From an uncultured Sphingomonadales bacterium (GTDB lineage Bacteria > Pseudomonadota > Alphaproteobacteria > Sphingomonadales > Sphingomonadaceae), in contig CALMZE010000069.1 of assembly GCA_937870585.1 (NCBI GenBank), positions 1 through 37,516 on the forward strand: a stretch of DNA of 37,516 bases. Direction: 5' to 3'. Positions 1 to 37,516 of this stretch are shown here, one piece after another (position 1 is the first letter of the stretch; every line of letters starts with the position of its first letter). The position numbers and the translations under genes were made by a program. Under the pieces are notes generated by a model. The model was given only the letters and a program-made list of their open reading frames with translations, was not told the origin of the DNA and did no database searches.

Positions 1-217
1 TCGGCCTCCATGATTGCCTTAACCACCGACACCCTCCTCGCCGCAGACCCCCCCACCCCCCCCCCCAACGACCCCCCCACCGCCAGCCCCCCCCCCACCC
101 CCTCCGCCACCCCCTCCGCCAAGTCATGAGGGATACCGGGGATCCTTTGGCAACTCGCAACCAACGAAGTCAGTTGCGCCCTCAATGCCACCCCCGCCGC
201 CAAAGAAGTGAGAAGGC
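1..217. other. Non-coding, C-rich low-complexity start of window
   Basis: No convincing gene lies here. Positions 47-120 are dominated by C homopolymers of 5 to 11 bases separated by single A or G residues, unlike any other part of the window. The following bases up to the promoter at 218 look like ordinary intergenic DNA. The first 11 bases could be the start of a minus-strand gene running off the window (ATG at the complement of 9-11), but this cannot be judged. The poly-C block may be real low-complexity DNA or a contig-end sequencing artefact. Confidence 0.6.
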
Positions 218-246
218 TTGATTGATGGACGAGTGCTTGTTATAAC
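218..246 (+). promoter_or_regulatory. Promoter of the AbrB/Doc toxin-antitoxin operon
   Basis: A -35 box TTGATT (218-223) and a -10 box TATAAC (241-246) are separated by exactly 17 bp. An 8-bp perfect palindrome GTTATAAC (239-246) covers the -10 box and is a candidate operator for autoregulation by the antitoxin. The expected transcription start falls at about 253, which is the A of the antitoxin ATG, so the mRNA may be leaderless. Confidence 0.6.
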
Positions 247-252
247 GCCCGT

Positions 253-480
253 ATGAACATGCAGCTCAAAATCACCAAGATCGGCAATTCGGCAGGGGTG
301 ATCCTGCCCAAGGAATTGCTGGCGCATCTGGAAACCGCGGTTGGCGGAGAGCTTTCCGTGACGAAGACGCCGCGCGGTATCGAATTGTCTGCGCCGGAAA
401 GTGATTTCGATGCTCAGATGGCTGTGGCTCGGGAAGTGATGGCGCGTCGCAAGCGTGCGCTCGCCGAACTGGCGAAATAG
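253..480 (+). CDS. AbrB/MazE-type antitoxin (swapped-hairpin DNA-binding)
   Basis: A 75-residue protein whose first 45 residues have the AbrB/MazE/SpoVT swapped-hairpin pattern (IGNSAGVILPKELL, then a GGELSV strand). In this family the N-terminal barrel binds DNA and the C-terminal tail binds the toxin. It ends 2 bp before a Doc-type toxin, so it is inferred to be that toxin's antitoxin and the operon autoregulator. There is no Shine-Dalgarno sequence before the ATG at 253 and the -10 box ends 6 bp upstream, which suggests leaderless translation; a second in-frame ATG lies at 259. Canonical Doc is paired with Phd, so the AbrB partner is a less usual combination. Family assignment is firm; pairing is inferred from position. 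Confidence 0.85.
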   Translation: MNMQLKITKIGNSAGVILPKELLAHLETAVGGELSVTKTPRGIELSAPESDFDAQMAVAREVMARRKRALAELAK

Positions 481-482
481 CT

Positions 483-881
483 ATGGCTCAGGATTGGCAC
501 TGGGTCGCGCTTGAGGTGGCCCAGGCTGCCCATCTTGAGCAATTGGCAGAACATGGCGGCGGCACGGGTGTGCGCGATGTCCGTTTGCTGGACAGCGCGA
601 TGGCGCGACCGCAGAATTTGGCAGTTTATGGGGAGCCTGATGCTGCCGCGCTCGCGGCGGCATATGCATATGGCATTGCGCGCAATCATCCTTTCATTGA
701 TGGGAACAAGCGCACGGCAGCGGTCATTTCCGAAACTTTTCTGATGCTCAACGGCTATGGTCTGAATGCAACAGATGCAGAGTTGGTAGTTGCGTTCCTC
801 GCCCTTGCAGCGGGCGAGCTTTCGGAGGATGAACTGGCGGACTGGTTTCGCCAGCATATCAAGGGGGAGGGGGACGCATGA
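483..881 (+). CDS. doc: Doc-type (death-on-curing, Fic fold) toxin
   Basis: A 132-residue protein of usual Doc length. It carries the Fic/Doc active-site motif HPFIDGNKR at residues 69-77: His69 is the expected catalytic base, Asp73 takes the acidic position, and Lys76 and Arg77 bind phosphate. Characterised Doc phosphorylates EF-Tu on a conserved Thr and blocks translation; the same activity is inferred here. The motif is intact, so the toxin is probably active when not bound by antitoxin. It starts 2 bp after the antitoxin stop and its own stop overlaps the next gene by 4 bases (ATGA), so the whole block to 2502 may be co-transcribed. Confidence 0.9.
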   Translation: MAQDWHWVALEVAQAAHLEQLAEHGGGTGVRDVRLLDSAMARPQNLAVYGEPDAAALAAAYAYGIARNHPFIDGNKRTAAVISETFLMLNGYGLNATDAELVVAFLALAAGELSEDELADWFRQHIKGEGDA

Positions 882-1270
882 TCGGACTTTACGCGGGCCA
901 CGCGCAGACATTTTTGTGGGTGCTGGGCATCGTCACAACGCTGGCGTTTGCGCTGCCCTTGTTCGTCGCGCCGCTCACATGGGCGCGGCTGATGCTGTTC
1001 AAAGTGCCCAATGAGACCGATCTGAACGTCTATTTCGGTCGCTGTCTGGGGGCGTTCATTTTGGTCGTGGAGATGATGATCTTTCGCGGCGCGACCGATG
1101 CCGCGATTACGCCGATCACGTTCCAGATCCTGTTTGCCGTTTTCGGCATCATGCTGGTGGTCCATCTCTATGGCTGGATGAAGGGCATTCAGCCGGTTAC
1201 GGAAAATCTGGAAAACATCATGTGGGCGGTGCTGCTGGGGCTGTCCGCGCTCTTCTATCCGGGCGGATGA
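878..1270 (+). CDS. Small membrane protein of unknown function, four predicted TM segments
   Basis: I do not recognise this 130-residue protein by function. Hydrophobic segments at roughly residues 12-32, 50-68, 78-100 and 110-126 suggest four membrane passes, with a conserved-looking FGRCLGAFILVVE stretch in the second. It starts at an ATGA overlap with doc and ends just before the DJ-1/PfpI gene, so it is translationally coupled within this run. Its position gives no clear functional clue. It need not belong to the toxin-antitoxin system, because the run continues with metabolic and repair genes. Confidence 0.75.
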   Translation: MIGLYAGHAQTFLWVLGIVTTLAFALPLFVAPLTWARLMLFKVPNETDLNVYFGRCLGAFILVVEMMIFRGATDAAITPITFQILFAVFGIMLVVHLYGWMKGIQPVTENLENIMWAVLLGLSALFYPGG

Positions 1271-1273
1271 GTG

Positions 1274-2002
1274 ATGGCGCGTATCCTCATACTGCTGCCG
1301 CAAAGCGACTTTGATCCGACCGAAGTTGCAGTGCCGTGGAAGGCGTGGCGTGAGGCCGGGCATGAGGTGGTGTTTGCTACGGAATCCGGCGCGCCTGCTG
1401 CCTGTGATCCGGTGACGCTGACGGGGGTGGGATTGCCGCTGCTTGCGCGGTCCTTGAAAGCGCGGCCGGAGAATGCCGCACTCTATGCAGAGATGGCCGC
1501 CTGCCCGGCGTTCAACGCGCCGGTGCGCTGGGATGCGGTGCAAACGAGCGACTATGCCGCCCTCCATTTCCCCGGTGGCCATGCTCCGGGGATGAAGCCC
1601 TACTGCGAGTCCCCTGAAATCCAGCGGATCGCGCGCGAGGCGTTTTCGGCGGGGCAGACTGTCGCCGCCATTTGCCACGGCGTATTGCCGCTGGCGCGCG
1701 CAGGCGTGCTGAAAGGGCGGCGGACGACGGCGCTGACCGCGATGATGGAGGATGTCGCGGTGGCCCTCACCGCGCGCGCCTTGCCCGGTCATTACCGCAC
1801 CTATCCGCAAAGCGTGGAGGCCGAAGTGACCGCCGCGCTTTCCCGACCGCAAGACTTTGAACGCGGGCCGATGCTGCCGCGTTATGCCACACCTGCAAAA
1901 CCGGATGTCGGCTTTGTGGTGGAGGATGGAGCCTATTGCTCAGCGCGCTGGCCCGGCGATGCGTGGACGCTCGCGCGGGCGGTGCTCCGCAGGATCGCAT
2001 GA
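1274..2002 (+). CDS. DJ-1/PfpI family protein (type 1 glutamine amidotransferase-like)
   Basis: A 242-residue protein with a Rossmann-like N-terminus (RILILLPQSDFDPTE), a PGGHAPG loop near residue 101, and the nucleophile elbow AAICHGVLP with Cys134. This matches the DJ-1/PfpI/Hsp31 superfamily, whose members act as chaperones, glyoxalases or deglycases; the exact reaction cannot be read from sequence. An alternative GTG start lies at 1271, directly after the stop of the preceding gene; I prefer the ATG at 1274. The stop overlaps the ogt start by 4 bases (ATGA). Association with a DNA-repair methyltransferase would fit a damage-repair role, but that is inference. Confidence 0.85.
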   Translation: MARILILLPQSDFDPTEVAVPWKAWREAGHEVVFATESGAPAACDPVTLTGVGLPLLARSLKARPENAALYAEMAACPAFNAPVRWDAVQTSDYAALHFPGGHAPGMKPYCESPEIQRIAREAFSAGQTVAAICHGVLPLARAGVLKGRRTTALTAMMEDVAVALTARALPGHYRTYPQSVEAEVTAALSRPQDFERGPMLPRYATPAKPDVGFVVEDGAYCSARWPGDAWTLARAVLRRIA

Positions 2003-2502
2003 CGCTGTTCATTCGCTGGGTGATTGCGCCGACCGAATTCGGACCGATGTTGCTGGCCGCGACGGAGAGGGGCGTGTGCCGCCTGTCGTTCGGGGAGGAG
2101 GCTGACGCGATCTCACGGCGCTTTCCCCACGCTCACCTCTCGAACGATCCGGCCAGTCTGTCGGATTGGATTGAAGGGGCACGATCCGCTCTCTCTGATC
2201 CGGCGGCAGGCGATGATATCCCGCTCGACCTGCATGGCACGCCGTTTCAGCTGACCGTGTGGGACGCCGTGCGCCGTGTTCCGGCAGGCGAGACGCGCAC
2301 CTATGCGCAGATCGCCGCAGAGATTTGCAGGCCGTTAGCCATTCGCGCCGTGGGCACCGCCAATGGTGCGAATCCGGTCTCGATCCTGATACCCTGCCAT
2401 CGCCTGATCCGAAGCGATGGCGGGCTGGGCGGCTATGCCTGGGGGCTGGAGATGAAACGCACGCTTTTGCAGCGCGAGCGGGCGCTGATTGTACGCTCTT
2501 GA
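1999..2502 (+). CDS. ogt: Methylated-DNA--protein-cysteine S-methyltransferase
   Basis: A 167-residue protein with the diagnostic PCHR active site (Cys133 in ILIPCHRLI), followed by the GGYAWG loop and a preceding helix-turn-helix region (TPFQLTVWDAVRRVPAGETR). The enzyme repairs O6-alkylguanine by irreversible transfer of the alkyl group to Cys133. Length corresponds to the stand-alone Ogt/Ada-C form, with no AraC domain. The start is set by the ATGA overlap with the upstream gene; an upstream in-frame ATG at 1936 lies deep in the previous gene and was not used. Its stop codon lies inside the -35 box of the downstream marR promoter. Confidence 0.93.
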   Translation: MTLFIRWVIAPTEFGPMLLAATERGVCRLSFGEEADAISRRFPHAHLSNDPASLSDWIEGARSALSDPAAGDDIPLDLHGTPFQLTVWDAVRRVPAGETRTYAQIAAEICRPLAIRAVGTANGANPVSILIPCHRLIRSDGGLGGYAWGLEMKRTLLQRERALIVRS

Positions 2503-2528
2503 CAATAATAAGCCTATGCAACTATATG
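2499..2528 (+). promoter_or_regulatory. Promoter of the marR-emrAB operon
   Basis: A perfect -35 box TTGACA (2499-2504) overlaps the ogt stop. A -10-like TATATG (2523-2528) follows with 18 bp spacing. Transcription would begin at about 2535, next to the marR ATG at 2536, so the message may be leaderless. Confidence 0.6.
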
Positions 2529-2537
2529 CAGGCTTAT
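2508..2537. promoter_or_regulatory. Inverted repeat, candidate MarR operator
   Basis: Perfect 8-bp arms ATAAGCCT (2508-2515) and AGGCTTAT (2530-2537) flank a 14-bp centre that itself holds two ATGCA direct repeats. The dyad lies between the -35 box and the marR start codon, covering the -10 box. Binding by the MarR protein encoded immediately downstream would block transcription, as in typical MarR autoregulation. Confidence 0.6.
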
Positions 2538-2985
2538 GGAAGATTCAGCGCCCTCTTTGATCGCGGATGTGTCGCGCCTGATGCGAAGGGCGTTTGACGA
2601 GCGCGCCCGCACGATCGGCGTGACGCGCCAGCAGTGGCAGATGCTCACCTATCTGGCGCGCAACGAGGGCATAAATCAGGGCGGCCTTGCCTATCTGATG
2701 GAGGTTGAGCCGATCACGCTCTGCCGCATGGTGGATCGTTTGCAGGATAGCGATCTGGTTGAGCGACGCTCTGATCCGGCGGACCGCCGGGCGTGGCAGC
2801 TCTTCCTGACCGAACGGGGCCGTGCGCGGCTCGATGATCTCCGGCCACTCGCTGCGGGGCTGTATGACGAAGCGATGGCCGGTATCAATGAAAAGGAACA
2901 GGTGGCGATGATTGCCGCGTTGAAAGCCATGCGGACCAATTTGTCGCGCCGCGCCTTGCCGCCACAGGAGGCCGCCAATGGCTGA
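2536..2985 (+). CDS. MarR family transcriptional regulator
   Basis: A 149-residue winged-helix protein. The pattern VTRQQWQMLTYLARNEG, then NQGGLAYLMEVEPITLCRMVDRLQ (recognition helix), the DPADRRAW wing and LTERGRA is characteristic of MarR. It is the first gene of an operon with an EmrA/EmrB-type pump and very probably represses it, with a pump substrate or phenolic ligand as inducer (established for EmrR/MarR homologues, inferred here). The ATG at 2536 gives a protein of normal family length, but no Shine-Dalgarno sequence precedes it and the promoter lies directly upstream. The gene overlaps emrA by 8 bp. Confidence 0.92.
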   Translation: MEDSAPSLIADVSRLMRRAFDERARTIGVTRQQWQMLTYLARNEGINQGGLAYLMEVEPITLCRMVDRLQDSDLVERRSDPADRRAWQLFLTERGRARLDDLRPLAAGLYDEAMAGINEKEQVAMIAALKAMRTNLSRRALPPQEAANG

Positions 2986-4063
2986 CCGCGATCCGGAAAT
3001 CCGCACCGAAGCGGCCTCTCCGCTCCATGCTGAGCCGCCTGCCACTCCTGTCAAACGCACCCGCTGGTTGCGACTGGCGTTGATGGCGTCGCTGCCGCTC
3101 GCGCTGCTGATCGGCGGCGCGATGTGGTACATCGCCAATGATCACTATGTCTCCACCGACAATGCCTATGTGCAGCAGGACAAGATGTCCGTCAGCGCAG
3201 AGGTTTCGGGGCTGATCACGCAGGTTCTGGTCAAGGAAAATCAGACGGTCAAAGCCGGGCAATTGCTGTTCACGATCGACGCCAAGCCGTTCCAGCTTGC
3301 GGCGGCGCAGGCCGATGCCTCGATGGCAGGCGCGCAGGCGAAAATTGTCGGGCTGGAAACAGACCTTTCCACCTCGGGCGTGGATATAAACAGCGCGCAA
3401 GAGGATGTGGCCTTTTTCGAAAAGGAATATCACCGTCAGTCCGCGCTGATGCAGCGCGGCTTCACAACCAAGGCGCGGTTGCAGGCGGCGGAACATGCGC
3501 TGTCTGAAGCGCGGTCGAAGCTTGCCAATGCGCAGGCTGATGCGCTCAAGGCGCGGGCTGCCCTGGCGACGGGGCAGGCGGTGCCGGGCGTCAATCCGGC
3601 GGTGGCTTCGGCACGCGTTCAGAAGGAAAAGGCGCTGCTCGATCTGTCCCGCACGCAGGTGCGCGCGCCGGCAGATGGTATTGTCAGCCAGTCAGATCGG
3701 TTGCAGGTCGGGCAGATGATGGTGACGGGGCTGCCCGCTCTCTCCATCGTGACTTCGGGCAAAGGCTGGGTGGAGGCCAATTTCAAGGAGACCGATCTGG
3801 ATGTGATCCGCGTCGGCCAGCCCGCCGAGGTCAAGTTTGACGCCTATCCCGAACTCAAGCTGCGCGGCCATGTCTCCAGCATCGGCGCAGGCACGGGCTC
3901 TGAATTTTCGGTGCTGCCTGCACAGAATGCAAACGGCAACTGGGTGAAGGTCACGCAGCGTGTGCCCGTGCGTATCGTGATTGATGAACAGCCCCCGCGC
4001 GCCATGATTGCGGGCCTCTCCGCCAAGGTGCGGATCGATACCGCGCGCAATGGCGGCCGTTAA
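2978..4063 (+). CDS. emrA: HlyD/EmrA family periplasmic adaptor of a multidrug efflux pump
   Basis: A 361-residue membrane fusion protein. A basic stretch and one TM segment (about residues 30-48) are followed by the HlyD barrel-sandwich start VSTDNAYVQQDKMSVSAEV, a lipoyl half (QTVKAGQLLFTID), a long alpha-helical hairpin at about 105-200, the second lipoyl half (RTQVRAPADGIVSQ) and a beta-barrel (GQPAEVKFDAYPE). It bridges the inner-membrane EmrB to an outer-membrane channel, probably of TolC type, that is not encoded here. A strong SD AGGAGG (2966-2971) sits 6 nt before the ATG. It overlaps marR by 8 bp and emrB by 14 bp, so stoichiometric coupling is likely. Confidence 0.9.
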   Translation: MADRDPEIRTEAASPLHAEPPATPVKRTRWLRLALMASLPLALLIGGAMWYIANDHYVSTDNAYVQQDKMSVSAEVSGLITQVLVKENQTVKAGQLLFTIDAKPFQLAAAQADASMAGAQAKIVGLETDLSTSGVDINSAQEDVAFFEKEYHRQSALMQRGFTTKARLQAAEHALSEARSKLANAQADALKARAALATGQAVPGVNPAVASARVQKEKALLDLSRTQVRAPADGIVSQSDRLQVGQMMVTGLPALSIVTSGKGWVEANFKETDLDVIRVGQPAEVKFDAYPELKLRGHVSSIGAGTGSEFSVLPAQNANGNWVKVTQRVPVRIVIDEQPPRAMIAGLSAKVRIDTARNGGR

Positions 4064-5615
4064 TTTTGGAGCTGCCGGGCAGGAGGATGTTCCCGCCCTG
4101 CCATGCCGTCATCCCGGCCTGCTGATGGCTGCGGTGATGGGCGCGTCCATCATTCAGTTCCTCGATGCGACCATTGCGAATGTTGCCATTCCGCACATGC
4201 AATCGAGCCTGGGCGCGTCTCTCGATAGCGTGACCTGGGTGCTGACCAGCTTCATCATAGCGGGCGCGGTCGCCACGCCAATTGTCGGATGGATTTCGGA
4301 TCGGGTGGGCTCGCGCCGCCTGTTCCTGATCGTTGTGGCGGCCTTCATCGTCACGTCAATGTTGTGTGGGGCTGCGGTCAATCTCACCCAGATGGTGATT
4401 TTCCGTATCCTTCAGGGTTTTTGCGCAGCGTTCATTGGTCCGCTCGGGCAGACGATCATGCTGGACATCACAGCTCCGTCCAAACAGGCCAAGGCCATGT
4501 CGCTCTGGGGTATGGCGGTGATGATCGCGCCCATTTCCGGCCCGATGATCGGCGGCTGGCTAACCGAGAGCCTCAACTGGCGCTGGGTCTTCTATGTCAA
4601 TCTGCCGATTGGCATCCCGACCTTGTTCATTCTGTGGTGGCTGCTCCCGTCGCGCCCGATTGTGGATCGCAAGCTCGATCTGTTCGGCTTTTCCGCCTTC
4701 GCACTGGGTCTCGCATCGTTGCAATTGATGTTTGATCGGGGCCAGCATGAGGACTGGTTCGACAGCTGGGAAATCATCATCGAATGCGGCGTGGCGATCA
4801 GCTTCCTGTGGATCTTCTTCATCCATATCCGTACCACCGAAAATCCGCTGTTTGCTAGGGAACTGGTGGGAGACAGGAATTTCCTCATGGTCCTCGTCTT
4901 CATGATCCTGATGGGCATCATGATGATCGCGATCTCGGCGCTGCTGCCGCCGTTGCTCCAGAATCTTTATGGCTATACCGTGTTTGATACCGGCGTGCTG
5001 CTCGCGCCGCGCGGGGTGGGTATTTTCATGACGATGATGGTGGCCAACCGCCTGCTCGGGAAGATCGACCTGCGTTATATGGTGGCCTTTGGTTATACCG
5101 TTGCGGCATGGTCTTTGTGGGAGATGACCAGCTGGACGTCGAGCATGGGCCAATATGAGATCATCATGGTCGGGCTGATTCAGGGGCTGGGCATGGGGCT
5201 CACCTTCATGCCGATGAATGTGATCGCCTTTTCCAACATTCCGCCGCGCTTCCGCACCGATGGATCGGGCCTGATGAACCTGATGCGCAACATTGGGGCA
5301 AGCATGGGCATTTCGGTGGTGACAACCGTGCTCGCGCGCAACATTCAAGTCAGCCATGCAGATCTGGCGCAGCACATCACGCCGTATAACATGCCCGGCA
5401 TTGATCCGGGCGCGACAGCCGAACGGCTGGGCAGTGTGGGCGAGGGGCTGATGCGCGTCATTGATGGCATCGTGAACCGCGAGGCGGCGATGATCGCCTA
5501 TCTCGATGATTTCAAGCTGATGGCCGTTGTCGTGCTCTGCTTCGTGCCGTTGTCATTCCTGCTCAAAATGCCGCAAATGGCCCCGGGGAGTGCACCGCCG
5601 CCGGTGAGCGAGTGA
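4050..5615 (+). CDS. emrB: DHA2 family MFS drug:proton antiporter (EmrB-like)
   Basis: A 521-residue permease with about 14 hydrophobic segments. It shows the MFS motif A (GWISDRVGSRR, about residue 77), the motif C-like stretch (MIAPISGPMIGG) and the DHA2 hallmark FLDATIANVAIPHM near residue 32. It pairs with the adaptor EmrA to expel hydrophobic drugs across both membranes. The start is taken at 4050, overlapping emrA by 14 bp; an alternative ATG at 4125 directly precedes the first TM segment. Neither has a clear Shine-Dalgarno sequence. A palindromic repeat at 5639-5726 separates it from the convergent nucleoside transporter and may act as a bidirectional terminator. Confidence 0.9.
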   Translation: MAAVNFGAAGQEDVPALPCRHPGLLMAAVMGASIIQFLDATIANVAIPHMQSSLGASLDSVTWVLTSFIIAGAVATPIVGWISDRVGSRRLFLIVVAAFIVTSMLCGAAVNLTQMVIFRILQGFCAAFIGPLGQTIMLDITAPSKQAKAMSLWGMAVMIAPISGPMIGGWLTESLNWRWVFYVNLPIGIPTLFILWWLLPSRPIVDRKLDLFGFSAFALGLASLQLMFDRGQHEDWFDSWEIIIECGVAISFLWIFFIHIRTTENPLFARELVGDRNFLMVLVFMILMGIMMIAISALLPPLLQNLYGYTVFDTGVLLAPRGVGIFMTMMVANRLLGKIDLRYMVAFGYTVAAWSLWEMTSWTSSMGQYEIIMVGLIQGLGMGLTFMPMNVIAFSNIPPRFRTDGSGLMNLMRNIGASMGISVVTTVLARNIQVSHADLAQHITPYNMPGIDPGATAERLGSVGEGLMRVIDGIVNREAAMIAYLDDFKLMAVVVLCFVPLSFLLKMPQMAPGSAPPPVSE

Positions 5616-5638
5616 AATAGAGTCTCAAACCTCACGCC

Positions 5639-5726
5639 GCTCGTCCTGAGCTTGTCGAAGGACTGACTTTCCTCACTCCGCTCAAGCAAAGAAAAGACAG
5701 TGCTTCGACAAGCTCAGCACGAACGG
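5639..5726. repeat. Family A palindromic repeat copy 1 (GAGCTTGTCGAAG type)
   Basis: Left arm at 5639-5662 (core GAGCTTGTCGAAG) and right arm at 5701-5726 (core CTTCGACAAGCTC) are inverted and nearly perfect, with a 38-bp spacer. The copy lies between the convergent emrB and nupC. The same core recurs at 21303, 22487, 25180 (single arm) and 32627. The repeat can form a long stem and may terminate both genes. Confidence 0.85.
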
Positions 5727-5737
5727 GTTTGGAAAAA

Positions 5738-6976
5738 CTACCCCACCAGCAACCCGGCCAGCGCACCGCTCATCAGATTGGCGAGCGAGCCGGCGAGCAG
5801 CGCCTTGAGCCCGAGCCGCGCGATGGTGGCACGCTGATTGGGGGCGAGACTGCCCGTCACTGCAAGCTGGATCGCGATCGAGCTGAAATTGGCAAAGCCG
5901 CAAAGAGCAAAGGTGGATACGGCCACCGTTACGGGCGCGAGGTTGGCCTTGATCGGGCCAAGCATCTGGAAGGCGACGAATTCGTTAAGGACCAGCTTGG
6001 TGCCAAATAGCCCACCGGCAATATCTGCCTCCGCCCAAGGCACATTGAGCAGCGCCATGATCGGGCGGAAAATTTCGCCCAGAAGATATTGGAAGGACAG
6101 GCCGGGCAGGCCGATCCGGTCCCCAATGCCGCCGAGCAGGCCGTTTGCCAGCGCGACGAGCGCCACGAACGCCAGCACCATCGCACCGACCGCCACGGCC
6201 AGTCGCACCCCCGTCTGTGCGCCTTCTGCGGCGGCCATGATGATGTTGGCGGGCTTTTCATCGCCAAAGGTGATTTCGCCCTGCACTTCGGGTTCATGGC
6301 CGAGTTCGGACGGATCATCGGGCATCATCAGCTTGGCCATCAATATGCCGCCCGGCGCGGACATGAAGGCGGCGGCGAGCAGATAGGGGAGCAATTCCTT
6401 GCCCAGCATGGCGGCATAGGCCGCCAGAATCGTGCCCGCCACGCCCGCCATGCCAACGGTCATCACGGTGAAGATCTGGGAGGGCGTCATGCCCGCCAGA
6501 TAGGGGCGGATGACGAGCGGGGCTTCGCTCTGCCCCACAAAGATGTTCGCGGCAGCGCCGAGCGATTCCACCTTGCTGATGCCTGTCACCTTCTGGATGC
6601 CACCGCCCACCCATTTGATGATGAACTGCATCACGCCCAGATAATAAAGGATTGAAACGAGCGAGGCGAAGAAGATGATGACGGGCAGTGCGGAGATCGC
6701 AAAGCTGAACCCGCCCATTTCCGGTTTGGCCAGATTGCCGAACAGGAAGTTGGTGCCCGCCTGTGCATAGCCCAGCAGATTGGCGACGCCTTCAGACAGC
6801 GTGCCGATCGCTGATTTGCCCCAAGGGGTATAGAGCACCAGCACGGCAATCGCCGCTTGCAGCGCGAAGGCCGCGCCCACCACGCGCAGGCGGATATGGC
6901 GGCGATTGGGGGGAAAAAGCACGGCGGTGGCGATGATCGCGGCAATCCCCAACAGTCCGATTGCGATACGCTGCAT
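5738..6976 (-). CDS. nupC: NupC/CNT family nucleoside:cation symporter
   Basis: A 412-residue membrane protein with the CNT signatures: an N-terminal three-helix Nucleos_tra2_N part, a gate region (ALPVIIFFASLVSILYYLGVMQ), a core GQSEAPLVIRPYL motif near residue 170, and the C-terminal FALCGFANFSSIAIQLA stretch. Homologues import nucleosides by proton or sodium symport. A purine-rich SD (AGGGGGAG on the minus strand) lies upstream of the ATG at 6976. The gene follows the EamA permease on the same strand after 57 bp and could be co-transcribed with it. It converges on emrB across a palindromic repeat. The substrate cannot be narrowed further from sequence. Confidence 0.92.
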   Translation of the reverse strand: MQRIAIGLLGIAAIIATAVLFPPNRRHIRLRVVGAAFALQAAIAVLVLYTPWGKSAIGTLSEGVANLLGYAQAGTNFLFGNLAKPEMGGFSFAISALPVIIFFASLVSILYYLGVMQFIIKWVGGGIQKVTGISKVESLGAAANIFVGQSEAPLVIRPYLAGMTPSQIFTVMTVGMAGVAGTILAAYAAMLGKELLPYLLAAAFMSAPGGILMAKLMMPDDPSELGHEPEVQGEITFGDEKPANIIMAAAEGAQTGVRLAVAVGAMVLAFVALVALANGLLGGIGDRIGLPGLSFQYLLGEIFRPIMALLNVPWAEADIAGGLFGTKLVLNEFVAFQMLGPIKANLAPVTVAVSTFALCGFANFSSIAIQLAVTGSLAPNQRATIARLGLKALLAGSLANLMSGALAGLLVG

Positions 6977-7033
6977 GTGACTGGCTCCCCCTGATTCGTG
7001 ACGCGTGGGCGGTTTATGGCAGCAAAACTGGCC

Positions 7034-7960
7034 TTATGCAGCAGTCTCTGCCGCGCGCTCGATGGAGAGGCGGCGTTCGCGCCAGAAGATGTACGCGCTG
7101 CTCGCCACGATGATGGGCGCGCCGACCCAGGTGCTGTTCGGCGGCAGATGGTCCCACCAGACATAGCCAATAAGCGTGGACCAGATCAGCGCGGAATAAT
7201 CCATGGCGACAACCGTGGAAAGAGGCGCGTAGCGGAGCGAGGCTGTCATCATCATCTGCCCTGCTGCGCCCAGGATGCCGATGCCGATGAGCAGCAACCA
7301 TTGGGATTGGACCAGAGGTGTGGAGAAAAAGGGCAGCAACAGGCCCAGCGGGAAAAACCCAAGGAAGGAGAACCAGAAGGTGATCGTGACCGGCCCTTCG
7401 GTTTTTGCCATGTCTCGGATCTGCGTGGAGATCAGCGCGACCATGAAGGATGAACCCAGTGCCACCAGCGCGCCATCAAGTGGGATAGGGGAGCGGCCGG
7501 GCTGCGTCACAACCAACACGCCCATGAAGCCGAACGCCACCGCCAGCCAACGATGCTGGCCTACCCGTTCGCCCAGCAGCAACGCGGCGAGAATGGTGGC
7601 AAAAAGCGGCACGGTGAAACTGATCGTGGTTGCTTCCGCGAGCGGCAGCAGAAGCACCGATCCGAAGTTGAGCGTCATCCCCACCAGACTCATCCCGCTG
7701 CGGCGCAGATGGAGCTTGAATTGGTGCGTTTGCAGGGAAGGCAGGCCAACCGTGCAATAGGCCCAGAACAAAATTACCGGAATGGCAAAGGCCTGCCGCC
7801 AGAACATGATTTCGGGCAGCTTCACGCCCGTTTCAGAGACCGCCTTGATCAGCGCGCCCATGCTCGCCATCAGCGCCGTTGAACACAGGCGCAGGCCCAT
7901 GGCGTAGAGGCGGCGTTCATTGACCGAGGTGGGGGCAGGGGCAGGCACGGCTTTGCGCAT
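7034..7960 (-). CDS. DMT superfamily permease (EamA domains)
   Basis: A 308-residue protein with ten hydrophobic segments arranged as two EamA repeats (about residues 20-150 and 165-292). The second half holds the typical GAAGQMMMTASLRYAP and DYSALIWSTLIGYVWW stretches. EamA proteins export or import small metabolites; the substrate is not evident. The start at 7960 has a weak ribosome site; an internal ATG at residue 21 is possible but would shorten the first N-terminal segment. It lies between HAD phosphatase and nupC on the same strand, separated from the former by a palindromic repeat. Confidence 0.87.
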   Translation of the reverse strand: MRKAVPAPAPTSVNERRLYAMGLRLCSTALMASMGALIKAVSETGVKLPEIMFWRQAFAIPVILFWAYCTVGLPSLQTHQFKLHLRRSGMSLVGMTLNFGSVLLLPLAEATTISFTVPLFATILAALLLGERVGQHRWLAVAFGFMGVLVVTQPGRSPIPLDGALVALGSSFMVALISTQIRDMAKTEGPVTITFWFSFLGFFPLGLLLPFFSTPLVQSQWLLLIGIGILGAAGQMMMTASLRYAPLSTVVAMDYSALIWSTLIGYVWWDHLPPNSTWVGAPIIVASSAYIFWRERRLSIERAAETAA

Positions 7961-8029
7961 AGGGGCACGAAGCTATGATGCCAACCCGCGTGAATTAGAG
8001 GATCTGAGTTAGGTCGCCCATCCAGCCCT

Positions 8030-8113
8030 GTCGTCGCCCCCGCGCAGGCGGGGGCCGGTTTGGAAGCAGGATACAAACTCTCGACCCGGCCCCCGCCTGC
8101 GCGGGGGCGACGA
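8030..8113. repeat. Family C palindromic repeat (GCAGGCGGGGGC type)
   Basis: The left arm (8030-8058) and right arm (8086-8113) are inverted copies built on GTCGTCGCCCCCGC / GCGGGGGCGACGA, each containing an internal CCCCCGC..GCGGGGG mini-hairpin. The copy lies between the HAD gene stop and the EamA start. It is a distinct family from the GAGCTTGTCGAAG repeats and may end the HAD transcript. Confidence 0.8.
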
Positions 8114-8170
8114 TTGGAATTCATGGCACTTGTCTTTTGCCCAGCTGCTCATGAGCTGTCGCATGGAAGC

Positions 8171-8863
8171 CTATTCCGGCCAGTCCAGCACCGGCCAACC
8201 CCGCTTGCCCGAAAGCTCCCGCAAGGGCGCGTGCGGATTTGTCGCAAAGGCTTCATCCGCAAAGGCAAGGCAGGGCGCGTCTGACACATGGTCTGAATAA
8301 AAGCGGATATGGCAATCCTCGCGCTTCAGGCCCGCGCTGCGTAGCCACTCCTTCACCATCATCAGCTTGGCTTCGCCGTAGCAATTCTGCCCGGCAATCT
8401 GGGGCAGGAAGGCCTCTTCTCCTGCGGCCAGACAGCGCGTGGCGATGACATCTTCAATGGCAAGCAACTGCGCGATGGCCTCTACATAGAAGCGGTAGGA
8501 GGCGGTGGCGAGGACGATGCGGTATCCTGCCGCCCGGTCCGCCGCGATGCGCCGCAGCGCTTCGGACAGAAAGTTGGTGCGCCGTGTTTCCATGGCGAAA
8601 CTCTCTGCGATCTGTGCGGCTTCTGCGCGGTCGATGGGATTGCCGAGCAGCAGCCCCAGATTGATTTCCTTCAGCCGCGTGCGATCAATTAGGTTCAGGC
8701 CGTATCCCGCCGTCACCGCCGCCATGGCGGGCAGCATCACCGCGCGGCCGGGGCGATAGCGTTTGAGAACATGGCTGATGAACGGCCCAAACGTCGCCTT
8801 GTGCGTGATGGTCTTGTCCATGTCATAAATGGCGAGGCGGTGGCGTGGCGGGGTCTGCATCAT
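8171..8863 (-). CDS. HAD-IB family phosphatase (phosphoserine phosphatase-like)
   Basis: A 230-residue protein with all HAD motifs: motif I DMDKT (Asp14, Asp16) as nucleophile and acid/base, motif II in the IVLATASYRF strand, a motif III Lys in GEAKLMMVKEWL, and motif IV YSDHVSDAP. The helical cap between about 25 and 100 is typical of the IB subfamily (SerB, PgpC and similar phosphatases). The substrate is not determinable; serine-phosphate or a lipid-phosphate head group are the usual options. The ATG at 8863 (or 8860) was chosen because the longer reading frame from 8917 would overlap the divergent mlaE gene. There are 47 bp between the two starts. Confidence 0.88.
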   Translation of the reverse strand: MMQTPPRHRLAIYDMDKTITHKATFGPFISHVLKRYRPGRAVMLPAMAAVTAGYGLNLIDRTRLKEINLGLLLGNPIDRAEAAQIAESFAMETRRTNFLSEALRRIAADRAAGYRIVLATASYRFYVEAIAQLLAIEDVIATRCLAAGEEAFLPQIAGQNCYGEAKLMMVKEWLRSAGLKREDCHIRFYSDHVSDAPCLAFADEAFATNPHAPLRELSGKRGWPVLDWPE

Positions 8864-8893
8864 TTTGCCATAATCGCATTGCAGCTTGCGGGT

Positions 8894-8926
8894 AAGGAGA
8901 GAATGCAGCAGTGTCACCCGCGATGA
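8894..8926 (+). promoter_or_regulatory. Ribosome site and possible 7-codon leader ORF before mlaE
   Basis: AAGGAG (8894-8899) precedes both an ATG at 8903 (3 nt spacing) and the mlaE GTG at 8911 (11 nt spacing). The ATG opens a 7-codon frame MQQCHPR that ends at a TGA (8924-8926) overlapping an in-frame mlaE ATG (8923). This could be chance or a coupling device; the GTG is taken as the mlaE start. Confidence 0.35.
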
Positions 8927-10032
8927 CCGAAATGGCCGATTTCACAGAGGAAATGACGGACGGAGGGTGGGTAATCCGCTTTTCCGGACGGCTGACTCTG
9001 GCGCGAATTGGCAATTTGCATAAGCGGTTGGACGCTCTGGAGGGGCCGCCTTCAGTCATCGATATGGCGGCTGTCGAGCGGGTCGATACGGTCGGCGCGT
9101 GGATCGTGCACCGGTTGGAGCATGATCATGGCGCGACCATCATCAATGCCAGCGATGATGCAAAGCGGCTGATTGCGCTCGTCACGCGCTCTGACCGTCA
9201 GGTGCAGATGCGGCCTGAACCCATCAACCCGATCCTGCGTGTTCTCGATGAAATCGGCGAAGCAGTGACAGAGGCCGGGCGGACGTTGCTGGGCTTGCTC
9301 TCTTTCTTCGGCTCGATCCTTGTCGCGGTCGGCTCCACGATCCGCCACCCCTCGCGCTTCCGGGTGCAGGCGGTGATCCAGCGGCTCGATCTGGTGGGCA
9401 TCCGCGCGCTCGGCATTGTCGGGTTGATGAGCTTTCTGATCGGCATCGTCATCGCGCAACAGGGCGCGGTGCAGTTGGCGCAGTTCGGGGCGGAATCGCT
9501 GACGGTCAATCTGATCGGTCGCATCACCACGCGCGAACTCGGTGTGCTGATGACGGCGATCATGGTGGCTGGCCGTTCCGGCTCCGCCTTCGCGGCACAA
9601 TTGGGCACGATGAAGCTGACCGAAGAGATTGATGCGATGCGCACCATCGGTGTCTCACCCATTGAGGCTTTGGTGCTGCCGCGCCTGCTGGCGGCGGTCT
9701 TCATGATGCCGTTGCTTGGCTTTTTCTCCACGCTGATTTCGATCATCGGCGGCGGGCTGTTCTGCTGGCTTTCGCTCGATATGCCACCAGTCATCTATGT
9801 CCGCCGCTTGCAAGAGGTGATCCCGTTGACCGATGTGTGGGTGGGGCTGGTCAAGGCGCCCGTGTTCGGGCTGATCATCGCCATGACGGGCTGCTATCAG
9901 GGGATGCAAGTGAAGGGCAATGCCGAGGAAGTGGGTCTGAAAACCACCGCGGCCGTGGTGCAGGCAATCTTCCTCGTGATCGTGCTCGATGCCTTTTTTG
10001 CGGTGTTTTTCACAAAGATCGGGTGGACATGA
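8911..10032 (+). CDS. mlaE: MlaE-family lipid ABC transporter permease with N-terminal STAS domain
   Basis: A 373-residue protein. Residues 10-100 have a STAS-like fold pattern (WVIRFSGRLTLARIGNLHKRL, then VIDMAAVERVDTVGAWIV), and residues 130-373 form the MlaE permease with its conserved core (GRITTRELGVLMTAIMVAGR, EEIDAMRTIGV). In E. coli, the STAS protein MlaB is separate; here it is fused to the permease. The complex moves phospholipids between the membranes. It starts an operon with mlaF, mlaD and an auxiliary lipoprotein, overlapping mlaF by 4 bases. The start is GTG at 8911 or ATG at 8923. The substrate-binding MlaC and outer-membrane MlaA are not in the window. Confidence 0.92.
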   Translation: MSPAMTEMADFTEEMTDGGWVIRFSGRLTLARIGNLHKRLDALEGPPSVIDMAAVERVDTVGAWIVHRLEHDHGATIINASDDAKRLIALVTRSDRQVQMRPEPINPILRVLDEIGEAVTEAGRTLLGLLSFFGSILVAVGSTIRHPSRFRVQAVIQRLDLVGIRALGIVGLMSFLIGIVIAQQGAVQLAQFGAESLTVNLIGRITTRELGVLMTAIMVAGRSGSAFAAQLGTMKLTEEIDAMRTIGVSPIEALVLPRLLAAVFMMPLLGFFSTLISIIGGGLFCWLSLDMPPVIYVRRLQEVIPLTDVWVGLVKAPVFGLIIAMTGCYQGMQVKGNAEEVGLKTTAAVVQAIFLVIVLDAFFAVFFTKIGWT

Positions 10033-10832
10033 TCAATCTGGAAGACCCGATTGCGATCCGCGTGCGCGGCGTCGTCAACCGCTTCGGCAGCCAGACCGTC
10101 CATGACGGCGTGGACCTCGACGTGCGCAATGGCGAGATTCTGGGTGTGGTTGGCGGATCGGGCACGGGCAAGTCCGTCCTGCTGCGCTCGATCATCGGCC
10201 TGAAGCAGCCCGAAGCGGGTGAGGTCACGGTGTTCGGCGAATCGATGATCGGCAAGGAAGAGGATGAGGCGCAGGATATTCGCCGCCGCTGGGGCGTGCT
10301 GTTTCAGGGTGGGGCGCTCTTTTCGACGCTGACCGTGGCGGAAAATATTCAGGTTCCGCTGCGTGAATATTATCCCGATCTGGATCAGACATTGCTCGAT
10401 GAAATCGCCGCTTACAAGGTGGTGATGGCAGGGCTGCCGCCTGAAGCCGGGCCGAAATATCCGTCCGAACTCTCGGGCGGGATGAAGAAGCGTGCGGGGT
10501 TGGCGCGGGCGCTGGCGCTCGATCCGATGCTGCTGTTTCTCGATGAACCGACGGCGGGGCTCGATCCCATCGGGGCGGATGCCTTCGATCAGTTGACCAA
10601 AAGCCTGCAAAAGACACTGGGGCTGACGGTGTTTCTGATCACGCATGATCTCGACACGCTCTACGCCATTTGCGACCGGGTGGCGGTGCTGGCGGACCAT
10701 CAGGTCATCGCCTGTGGCACAATTCCGGAGCTGCTCGCCACCGGCCATCCGTGGATTGAGGAATATTTCAACGGCCCGCGTGGGCGCGCCGCAACGGCAA
10801 CGGTTGATCGCAACCGGCAATTGGGGGCATGA
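10029..10832 (+). CDS. mlaF: MlaF-type ABC transporter ATPase
   Basis: A 267-residue ATPase with Walker A GGSGTGKS (42-49), Q-loop Gln93, signature LSGGMKKR (148-155), Walker B LLFLDEP (168-174) and H-loop LITHD near 206. The GGMKKR form of the signature is typical of MlaF/lipid-transport ATPases. It powers the MlaE permease. The ATG at 10029 is chosen from the ATGA overlap with mlaE; a longer frame to 9837 runs inside mlaE. The downstream mlaD begins after 7 bp. Confidence 0.94.
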   Translation: MINLEDPIAIRVRGVVNRFGSQTVHDGVDLDVRNGEILGVVGGSGTGKSVLLRSIIGLKQPEAGEVTVFGESMIGKEEDEAQDIRRRWGVLFQGGALFSTLTVAENIQVPLREYYPDLDQTLLDEIAAYKVVMAGLPPEAGPKYPSELSGGMKKRAGLARALALDPMLLFLDEPTAGLDPIGADAFDQLTKSLQKTLGLTVFLITHDLDTLYAICDRVAVLADHQVIACGTIPELLATGHPWIEEYFNGPRGRAATATVDRNRQLGA

Positions 10833-10839
10833 GGGGCTG

Positions 10840-11790
10840 ATGGAAACGCGATCAAACCATATTCTGGTCGGCAGCGTCACGCTCGCCCTGTTGGCGGCGC
10901 TGACGGCGTTCGTCATCTGGATCGCGGGCCTCGGCGGCGGTTCGATGAAGGATTATGACATCTTCTTCAAACAGTCGGTTGAAGGGTTGGCCAAGGGGTC
11001 GAGCGTGTCGTTCAACGGCGTGCCGCTGGGGCAGGTCTCTGAAATCGTGCTGTGGAAGCAGAATCCCGAATTTGTCCGTGTCCGCATTTCGGTGAAGGCT
11101 GATACGCCGATCCTTCAAGGCACGACCGCCAGTTTGCAGGGCAGCTTTACCGGCCCATCTTCGCTGCTGCTTGATGGGGCCGTCAAAGGCGCGCCAGAAA
11201 TTACTGATGTTGGCCCGGCGGGTGTGCCCGTCATCCCCACTAAACGCACCGGCCTCGGCGCGCTTTTGAGCAATGCGCCGCAGCTGGTGGAGCGATTATC
11301 GACCTTGACCGAGCGGCTCACCGAATTGCTCAACGACAAGAACCAGAAGGCGTTCGGCAATATCCTGACCAACGTCGATTCGCTGACCGGAGAACTGGCG
11401 CGCGGCGGGCCGGATATGCGCGCGACGATTGCCGAAGCGCGGATCGCTGTGAAGCAGGCGGGCGTTGCAGCGGAACAGATCGCCAAACTGGCGGGCTCCA
11501 CCGATGCGCTCGTCAATGCAGAGGGCAAGCCGATGGTCGCCGAACTGCGCAAGACGGCTGAGCAGGCGCAGAAAAGTCTTGCCGGGCTGGATGCCGCGAT
11601 TGGCGAGGCACGGCCGGGGCTGCGCGCGCTCTCTACAGAAACGGTGCCTGAAATCGGCATGCTGATCCGCGATTTGCGTGCGATGTCTGATTCACTCAGC
11701 GCAGTCGCCAACAAGATTGATCAGGGCGGAGCCGGGGCTCTGCTGGGCGGGCCTGCTTTGCCTGACTATGAACCGGGGAGGAAGAAATGA
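10840..11790 (+). CDS. mlaD: MlaD-family MCE-domain protein
   Basis: A 316-residue protein with one N-terminal TM segment (about residues 8-30), a single MCE domain (about 37-115, containing GLAKGSSVSFNGVPLGQV) and a long helical C-terminus with repeated Ala/Lys/Glu heptad-like stretches (130-295). MCE domains form hexameric rings that bind lipids in the periplasm; the helical tail is longer than in E. coli MlaD and resembles PqiB/Ttg2C-type needles. The ATG at 10840 lies 7 bp after mlaF. It overlaps the lipoprotein gene by 4 bases. Confidence 0.92.
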   Translation: METRSNHILVGSVTLALLAALTAFVIWIAGLGGGSMKDYDIFFKQSVEGLAKGSSVSFNGVPLGQVSEIVLWKQNPEFVRVRISVKADTPILQGTTASLQGSFTGPSSLLLDGAVKGAPEITDVGPAGVPVIPTKRTGLGALLSNAPQLVERLSTLTERLTELLNDKNQKAFGNILTNVDSLTGELARGGPDMRATIAEARIAVKQAGVAAEQIAKLAGSTDALVNAEGKPMVAELRKTAEQAQKSLAGLDAAIGEARPGLRALSTETVPEIGMLIRDLRAMSDSLSAVANKIDQGGAGALLGGPALPDYEPGRKK

Positions 11791-12386
11791 GGATCCGGGG
11801 CGCATCGGGGGCCGCGCTGCTGGCGGCGGGATTGCTGCTTGGCGGCTGCGTGAATATTGGCGCGGGGGGCAAGCCGCCTGCGCAATTGCTGAACCTGACG
11901 ACGGAAGCCGTCGAAATTTTCGATGTTCCGCGCACCGCCGGAGCGGGTGCCAGCATCGTCATTGCGGTGCCATCCGCCCCAGCGGCGATCATGTCCAACC
12001 GTGTTGCCGTTCAGGATGGGCCTGTCAGCATCGCCTATGTGAAGGACGCCGTTTGGGTGGAGCCGCCTGCGCGGTTGTTCCAGCGGCTCCTGTCTGAAAC
12101 GGTGGCCGCCAAGACGGGCAAGGTGGTGATCGACCCGCGTCAATTCTCCTTGGCGCCGGGTATTCGCCTGACCGGGCAGATCAAGAGCTTTGGCGTGGAT
12201 GCGCGCTCTGGTCGGGCCGTCATCGTCTATGATGCGATCATCTCGCGCGATGGCGGCAAGAGCGTGGAGGCCCGCCGGTTTGAGGCGTCTGAACCTGTGG
12301 CGGTTGTCGAGGCGGTTCCTGTGGGCGTTGCGCTCAACACCGCCGCGAACCGAATCGCTGAGAAGGTGGCAGCCTGGATCGGCTGA
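11787..12386 (+). CDS. ABC-type transport auxiliary lipoprotein (PqiC-like)
   Basis: A 199-residue protein with a lipoprotein signal peptide: basic start MRIRG, hydrophobic core and lipobox LGGC with Cys21. The body fits the ABC-transport auxiliary lipoprotein family (APAAIMSNRVAV, then ARLFQRLLSETV and a late RRFEASEPV strand), members of which partner MCE/Mla systems at the outer membrane. It overlaps mlaD by ATGA, so it is the fourth gene of the lipid transport operon. Function in anchoring or gating the MCE channel is inferred from family and position. Confidence 0.88.
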   Translation: MRIRGASGAALLAAGLLLGGCVNIGAGGKPPAQLLNLTTEAVEIFDVPRTAGAGASIVIAVPSAPAAIMSNRVAVQDGPVSIAYVKDAVWVEPPARLFQRLLSETVAAKTGKVVIDPRQFSLAPGIRLTGQIKSFGVDARSGRAVIVYDAIISRDGGKSVEARRFEASEPVAVVEAVPVGVALNTAANRIAEKVAAWIG

Positions 12387-12398
12387 GGCGCATCAGCC

Positions 12399-12415
12399 TG
12401 TCCCATTTCGGGACA
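12399..12415. other. Small perfect dyad TGTCCC / GGGACA between lipoprotein and OmpA genes
   Basis: Arms TGTCCC (12399-12404) and GGGACA (12410-12415) flank a 5-nt loop, 13 bp after the lipoprotein stop. It could be a short hairpin or a protein-binding dyad. There is no T-run, so it is not a classical terminator. The rest of 12387-12569 shows no other clear element apart from the OmpA ribosome site. Confidence 0.4.
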
Positions 12416-12569
12416 AGTTCCGCAAATTCACTGCCCGTTCAACCGCTTGGCGCAACTGCCGGGCAGAGCAGCGGAGCCTCTGGACTAATCTTGATGTGCC
12501 GTTAGGGTGCGCGGCAGTGGGCGGGGGTATGCCCCGGCACGGTCGCAACCTTTGTATCGGGGGAGTGCA

Positions 12570-13133
12570 ATGTCCAACACGATGAAACTGGTTCTGGGGG
12601 CGGTGGTCACCGCGCTCATAGCATGGGTGCTGCACGGCCCCTGCAAGTTTGGCGAAAAATGTGCCGAAGCGCAGAATGCTTCTGCTCCCGCTGCCGCTGC
12701 ATTGCCCGCACCTGAAGCACCCGCCACGGCTGAGGCGGTGAAGGCCTGCCAGCAGGGCGTGGATGGCGTCATCAAGGGCAAGACGATCAATTTTGCCAGT
12801 GGGGGCGCGAATATTTCTGCGGACTCCTTGGCCCTCATCGAATCGGTCGCATCGGGCCTGAAGGATTGTCAGGGCACCAGCATTGAGATTGCAGGCCATA
12901 CTGATCTGACCGGGGGCGATGCTGCCAATATGGCGCTCTCTCAATCGCGTGCGGATTCGGTCGCGAAGGCGCTGGTCGAGCGCGGCATTCCCGCAAGCCG
13001 ACTCGTCGCCAAGGGCTATGGCGAAACCAAGCCGCTTGAAGCCGCGATGACGTCTGCCGCGAATGCAAAGAATCGCCGCATCGAATTCCATGTTGCCACC
13101 AGCGCGGCACCTGCTGCCGCACCAGCCGAGTAA
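12570..13133 (+). CDS. OmpA-family peptidoglycan-binding protein with N-terminal membrane anchor
   Basis: A 187-residue protein. Residues 5-22 form a TM anchor, followed by a Cys pair (GPCKFGEKC), an Ala/Pro linker (about 37-55) and an OmpA C-terminal domain (60-175). The domain keeps the diaminopimelate-binding Asp and Arg positions (GHTDLTGGDAANMALSQSRA; KNRRIEF) and the RLVAKGYGE loop, so it should bind peptidoglycan. The SD GGGGGAG lies just before the ATG at 12570. It is the first of a closely spaced trio with a 34-residue membrane peptide and a helix-hairpin-helix membrane protein. It lacks a beta-barrel, so it is an inner-membrane or signal-anchored cell-wall tether rather than a porin. 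Confidence 0.88.
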   Translation: MSNTMKLVLGAVVTALIAWVLHGPCKFGEKCAEAQNASAPAAAALPAPEAPATAEAVKACQQGVDGVIKGKTINFASGGANISADSLALIESVASGLKDCQGTSIEIAGHTDLTGGDAANMALSQSRADSVAKALVERGIPASRLVAKGYGETKPLEAAMTSAANAKNRRIEFHVATSAAPAAAPAE

Positions 13134-13144
13134 GGGGGCCAGTC

Positions 13145-13249
13145 ATGTCCAATTTCTACGTTACGCTGATCCCGGCGCTGCTGGCTTATGCCGTGGGCGT
13201 CATCATCGCATGGTTCATCTGGGGCGGTGACCGCTCCAGCTCGAACTGA
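13145..13249 (+). CDS. 34-residue single-pass membrane peptide
   Basis: A small frame of 34 codons encodes MSNFYVTLIPALLAYAVGVI followed by an IAWFIWGG end of the TM helix and a short polar DRSSSN tail. One TM segment spans about residues 6-27. A ribosome site (AAGGGGG, about 13133-13138) lies 6 nt upstream of the ATG, and the gene sits 11 bp after the OmpA-like gene and 27 bp before the next gene, on the same strand. The good SD, the clean TM pattern and the tight spacing argue that it is translated. Its function is unknown; small membrane peptides often regulate or stabilise larger membrane complexes, here perhaps its neighbours. Confidence 0.7.
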   Translation: MSNFYVTLIPALLAYAVGVIIAWFIWGGDRSSSN

Positions 13250-13276
13250 GCCTCTGCGCGAAAGGGAGTCTGAATC

Positions 13277-14467
13277 ATGTGGCCATTTTGCACAGCGAAT
13301 AATGATTGGTGGCTGTTGCTGCCGTTGCTCCTCGGCCTGCTTTGCGGCTGGTGGGCGTGGGCGCGCAGCGGGCGCGATCTGGATGTGGACCTTCCGGGTT
13401 CGGGCCTGATCGGCGCAGGCGTTGGAGCGGCCGGAGCGGCTCTGGCGGGCGCAAAGAAACTGGGTGAGGCAGCGGTTGACACCGTGTCTGACGCAGCGGG
13501 CGCGGTTGTGGACGGCGCCAAGGATGTCACGGCCAAGGTGGCTGATGGCGCTGCTGGTGCGGCAGGTGCCGTGGCCGGAGCCGCTGGCGCTGCACTCGAT
13601 ACGGCCAAGGATGTGGCCGGGTCCGCCGTTGATGCGGCGAAGGACGCGGGCGCTGCCGTGGCTGGCGGCGTGGCTGCTGCGGGAGCCAAGGCGGCGGACG
13701 TTGCCGGTTCAGCGGTTGATGCGGCCAAGGGCGCTGGCGCTGCTGTCGCGGGTGGCGTTGCGGCCACGGCTGGAGCGGCGGCTGCCGCTGTCTCCTCCGT
13801 TGGTGAAAAGGCAGCCGATGCAGCGGGTGCTGCGGTGGATACGGGCACGGCAGGTGTCGCTGCCGGAACCACGGCACTGGGCCTGACCTCCATCGGCGTG
13901 GCTGCGGCCAAGGGCGATCCGGACGATCTGCTGCTGATCAAGGGCATTGGCCCCAAGCTCAACGGCGTACTCAACGGGCTCGGCATCTCCCGCTTTGACC
14001 AGATCGCGGCCTGGACGGCGGCGGACGTGGACAAGGTGGATGACCATCTTGGCGAGTTCAAGGACCGCATCGGACGCGAGGAATGGATCCCGCAGGCGAA
14101 ACTGCTCGCTGCTGGAAACATGGCCGAGTGGGAGCGGCTCTATGGCAAGGCCACGGCTGCCGCCGCAGGGGCTGCTGCGATGCTTGCCATCGGCATTCCG
14201 GCGGCTGTGGGCGATGCGGATGATCTGCTCCAGATCAAGGGCATCGGGCCGAAGCTCAACACGCTGCTGACTGGACTGGGCATCACCCGTTTTGATCAGA
14301 TTGCGGCATGGGGCGCAGCGGAAATCGACAAGGTTGATGACCATCTGGGCAGCTTCAAGAACCGCATCACGCGCGACAGCTGGATCGAACAGGCCGGGCT
14401 GCTCGCACGCGGGGCCATCGCTGAATTCGAGGCGAAATTTGGCAAGCTCGACAGCGAAAACAAGTAA
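13277..14467 (+). CDS. Membrane-anchored Ala-rich (LEA-like) protein with two C-terminal helix-hairpin-helix domains
   Basis: A 396-residue protein with three parts. Residues 10-30 are a Trp/Leu-rich TM segment. Residues 42-205 are Ala/Gly/Val-rich with repeating AAKD/GSAVDAAK units of about 11 residues or multiples, including two near-copies of GSAVDAAKxAGAAVAGGVAA, as in LEA-type amphipathic helices. Residues about 214-275 and 313-375 are two copies of a helix-hairpin-helix-like domain (DDLLLIKGIGPKLN, then LGISRFDQIAAW and VDKVDDHLG). The same domain type occurs at the C-terminus of alphaproteobacterial NuoE and of extended ribosomal protein L21. SD-like AAAGGGAG lies before the ATG. Function is unknown; the helix-hairpin-helix suggests nucleic acid or protein binding near the membrane. 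Confidence 0.85.
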   Translation: MWPFCTANNDWWLLLPLLLGLLCGWWAWARSGRDLDVDLPGSGLIGAGVGAAGAALAGAKKLGEAAVDTVSDAAGAVVDGAKDVTAKVADGAAGAAGAVAGAAGAALDTAKDVAGSAVDAAKDAGAAVAGGVAAAGAKAADVAGSAVDAAKGAGAAVAGGVAATAGAAAAAVSSVGEKAADAAGAAVDTGTAGVAAGTTALGLTSIGVAAAKGDPDDLLLIKGIGPKLNGVLNGLGISRFDQIAAWTAADVDKVDDHLGEFKDRIGREEWIPQAKLLAAGNMAEWERLYGKATAAAAGAAAMLAIGIPAAVGDADDLLQIKGIGPKLNTLLTGLGITRFDQIAAWGAAEIDKVDDHLGSFKNRITRDSWIEQAGLLARGAIAEFEAKFGKLDSENK

Positions 14468-15662
14468 GCCCTTCCGGGCTCTGGCAAAGCGCGTCCGCCC
14501 GTTTGTGGCGGGCGCGCTTCTGCTTGGCTCGGCAGGCTATGCGGCGGACCGGTTCGAGGAGGAGCGGGAGGCTTTGGCCAAGGCCAAGGCGCAGGCTGTC
14601 GTAGCCGAAGAACGCGCTGCCAAGATCGAAAAAGAGGCCGATGCCGAAGAGGTGCAGGCCGATGCGGCCCGCAAACGCGCGGCCTCTGTTGCGGCGCGGA
14701 TTCAGGCGACCGAAGCTGATATGAACGCCGCCGAAGCGCGCATCCGCCTGATTGAAAAAATGCGTGAGGATCAGCGCGCAAAGCTCGCCGCGCGGCAGGA
14801 GCCGGTGGTGCGCTTGCTGGCGGCGATCCAGATGATTTCGCGGCGACCCACCGGGTTGATGATCCTGCAGCCGCAAAGCGTTTCGCGCGCGGTGCATATG
14901 CGCGCTGTGCTGTCTGAAGTCCTGCCCGAATTGCGCAAACGCACTGCGGGGCTGCGCGCCGAAATCGTCAAGGCGGAACGGCTGAAGATGGATGCGGAGC
15001 GCGCGGTGGGCATTCTCGATACCACGCGCGCCCGGTTGGCCGAACAAAAGGCTGAATTGATGGCGCTCTCCGCCCGCCATCGCGATGAAGCGGATAGGCT
15101 GACCGGTGATGCTCTGAGCGAAGAGGATCGCGCCATCGGCTATGGCGAGAAAGCGCGCGACATTTCCTCATTGATGGCCAAGCTGGAAGATGATGCGGGG
15201 GACCGCGCCCGGCTCGCCGGGTTGCCAGGGCCTTTGCTGCGTCCGGCACGCCCCGGAGATGCGGCCTCTCCCTCTGATATGCTGATGGCCAATGTGGCGC
15301 GGATTCCGTATCGCCTTCCGGTGACGGGCAGTCTGGTTTCCGGGCTGGGAGATTTCTCGGATGCTGGCGTGCGTTCGCGCGGGATCACCATCGCGCCGCG
15401 CGATGATGCCATTGTGGTCGCACCCTCTGGCGGACGCGTGGTGTTTGCCGGGCCGTTCAAGGGCTATGGCCGGATCGTCATTCTCGATCATGGATCGGGC
15501 TGGACCAGCCTCGTGACCGGCATGGCGGCCCTCTATGTGAAGCTGGGCGACAATCTGATTCAGGGCAGTCCGCTGGGCCGCGCTGAAAGCGAGCGTCCCA
15601 CGGTCACTGTCGAACTGCGGCAGGGCAGCGCGCCCGTCGATATCGCGGCGTTGATGGGATAA
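14439..15662 (+). CDS. EnvC-like murein hydrolase activator (coiled coil plus degenerate LytM domain)
   Basis: About 407 residues. A basic stretch and hydrophobic core (KRVRPFVAGALLLGSAGYAA) act as signal peptide. A long coiled coil rich in Ala/Glu/Arg (about 35-240) is followed by an M23/LytM-type C-terminal domain (about 290-407: GSLVSGLGDF, IVVAPSGGRVVFAGPF, IVILDHGSGW, LGDNLIQGSPLG). The zinc ligands of active M23 peptidases are missing: no HxxxD and no HxH, with VTVELRQG replacing the usual LHFEVR. This fits EnvC-type activators of cell-wall amidases in division. No ATG exists before the signal peptide; TTG at 14439 with GAGG 6 nt upstream is preferred, giving a 29-bp overlap with the previous gene. 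GTG at 14505 is an alternative. Confidence 0.8.
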   Translation: MASSTAKTSKPFRALAKRVRPFVAGALLLGSAGYAADRFEEEREALAKAKAQAVVAEERAAKIEKEADAEEVQADAARKRAASVAARIQATEADMNAAEARIRLIEKMREDQRAKLAARQEPVVRLLAAIQMISRRPTGLMILQPQSVSRAVHMRAVLSEVLPELRKRTAGLRAEIVKAERLKMDAERAVGILDTTRARLAEQKAELMALSARHRDEADRLTGDALSEEDRAIGYGEKARDISSLMAKLEDDAGDRARLAGLPGPLLRPARPGDAASPSDMLMANVARIPYRLPVTGSLVSGLGDFSDAGVRSRGITIAPRDDAIVVAPSGGRVVFAGPFKGYGRIVILDHGSGWTSLVTGMAALYVKLGDNLIQGSPLGRAESERPTVTVELRQGSAPVDIAALMG

Positions 15663-15750
15663 ACCATATGGGTTTACCCAATCGCAAACTTTTCCTTCCG
15701 CACAAAGCGGTGTAGGACGGCGGCCTGACTCTTCAAGAAGGCCCCCGGCG

Positions 15751-17085
15751 ATGAAAAAATCCCTTTTGCGTGCAGCGTTGATGGTTTCGTCCGTGGCCCT
15801 GATCCCAGCCGCAACGGGGGCGATGGCGGCGGTGGATTCGGGCACTTACAAGCAGATTGACCGCTTCATGGCGGCGTTTGAGCAGGTGCGCAGTCAATAT
15901 GTTGAGCGCGTTGATGATGAGAAACTGATCAAGGGCGCGATTGACGGGATGCTCGCCAGCCTTGATCCGCACAGCTCGTTTCTTGATGTCCGCGATTATG
16001 ACAATCTGCGCACACAGACAGACGGCAATTATGGCGGCCTTGGCCTTCAGGTGACGATGGAAGACGGCGCGGTGAAGGTGATCGCGCCGACTGAAGATAC
16101 GCCCGCATGGCGCGGCGGCATCAAGTCTGGCGACTATATCACGCATCTGGATGGCAAGCTGATCGTGGGTGGCACGCTGGATGAAGCGGTGGATACGATG
16201 CGCGGCAAGCCCGGCACGCCGATCAAGCTCACCATCGTGCGCGCGGGCCGTGAAAAGCCGTTCGACGTCACGCTCACACGCGAAGTCATTACGTTGAAGC
16301 CGGTGAAGTGGGAAGTGCGCGGCAATGTGGGTGTGATCAACATCAACGCCTTCTCGCGCGCAACGGGTGAAGGTGTGCGCACCGCGATTGCAGAAATTGA
16401 TCGCAAGCTGGGCCGCAAGCCGGTCGGCTATGTGGTCGATCTGCGCTCCAACCCCGGCGGGCTGCTCGATCAGGCGGTTGAGGTCTCCGATGCTTTCCTC
16501 GATTCCGGCCCGATTGTGGAACAGCGCGGGCGTGATCGCCGTGGCGTAGAGCGCTATAATGCGCGTCCGGGCGATTATGCGCAGGGCCTGCCGGTGGTTG
16601 TGCTGGTCGATTCGGGCACGGCCTCTGCGGCTGAAATTGTCGCAGGTGCCTTGCAGGATCATCATCGCGGGCTGGTGATGGGTGAACGCACCTTCGGCAA
16701 GGGCTCGGTCCAGTCGATCATCGATCTGGATGAACGTACTGCGCTGCGCCTCACCACCGCGCGCTATTATACGCCTTCGGGCCGGTCGGTTCAGGAAGGC
16801 GGGATCGAACCGGATCTCGCCGTGCCGCAGCTTTCCGATCCCGAATATAAATCGCGCCCGAAATTCCGTGAATCGGATCTGCGTCGCCACCTGATCAACG
16901 AGAATAAGGTGGATGAACGGCTGCTCGAAGCCGATGAAAAGGTTGATCCGCGCTTCTCGGCTTCCGCTGAAGACCTGAAGGCGAAGGGCATTACGGACTT
17001 CCAGCTCTATTATGCGCTGCAAACGGTCGGTCGCCTGTCCAATACGGGCTATGCGGGCGTTCCGGTGCGGACGGGTGGCCGGTGA
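15751..17085 (+). CDS. ctpA: S41 family carboxy-terminal processing protease
   Basis: A 444-residue periplasmic protease. A Sec signal peptide (residues 1-27, ending ATGAMA) leads to a helical N-terminal part, a PDZ domain (about 92-175, GGLGLQ start) and the S41 catalytic domain. The Ser-Lys dyad is intact: Ser292 in SGTASAAEI and Lys317 in TFGKGSV. Such proteases trim C-termini of periplasmic proteins and often control murein hydrolases, which fits the EnvC-like gene 88 bp upstream. That gap contains a small TGGGT/ACCCA dyad (15669-15680). The stop overlaps the dsbB GTG by 4 bases. Confidence 0.93.
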   Translation: MKKSLLRAALMVSSVALIPAATGAMAAVDSGTYKQIDRFMAAFEQVRSQYVERVDDEKLIKGAIDGMLASLDPHSSFLDVRDYDNLRTQTDGNYGGLGLQVTMEDGAVKVIAPTEDTPAWRGGIKSGDYITHLDGKLIVGGTLDEAVDTMRGKPGTPIKLTIVRAGREKPFDVTLTREVITLKPVKWEVRGNVGVININAFSRATGEGVRTAIAEIDRKLGRKPVGYVVDLRSNPGGLLDQAVEVSDAFLDSGPIVEQRGRDRRGVERYNARPGDYAQGLPVVVLVDSGTASAAEIVAGALQDHHRGLVMGERTFGKGSVQSIIDLDERTALRLTTARYYTPSGRSVQEGGIEPDLAVPQLSDPEYKSRPKFRESDLRRHLINENKVDERLLEADEKVDPRFSASAEDLKAKGITDFQLYYALQTVGRLSNTGYAGVPVRTGGR

Positions 17086-17552
17086 GTGCGTTTGAACGCG
17101 CGCGCTGGCTGGCGCTGCTGGTTCCTGCCGGGTTGATGCTGGGGGCGCTTGGGTCCCAATATATTGGCGGGCTCTACCCGTGCGAGATGTGTTACTGGCA
17201 GCGCTGGCCGCATGATGTGGCAATTGTTGCTGCGATGTTTGCCTTTGGCCTGCGCAGCCATGCATGGAAGGGGCGGTTCGTTGCGCTCGCGGGGCTCGGC
17301 ATCCTGGTCAGCGGCCTGATCGGCGTGTTTCATGCCGGCGTGGAATATGGCTGGTGGGAAGGCATAACCAAATGCACTTCCACGGCTGGCTCCAGTGGCA
17401 ATCTGATGGCAGACATCATGAACGCGCCGCTGATCCGTTGCGATACGCCGCAATGGGAGCTGCTGGGCATTTCTCTGGCAGGCTTTAACGCAATCATCTC
17501 TGTGTCGGCGGCGCTTGTGATCTTCGGGCTGCTGCGCCAAAAGGACGCATGA
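17082..17552 (+). CDS. dsbB: Disulfide bond formation protein B
   Basis: A 156-residue inner-membrane protein with four TM segments. It has both periplasmic redox pairs: CEMC (Cys34, Cys37) next to the quinone site (YWQRWPHD), and Cys98 with Cys120 in the second loop. DsbB reoxidises DsbA and passes electrons to ubiquinone. The GTG start is set by the GTGA overlap with the ctpA stop; the next gene, a ubiquinone-biosynthesis hydroxylase, overlaps by ATGA, which links quinone synthesis to a quinone-using enzyme. Confidence 0.92.
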   Translation: MSAFERARWLALLVPAGLMLGALGSQYIGGLYPCEMCYWQRWPHDVAIVAAMFAFGLRSHAWKGRFVALAGLGILVSGLIGVFHAGVEYGWWEGITKCTSTAGSSGNLMADIMNAPLIRCDTPQWELLGISLAGFNAIISVSAALVIFGLLRQKDA

Positions 17553-18061
17553 CCTCTGCCAAAAATTCTATGATCCGGGTGGATCAGGCCGGCGAATATG
17601 GTGCTGTGCGCATCTATTCCGGCCAGCTTGCCGTACTGGGGACGAGCCACCCCGCCGCGCGTGAAATCAGCCATATGCTTGCGCAGGAGCAGGTCCATCT
17701 GGACCGCTTCAACGCGGTAGTGGCGGAGCGCGGTGTGCGGCCGACCTTGCTCCAGCCCTTATGGCATGTGGCTGGTTTCGCTTTGGGTGCCGCGACGGCG
17801 CTGATTGGCCCCAAGGCGGCGATGGCCTGCACCGTGGCGGTGGAGACCGAAATCGACGCCCATTATGGCGAACAGCTGGATGCGCTGGCGGGTGACGATC
17901 CCGAGCTCACGGACACCATCACCAAGTTCCGCGCCGAAGAGGTGGAGCATAAGGACAAGGCGCTGGCTGCAGGCGCGGAAGAGGCGATCGCCTATCCGTT
18001 GCTCTCAGCGGTGATCCGGCTTGGCTGCCGCACTGCGATTGCGCTGTCCAAGCGGGTTTGA
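17549..18061 (+). CDS. coq7: Demethoxyubiquinone hydroxylase (Coq7 family)
   Basis: A 170-residue di-iron protein. The carboxylate and His ligands of the Coq7 fold are visible: Glu in AGEYGAVRIY, EQVHL, the ETEIDAHY stretch and EEVEHKD. It hydroxylates 2-polyprenyl-3-methyl-6-methoxybenzoquinone, a late step of ubiquinone synthesis. It is the short soluble form of normal family length. It starts in an ATGA overlap with dsbB and ends at a repeat between it and the convergent phaZ. Confidence 0.92.
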   Translation: MTSAKNSMIRVDQAGEYGAVRIYSGQLAVLGTSHPAAREISHMLAQEQVHLDRFNAVVAERGVRPTLLQPLWHVAGFALGAATALIGPKAAMACTVAVETEIDAHYGEQLDALAGDDPELTDTITKFRAEEVEHKDKALAAGAEEAIAYPLLSAVIRLGCRTAIALSKRV

Positions 18062-18076
18062 GGGGCTGCCAAAGCT

Positions 18077-18161
18077 GTGCTCCGGCGCAGGCCGGAGCCC
18101 TGTGTGTGTTTGGCAAACAGGTTTATGAAGGTCCACAAGGCTCCGGCCTGCGCCGGAGCAC
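18077..18161. repeat. Family B palindromic repeat copy 1 (GTGCTCCGGC type)
   Basis: Left arm GTGCTCCGGC..GCCGGAGCCC (18077-18100) and inverted right arm GGCTCCGGCC..GCCGGAGCAC (18139-18161) surround a spacer containing TTTGGCAAAC and CCACAA. It separates convergent coq7 and phaZ. The second copy, with a similar spacer, is at 25048-25133. Confidence 0.8.
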
Positions 18162-18170
18162 TCATTTTGC

Positions 18171-19394
18171 TTACGCCGTCTCAAACTGCGCGATAAACGC
18201 TTCCACCACCGGCGCGACATCATGGTTCCAGCGGGTGCCGTTGAAGATGCCATAATGCCCGGCGAGTTCACACAGGAAGTAGCGTTTGTGACTTTCCGGC
18301 AGATTGGGCGTGCCAATGAGCGCGGCCTTGGTTTGGCCCACGCCTGAAATATCGTCTCGCCCGCCTTCAACCGCGAGGATCGCGGTATCGGTGATGGCCC
18401 CCAAATCAACCGGCGTGCCGCGATGCGTCAATTCGCCCTTGGGCAGCAAGTGGCGTTGGAACACCTTGTCGACCGTTTCGATATAGAATTCTGCCGTCAT
18501 GTCGCACACCGCGCGATATTCGGCGTAGAAATTCTTGATCGTGTGCTCGCCATCATGATGGTCGTGATAGATCGCGCGCGCGAGCGTGAAATGCTGATGA
18601 ACATGGTTGGCGAGGTTCATCGACATGAATGCAGATAGCTGCATGAAGCCCGGATAAACCTTGCGGCCAGCGCCCTTGTACGTCGCAGGAACGCTGTGAA
18701 TCGCGAACTGCTTGAACCAGGCAAGCGGGCGCTGGTGAGACATGCGGTTGACTTCAGTCTGGCCCTCGCGCGTGTCGATGGGACCGCCCATCATCGTCAG
18801 CGATTTGGGGCGGCAGGGGTCTTTGGCAGCGCCCATCAGCGCGGTGGCCGCGAGCGCGGGCACTGAAGGCTGGCACACGGCGAGCATGTGCGTATTCGGG
18901 CCGATCAGCCGCAGCCAATCCATCACATAATCAATATATTCATCCAGCCCGAAGCGGCCCTGGGAGACCGGCACGTCGCGCGCATCGGCCCAATCGGTGA
19001 TGTAGACATCATGCTTGTGCAACAGCCGCGCCACGGTGCCGCGCAGCAGCGTGGCGAAATGGCCAGACATGGGCGCTACGATCAGCAGCTTGGGCGCATC
19101 TTCCACGCCTTCGCGCACGAAACGCACCAGAGAGCCGAACGCCTTGGCATCCACCACCTCTTCGCGCACGCGGACCGTAACGCCCTCCACTTCGGTTTCG
19201 GTAAAGCCAAAACGGGGCTTGCCATAATGCGCGCTGGCATGGCCGATGGTGTCAAACAGGCCGCGCATTGCCTTGACTGGCTTGGCGTGCGCGAAGGGAT
19301 TGGCCGGGTGGCCCATCATGTCTGCCGTCAAACTCATCAGCGAGCCGGCTTTCGCCATCCAGTTCCGCTGAACTTCCAGGGCTGTGTAAAGCAT
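18171..19394 (-). CDS. phaZ: Intracellular polyhydroxyalkanoate depolymerase
   Basis: A 407-residue alpha/beta-hydrolase. The catalytic triad of Ralstonia-type intracellular depolymerases is visible: a Cys nucleophile (Cys174 in LAVCQPS rather than a Ser lipase box), Asp347 (GGRDD) and His380 (LAGHYGIFNG), with the same spacing as known enzymes. It mobilises stored PHB. It has no signal peptide. The ATG at 19394 is preferred because GGGGGA lies 6 nt upstream; a longer frame to 19487 extends into the regulatory gap. It diverges from an ABC exporter, with a 15-bp palindrome between the starts. Confidence 0.92.
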   Translation of the reverse strand: MLYTALEVQRNWMAKAGSLMSLTADMMGHPANPFAHAKPVKAMRGLFDTIGHASAHYGKPRFGFTETEVEGVTVRVREEVVDAKAFGSLVRFVREGVEDAPKLLIVAPMSGHFATLLRGTVARLLHKHDVYITDWADARDVPVSQGRFGLDEYIDYVMDWLRLIGPNTHMLAVCQPSVPALAATALMGAAKDPCRPKSLTMMGGPIDTREGQTEVNRMSHQRPLAWFKQFAIHSVPATYKGAGRKVYPGFMQLSAFMSMNLANHVHQHFTLARAIYHDHHDGEHTIKNFYAEYRAVCDMTAEFYIETVDKVFQRHLLPKGELTHRGTPVDLGAITDTAILAVEGGRDDISGVGQTKAALIGTPNLPESHKRYFLCELAGHYGIFNGTRWNHDVAPVVEAFIAQFETA

Positions 19395-19440
19395 GAAATC
19401 CCCCAAGCAATATCCAGACATAGTGCGCGATTCGGAAAGA

Positions 19441-19455
19441 TTGTGCAATGCACAA
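19441..19455. promoter_or_regulatory. 15-bp perfect palindrome, candidate operator between phaZ and the ABC exporter
   Basis: TTGTGCA and TGCACAA flank a single central A. The dyad lies 47 bp upstream of the phaZ start and 57 bp upstream of the ABC gene start. Its TGC-rich core resembles sites reported for the PHA regulator PhaR, so PHA-linked control of phaZ is a reasonable inference. Confidence 0.5.
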
Positions 19456-19511
19456 AAGACGCACATATTCCTTGCTTGGCAGTGCAAGGGCCAACTGCTA
19501 ACGCGCGGCTC

Positions 19512-21272
19512 ATGAGCGACGCCCCCGCGCCTGCCGATCGCGATCTCGGCAACCTTCGTGTGATCTGGTCTTATGCCGCGCGTTACCCCAAGCGGCTGAT
19601 GGCGGCCCTGTTCTTTCTGGTGGTCTCCTCAGCGGCCACATCATCGATCCCGGTCGGGTTCCGCTACGTGGTGGATCGCGGCTTTTCCGATGGCGGCGAT
19701 ATCGATTTCTATTTCTCGATCCTGTTCGGCATCATCGTGGTGCTGGCGCTGGCGACCGCCGGGCGCTTCTACAATGTCTCTTGGCTGGGCGAGCGCGTGA
19801 TTGCCGATGTGCGTGAAGCGGTGGTGACCAATTTGGTGCGGCTATCCCCCAGCTATTTCGATGAAAACCGCCCGTCTGAAATCGCTTCACGCCTGACAGC
19901 GGATACGTCCGTGATCGAACAGGTGGTGGGGACGACGGTTTCGGTCGCGCTGCGCAATCTGCTGACCGGGATCATCGGCACGGTCGTGCTGTTCTGGCTG
20001 GCCCCGCAACTCGCCATGTGGCTGCTGCTCGCCATTCCCGTCATCGTGCTGCCGATTGTGTCGCTCGGGCGGCGCTTGTCCAAGCAATCGCGGGCGAGTC
20101 AGGACCGGATTGCGGATGTGGGCACCATAGTCAGCGAAGTGCTGGGATCGATGCGGATTGTGCAGGCGTTCGGTCAGGAAGCACGCGAATCAGACCGGTT
20201 TGCAAGTGCCGTGGAACGGACGTTCGACACGGCCCGCCGCCGCATCCGCACCCGCGCCTTCATGACGGCGACGGTGATGTTGCTGATCTTTGGCGCGATC
20301 ACATTGTTGCTGCGCGAAGGGGCGGTGCAGGTTCAGAATAACGCCATTTCGGGCGGAACGATTGCCGCCTTCGTGCTGACGGGCGGGCTTGTCGCGGGCG
20401 CATTTGGCGCGCTGACCGAAGTTTATGGCGATCTGGTGCGCGGGGCAGGGGCGGCAGGTCGCCTGCACGAACTGTTGCGCGAACAGCCCGAGATCAAAGC
20501 CCCGGCCCAACCGGTTGCGTTGCCGCAGCCCGCGCGGGGCGCGATCGAGTTTGCGGGCGTCACCTTCCGCTACCCCAGCCGACCTGAAGTGAGCGCGCTC
20601 GCTGACTTCACACTGTCGGTCGCGCCGGGGGAAACGGTGGCGGTTGTCGGCCCGTCGGGCGCGGGAAAATCGACCCTGTTCCAGCTCGTCCAGCGCTTTT
20701 ACGATCCGGCGAGCGGCAATGTGAGCGTGGACGGCGTGGCGCTGCCCATGGCCGATCCCGCCGAGATCCGCGCGCGCATGGCGATTGTGCCGCAGGAAAC
20801 GGTGATCTTCGCCGCCTCCGCGCGGGACAATCTCCGCTATGGCCGCTGGGATGCGAGCGATGACGAACTTTGGGCCGCCGCTGATGCCGCGAACGCCACC
20901 GAGTTTCTGAAGAAACTGCCGGAGGGGCTCGATACCTTCATGGGTGAAGGCGGCGCGCGCCTTTCAGGCGGGCAGCGCCAGCGTGTCGCCATTGCGCGGG
21001 CCTTGCTGCGCGATGCGCCCATCCTGCTGCTCGATGAAGCGACCTCTGCCCTGGATGCTGAATCCGAGCGGCTGGTGCAGGATGCTCTCGAACATCTGAT
21101 GGAAGGCCGCACCACCATCGTCATCGCCCACCGCCTCGCCACGGTGCGCGCGGCGGACCGGATAGTGGTGATGGATGGCGGACGGATCGTGGAACAGGGC
21201 AGCCATGCTGATCTGGTGGCGCAGAAGGGGCTCTATGCCCGGCTCGCCAGCTTGCAGTTTGACGGGGCTTAG
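19512..21272 (+). CDS. ABC exporter, fused TM and ATPase domains (MsbA/lipid-exporter type)
   Basis: A 586-residue half-transporter. Residues about 20-310 hold six TM segments with the exporter coupling helices (PSEIASRLTADTSVIEQ). Residues 345-586 form the nucleotide-binding domain with Walker A GPSGAGKS near 380, signature LSGGQRQR near 486, Walker B ILLLDEATSALD and the H-loop IAHRLATV. It should act as a homodimer exporting a hydrophobic or lipid substrate, as in MsbA and related multidrug exporters. The substrate is not evident. The ATG at 19512 is the first sensible start after the divergent gap. Confidence 0.9.
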   Translation: MSDAPAPADRDLGNLRVIWSYAARYPKRLMAALFFLVVSSAATSSIPVGFRYVVDRGFSDGGDIDFYFSILFGIIVVLALATAGRFYNVSWLGERVIADVREAVVTNLVRLSPSYFDENRPSEIASRLTADTSVIEQVVGTTVSVALRNLLTGIIGTVVLFWLAPQLAMWLLLAIPVIVLPIVSLGRRLSKQSRASQDRIADVGTIVSEVLGSMRIVQAFGQEARESDRFASAVERTFDTARRRIRTRAFMTATVMLLIFGAITLLLREGAVQVQNNAISGGTIAAFVLTGGLVAGAFGALTEVYGDLVRGAGAAGRLHELLREQPEIKAPAQPVALPQPARGAIEFAGVTFRYPSRPEVSALADFTLSVAPGETVAVVGPSGAGKSTLFQLVQRFYDPASGNVSVDGVALPMADPAEIRARMAIVPQETVIFAASARDNLRYGRWDASDDELWAAADAANATEFLKKLPEGLDTFMGEGGARLSGGQRQRVAIARALLRDAPILLLDEATSALDAESERLVQDALEHLMEGRTTIVIAHRLATVRAADRIVVMDGGRIVEQGSHADLVAQKGLYARLASLQFDGA

Positions 21273-21302
21273 CGCGCGAGGACATTCGTTTAAGTAAAAC
21301 CG

Positions 21303-21403
21303 CTCATGGTGAGGAGGGACTGAGCTTGTCGAAGGCCCGTCTCGAACCACACACTGTCCTTCGAGACGCGTCTTCGACAAGCTCAGCCGCTCCTCAGGAT
21401 GAG
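21303..21403. repeat. Family A palindromic repeat copy 2
   Basis: Left arm 21303-21336 and right arm 21370-21403 are inverted, with core GAGCTTGTCGAAG / CTTCGACAAGCTC. Within the spacer a second hairpin, CGTCTCGAA (21338-21346) and TTCGAGACG (21360-21368), is seen. The arms are longer and differ outside the core from the other copies. It lies between convergent ABC exporter and ccmI. Confidence 0.85.
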
Positions 21404-21417
21404 CGTTCAGATTAGCG

Positions 21418-21451
21418 GCCCTCCCCTAAAGGAGGAGGGGCTTATTATTTC
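21418..21451 (+). terminator. Possible terminator of the ABC exporter
   Basis: CCCTCCCCT..AGGAGGAGGGG forms an imperfect G/C-rich hairpin followed on the plus strand by CTTATTATTT. It overlaps the end of ccmI, which converges from the other side. The U-rich tail is short, so this is a moderate call. Confidence 0.45.
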
Positions 21452-22080
21452 ACCGGCTCAGCAGGCGCGTCCAACTGACCAATCTCAGCCAGTCGCCCTT
21501 TCAAATCCTCCACCCATTCGGCATCCTTGGGTGCGCGAGCGAGCAGCGCGCGCCAAACTTCGCCAGCCTGTTCGAGTTTGCCGGATTGGGCCAGCGCCAA
21601 ACCCATGAAGAAGGGCGGGCCGGGATGGTTGGGGGAGAGTTTGGCAGCCTTTTCGAAGGCATATTCCGCTGCGGGGCTGACCATGCCGCCGCTGTGCATC
21701 ACCAGCGCATTGCCCATGCCGACCCACAGATCGGCGCTGCCCGGATTGGATTTCACCGCATCCTGAAAGACGCCCACGGCCTGACGCGTTGCGCCAGCGC
21801 GGATCATCGCGTCAGTCAGCATCAGCACATTGCCTTCGCTGGAGAACTGGTTCTTTTCCATCTTCTGCACATCGGCCATCGACATTTCCGGCGCCTTGGC
21901 ATCGCGCGGCAGAGTGGGGGAGGCCGACAGGCTGGGGCTGCCCCAAAAGGCATAGCCCGCCAGCGCAACCATCATCGCCGCACCGGAGAGTTCGAGCCCC
22001 TGCCGGTCAATCTTGGCCACGCGCCACAGGATCAGCATCACCAGCGCGGCCAACAGGATCATCCACACCCAGCCCATCAC
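21445..22080 (-). CDS. ccmI: TPR cytochrome c biogenesis protein, CcmI/CycH-like
   Basis: A 211-residue protein with two N-terminal TM segments (about 3-19 and 31-48) and a periplasmic TPR domain (about 75-200; GVFQDAVKSNPGSADLWVGMGNAL, AFEKAAKLSPNHPGPPFFMGLAL). In cytochrome c maturation System I, CcmI presents the apocytochrome to the CcmF/CcmH haem ligation complex. It is the last gene of the ccm run and overlaps ccmH by 4 bases. It is shorter than classical CcmI (about 400 residues) but matches the short alphaproteobacterial form. Confidence 0.82.
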   Translation of the reverse strand: MMGWVWMILLAALVMLILWRVAKIDRQGLELSGAAMMVALAGYAFWGSPSLSASPTLPRDAKAPEMSMADVQKMEKNQFSSEGNVLMLTDAMIRAGATRQAVGVFQDAVKSNPGSADLWVGMGNALVMHSGGMVSPAAEYAFEKAAKLSPNHPGPPFFMGLALAQSGKLEQAGEVWRALLARAPKDAEWVEDLKGRLAEIGQLDAPAEPVK

Positions 22081-22589
22081 TTGGCCTTTCTCTTGCGGAA
22101 GCGCCCCCGCGCCAGCCAGACACCCAGAGCGAGCAGCAGCAGCGGCAGGATCCAGAGCGGGGCGGTGATGCCGGTCATTGGCGGCTCATAGCTGATCCAG
22201 TTGCCATAGCGTTCGATCAGCCAGGCGCGGATCGCTTCGGGCTTTTCACCGGCTGCAATGCGCGTGCGGATCAGGCTGCGCATGTCTCCGGCCAGATCGC
22301 TGTCGGAATCAGCGACTGATTGGCCCTGACACACAAGGCAGCGGATTTTCTCCATCAGCGCCTTGGCTTCATGTTCCTGCTGCGCATCCGGCAATTGCGC
22401 ATTCGCCCATTGCGCATCGGGCATCAGCGAGTCGGCTAGCGCGGGGGTGGCGATGAGGAGAAGGGCAGGCGCAATCAATCTCCGCAATCCTGAGCTTGTC
22501 GAAGGACCGTTTTTCGCTCTCACCCACATGCGCGAATGGGAGAACGGTGCTTCGACAGGCTCAGCACGGCGGGTCTGGAAATCGTTCAT
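22077..22589 (-). CDS. ccmH: CcmH thioredoxin-like apocytochrome reductase, with a repeat inserted before the signal core
   Basis: A 170-residue protein with the CcmH redox motif RCLVCQGQ (Cys84, Cys87), the following DMRSLIRTRIAAG helix and a C-terminal TM anchor (about 143-162). It reduces the apocytochrome Cys pair for haem attachment. The ATG at 22589 overlaps the ccmG stop by 4 bases, the pattern at every tested junction in this operon. Residues about 6-34, including RAEPVEAPF and NGPSTSSG, are encoded by a family A palindromic repeat that is in frame. The normal signal core (RRLIAPALLLIATPALA) starts just after it. A TTG at 22487-22489 might restart translation at the signal core. Confidence 0.88.
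   Translation of the reverse strand: MNDFQTRRAEPVEAPFSHSRMWVRAKNGPSTSSGLRRLIAPALLLIATPALADSLMPDAQWANAQLPDAQQEHEAKALMEKIRCLVCQGQSVADSDSDLAGDMRSLIRTRIAAGEKPEAIRAWLIERYGNWISYEPPMTGITAPLWILPLLLLALGVWLARGRFRKRKAK
22487..22574. repeat. Family A palindromic repeat copy 3, inside the ccmH 5' coding region
   Basis: Left arm 22487-22511 (TCCTGAGCTTGTCGAAGGAC) and inverted right arm 22543-22573 (GGTGCTTCGACAGGCTCAGC). The spacer contains a further CTCTCACCCA / TGGGAGA hairpin. The 88-bp copy occupies codons 6-34 of ccmH with no stop and without shifting the frame. Confidence 0.85.
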
Positions 22590-23113
22590 TGCGCGGCCCT
22601 GAGCGCGGCCATGATCTCCGGCACGTCTTCTGGGCGAATATCGCCAATATGCTGATAACGGATGATGCCGCGTCCATCGACGACGAACGTCTCTGGCACG
22701 CCGGATGATCCCAGCGCCATTTGCACGGCGGAATTCACGTCAGACCCGATCCGCTGATACGGATTGCCATTGCGCTTGAGGAAGCGGTCCACATCCTGCG
22801 GGCGGTCACGGATGGCGATGGCGTCGATCGGCACGCCTTTCCGCGCCATCTCTGACAGCACGGGCGCTTCGGCGATGCAGGGAATGCACCAACTGGCAAA
22901 GATGTTGAGCAGGCGCGGCTGGCCCTGCTGGAAGCTCGCGCTACCCAGTCCCGGCTGCGGCGCGTGCGCGGGCGGCAGCGAGAATTTGGGAAGCGGCTTG
23001 CCGATCATCTTGGACGTGATGGTGGTGCTCGACGGCTTGCTGAGGCCGACTGCCATCACGGCGAAGAACAGGCCGAACAGCGCCAGCGGAATCCAGAGCC
23101 AAGTGCGTTTCAT
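22586..23113 (-). CDS. ccmG: DsbE/CcmG thioredoxin-like protein
   Basis: A 175-residue membrane-anchored thioredoxin. One N-terminal TM segment (about 5-23) precedes a periplasmic thioredoxin fold with active site WCIPC (Cys76, Cys79) and the cis-Pro region GVPETFVVD. It keeps apocytochromes reduced for haem attachment. The ATG at 23113 overlaps the ccmF stop by 4 bases; an extended frame to 23230 lies inside ccmF. The stop overlaps ccmH by 4 bases. Confidence 0.92.
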   Translation of the reverse strand: MKRTWLWIPLALFGLFFAVMAVGLSKPSSTTITSKMIGKPLPKFSLPPAHAPQPGLGSASFQQGQPRLLNIFASWCIPCIAEAPVLSEMARKGVPIDAIAIRDRPQDVDRFLKRNGNPYQRIGSDVNSAVQMALGSSGVPETFVVDGRGIIRYQHIGDIRPEDVPEIMAALRAAQ

Positions 23114-25026
23114 GCGACCTCTCCCTTCGGCTTCAACTCGCGCCGCAGCCGTCCAATCATCGCCAGAAGACCGCCCAGCGCGATCAGGATGCCGCCAAAC
23201 CAGATCAGCATGACGAACGGTTTCCACCACATGCGGACCTGCCAGCGGCCATCGGGCTGATGCTTGCCGAGCACAAGGTAGAGCTGACCATCCCAGACGG
23301 TGCTGATCGCGGCTTCATTGGTTTCGGTGGGGGGCGAGCTGAAGGAGCGGGCTTGCGTCGATGAACTGATGAGCGTGTTGCCGCGCCGCGCTTCCATCGC
23401 GCCTTCCATGGCCGTCCAGTTGGGGCCAGCGATGGGCTGGACGTCCTTGAGCGTGACCGACCACGGCCCCACGGCGCGCGTTTCACCGACATTGATTGCC
23501 GTCAGCGTTTCCTTGGTGAAGGCGCTCTCGCTCGCCATGCCCGCCATGGAAATGGCGACGCCCAGATGCGAAATCACCATGCCCCAGATGAAGAGCGGCG
23601 TGCGGCGCAGATTGCGCTTCCACAGGGGCGCAAGGCTTGCCGCGCCCACGCCAATGGCGAGCACGATGCCAAGCAGTGGCAGAAGGCCAAGCCCGGGCGC
23701 CGCAATCACAACGGCCAGCAGGCTCGCCGCACCGAGCAAGATTGGCAGCGCCAGCCGCCGCGCCATCGCGCCCCATTCGTCGCGTCGCCAGCGCAGCACC
23801 GGGCCAGCGGCCATCACGGCAACAAGGATGAGCGCGAGCGGCCCGGTCGTCGCGTTGAAATAGGGGGGGCCGACCGAGAGCTTTTCGCCGGTCAGCGATT
23901 CGGCGATCAGCGGATAGAGCGTGCCGACCATCACGATGCCGAGAATGGCAGAGAGCAGCAGATTGTTCGCCACCAGCGCGCCTTCGCGGCTGAGCGGATC
24001 AAAGCGATTGCCTTCGCGCACCGTGCCGATGCGAAGGCCGAACAGTGCGAGCGCGCCGCCAATATAGATAGCGAGCAGTGCGAGGATGAATGCGCCGCGC
24101 TTGGGATCGACCGCAAAGGCGTGGACGCTCGTCAGAATGCCCGAACGGACAAGGAATGTGCCGACCATCGACATGGAGAAGGCGACCACGGCGAGCATCA
24201 CCGTCCAAGCGCGCAATCCGTCTCGCGTGGCAAGCACGGTGACCGAATGGAGCAGGGCGGTCGTCGCCAGCCACGGCATCAGCGAGGCATTCTCAACCGG
24301 ATCCCAGAACCACCAGCCGCCCCAGCCGAGCTCATAATAAGCCCAGTAGGAACCCGCGACGATCCCGAGCGTCAGGAATATCCATGCGATCAGCACCCAG
24401 GGCCGCATCGCGCGGGCGAAGGCGGGGCCAACCTCGCGCGTGATGAGTGCGCCGACCGCAAAGCTGAACGCCACCGACATGCCGACATAGCCGAAATAGA
24501 GCGTCGGCGGATGGAAGGCGAGGCCGGGATCTTGCAACAACGGGTTAAGCCCTTGGCCGGTTTCAGCCGCAGGATCCAGTCGCTCGAACGGGTTGGAGGC
24601 AAAGAGCAGGAAGGCGTAAAAGCCAATCGAAATCGCGGCTTGCGCGGCGAGCGTTGCCGTCAGGCTGGCAACTTTCAGCCGCTTCTCAAACAGCGCCACC
24701 GCGCCGCCCGCCACGCCGAGCACGGTGACCCAGAGCAGCATCGAGCCTTCATGGTTGCCCCATGCGCCTGCGAATTTGTAGAGCAGGGGCTTGTCCGGAT
24801 GGCTGTTCGCCGCGACGAGCTTGACCGACAGGTCGGTCTCCAGAAACACCCAGATCAGGCAGAGGAAGGAGAGCGCGACGGCGACCCCTTGCAGCACCGC
24901 GACCGGCTTGATGCTGGCATGGCCGCCTGCATCGGGATTGCGGATGCTGATGGCACCCAGCCCCAGTTGCAGCGTGGCCAGCGCGGCGGCGATCAGCAGC
25001 AGGATCAGGCCGAGTTCGGCGGTCAT
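23110..25026 (-). CDS. ccmF: Cytochrome c haem lyase subunit CcmF
   Basis: A 638-residue polytopic protein of usual CcmF length with about 15 TM segments. The haem-binding tryptophan-rich signature GWGGWWFWDPVEN lies at 234-246, with conserved His residues in nearby periplasmic loops (NHEGSMLLWV at 91-100, FHPPTLYFGY at 171-180). It joins haem from holo-CcmE to the apocytochrome. SD GGGAG sits 7 nt before the ATG. Between this gene and ccmE lie 196 bp filled by two repeat elements, the only break in an otherwise overlapping gene run. Confidence 0.95.
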   Translation of the reverse strand: MTAELGLILLLIAAALATLQLGLGAISIRNPDAGGHASIKPVAVLQGVAVALSFLCLIWVFLETDLSVKLVAANSHPDKPLLYKFAGAWGNHEGSMLLWVTVLGVAGGAVALFEKRLKVASLTATLAAQAAISIGFYAFLLFASNPFERLDPAAETGQGLNPLLQDPGLAFHPPTLYFGYVGMSVAFSFAVGALITREVGPAFARAMRPWVLIAWIFLTLGIVAGSYWAYYELGWGGWWFWDPVENASLMPWLATTALLHSVTVLATRDGLRAWTVMLAVVAFSMSMVGTFLVRSGILTSVHAFAVDPKRGAFILALLAIYIGGALALFGLRIGTVREGNRFDPLSREGALVANNLLLSAILGIVMVGTLYPLIAESLTGEKLSVGPPYFNATTGPLALILVAVMAAGPVLRWRRDEWGAMARRLALPILLGAASLLAVVIAAPGLGLLPLLGIVLAIGVGAASLAPLWKRNLRRTPLFIWGMVISHLGVAISMAGMASESAFTKETLTAINVGETRAVGPWSVTLKDVQPIAGPNWTAMEGAMEARRGNTLISSSTQARSFSSPPTETNEAAISTVWDGQLYLVLGKHQPDGRWQVRMWWKPFVMLIWFGGILIALGGLLAMIGRLRRELKPKGEVA

Positions 25027-25047
25027 ACGCTTACTCCCGCACGCATT

Positions 25048-25133
25048 GTGCTCCGGCCTTGTGCCGGAGCCCTGCGCGGGTTTGGCAAGCGTGTGTGCGA
25101 ACTGCCACAGGGCTCCGGCCTTCGCCGGAGCAC
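25048..25133. repeat. Family B palindromic repeat copy 2, inside the ccm operon
   Basis: Inverted arms GTGCTCCGGC..GCCGGAGCCC (25048-25072) and GGCTCCGGCC..GCCGGAGCAC (25111-25133). The spacer has TTTGGCAAGC and GCCACAG, matching copy 1 at 18077. It lies in the ccmE-ccmF gap, so a strong stem would interrupt the operon transcript. Confidence 0.8.
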
Positions 25134-25179
25134 AATTTGTGTTGACCCCGCGCTGCGTAAGTCGTGTACGACCCGAAAG

Positions 25180-25210
25180 AACGGTGCTTCAACAGGCTCA
25201 GCACGGCGGA
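25180..25210. repeat. Family A solitary right arm
   Basis: Positions 25180-25210 match the right arm of copy 3 (AACGGTGCTTCAACAGGCTC, then AGCACGGCGG) with one change in the CTTCGACA core (to CTTCAACA). No left arm is nearby. It is a decayed or half copy next to the family B element. Confidence 0.7.
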
Positions 25211-25222
25211 GCGTGTGTGTCA

Positions 25223-25654
25223 TTATTCCACCTTCCCCGTCTTGTGCATCTTGCCATCCATTTCCGGCGGCATATAGCGTTCGTCATGTTTGGCGAGGAT
25301 GTTATCCGCCACGAACACGCCGTCCGTGCGGAGCTTGCCTTCGGCGACCACGCCCGAATTTTCTTTGAACAGATCGGGCGCGATGCCGGTGAAGGTGACG
25401 GGCGTTTGCGCCTTGCCGTCTGTGACGGTGAAGGTGATCGTCACGCCGTCTGCCGCGCGTTTGATCGATTTGTCCGCCACCATGCCGCCCAGCCGCAGCG
25501 CCTGATCAGGGCCGGGGCGGGCCGCCGCGAGATCGGCGGGCGAATAGAAATAGGCCGCTTCATCCTTCATGGCAGACATGGCGAGCAAGACCGCGCCGAT
25601 CATCGCCGCAGTTGCCAACAGGATCAGCGTCAGCCGCTGGTTCTTCGCCTTCAT
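25223..25654 (-). CDS. ccmE: Haem chaperone CcmE
   Basis: A 143-residue protein with one N-terminal TM segment (about 8-27) and a periplasmic OB-fold. The covalent haem-binding His123 is in the AKHDERYMPPE signature with Tyr127 as the axial ligand position. It carries haem from CcmC to CcmF. The ATG at 25654 shares one base with the ccmD stop (TGATG), which supports coupling; a longer frame to 25840 runs through ccmD. It ends 196 bp before ccmF. Confidence 0.94.
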   Translation of the reverse strand: MKAKNQRLTLILLATAAMIGAVLLAMSAMKDEAAYFYSPADLAAARPGPDQALRLGGMVADKSIKRAADGVTITFTVTDGKAQTPVTFTGIAPDLFKENSGVVAEGKLRTDGVFVADNILAKHDERYMPPEMDGKMHKTGKVE

Positions 25655-25785
25655 CAGTCTCTCCGGCTCAGCGCGTCCGCCGCGCGTTCGGCTTTTCTCA
25701 TCGCGGCAAAGCTTATCGCCACCAGTGCGCCCAGCGCAGGCACGGACAGGGCATAGGCCAGCAGCACATAACTCATCTGCGTCAT
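25654..25785 (-). CDS. ccmD: Haem exporter accessory peptide CcmD
   Basis: A 43-residue protein read on the minus strand: MTQMSYVLLAYALSVPALGA, then a hydrophobic LVAISFAAM end of the TM helix and a basic tail (MRKAERAADALSRRD). One TM segment with a positively charged C-terminus is the CcmD pattern. CcmD helps release haem-loaded CcmE from CcmC. It starts in a 4-base overlap with the ccmC stop and its own stop overlaps the ccmE ATG by one base, which makes it a secure call despite its size. Confidence 0.9.
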   Translation of the reverse strand: MTQMSYVLLAYALSVPALGALVAISFAAMRKAERAADALSRRD

Positions 25786-26504
25786 TGTGCTGCCATCCGG
25801 CGCAACCGCGCCTCAACCTTGGTGCGCGCCAGTTCAGCACGCATCCGCATCAGCACGATTGCGCCAAAAAGCAGGCTCGCCCCCAGCGCCGCGCCGAGCA
25901 GCGGCCACAGCATGGACGCGTCGATCTTGGAGCCGCCCATCAGGCTGATGCTCTGCCCCTGATGCAGCGTGTTCCACCATGTCACCGAAAAATGGATGAT
26001 CGGCAGATTGACCGCGCCAACCAGACCAAAGAGCGCGCTCATCCGCCCGTCTGCGCCGTCGCCATCATGCTCAGCGGCGGACAGGGCGATATAGCCGAGA
26101 TAGAGGAAGAACAAGACAAGCATGGAGGTCAGCCGCCCATCCCATTCCCACCATGTGCCCCAGGCCGGGCGGCCCCAGATCGAACCCGTGGCGAGGCACA
26201 AGGCAGCAAATACGGCCCCCGGCACCGCACAGGCGCGCGCGGCAACGCCAGCGAGCGGATGCTTCCAGATCAATTGCATGGCGCTGGCCACGGCAATGCC
26301 GCTCCAGCCTGCCATGCCCAGCCATGCGGCAGGCACATGGATATACATGATGCGGACGGTATCGCCCTGAAGATAATCCTCCGGACCCAGCACGGCACCC
26401 CATATGATACAGGCCACCAGCATGACGCCGCCGATCCAGCCAAACCACAGGGTCAAGGGGCGAGCGAGGGTCAAGAAACGCGCGGGATTCGCAAAAGCGT
26501 GCAT
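25782..26504 (-). CDS. ccmC: Haem handling membrane protein CcmC
   Basis: A 240-residue protein with six TM segments. The Trp-rich haem signature WGTWWEWD is at 115-122, with conserved His in IHVPAAW (His56) and in the second loop (TLHQG). CcmC loads haem onto CcmE. The ATG at 26504 is preferred over an upstream ATG at 26540, which would add a basic, poorly conserved leader. No ccmA or ccmB is found next to it. An amidase lies 81 bp upstream on the same strand. Confidence 0.94.
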   Translation of the reverse strand: MHAFANPARFLTLARPLTLWFGWIGGVMLVACIIWGAVLGPEDYLQGDTVRIMYIHVPAAWLGMAGWSGIAVASAMQLIWKHPLAGVAARACAVPGAVFAALCLATGSIWGRPAWGTWWEWDGRLTSMLVLFFLYLGYIALSAAEHDGDGADGRMSALFGLVGAVNLPIIHFSVTWWNTLHQGQSISLMGGSKIDASMLWPLLGAALGASLLFGAIVLMRMRAELARTKVEARLRRMAAQ

Positions 26505-26585
26505 GGCGGGGAGCCCTAGCCGATGGCGGCGCAGGCGCAAAGGGGGAATGCGGCGAGTTGCGCCGCGCTCTGCTTTATCCCGGCT

Positions 26586-27923
26586 CTATCCAGCCGCTAG
26601 CGCGTTCAGCATTCCGGCTACTGCAATCGCACTCTGATCGTCCCAATGGCGCGCAATCACCTGAATGCCGATGGGCATCCCGTCGTGACTCCCCACAGGC
26701 ACGGAGACTGAGGGCATCCCGCCATAGGTGGCCATGCCGATCCACGCGATCTGCGTGACGAAAGGCGCTTCCTTGCCATCGATGATCAGGCTGCGCTTGT
26801 GCCAGTCGGGCTCGTCGGTGTGGGCGAACGCTGTCGTTCCGAAGACCGGGGCGAGGATGATGTCCACCTCATCGAACGCGCGCTGCCACTGGCGCGCGGT
26901 GTCCGCCTGTTTGTCGAGCAGGCTGAACCAGTCGCGCACGCCGATTTCCGGGTGCGCGGGATCGGGCGGACCTCGCGTAGACATGGCGATGCTCAGCAGC
27001 TTCACATAGTCGCGGTGGATCGGCTCGCGGTCGGGCAGAGCCGGAAGTGTGGTGGAGAGGATCGCGCCTGCATTGGCTGCCTTGTCTGCCACCGCGCGCA
27101 GCGCGGCCCGGATCGCACTGTCTGCCTGAGTGGCGGGATGCTCTTCCATCACCAGCATCCGCACGCCCTTCAGGCTGGTTTGCCGCGCGCGGGGCAGGGG
27201 GATGAGCGCGGTGAGATCAAGCGCGAGCGCCAGATCATCGGTGCTGCGCGCCATCGGGCCAGTCATGGAGAGCACGCTGGGCGCGCCCTTGGCTCCAGGG
27301 AAATAATGGCCATCAAAGGGAATCGCGCCAAAGGTCGGCTTGATGCCCGTCACCCCGCAGAAATGGCAGGGCGTTCGGATCGAGCCGCCAATATCCGATC
27401 CAAATTCCAGCGGCACCATGCCCGATGCGAGCGCCGCAGCCCCTCCGCCTGATGAGCCGCCGGGCACAAGTGCGGGATTGTGCGGGTTGTTGGTGCGGCC
27501 ATAAATGGGATTGACCGATTGCAGGTCCGCCAGCGCGACGGGGACATTGGTCTTGCCCAGAATGACGGCACCTGCCGCCTTCAATTGTTTGACGGCATGG
27601 GCGTCTTCATTCGCTGTGAAGTCGCGGAGATGATTGAAGCCCCAAGTCGTCTTCAGGTCTGCAATGTCATAGCTCTCCTTCACCGTCATTGGCACGCCGT
27701 TGAGCGGTCCGCCCTGATCGGCAGCGCGGGCAGCATCACGCGCCTTGGCCTGATCCCGCGCGCGATCAAAATCGCGGACGACCACTGCGTTGATCGGCCC
27801 GTCCTTCGCCTCGATCCGGGCAATGGCCGCGTCGCAGGCTTCGAGCGCGGACAGCTCTCCCGCTGCAATCTGTGCGGCAAGTTCAAGCGCCGTGGGTTCT
27901 TTGTGCAAAGGGGTAACGAGCAT
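26586..27923 (-). CDS. Amidase signature family hydrolase
   Basis: A 445-residue enzyme with the amidase-signature triad: Lys82 (MTVKESYDI), cis-Ser157 (PGGSSGGGAAALASG) and the nucleophile Ser181 (GSDIGGSIRTP). The Lys, cis-Ser and Ser spacing (75 and 24) fits the family. It hydrolyses amide bonds; the substrate is unknown. It is not GatA by context, since gatB/C are absent. GGAG lies 6 nt before the ATG at 27923, favouring it over longer frames that run through the palindromic repeats. The gene might share a transcript with ccm. Confidence 0.9.
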   Translation of the reverse strand: MLVTPLHKEPTALELAAQIAAGELSALEACDAAIARIEAKDGPINAVVVRDFDRARDQAKARDAARAADQGGPLNGVPMTVKESYDIADLKTTWGFNHLRDFTANEDAHAVKQLKAAGAVILGKTNVPVALADLQSVNPIYGRTNNPHNPALVPGGSSGGGAAALASGMVPLEFGSDIGGSIRTPCHFCGVTGIKPTFGAIPFDGHYFPGAKGAPSVLSMTGPMARSTDDLALALDLTALIPLPRARQTSLKGVRMLVMEEHPATQADSAIRAALRAVADKAANAGAILSTTLPALPDREPIHRDYVKLLSIAMSTRGPPDPAHPEIGVRDWFSLLDKQADTARQWQRAFDEVDIILAPVFGTTAFAHTDEPDWHKRSLIIDGKEAPFVTQIAWIGMATYGGMPSVSVPVGSHDGMPIGIQVIARHWDDQSAIAVAGMLNALAAG

Positions 27924-28010
27924 AGGCCTCTCCATAGTTGAGTGGGAGACTGCCGTGCGGGCAGAGAAAGGTAAAGGGGGGAGAAGCCACAGGAAGGTCG
28001 CCAATGTTAT

Positions 28011-28134
28011 CCTCCCCATTGTCTTGCAATGGGGAGGTGGCATCGCGCAGCGATGACGGAGGGGCAGGCTTACATCTCCTCTCGCCCCTCCACCGCTTCG
28101 CGGTCCCCCTCCCCATCGCAAGGCGATAGGGAGG
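28011..28134. repeat. Family D palindromic mosaic (CCTCCCCATT type)
   Basis: Successive hairpins: CCTCCCCATT..AATGGGGAGG (28011-28037), CATCGC/GCGATG (28040-28055), ACCGC/GCGGT (28092-28104) and CCTCCCCATCGC..GCGATAGGGAGG (28108-28134). The outer blocks are inverted relative to one another. The copy sits between the amidase start and the rplJ promoter, in a 490-bp gap that otherwise holds only the promoter and L10 leader. Confidence 0.75.
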
Positions 28135-28183
28135 AAAAGCGAGGACGCGCTGTCATCGTAAACCGGGCTGCGTGGGCCGCGCC

Positions 28184-28211
28184 TTGACCTTTACGGCAAA
28201 CCGGCTATAGG
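28184..28211 (+). promoter_or_regulatory. Promoter of rplJ-rplL
   Basis: TTGACC (28184-28189) and TATAGG (28206-28211) with 16 bp spacing. It lies just upstream of the L10 leader, giving an about 195-nt 5' UTR. Confidence 0.6.
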
Positions 28212-28217
28212 CCGCCG

Positions 28218-28393
28218 CGTCCGCTGGAAGGTTTATCCCTCCGGCGTGCCGTCCGAGACAGTTGGTGAGGTCAATTTGGACCTCTTAATTTCCAGCCGAG
28301 ACGGGGATACGGATTTCAAACGGCATCGGCCTTTCATGTGCCGCAGCCGCCATTCCCCTCGGATGTTTCAGAGCCACGGATGGGCCGTGGCTC
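28218..28393 (+). promoter_or_regulatory. Ribosomal protein L10 leader (autoregulatory RNA)
   Basis: The leader carries the conserved L10 core: a closing stem GCTGGAA (28223-28229) with TTCCAGC (28290-28296), the conserved GTCCGAGACAGTTGGTGAGG (28251-28270), an internal hairpin GAGGTC/GACCTC (28267-28284), and TTAATTTCCAGCCGAGACGG (28285-28304), which resembles the kink-turn arm bound by L10(L12)4. A further strong hairpin GAGCCACGG/CCGTGGCTC (28371-28393) lies just before the ribosome site. L10 with L7/L12 binding would lower translation of rplJ-rplL. Confidence 0.8.
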
Positions 28394-28413
28394 GTTGCGT
28401 TAAGGAGAATGGC

Positions 28414-28929
28414 ATGGATCGTGCTCAAAAACCGTTGGTGGTTGCCGAGCTGAGCCGCACCTTTGAGGAAGCTGGCGTCGTTGTCGTCACCCGCAACCTC
28501 GGCCTCACCGTCGCTCAGTCGATGGCCCTGAGGAACAAGATGCGCGAAGCAGGGGCCTCTTACAAGGTCACGAAGAACAGCCTCACCAAGATCGCAGCCA
28601 AGGGCACCGCGTATGAAGGCATCAGCGACATGCTGACCGGCCCGATTGCGCTTGCTACCTCTATCGATCCGGTTGCCGCCGCCAAGGTGATTGCCGAATT
28701 CGCTAAGACGAACGACAAGCTCGAAATCGTCGGCGGCTCGATGGGCAGCAACGTCCTGGATGTGACCGGAGTGCAGGCTCTCGCCACGCTGCCGTCGCTC
28801 GATGAACTGCGCGCGAAGATTGTCGGTCTGGTTCAGGCCCCGGCAACCAAGATCGTCCAGATCGTTCAGGCTCCGGCTGGCCAGATCGCCCGCGTTCTTT
28901 CGGCACATGCCGAAAAGGCAGCGGCCTGA
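28414..28929 (+). CDS. rplJ: 50S ribosomal protein L10
   Basis: A 171-residue protein of normal L10 length. It has the N-terminal rRNA-binding part ([33 protein letters not shown]) and the C-terminal helix that carries L7/L12 dimers ([12 protein letters not shown]). It forms the stalk base of the 50S subunit. The strong SD TAAGGAG (28401-28407) sits 6 nt before the ATG at 28414; an apparent extension to 28246 is the L10 leader. rplL follows after 54 bp. Confidence 0.97.
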
Positions 28930-28983
28930 GGCTTTTCGTTTTGAACATGTTTCGGGGCGAATGGCCCCAATTGGAGACTTATC

Positions 28984-29358
28984 ATGGCTGATTTGAACAA
29001 GATTGTTGAAGACCTGTCCGCTCTCACCGTTCTGGAAGCGGCTGAACTGTCGAAGCTGCTCGAAGAAAAGTGGGGCGTTTCGGCTGCTGCTGCTGTCGCG
29101 GTTGCCGCGCCGGCTGCTGGTGGCGCCGCTCCGGCTGCTGAAGAGCAGACCGAATTCGACGTGATCCTGACCGGCGACGGCGGCAACAAGATCGCCGTCA
29201 TCAAGGAAGTCCGCGCCATCACCGGCCTGGGCCTGACCGAAGCCAAGGCCGCTGTGGAAGCTGCGCCGAAGGCGATCAAGGAAGGCGTGTCCAAGGCAGA
29301 GGCCGAAAAGGTCCGCGATCAGCTGATCGCTGCCGGTGCGACCGTCGAACTCAAGTAA
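28984..29358 (+). CDS. rplL: 50S ribosomal protein L7/L12
   Basis: A 124-residue stalk protein. Residues 1-33 form the dimerisation domain ([19 protein letters not shown]), 34-53 the Ala-rich hinge, and 55-124 the factor-binding C-terminal domain ([32 protein letters not shown]). It recruits translation factors. SD GGAG lies 7 nt before the ATG. A rho-independent terminator follows 25 bp after the stop. Confidence 0.98.
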
Positions 29359-29383
29359 GTTCGCGCATTTGCGCAACAGGGGG

Positions 29384-29413
29384 AAGGGCGGTCCGCTTGG
29401 GCCGCCCTTTTCT
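29384..29413 (+). terminator. Rho-independent terminator of rplJ-rplL
   Basis: Perfect 8-bp arms AAGGGCGG (29384-29391) and CCGCCCTT (29402-29409) with a 10-nt loop, followed by TTCTT. It ends at the stop of the convergent parE. Confidence 0.85.
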
Positions 29414-29706
29414 TATGCGCCAAAGTGCGACGCCCAATCGCGTGAGCCATGGACGATGCGGAGGATGTAGACCTCCTGCTCGCCTACGCTATAGAAAATG
29501 AGATAGTCGGCATGCGTGAGTTTGCGGATGGCCTCCCCATTTACATACGTCGCAACAGGGAAACGACGGGGATGCTGAGCCAGTGAATGGCTTCGCTCAA
29601 CCAGTTCATCAATGAACGTCTCTGCACGGGCAGGATTATCTGCCGCGATCCAATCGCCGATGCCGGTGACATCGACTTTTGCTTGATCCGTGAGTCGGAC
29701 GATCAC
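29413..29706 (-). CDS. parE: ParE/RelE superfamily toxin
   Basis: A 97-residue toxin. The pattern MIVRLTDQAKVDVTGIGDWI, then ERSHSLAQHPRRFP and the C-terminal strand EQEVYILRIVHGSRDW matches ParE. ParE toxins inhibit DNA gyrase; RelE cuts mRNA at the ribosome. The ParD-type partner and this C-terminus favour ParE. It overlaps its antitoxin by ATGA. It shares its 3' end with the rplJ-rplL terminator region. Confidence 0.87.
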   Translation of the reverse strand: MIVRLTDQAKVDVTGIGDWIAADNPARAETFIDELVERSHSLAQHPRRFPVATYVNGEAIRKLTHADYLIFYSVGEQEVYILRIVHGSRDWASHFGA

Positions 29707-29978
29707 GCAGCGCGCTTCCCATATTTTGCCTCTGCCATGGCGCGATATTTGGCCTTCAAATCCCGAAATATGTCTTCTGCGGGCATCGTCCGACCCGCTG
29801 CGACATCATCAAGTCCCTTGCCGATTTCCGCCTCTGCCATGGCCCACAGCGCCTCGCGTTCCTGCACCAGCCGCACCCCCTCGCGCAGGACTTCCGAACG
29901 CGAGCCATAGCGACCGGATTTCACGGCTTTGGTGATGAAATCCTCCAGAACCTCGCCCAGATTGACGCTGCTTGCCAT
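29703..29978 (-). CDS. parD: ParD-family antitoxin (ribbon-helix-helix)
   Basis: A 91-residue antitoxin with an N-terminal ribbon-helix-helix (VNLGEVLEDFITKAVKSGRY, GSRSEVLREGVRLVQ), and a charged C-terminal tail that should wrap the toxin. It neutralises ParE and represses the operon. AAAGGAGA lies 8 nt before the ATG. A dyad at 29997-30013 is positioned as its operator. Confidence 0.9.
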   Translation of the reverse strand: MASSVNLGEVLEDFITKAVKSGRYGSRSEVLREGVRLVQEREALWAMAEAEIGKGLDDVAAGRTMPAEDIFRDLKAKYRAMAEAKYGKRAA

Positions 29979-29996
29979 GGCCTGTCTCCTTTAATG

Positions 29997-30013
29997 GTAA
30001 TAACTATTATCAC
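29997..30013. promoter_or_regulatory. A/T-rich dyad, candidate ParD operator
   Basis: The 17-bp imperfect palindrome GTAATAACTATTATCAC lies 19 bp upstream of parD. It is the only A/T-rich stretch near and sits where the promoter should be, so it is a likely ribbon-helix-helix binding site. Confidence 0.6.
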
Positions 30014-30071
30014 AACATAAGCGCGCCGTGCAAATCTGTGGATAGCCTGACCAAGGCCCTTCCCCCTGCGC

Positions 30072-30103
30072 CTTGGGACGACTAGGGCAGCGCCTTTCCC
30101 AAG
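30072..30103 (+). other. Hairpin in the gapR 5' leader
   Basis: CTTGGGA (30072-30078) and TCCCAAG (30097-30103) can pair across an 18-nt loop, 2 nt upstream of the gapR ribosome site GGAG (30106-30109). It could restrain translation; no other evidence supports this. Confidence 0.35.
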
Positions 30104-30115
30104 CTGGAGTGAATC

Positions 30116-30352
30116 ATGAGTGAATCCGTTGCCGCCGACGAACTGCGCCTGTTGATCGAGCGCGTCGAGCGCCTTGAAGAGGAAAAGAAGGGCATTTCCG
30201 ACGACATCCGTGATGTGTACGGAGAGGCCAAGGCGCGCGGCTATGATGCCAAGATCATGCGCCAGATCGTCCGTCTGCGCAAAATGGAAGCGCATGACCG
30301 GCAGGAAATGGACGCGATTCTGGAAACCTATCGCGCGGCGCTCAACGTCTGA
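30116..30352 (+). CDS. gapR: GapR-family nucleoid-associated protein (DUF2312)
   Basis: A 78-residue protein, almost all coiled coil (LRLLIERVERLEEEKKGISD) followed by the conserved basic part (DVYGEAKARGYDAKIMRQIV, RLRKME). This is the GapR pattern. Characterised GapR from Caulobacter binds overtwisted DNA ahead of polymerases and helps replication; the same role is likely here. It is typical of Alphaproteobacteria. GGAG lies 6 nt before the ATG. It has its own gap upstream, 137 bp divergent from parD. Confidence 0.93.
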   Translation: MSESVAADELRLLIERVERLEEEKKGISDDIRDVYGEAKARGYDAKIMRQIVRLRKMEAHDRQEMDAILETYRAALNV

Positions 30353-30410
30353 CCCTTGCGGCGGGGCCTATGCGCCCCATATTCGGGGAGACCATTAAAG
30401 GAGTCTTCCC

Positions 30411-30731
30411 ATGCTTGTTTCCACCACGACTGCAATCGAAGGCCGCCCGGTTCAGGAGTATCTGGGTGTTGTTACGGGTGAAGTGATTGTCGGCGCGAAT
30501 ATCTTCAAGGATCTGTTTGTCGGCATTCGTGACATTGTGGGCGGGCGCTCTGGCTCTTATGAAAACACGCTGCGCGATGCGCGCAAGACTGCGCTTGAAG
30601 AGCTGAAAGAAGAAGCGCACGCTTTGGGTGCGGATGCCGTGATCGGCGTCGATCTCGATTATGAAGTGCTGGGGCAGGGCGGCACCATGTTGATGGTTTC
30701 GGCGTCCGGCACGGCGGTGCGGCTGGGGTGA
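30411..30731 (+). CDS. YbjQ/UPF0145 family protein
   Basis: A 106-residue protein with the UPF0145 pattern: [20 protein letters not shown], a [20 protein letters not shown] loop, and a conserved [13 protein letters not shown] near the C-terminus. Members form pentameric rings; the molecular role is not known. A strong SD AAAGGAG lies 7 nt before the ATG. The stop overlaps the following GNAT gene (GTGA). Confidence 0.9.
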
Positions 30732-31213
30732 TCATTCGCGCCGCTTCGTTGGATGACGCTGGGCGCTGCGCCGCCATCTATCGTCCTTTTGTGACTGACG
30801 GGTGGGTCAGCTTCGAAATTGATCCACCCGATGCGGTTGAAATGGCGCACCGAATCGAAGCCTATTCGGCAACGCATGGCTGGCTGGTTGCCGAAGTCGA
30901 TGGCGTGGTCGCGGGCTATGCTTACGGCTCTCCCCACCGAACCCGCGAAGCTTATGCGCCCTCGTGCGATGTTGGCATCTATATCGACTCAGCCTTTGCG
31001 CGGCGCGGTGTGGGGCGTGCGCTTTATGGCCAACTTCTCCCCGGCTTGAAGGCGTTGGACTATCATGCTGCATTTGCCGGCATCGCCTTGCCCAATGAAG
31101 CCAGTATCGGATTGCATGAGTCCATGGGCTTCACGCCGGTCGGCATTTACCGGGAAGTCGGTTGGAAAATGGGCGGCTGGCGTGATGTTGGCTGGTGGCA
31201 AAGGTTGCTCTGA
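30728..31213 (+). CDS. GNAT family N-acetyltransferase (phosphinothricin/methionine-sulfoximine type)
   Basis: A 161-residue acetyltransferase. The acetyl-CoA motif A region is [20 protein letters not shown] (R/Q-x-x-G-x-G/A as RRGVGR), and [20 protein letters not shown], then [16 protein letters not shown], matches the Bar/Pat/MddA group. These acetylate amino-acid-like compounds such as methionine sulfoximine or phosphinothricin; the real substrate is unknown. The GTG start comes from the overlap with the YbjQ gene. yebC follows after 56 bp. Confidence 0.88.
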
Positions 31214-31269
31214 ACGGTCCAATTGCGCTAGGGCCGCCGCAACTTTCCAACAGCAAGTGCAAGAGACCC

Positions 31270-32013
31270 ATGGCAGGCCATTCCAAATTCAAGAACATCA
31301 TGCACCGCAAGGGCGCGCAGGATAAGAAGCGCTCGGCGGCTTTTTCCAAGCTGAGCCGCGAAATCACCGTCGCGGCCAAGATGGGCCTGCCCGATATTGA
31401 TGCCAATGCACGCTTGCGTGCCGCTGTGCTCGCGGCGCGCGCGCAATCGATGCCAAAGGACAATATCCAGCGCGCGATCGACAAGGCTGCGGGCAGCGAT
31501 GGCGAGAATTACGAAGAAATCCGCTACGAGGGCTATGGCCCCGGCGGCACCGCGATCATCGTGGAGGCGCTGACCGACAATCGCAACCGCACCGCGACCA
31601 ATGTGCGCACTGCCTTCTCCAAGAATGGTGGCAATCTGGGCACAGCGGGCAGCGTGGCGCACGGCTTCGAACGGCTCGGCCTGATCGAATATGGTGCCAA
31701 GGCCGGCGATGGCGACACGGTGTTTGAAGCCGCACTCGAAGCCGGTGCCGATGATGTCGAATCGTCTGAAGATGGGCACAGCATCTGGACGTCTGTGGAA
31801 AATCTCCACCCGGTCGCCAAGGCGCTCGAAGCTGCGCTCGGCGAGCCCGAGGGCGTCAAGCTGGCGTGGAAGCCCAATCTGCTCGTCTCCGTCGATGAAT
31901 CGACCGCGACATCGCTCATGAAGATGATCGACACGCTGGAAGATGATGATGACGTGCAGACCGTCTGGGGCAATTATGACATCTCTGACGAGGTGATGGA
32001 GAAATTGGGCTGA
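31270..32013 (+). CDS. yebC: YebC/PmpR family translation or transcription regulator
   Basis: A 247-residue protein of usual YebC length with the family start [20 protein letters not shown], the central [19 protein letters not shown] and the acidic C-terminal VQTVWGNYD stretch. YebC proteins have been described as transcription factors and, more recently, as ribosome-associated factors that relieve proline-stretch stalling. ATG at 31270 begins the conserved N-terminus; the longer frame to 31195 is in the previous gene. It precedes ruvC, a common arrangement. Confidence 0.94.
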
Positions 32014-32022
32014 GACCCGAAG

Positions 32023-32137
32023 CCCTCTCCCCTGAAGGGGAGAGGGTTGGGAGAGGGGAAATATGGGGCTGATGCACAGTGTTTTCGCTGCAATGGACTG
32101 CCCCTCTCCCCGGCCCTCTCCCCTGAAGGGGAGAGGG
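32023..32137. repeat. Family E repeat pair (CTCTCCCCTGAAGGGGAGAG)
   Basis: Two identical 24-bp near-palindromes lie at 32023-32046 and 32114-32137, between yebC and ruvC. The second provides part of the ruvC ribosome site. A partial copy (CCCCTGAAGGGG, 37504-37515) ends the window. Confidence 0.85.
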
Positions 32138-32139
32138 AG
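32136..32139 (+). promoter_or_regulatory. ruvC ribosome-binding site overlapping a repeat
   Basis: GGAG (32136-32139) is 6 nt before the ruvC ATG at 32146 and shares its first bases with the end of the family E repeat (ending 32137). Pairing of the repeat's arms would leave it just outside the stem. Confidence 0.6.
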
Positions 32140-32145
32140 TTTATC

Positions 32146-32625
32146 ATGCTGATCCTCGGCCTTGATCCCGGTCTTGGCACCACTGGCTGGGGCATCATCG
32201 CGGCGGTGGGCAATCGTATCAGCCACATTGCCAATGGCCAGATTTCAACCAACCCCAAGGCCCCGCTCGCTGAGCGTCTCGTCACGCTGGATGCCGCGCT
32301 CACCGACATGATCCTCCAGCACCGGCCCGATGCAGCTGCGGTGGAGGAAGTGTTCGTTAACACCAACGCGCAATCGACGCTCAAGCTGGGGCAGGCGCGC
32401 GGCGTCTGCCTGCTCGCTGCCGCGCGCGCTGGGATGCCGGTGGCAGAATATTCCACGCGGCTGGTCAAGAAGGCGATTGTCGGCACGGGCGCTGCGGAAA
32501 AGGCGCAGATTCAGGCGATGCTCAAGATCTTGCTGCCCGGCGTCAAGCTGGCCGGGGCCGATGCGGCCGATGCGCTCGCCGTTGCGATTGCTCATGCGCA
32601 TCATGGGGGGCGGGATAGTCATTAA
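32146..32625 (+). CDS. ruvC: Holliday junction resolvase RuvC
   Basis: A 159-residue endonuclease with the RNase H-like acidic residues: Asp7 ([13 protein letters not shown]), Glu67/68 (VEEVFVNTN), Asp139 and Asp142 ([14 protein letters not shown]). It cuts Holliday junctions bound by RuvAB. ATG at 32146 begins the conserved LILGLDPG strand. It follows yebC. ruvA and ruvB are not downstream; instead a repeat and the convergent pyrG follow, so ruvAB must be elsewhere if present. Confidence 0.95.
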
Positions 32626-32626
32626 C

Positions 32627-32715
32627 CCGTTCGCCCTGAGCCTGTCGAAGGGCTGCCCTTTCTGGACACAAACGCACAAAACAAAGCAATGCTTCGACAG
32701 GCTCAGCACGAGCGG
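32627..32715. repeat. Family A palindromic repeat copy 4
   Basis: Left arm 32627-32653 (CCTGAGCCTGTCGAAGGGC core) and inverted right arm 32691-32715 (GCTTCGACAGGCTCAGCACG). It starts 2 bp after the ruvC stop and lies between convergent ruvC and pyrG. Confidence 0.85.
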
Positions 32716-32736
32716 TAATTGTGGACTCGTGTCGCC

Positions 32737-34383
<1,647 letters not shown>

Positions 34384-34450
34384 TTAGCCGCGCGGCAGGA
34401 GATTCGGCAAGGGGGCGGCAAGGGGGGAGTGAAATATAGTTGGGGAGGAC

Positions 34451-34843
34451 TCACGCCAGATCGGTCTGCGCGAAATCATCCCCCACATAGAGCAAGGGCA
34501 CCCGGTGCTGCCGCGCGCAGGCATGGCTGAAACAATCGCCCATGTTGAGCTGGGCAGGATGGCCGCGCCCTTTGCCATAGGTTTGGAAGGCCTGGACCGC
34601 GAGGCTGGCTGTAGTGTCGTCTATGACCAGCATGGCGACTCCGGTCTGATCGAGAAAATGGCGAACTTCCCGCTCTGCATTCTCGGGGCTCACATTCCAG
34701 CGCGAGGAGAGAACCATCGTGGCTTCCATCACCACAAGAGGTGAGGTGACGGCCAGATCTGCGGAATCAAGTTTTCCTGACAAGTCCGCAGCCGAAGGTT
34801 CGTTCAGCAGAATTGCAACCAGAGCAGAGGTCTCAAGAAGCAT
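34451..34843 (-). CDS. vapC: VapC-type PIN domain toxin
   Basis: A 130-residue PIN-domain ribonuclease. The expected four acidic positions are Glu4 (LLETSALVAILLNEP), Glu40 (VVMEATMVL), Asp103 (LNMGDCFSHACA) and Asp122/123 (VGDDFAQTD). The first position is usually Asp; Glu is a conservative change and occurs in some FitB/VapC relatives. VapC toxins cleave tRNA or rRNA. It begins 3 nt after the vapB stop. Confidence 0.88.
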   Translation of the reverse strand: MLLETSALVAILLNEPSAADLSGKLDSADLAVTSPLVVMEATMVLSSRWNVSPENAEREVRHFLDQTGVAMLVIDDTTASLAVQAFQTYGKGRGHPAQLNMGDCFSHACARQHRVPLLYVGDDFAQTDLA

Positions 34844-34846
34844 GGC

Positions 34847-35095
34847 CTATTGGCCCCACATGGCGTCCATGTCTTCCTTGGTCATGAGCGGCCCCAAACC
34901 CTTGCTCTTGGCCAAAAGGCTGGCGCGGATTTCAGCGGCGACGTCCATGGCGCTTCGACGATGCTCCGCCTTCTCCACGTGCTTCAGCCTGAAATCGAGC
35001 GCGTCGATCACGGCTTCGCTCATTGTGGTGTTTTGCAGGCGCGCGAGTTTTTCGGCCTTTTCGCGGGCGCGGGGGTCTCTGATCTGAAGGTTCAT
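34847..35095 (-). CDS. vapB: VapB-type antitoxin (Rv0623-like)
   Basis: An 82-residue protein. The N-terminus MNLQIRDPRAREKAEKLARL with NTTMSEAVIDAL is the Rv0623-like ribbon-helix-helix found in VapB antitoxins; the C-terminal half (KGLGPLMTKEDMDAMWG) should cover the toxin active site. AGGAGA lies 6 nt before the ATG at 35095; a TTG 6 nt earlier is a possible but unneeded start. It is autoregulated by the double palindrome upstream. Confidence 0.88.
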   Translation of the reverse strand: MNLQIRDPRAREKAEKLARLQNTTMSEAVIDALDFRLKHVEKAEHRRSAMDVAAEIRASLLAKSKGLGPLMTKEDMDAMWGQ

Positions 35096-35132
35096 GATCA
35101 ATCTCCTGAGCGCGAGATTATCATCTTCACGC

Positions 35133-35155
35133 TGTCATGACAAATTGTCATGACA
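35133..35155. promoter_or_regulatory. Double palindrome, candidate VapB/VapBC operator
   Basis: Two identical 10-bp perfect palindromes TGTCATGACA (35133-35142 and 35146-35155) are separated by AAT, so the whole 23 bp is almost symmetrical. It lies 38 bp upstream of vapB and 6 bp from the end of murA. A TTGTCA..GATAAT pair on the minus strand nearby may be the promoter. Confidence 0.7.
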
Positions 35156-35161
35156 GGTGGG

Positions 35162-36445
35162 TCAGCCGTCACTCACACGCTCAATGTCCGCGCCCACGGC
35201 CTGCAATTTCTCTTCCAGCCGTTCGTAACCGCGATCGAGATGGTACACGCGGTTGACCTGCGTTTCACCTTCGGCAGCGAGGCCCGCAATGATGAGGCTC
35301 ATCGAGGCGCGCAGGTCGGTTGCCATCACAGGCGCACCCGCCAGCCGGTCAACGCCGCGCACCACGGCGGTGCGGCCCTTCACCTGAATGTCCGCGCCCA
35401 TGCGCGTCAGTTCTGGAACGTGCATGTAACGGTTTTCAAAGATGGTTTCGGTCAGCACGCTTGCGCCATCGGCCTTGAGCAGCATCGCCATGAATTGCGC
35501 CTGCATGTCGGTCGCAAAGCCCGGATAGGGCGCGGTTGAGAGCGTCAGCGGGGCAAGCGTGCCCTCGGCCGAGACTTTGATGCCCTTGCTGTGCTCTTCC
35601 ACCTGCAATCCGGCCTGCCGCAGCGCATCGAGCGTGGCGGCCATTTCCGAGGCGTTTGCGCCAAGCAGATCGACCGAACCGCCGGTGATGCCCACCGCGC
35701 AGGCATAGGAGCCCGCTTCGATCCGGTCCGCCATCACGCGATAGGTTGCGCCATGCAGACGGTCCACACCTTCAATGGTGAGCGTTTCGGTGCCGATGCC
35801 ATCAATATGCACGCCCATCGCCACCAGAAGGTTGCAGAGATCGACAATCTCCGGCTCGCGCGCGGCGTTCTGGATGATGCAGGTGCCCTTGGCGCGGCTG
35901 GCGGCCATCAGCGCGTTTTCGGTCGCACCGACTGAAACGACCGGGAAAATCACCGTGCCGCCGGGCAGGCGACCGCCCTTGGCCCGCGCGGTGACGTAAC
36001 CGCTTTCGGTCTCCATCTCCGCGCCGAACGCTTCGAGCGCCTTGAGGTGGAGGTCGATCGGGCGGTTGCCAATGGCGCAGCCACCCGGCAGCGAAACCTT
36101 CGCTTCACCCGCACGCGCCAGCAAGGGGCCGAGCACGAGGATGGAGGCGCGCATCTTGCGCACAATGTCATAGGGCGCAATCGTGGCGGTCACGCTGCCC
36201 GCCCGCATCGTCATGACACGGCCGAAATCTTCGGGCCGCGTGCCTTCAATCATAGTCGAGCAGCCGAGCTGGTTGAGCAGATGGCCGAAACTGTCCACGT
36301 CTGCGAGGCGCGGCAGGTTGCGGAGCGTCAGCGGCTCATCCGTCAACAGCGCGCAGGGCAGCAGCGTCAACGCCGAGTTTTTCGCCCCCGAAATCGGAAT
36401 GGCACCGTTGAGGCGATTGCCGCCGCGAATGAGAATCCTGTCCAT
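35162..36445 (-). CDS. murA: UDP-N-acetylglucosamine 1-carboxyvinyltransferase
   Basis: A 427-residue enzyme with the EPSP-synthase-like two-domain fold. Lys22 and Asn23 ([12 protein letters not shown]) and the catalytic Cys123 ([16 protein letters not shown]) are present, so it should be fosfomycin-sensitive in principle. It makes the first committed step of peptidoglycan synthesis. AAAGG lies 6 nt before the ATG. It precedes vapBC on the same strand, and lies downstream of the NifU-like gene and cvpA. Confidence 0.97.
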
Positions 36446-36485
36446 GTCCGGCCTTTAGCCTTTCGTTCACCAAGGGCAAGAGGGG

Positions 36486-36923
36486 CTACGCAACCGCTTG
36501 AACCTGTTGGGCCTCTGCGGCGGCCACTGCGGCGGCTTCAAAGGGAATGAGGATCGCGCCATGGCGGGCAGGGTAGGCCCGCGCCGGGGCAAGCGCTGCG
36601 ATGCCGGGCCAGTCTGGCGGTGTGTCGCTGGCACCTGTCAGCCAGTTGCGCAGAGCGGTTGCAGTCGCGGCCAGTTCGGCACTGGTGCGGCCCACAGCGC
36701 CCTTGGCAAACAGTGCGGAGGAAGCCTGACCCATCGCGCAGGCGCGCACTTCAAGGCCGATGGCGGAGACGCTGCCGCCGTCCATCGCCACATCCACAAT
36801 CACCCGGCTGCCGCACACCGGCGCACGGCGTTCGGCGCTCGCATGAGGTGCGGGCAGGCGGGGAATAGCCGCCGTCTCAACAGAAAGGCGAAGAATTTCA
36901 GGTGTGTAGAGCGTGGCGCTCAT
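36486..36923 (-). CDS. NifU/IscU-like iron-sulfur scaffold family protein
   Basis: A 145-residue protein. The IscU-fold pattern is seen with Cys37 (APVCGSRV) and Cys62 (EVRACAMGQASSALF), two of the three scaffold Cys. The third Cys, expected in the C-terminal helix start after the ARAYPARHG stretch, is missing (Gly or Ala in its place). It may therefore be a specialised or inactive scaffold. It overlaps cvpA by ATGA. Length and order next to murA are typical in sphingomonads. Function in cluster assembly is uncertain. Confidence 0.78.
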   Translation of the reverse strand: MSATLYTPEILRLSVETAAIPRLPAPHASAERRAPVCGSRVIVDVAMDGGSVSAIGLEVRACAMGQASSALFAKGAVGRTSAELAATATALRNWLTGASDTPPDWPGIAALAPARAYPARHGAILIPFEAAAVAAAEAQQVQAVA

Positions 36924-37441
36924 TTCGTGTCTGCGGCGGCTTTGCCCGCTTTGCGGCGCTCCCCGATGAAATCGACCAGCGCGCGGGAGGACGCATCGAG
37001 CAGGGGATAGGTGCGCGATTCGGTCATCCAGCCCGGCCGGTCTGACGTGCCACCATAAACGGTGTCGTTCACCAGCGCGGCCACGGTATAGATCAGTGTC
37101 GCGCCGATCAGCCCCTTCACGGCGCCAAAGCCGAGGCCCAGGATGCGATCAAATCCGCCGATGAAGGACTTCTTGCTTTTGTCCCCGATCGAGCGCGCGA
37201 TCATCTTGCCGATCATGAAGGTGATGCCGAAAATCAGGGCAAAGGCCAGCACCGCGCCGCCGCCCCAAGTGCCCACTGTCCCTTCCAATATGGCGGTGAC
37301 GGGCGAATGGAAAATCTTGACCGCGACCAGCGCCACCACCCACGCTACGAGCGAGAGCGATTCCGTCACAAAGCCGCGCTGAAAGCCAAGCAGGCCCGCG
37401 CCGCCCATGAGGAGAAGGGTGAGAATATCAAGGGCTGTCAT
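36920..37441 (-). CDS. cvpA: CvpA family inner-membrane protein
   Basis: A 173-residue protein with about four TM segments, the CvpA start (MTALDILTLLLMGGAGLLGF, then QRGFVTESLSLVAWVVALV), and the conserved RILGLGFGAVKGLIGA stretch. CvpA is needed for colicin V production and membrane stress tolerance in E. coli; its mechanism is unclear. The ATG at 37441 matches the family N-terminus; a longer frame to 37492 is unlikely. It is the first gene of cvpA, NifU-like, murA on the minus strand. Confidence 0.9.
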   Translation of the reverse strand: MTALDILTLLLMGGAGLLGFQRGFVTESLSLVAWVVALVAVKIFHSPVTAILEGTVGTWGGGAVLAFALIFGITFMIGKMIARSIGDKSKKSFIGGFDRILGLGFGAVKGLIGATLIYTVAALVNDTVYGGTSDRPGWMTESRTYPLLDASSRALVDFIGERRKAGKAAADTK

Positions 37442-37479
37442 GGGGCGGCTGTCTAGCGGCTGGGGGGCAGGCTTGTCCA

Positions 37480-37516
37480 GGAGGCGAAGCAAGCAAAGCC
37501 CCGCCCCTGAAGGGGA
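37480..37516. repeat. Partial family E repeat at the window end
   Basis: CCCCTGAAGGGG (37504-37515) matches the centre of the family E repeat; the rest is outside the window. It lies upstream of cvpA. Confidence 0.5.

Follow-up and report, generated by a model that had tools for sequence, protein, structure and literature searches.

What is a dispersed palindromic repeat doing inside the reading frame of ccmH, between the start codon and the signal sequence of a conserved gene, and is it translated there? The question arose from a stretch of 37,516 nucleotides of an uncultured Sphingomonadales bacterium (contig CALMZE010000069.1 of assembly GCA_937870585.1, positions 1 to 37,516; hereafter the window), in which a first-pass annotation, made from the letters alone, had placed such a repeat in the ccmH signal region. 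We approached it by delimiting the repeat in its own genome, by surveying the corresponding junction across sphingomonads, and by comparing that junction with two neighboring ones.

A palindromic repeat within the ccmH leader

On the minus strand of the window, ccmE, F, G, H and I are closely packed, in that order. Read from an ATG that shares bases with the ccmG stop codon (AATGAACG), ccmH (22077-22589, minus strand) encodes 170 residues, of which residues 58-169 match the Pfam CcmH family (PF03918, E = 1.5e-35); the ATGA overlap of the two genes (22586-22589) is seen directly in the sequence, as the first-pass annotation had described it. The upstream partner ccmG (22586-23113, minus strand) is an open reading frame with a Redoxin match (PF08534, E = 7.4e-14), while the next gene after ccmH is a ccmI-like open reading frame with TPR matches (21445-22080, minus strand), which overlaps the ccmH stop (GTGATG), carries no insert in the window, and serves here as a control junction. 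The repeat element, a head-to-head pair of REP-like units on the minus strand at about 22482-22573, occupies codons 6-36 of ccmH in frame. On its 3' side come the signal core and the region of presumed cleavage (RLIAPALLLIATPALADS, 22428-22481, minus strand), placed by alignment with insert-free relatives. The leader as read from the overlap start is MNDFQTRRAEPVEAPFSHSRMWVRAKNGPSTSSGLRRLIAPALLLIATPALADS..., composed of MNDFQ, about 31 repeat residues and RLIAPALLLIATPALA, and the CcmH domain after it is intact. Three tandem 15-nt units are also visible in ccmH near the mature N-terminus (22381-22425).

The element is one of many. At E ≤ 1e-3 it gave at least 54 BLAST rows in its own genome, corresponding to at least 40 genome places once matches on both strands were joined (merged by hand), and these counts are lower bounds, as the search scored 40 of 181 candidates. 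Sixteen aligned rows, which represent 15 distinct copies (loci L004 and L006 hold one same copy), yielded the consensus CCG-tCGTCCTGAGCTTGTCGAAGGAC ... GTgCTTCGACAAGCTCAGcACGa-CGG, and comparison of the ccmH copy, whose outer tags are degenerate relative to this consensus, with the 14 other distinct copies set its size at about 92 bp. The earlier claim of a dispersed repeat lying in frame in ccmH was borne out, with the reading frame staying open across the element, but its extent had been drawn slightly too narrowly (22487-22574, codons 6-34, about 29 repeat-encoded residues). The hairpin proposed around the start of the frame was likewise recovered: the predicted mRNA fold of the insert reaches -67.2 kcal/mol (z = -4.4, with 0 of 200 shuffles equally good), its main stem begins 15 nt past the ccmG stop, and two of the three bases of the ccmH start codon sit in its basal helix. 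Elsewhere in the window a further full copy of the repeat is found at 5644-5735 and a partial copy at 32690-32715.

Extended ccmG-ccmH junctions across sphingomonads

We analyzed 263 loci, of which one without ccmG (L125) and one with a failed anchor (L234) were left out, giving 261 usable and 243 distinct ccmG-ccmH junctions. In the first locus set 58 of 60 genomes matched and the best 30 matches were taken, with 20 order-level loci analyzed apart; from the 63 loci of the second, L039-L069 were used and L070-L101, mostly non-sphingomonads, left out; in the third 246 of 249 genomes matched and 133 junctions were taken from the best matches; and two later sets yielded matches in 59 of 60 genomes and in 13 of 14. 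The nearest relatives of the window species among the matches listed showed at most 70% identity, and at most 65% within the genus. For each junction we recorded D, the distance between the stop of ccmG and the point where the CcmH signal ends, and called those with D ≥ 90 extended.

Uninterrupted homologues, which the first-pass annotation had suggested looking for, proved to pass from the overlap start straight into the signal core (e.g. VRLRLILFCLLGAFTLPLAAQ or MRRFLPLAALALAMSTPVLADS), and such unextended junctions make up 200 of the 243 distinct ones (median D 56). The other 43 are extended (D range 92-266; 39 of them at D ≥ 100), and all at the same point, so the earlier description of a repeat turned coding as uncommon was wrong in scale. 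When all 43 inserts were folded with less trimming than in an earlier test, which had clipped the right arm of some of them, 34 had z < -2 against 9 of the 200 empty joints, and 32 had z < -3 against 3 of the 200. The nine extensions that fell short of z < -2 (L274, L040, L187, L171, L106, L189, L053, L327 and L322) may include some that are not palindromes, or decayed ones; four of them, L274, L040, L187 and L322, even so share a sequence group with inserts that do fold, and the short leaders of L274 (FPAKAGIQS) and L322 (CLRRGAG) resemble what would be left of such repeats after decay.

Once the signal core had been removed, 35 of the 43 inserts fell into six sequence groups, leaving eight singletons that include the window insert. 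All six inserts searched for in their own genomes, that of the window among them, were dispersed repeats, with BLAST rows over both strands numbering, in the other five, at least 94 for L119 (genome G067), 35 for L122 (G205), 54 for L123 (G249), 44 for L158 (G202) and 51 for L180 (G125). Several inserts (L141, L119, L057) start with CGTCAT. A palindromic leader was not seen by eye in 17 CcmH-leader loci from other families of the order, drawn from a set of 20 in which L249, L252 and L256 did not read as CcmH, a sample too small to claim restriction to one family.

Reading frame and start codon of the inserts

The overlap start and the rest of ccmH share one phase across 42 of the 43 inserts (38 of the 39 with D ≥ 100), and the frame set by that start (frame 0) is free of stop codons in all 43 inserts, the other two frames being stop-free in 10 and 27. 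The kept phase and the open frame 0 weigh most in our reading of the overlap start as the likely working start. The exception in phase, L329, is a draft in which ccmH is apparently frameshifted in its core, with a stop inside its match; the ccmH frame is shifted both there and in L330, also of genus g64, perhaps through assembly errors. The same phase occurs in 198 of the 200 unextended junctions, which makes the overlap the ground state, and in 240 of all 243 distinct junctions the overlap phase is kept. L180, from the single-contig genome G125, has no in-frame ATG, GTG or TTG before the mature protein other than the GTG of the overlap. The 28 carriers with genome (G) handles are spread over 16 genera, and with one event per genus the chance of such phase-keeping would be (1/3)^16, about 2e-8 by our arithmetic.

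Judged from these sequence comparisons, the overlap start is most likely the one used, and the repeat would then be translated as a long n-region, with 14-71 codons standing ahead of the last 18 signal codons among 31 inserts measured. This favors the natural upstream start among the options that the first-pass annotation had listed. We also considered selection for charge in the used frame and rejected it: mean net charge over 30 inserts was 4.8, 4.4 and 2.5 in frames 0, 1 and 2, and the charge of frame 0 was the higher one in 18 of the 30 against frame 1 and in 19 against frame 2, which shows no clear preference.

Control junctions

The ccmF-ccmG set numbers 239 junctions, after exclusion of rows whose anchor was misplaced or that offered no usable end of ccmF; for ccmH-ccmI there were 90 usable loci. 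The ccmF-ccmG genes mostly overlap too, 227 of the 239 being in the same phase and followed by a membrane signal. A folded insert was absent from these 239 junctions, the 11 with D ≥ 90 having z between -1.6 and 1.6. At ccmH-ccmI, D ≥ 90 occurred in two of the 90 loci and a folded insert in one (L019), namely a REP similar to that of the window which is out of phase with the overlap and has the ccmI ATG after it, an arrangement that would be expected of a non-coding spacer. Fisher tests of ccmG-ccmH against ccmF-ccmG and ccmH-ccmI gave 3e-14 and 1e-5, values computed over non-independent loci. Repeated colonization was therefore confined to ccmG-ccmH among the three tight junctions examined. 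Our guess is that the preference for ccmG-ccmH reflects a greater tolerance of a long n-region in a cleaved signal peptide than in the membrane anchors of CcmG and CcmI.

Recurrence and evolution after insertion

The loci are related, so the junction counts above are not independent, and we mapped presence of an insert (D ≥ 100, 30 rows) onto a CcmG tree of 182 distinct junctions. The tree required 23 presence/absence changes, 12 of them forced by its starred branches. Shuffled labels required 28 changes on average, with 0 of 500 shuffles as low as 23; the insert label is thus more clustered than in 500 of 500 shuffles, and some inheritance follows from this. At a finer scale, group g53, which includes Rhizorhabdus histidinilytica, has seven of 13 loci filled and six empty, the occupants coming from at least three repeat groups, and genus g64 likewise mixes filled and empty sites.

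Where related loci share an insert, its fate after insertion could be followed. L045 and L300, both of g53, carry the same insert but are set apart by internal gaps of 45 and 18 nt, each a whole number of codons, and by seven substitutions, six of them at third positions (dN/dS 0.10). In the two insert sets of g64, dN/dS over the repeat was 0.44-0.91 (six pairs) in one and 0.64-1.44 (five pairs, the sixth undefined) in the other, and the single gap away from the trimmed ends was 6 nt. The g64 values indicate weak or no constraint on the peptide, which fits a tolerated passenger and is by itself no proof of coding; in two of the three groups tested, the peptide sequence appears nearly free to vary.

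A translated insert, a retained hairpin or a spacer

On the strength of these comparisons we consider it probable that the whole phenomenon is one of REP-like inserts entering in frame at the overlap and being read through as a long n-region of CcmH. REP-like palindromes would insert directly 3' of the ccmG stop codon and, since ccmG and ccmH overlap and ccmH initiates there, would land inside ccmH, past the start codon but ahead of the signal core. The inserts found are those that are stop-free and keep phase, as the comparison shows. The ribosome would then read through the repeat and make CcmH with a long n-region, a product to which the frame evidence points, and with signal core and CcmH domain unchanged the protein presumably still gets to the membrane.

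The rival that survives best, although we hold it to be unlikely, is that the hairpin is kept and not the peptide, such that a stem right past the ccmG stop, by slowing or stalling ribosomes, would set the balance of CcmG to CcmH at the price of translating the repeat. In E. coli, ribosome stalling is reported for REPs that lie no more than 15 nt from a stop codon (Liang 2015, cited in PMC12306157), and among 30 inserts the main stem begins that close to the ccmG stop in 14 (median distance 16.5); it begins farther away in the other 16, and a stem within 15 nt was accordingly rejected as a rule. Predicted stem pairs were kept in 72-90% of cells in two g64 groups, against 32-54% when the partners were slid, though such keeping may stem from re-insertion or gene conversion within one repeat family. 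The confinement of repeated colonization to this junction also speaks for a hairpin role, but 200 of the 243 junctions manage without an extension. A regulatory effect of the hairpin on CcmG:CcmH output is possible. That the joint is both a landing and a keeping site, where palindromes are recruited as a useful translated hairpin (for the CcmG/CcmH ratio or for slower CcmH export) and a regulatory or leader module is re-invented from selfish repeats, we regard as doubtful.

We give much less credence to the repeat being an untranslated spacer, with ccmH starting downstream at the TTG of codon 35, the ATG of codon 21 or similar. PMC3733652 argues for untranslated status of many N-terminal REPs, and several inserts (e.g. 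L034, L191, L226) do offer an ATG near the core. Against this stand the kept phase and the absence of stops, as well as L180 with its single possible start and L019, whose insert at ccmH-ccmI is out of phase as a spacer should be. The TTG restart proposed in the first-pass annotation is unlikely in view of the kept phase and of L180; it had been put at 22487-22489, whereas the TTG in question is codon 35 (22485-22487) and lies inside the element, so that the stretch from element to core offers a single start codon, the TTG of codon 38. An assembly artefact, which the annotation had also raised and which the 233-contig draft state of the window genome might invite, is scarcely credible when the same architecture occurs with different repeats in the single-contig genomes G125, G126 and G128.

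Relation to known repeats

Read-through of an in-frame insert, our preferred reading, has a close likeness in the Rickettsia palindromic elements (RPEs; Ogata and Claverie, via PMC3733652), which are dispersed palindromes in frame in conserved genes and probably translated. The ccmH repeat is likewise inserted in frame in a gene that has uninterrupted homologues, and its phase and lack of stops suggest RPE-like translation; N-terminal RPE-1 proteins are reported to be expressed (PMC3733652). As described in that paper, RPEs sit in various Rickettsia genes, whereas here several sequence groups in at least 16 genera are found at one operon joint and tied to its stop/start overlap.

The same source describes REPs inside genes and close to gene 3' ends in Sphingomonas wittichii, and CGTC-REPs of alphaproteobacteria, including that species, as head-to-head dimers mostly near the 3' ends of upstream genes, which our element resembles, as do the inserts L141, L119 and L057 with their initial CGTCAT. 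CGTC marks the left end of the consensus built from the aligned copies, where the ccmH copy has lost the tag (AATC there, CGTG at the other end), but by the definition in PMC3733652 the stem has 8-9 bp starting with complementary AT, and the window family reads CGTC-CTGAG; we therefore do not file it as a CGTC-REP. Compared with REPs as described in PMC12306157, it has many similar copies dispersed in the genome and is palindromic and stem-loop forming (z = -4.4); it measures about 92 bp as an inverted pair with shorter single units, REPs of E. coli being 14-40 nt long, and the window copy lies inside ccmH and is not extragenic. The E. coli stop-proximal REPs, whose bearing on translation is treated in PMC12306157 (after Liang 2015), share the stem near a stop codon, with the difference that here the stem would itself be translated if the next gene starts at that stop.

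Miniature inverted-repeat elements (MITEs) are short and non-autonomous as well, though for the ccmH copy a target duplication was not established nor a mobilizing enzyme identified. A Y1 transposase (PF01797) was not found in the window's own genome, which is 96% complete, and is present in 8 of the 28 carrier genomes; RAYT was rejected as the mover, being absent from the other 20, the window's own genome included.

Coding REP and RPE elements are already known, while a single joint colonized repeatedly in frame was not met in our limited literature search, in which no paper on repeats at ccmG-ccmH turned up by title or abstract start among open-licence full texts. The 12-23 state changes on the tree, together with filled and empty sites within one genus, amount to a replicated natural experiment on whether N-terminal REPs code, a matter that PMC3733652 leaves in doubt. 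The junction illustrates how a nominally 'intergenic' insertion site can become coding where a stop codon and a start overlap, and the inserts suggest that the n-region of a bacterial signal peptide can absorb tens of arbitrary residues. For annotators the warning is that such leaders should not be trimmed to a downstream start.

Further observations at the window locus

Between ccmE and ccmF (25023-25226), the window holds a half copy of the ccmH-type repeat and a second palindrome (GTGCTCCGGCGAAGGCCGGAGC...). An open reading frame of 66 codons spans these repeats; its start shares a TAATG with the ccmE stop and its end an ATGA with the ccmF start, and through this bridging frame translation may remain coupled despite the insert. 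The ATGAC present at either end is perhaps a target duplication. Six genomes of the window genus (G002, G004, G006, G008, G009 and G010) gave two CcmH matches each, which suggests a second ccmH copy.
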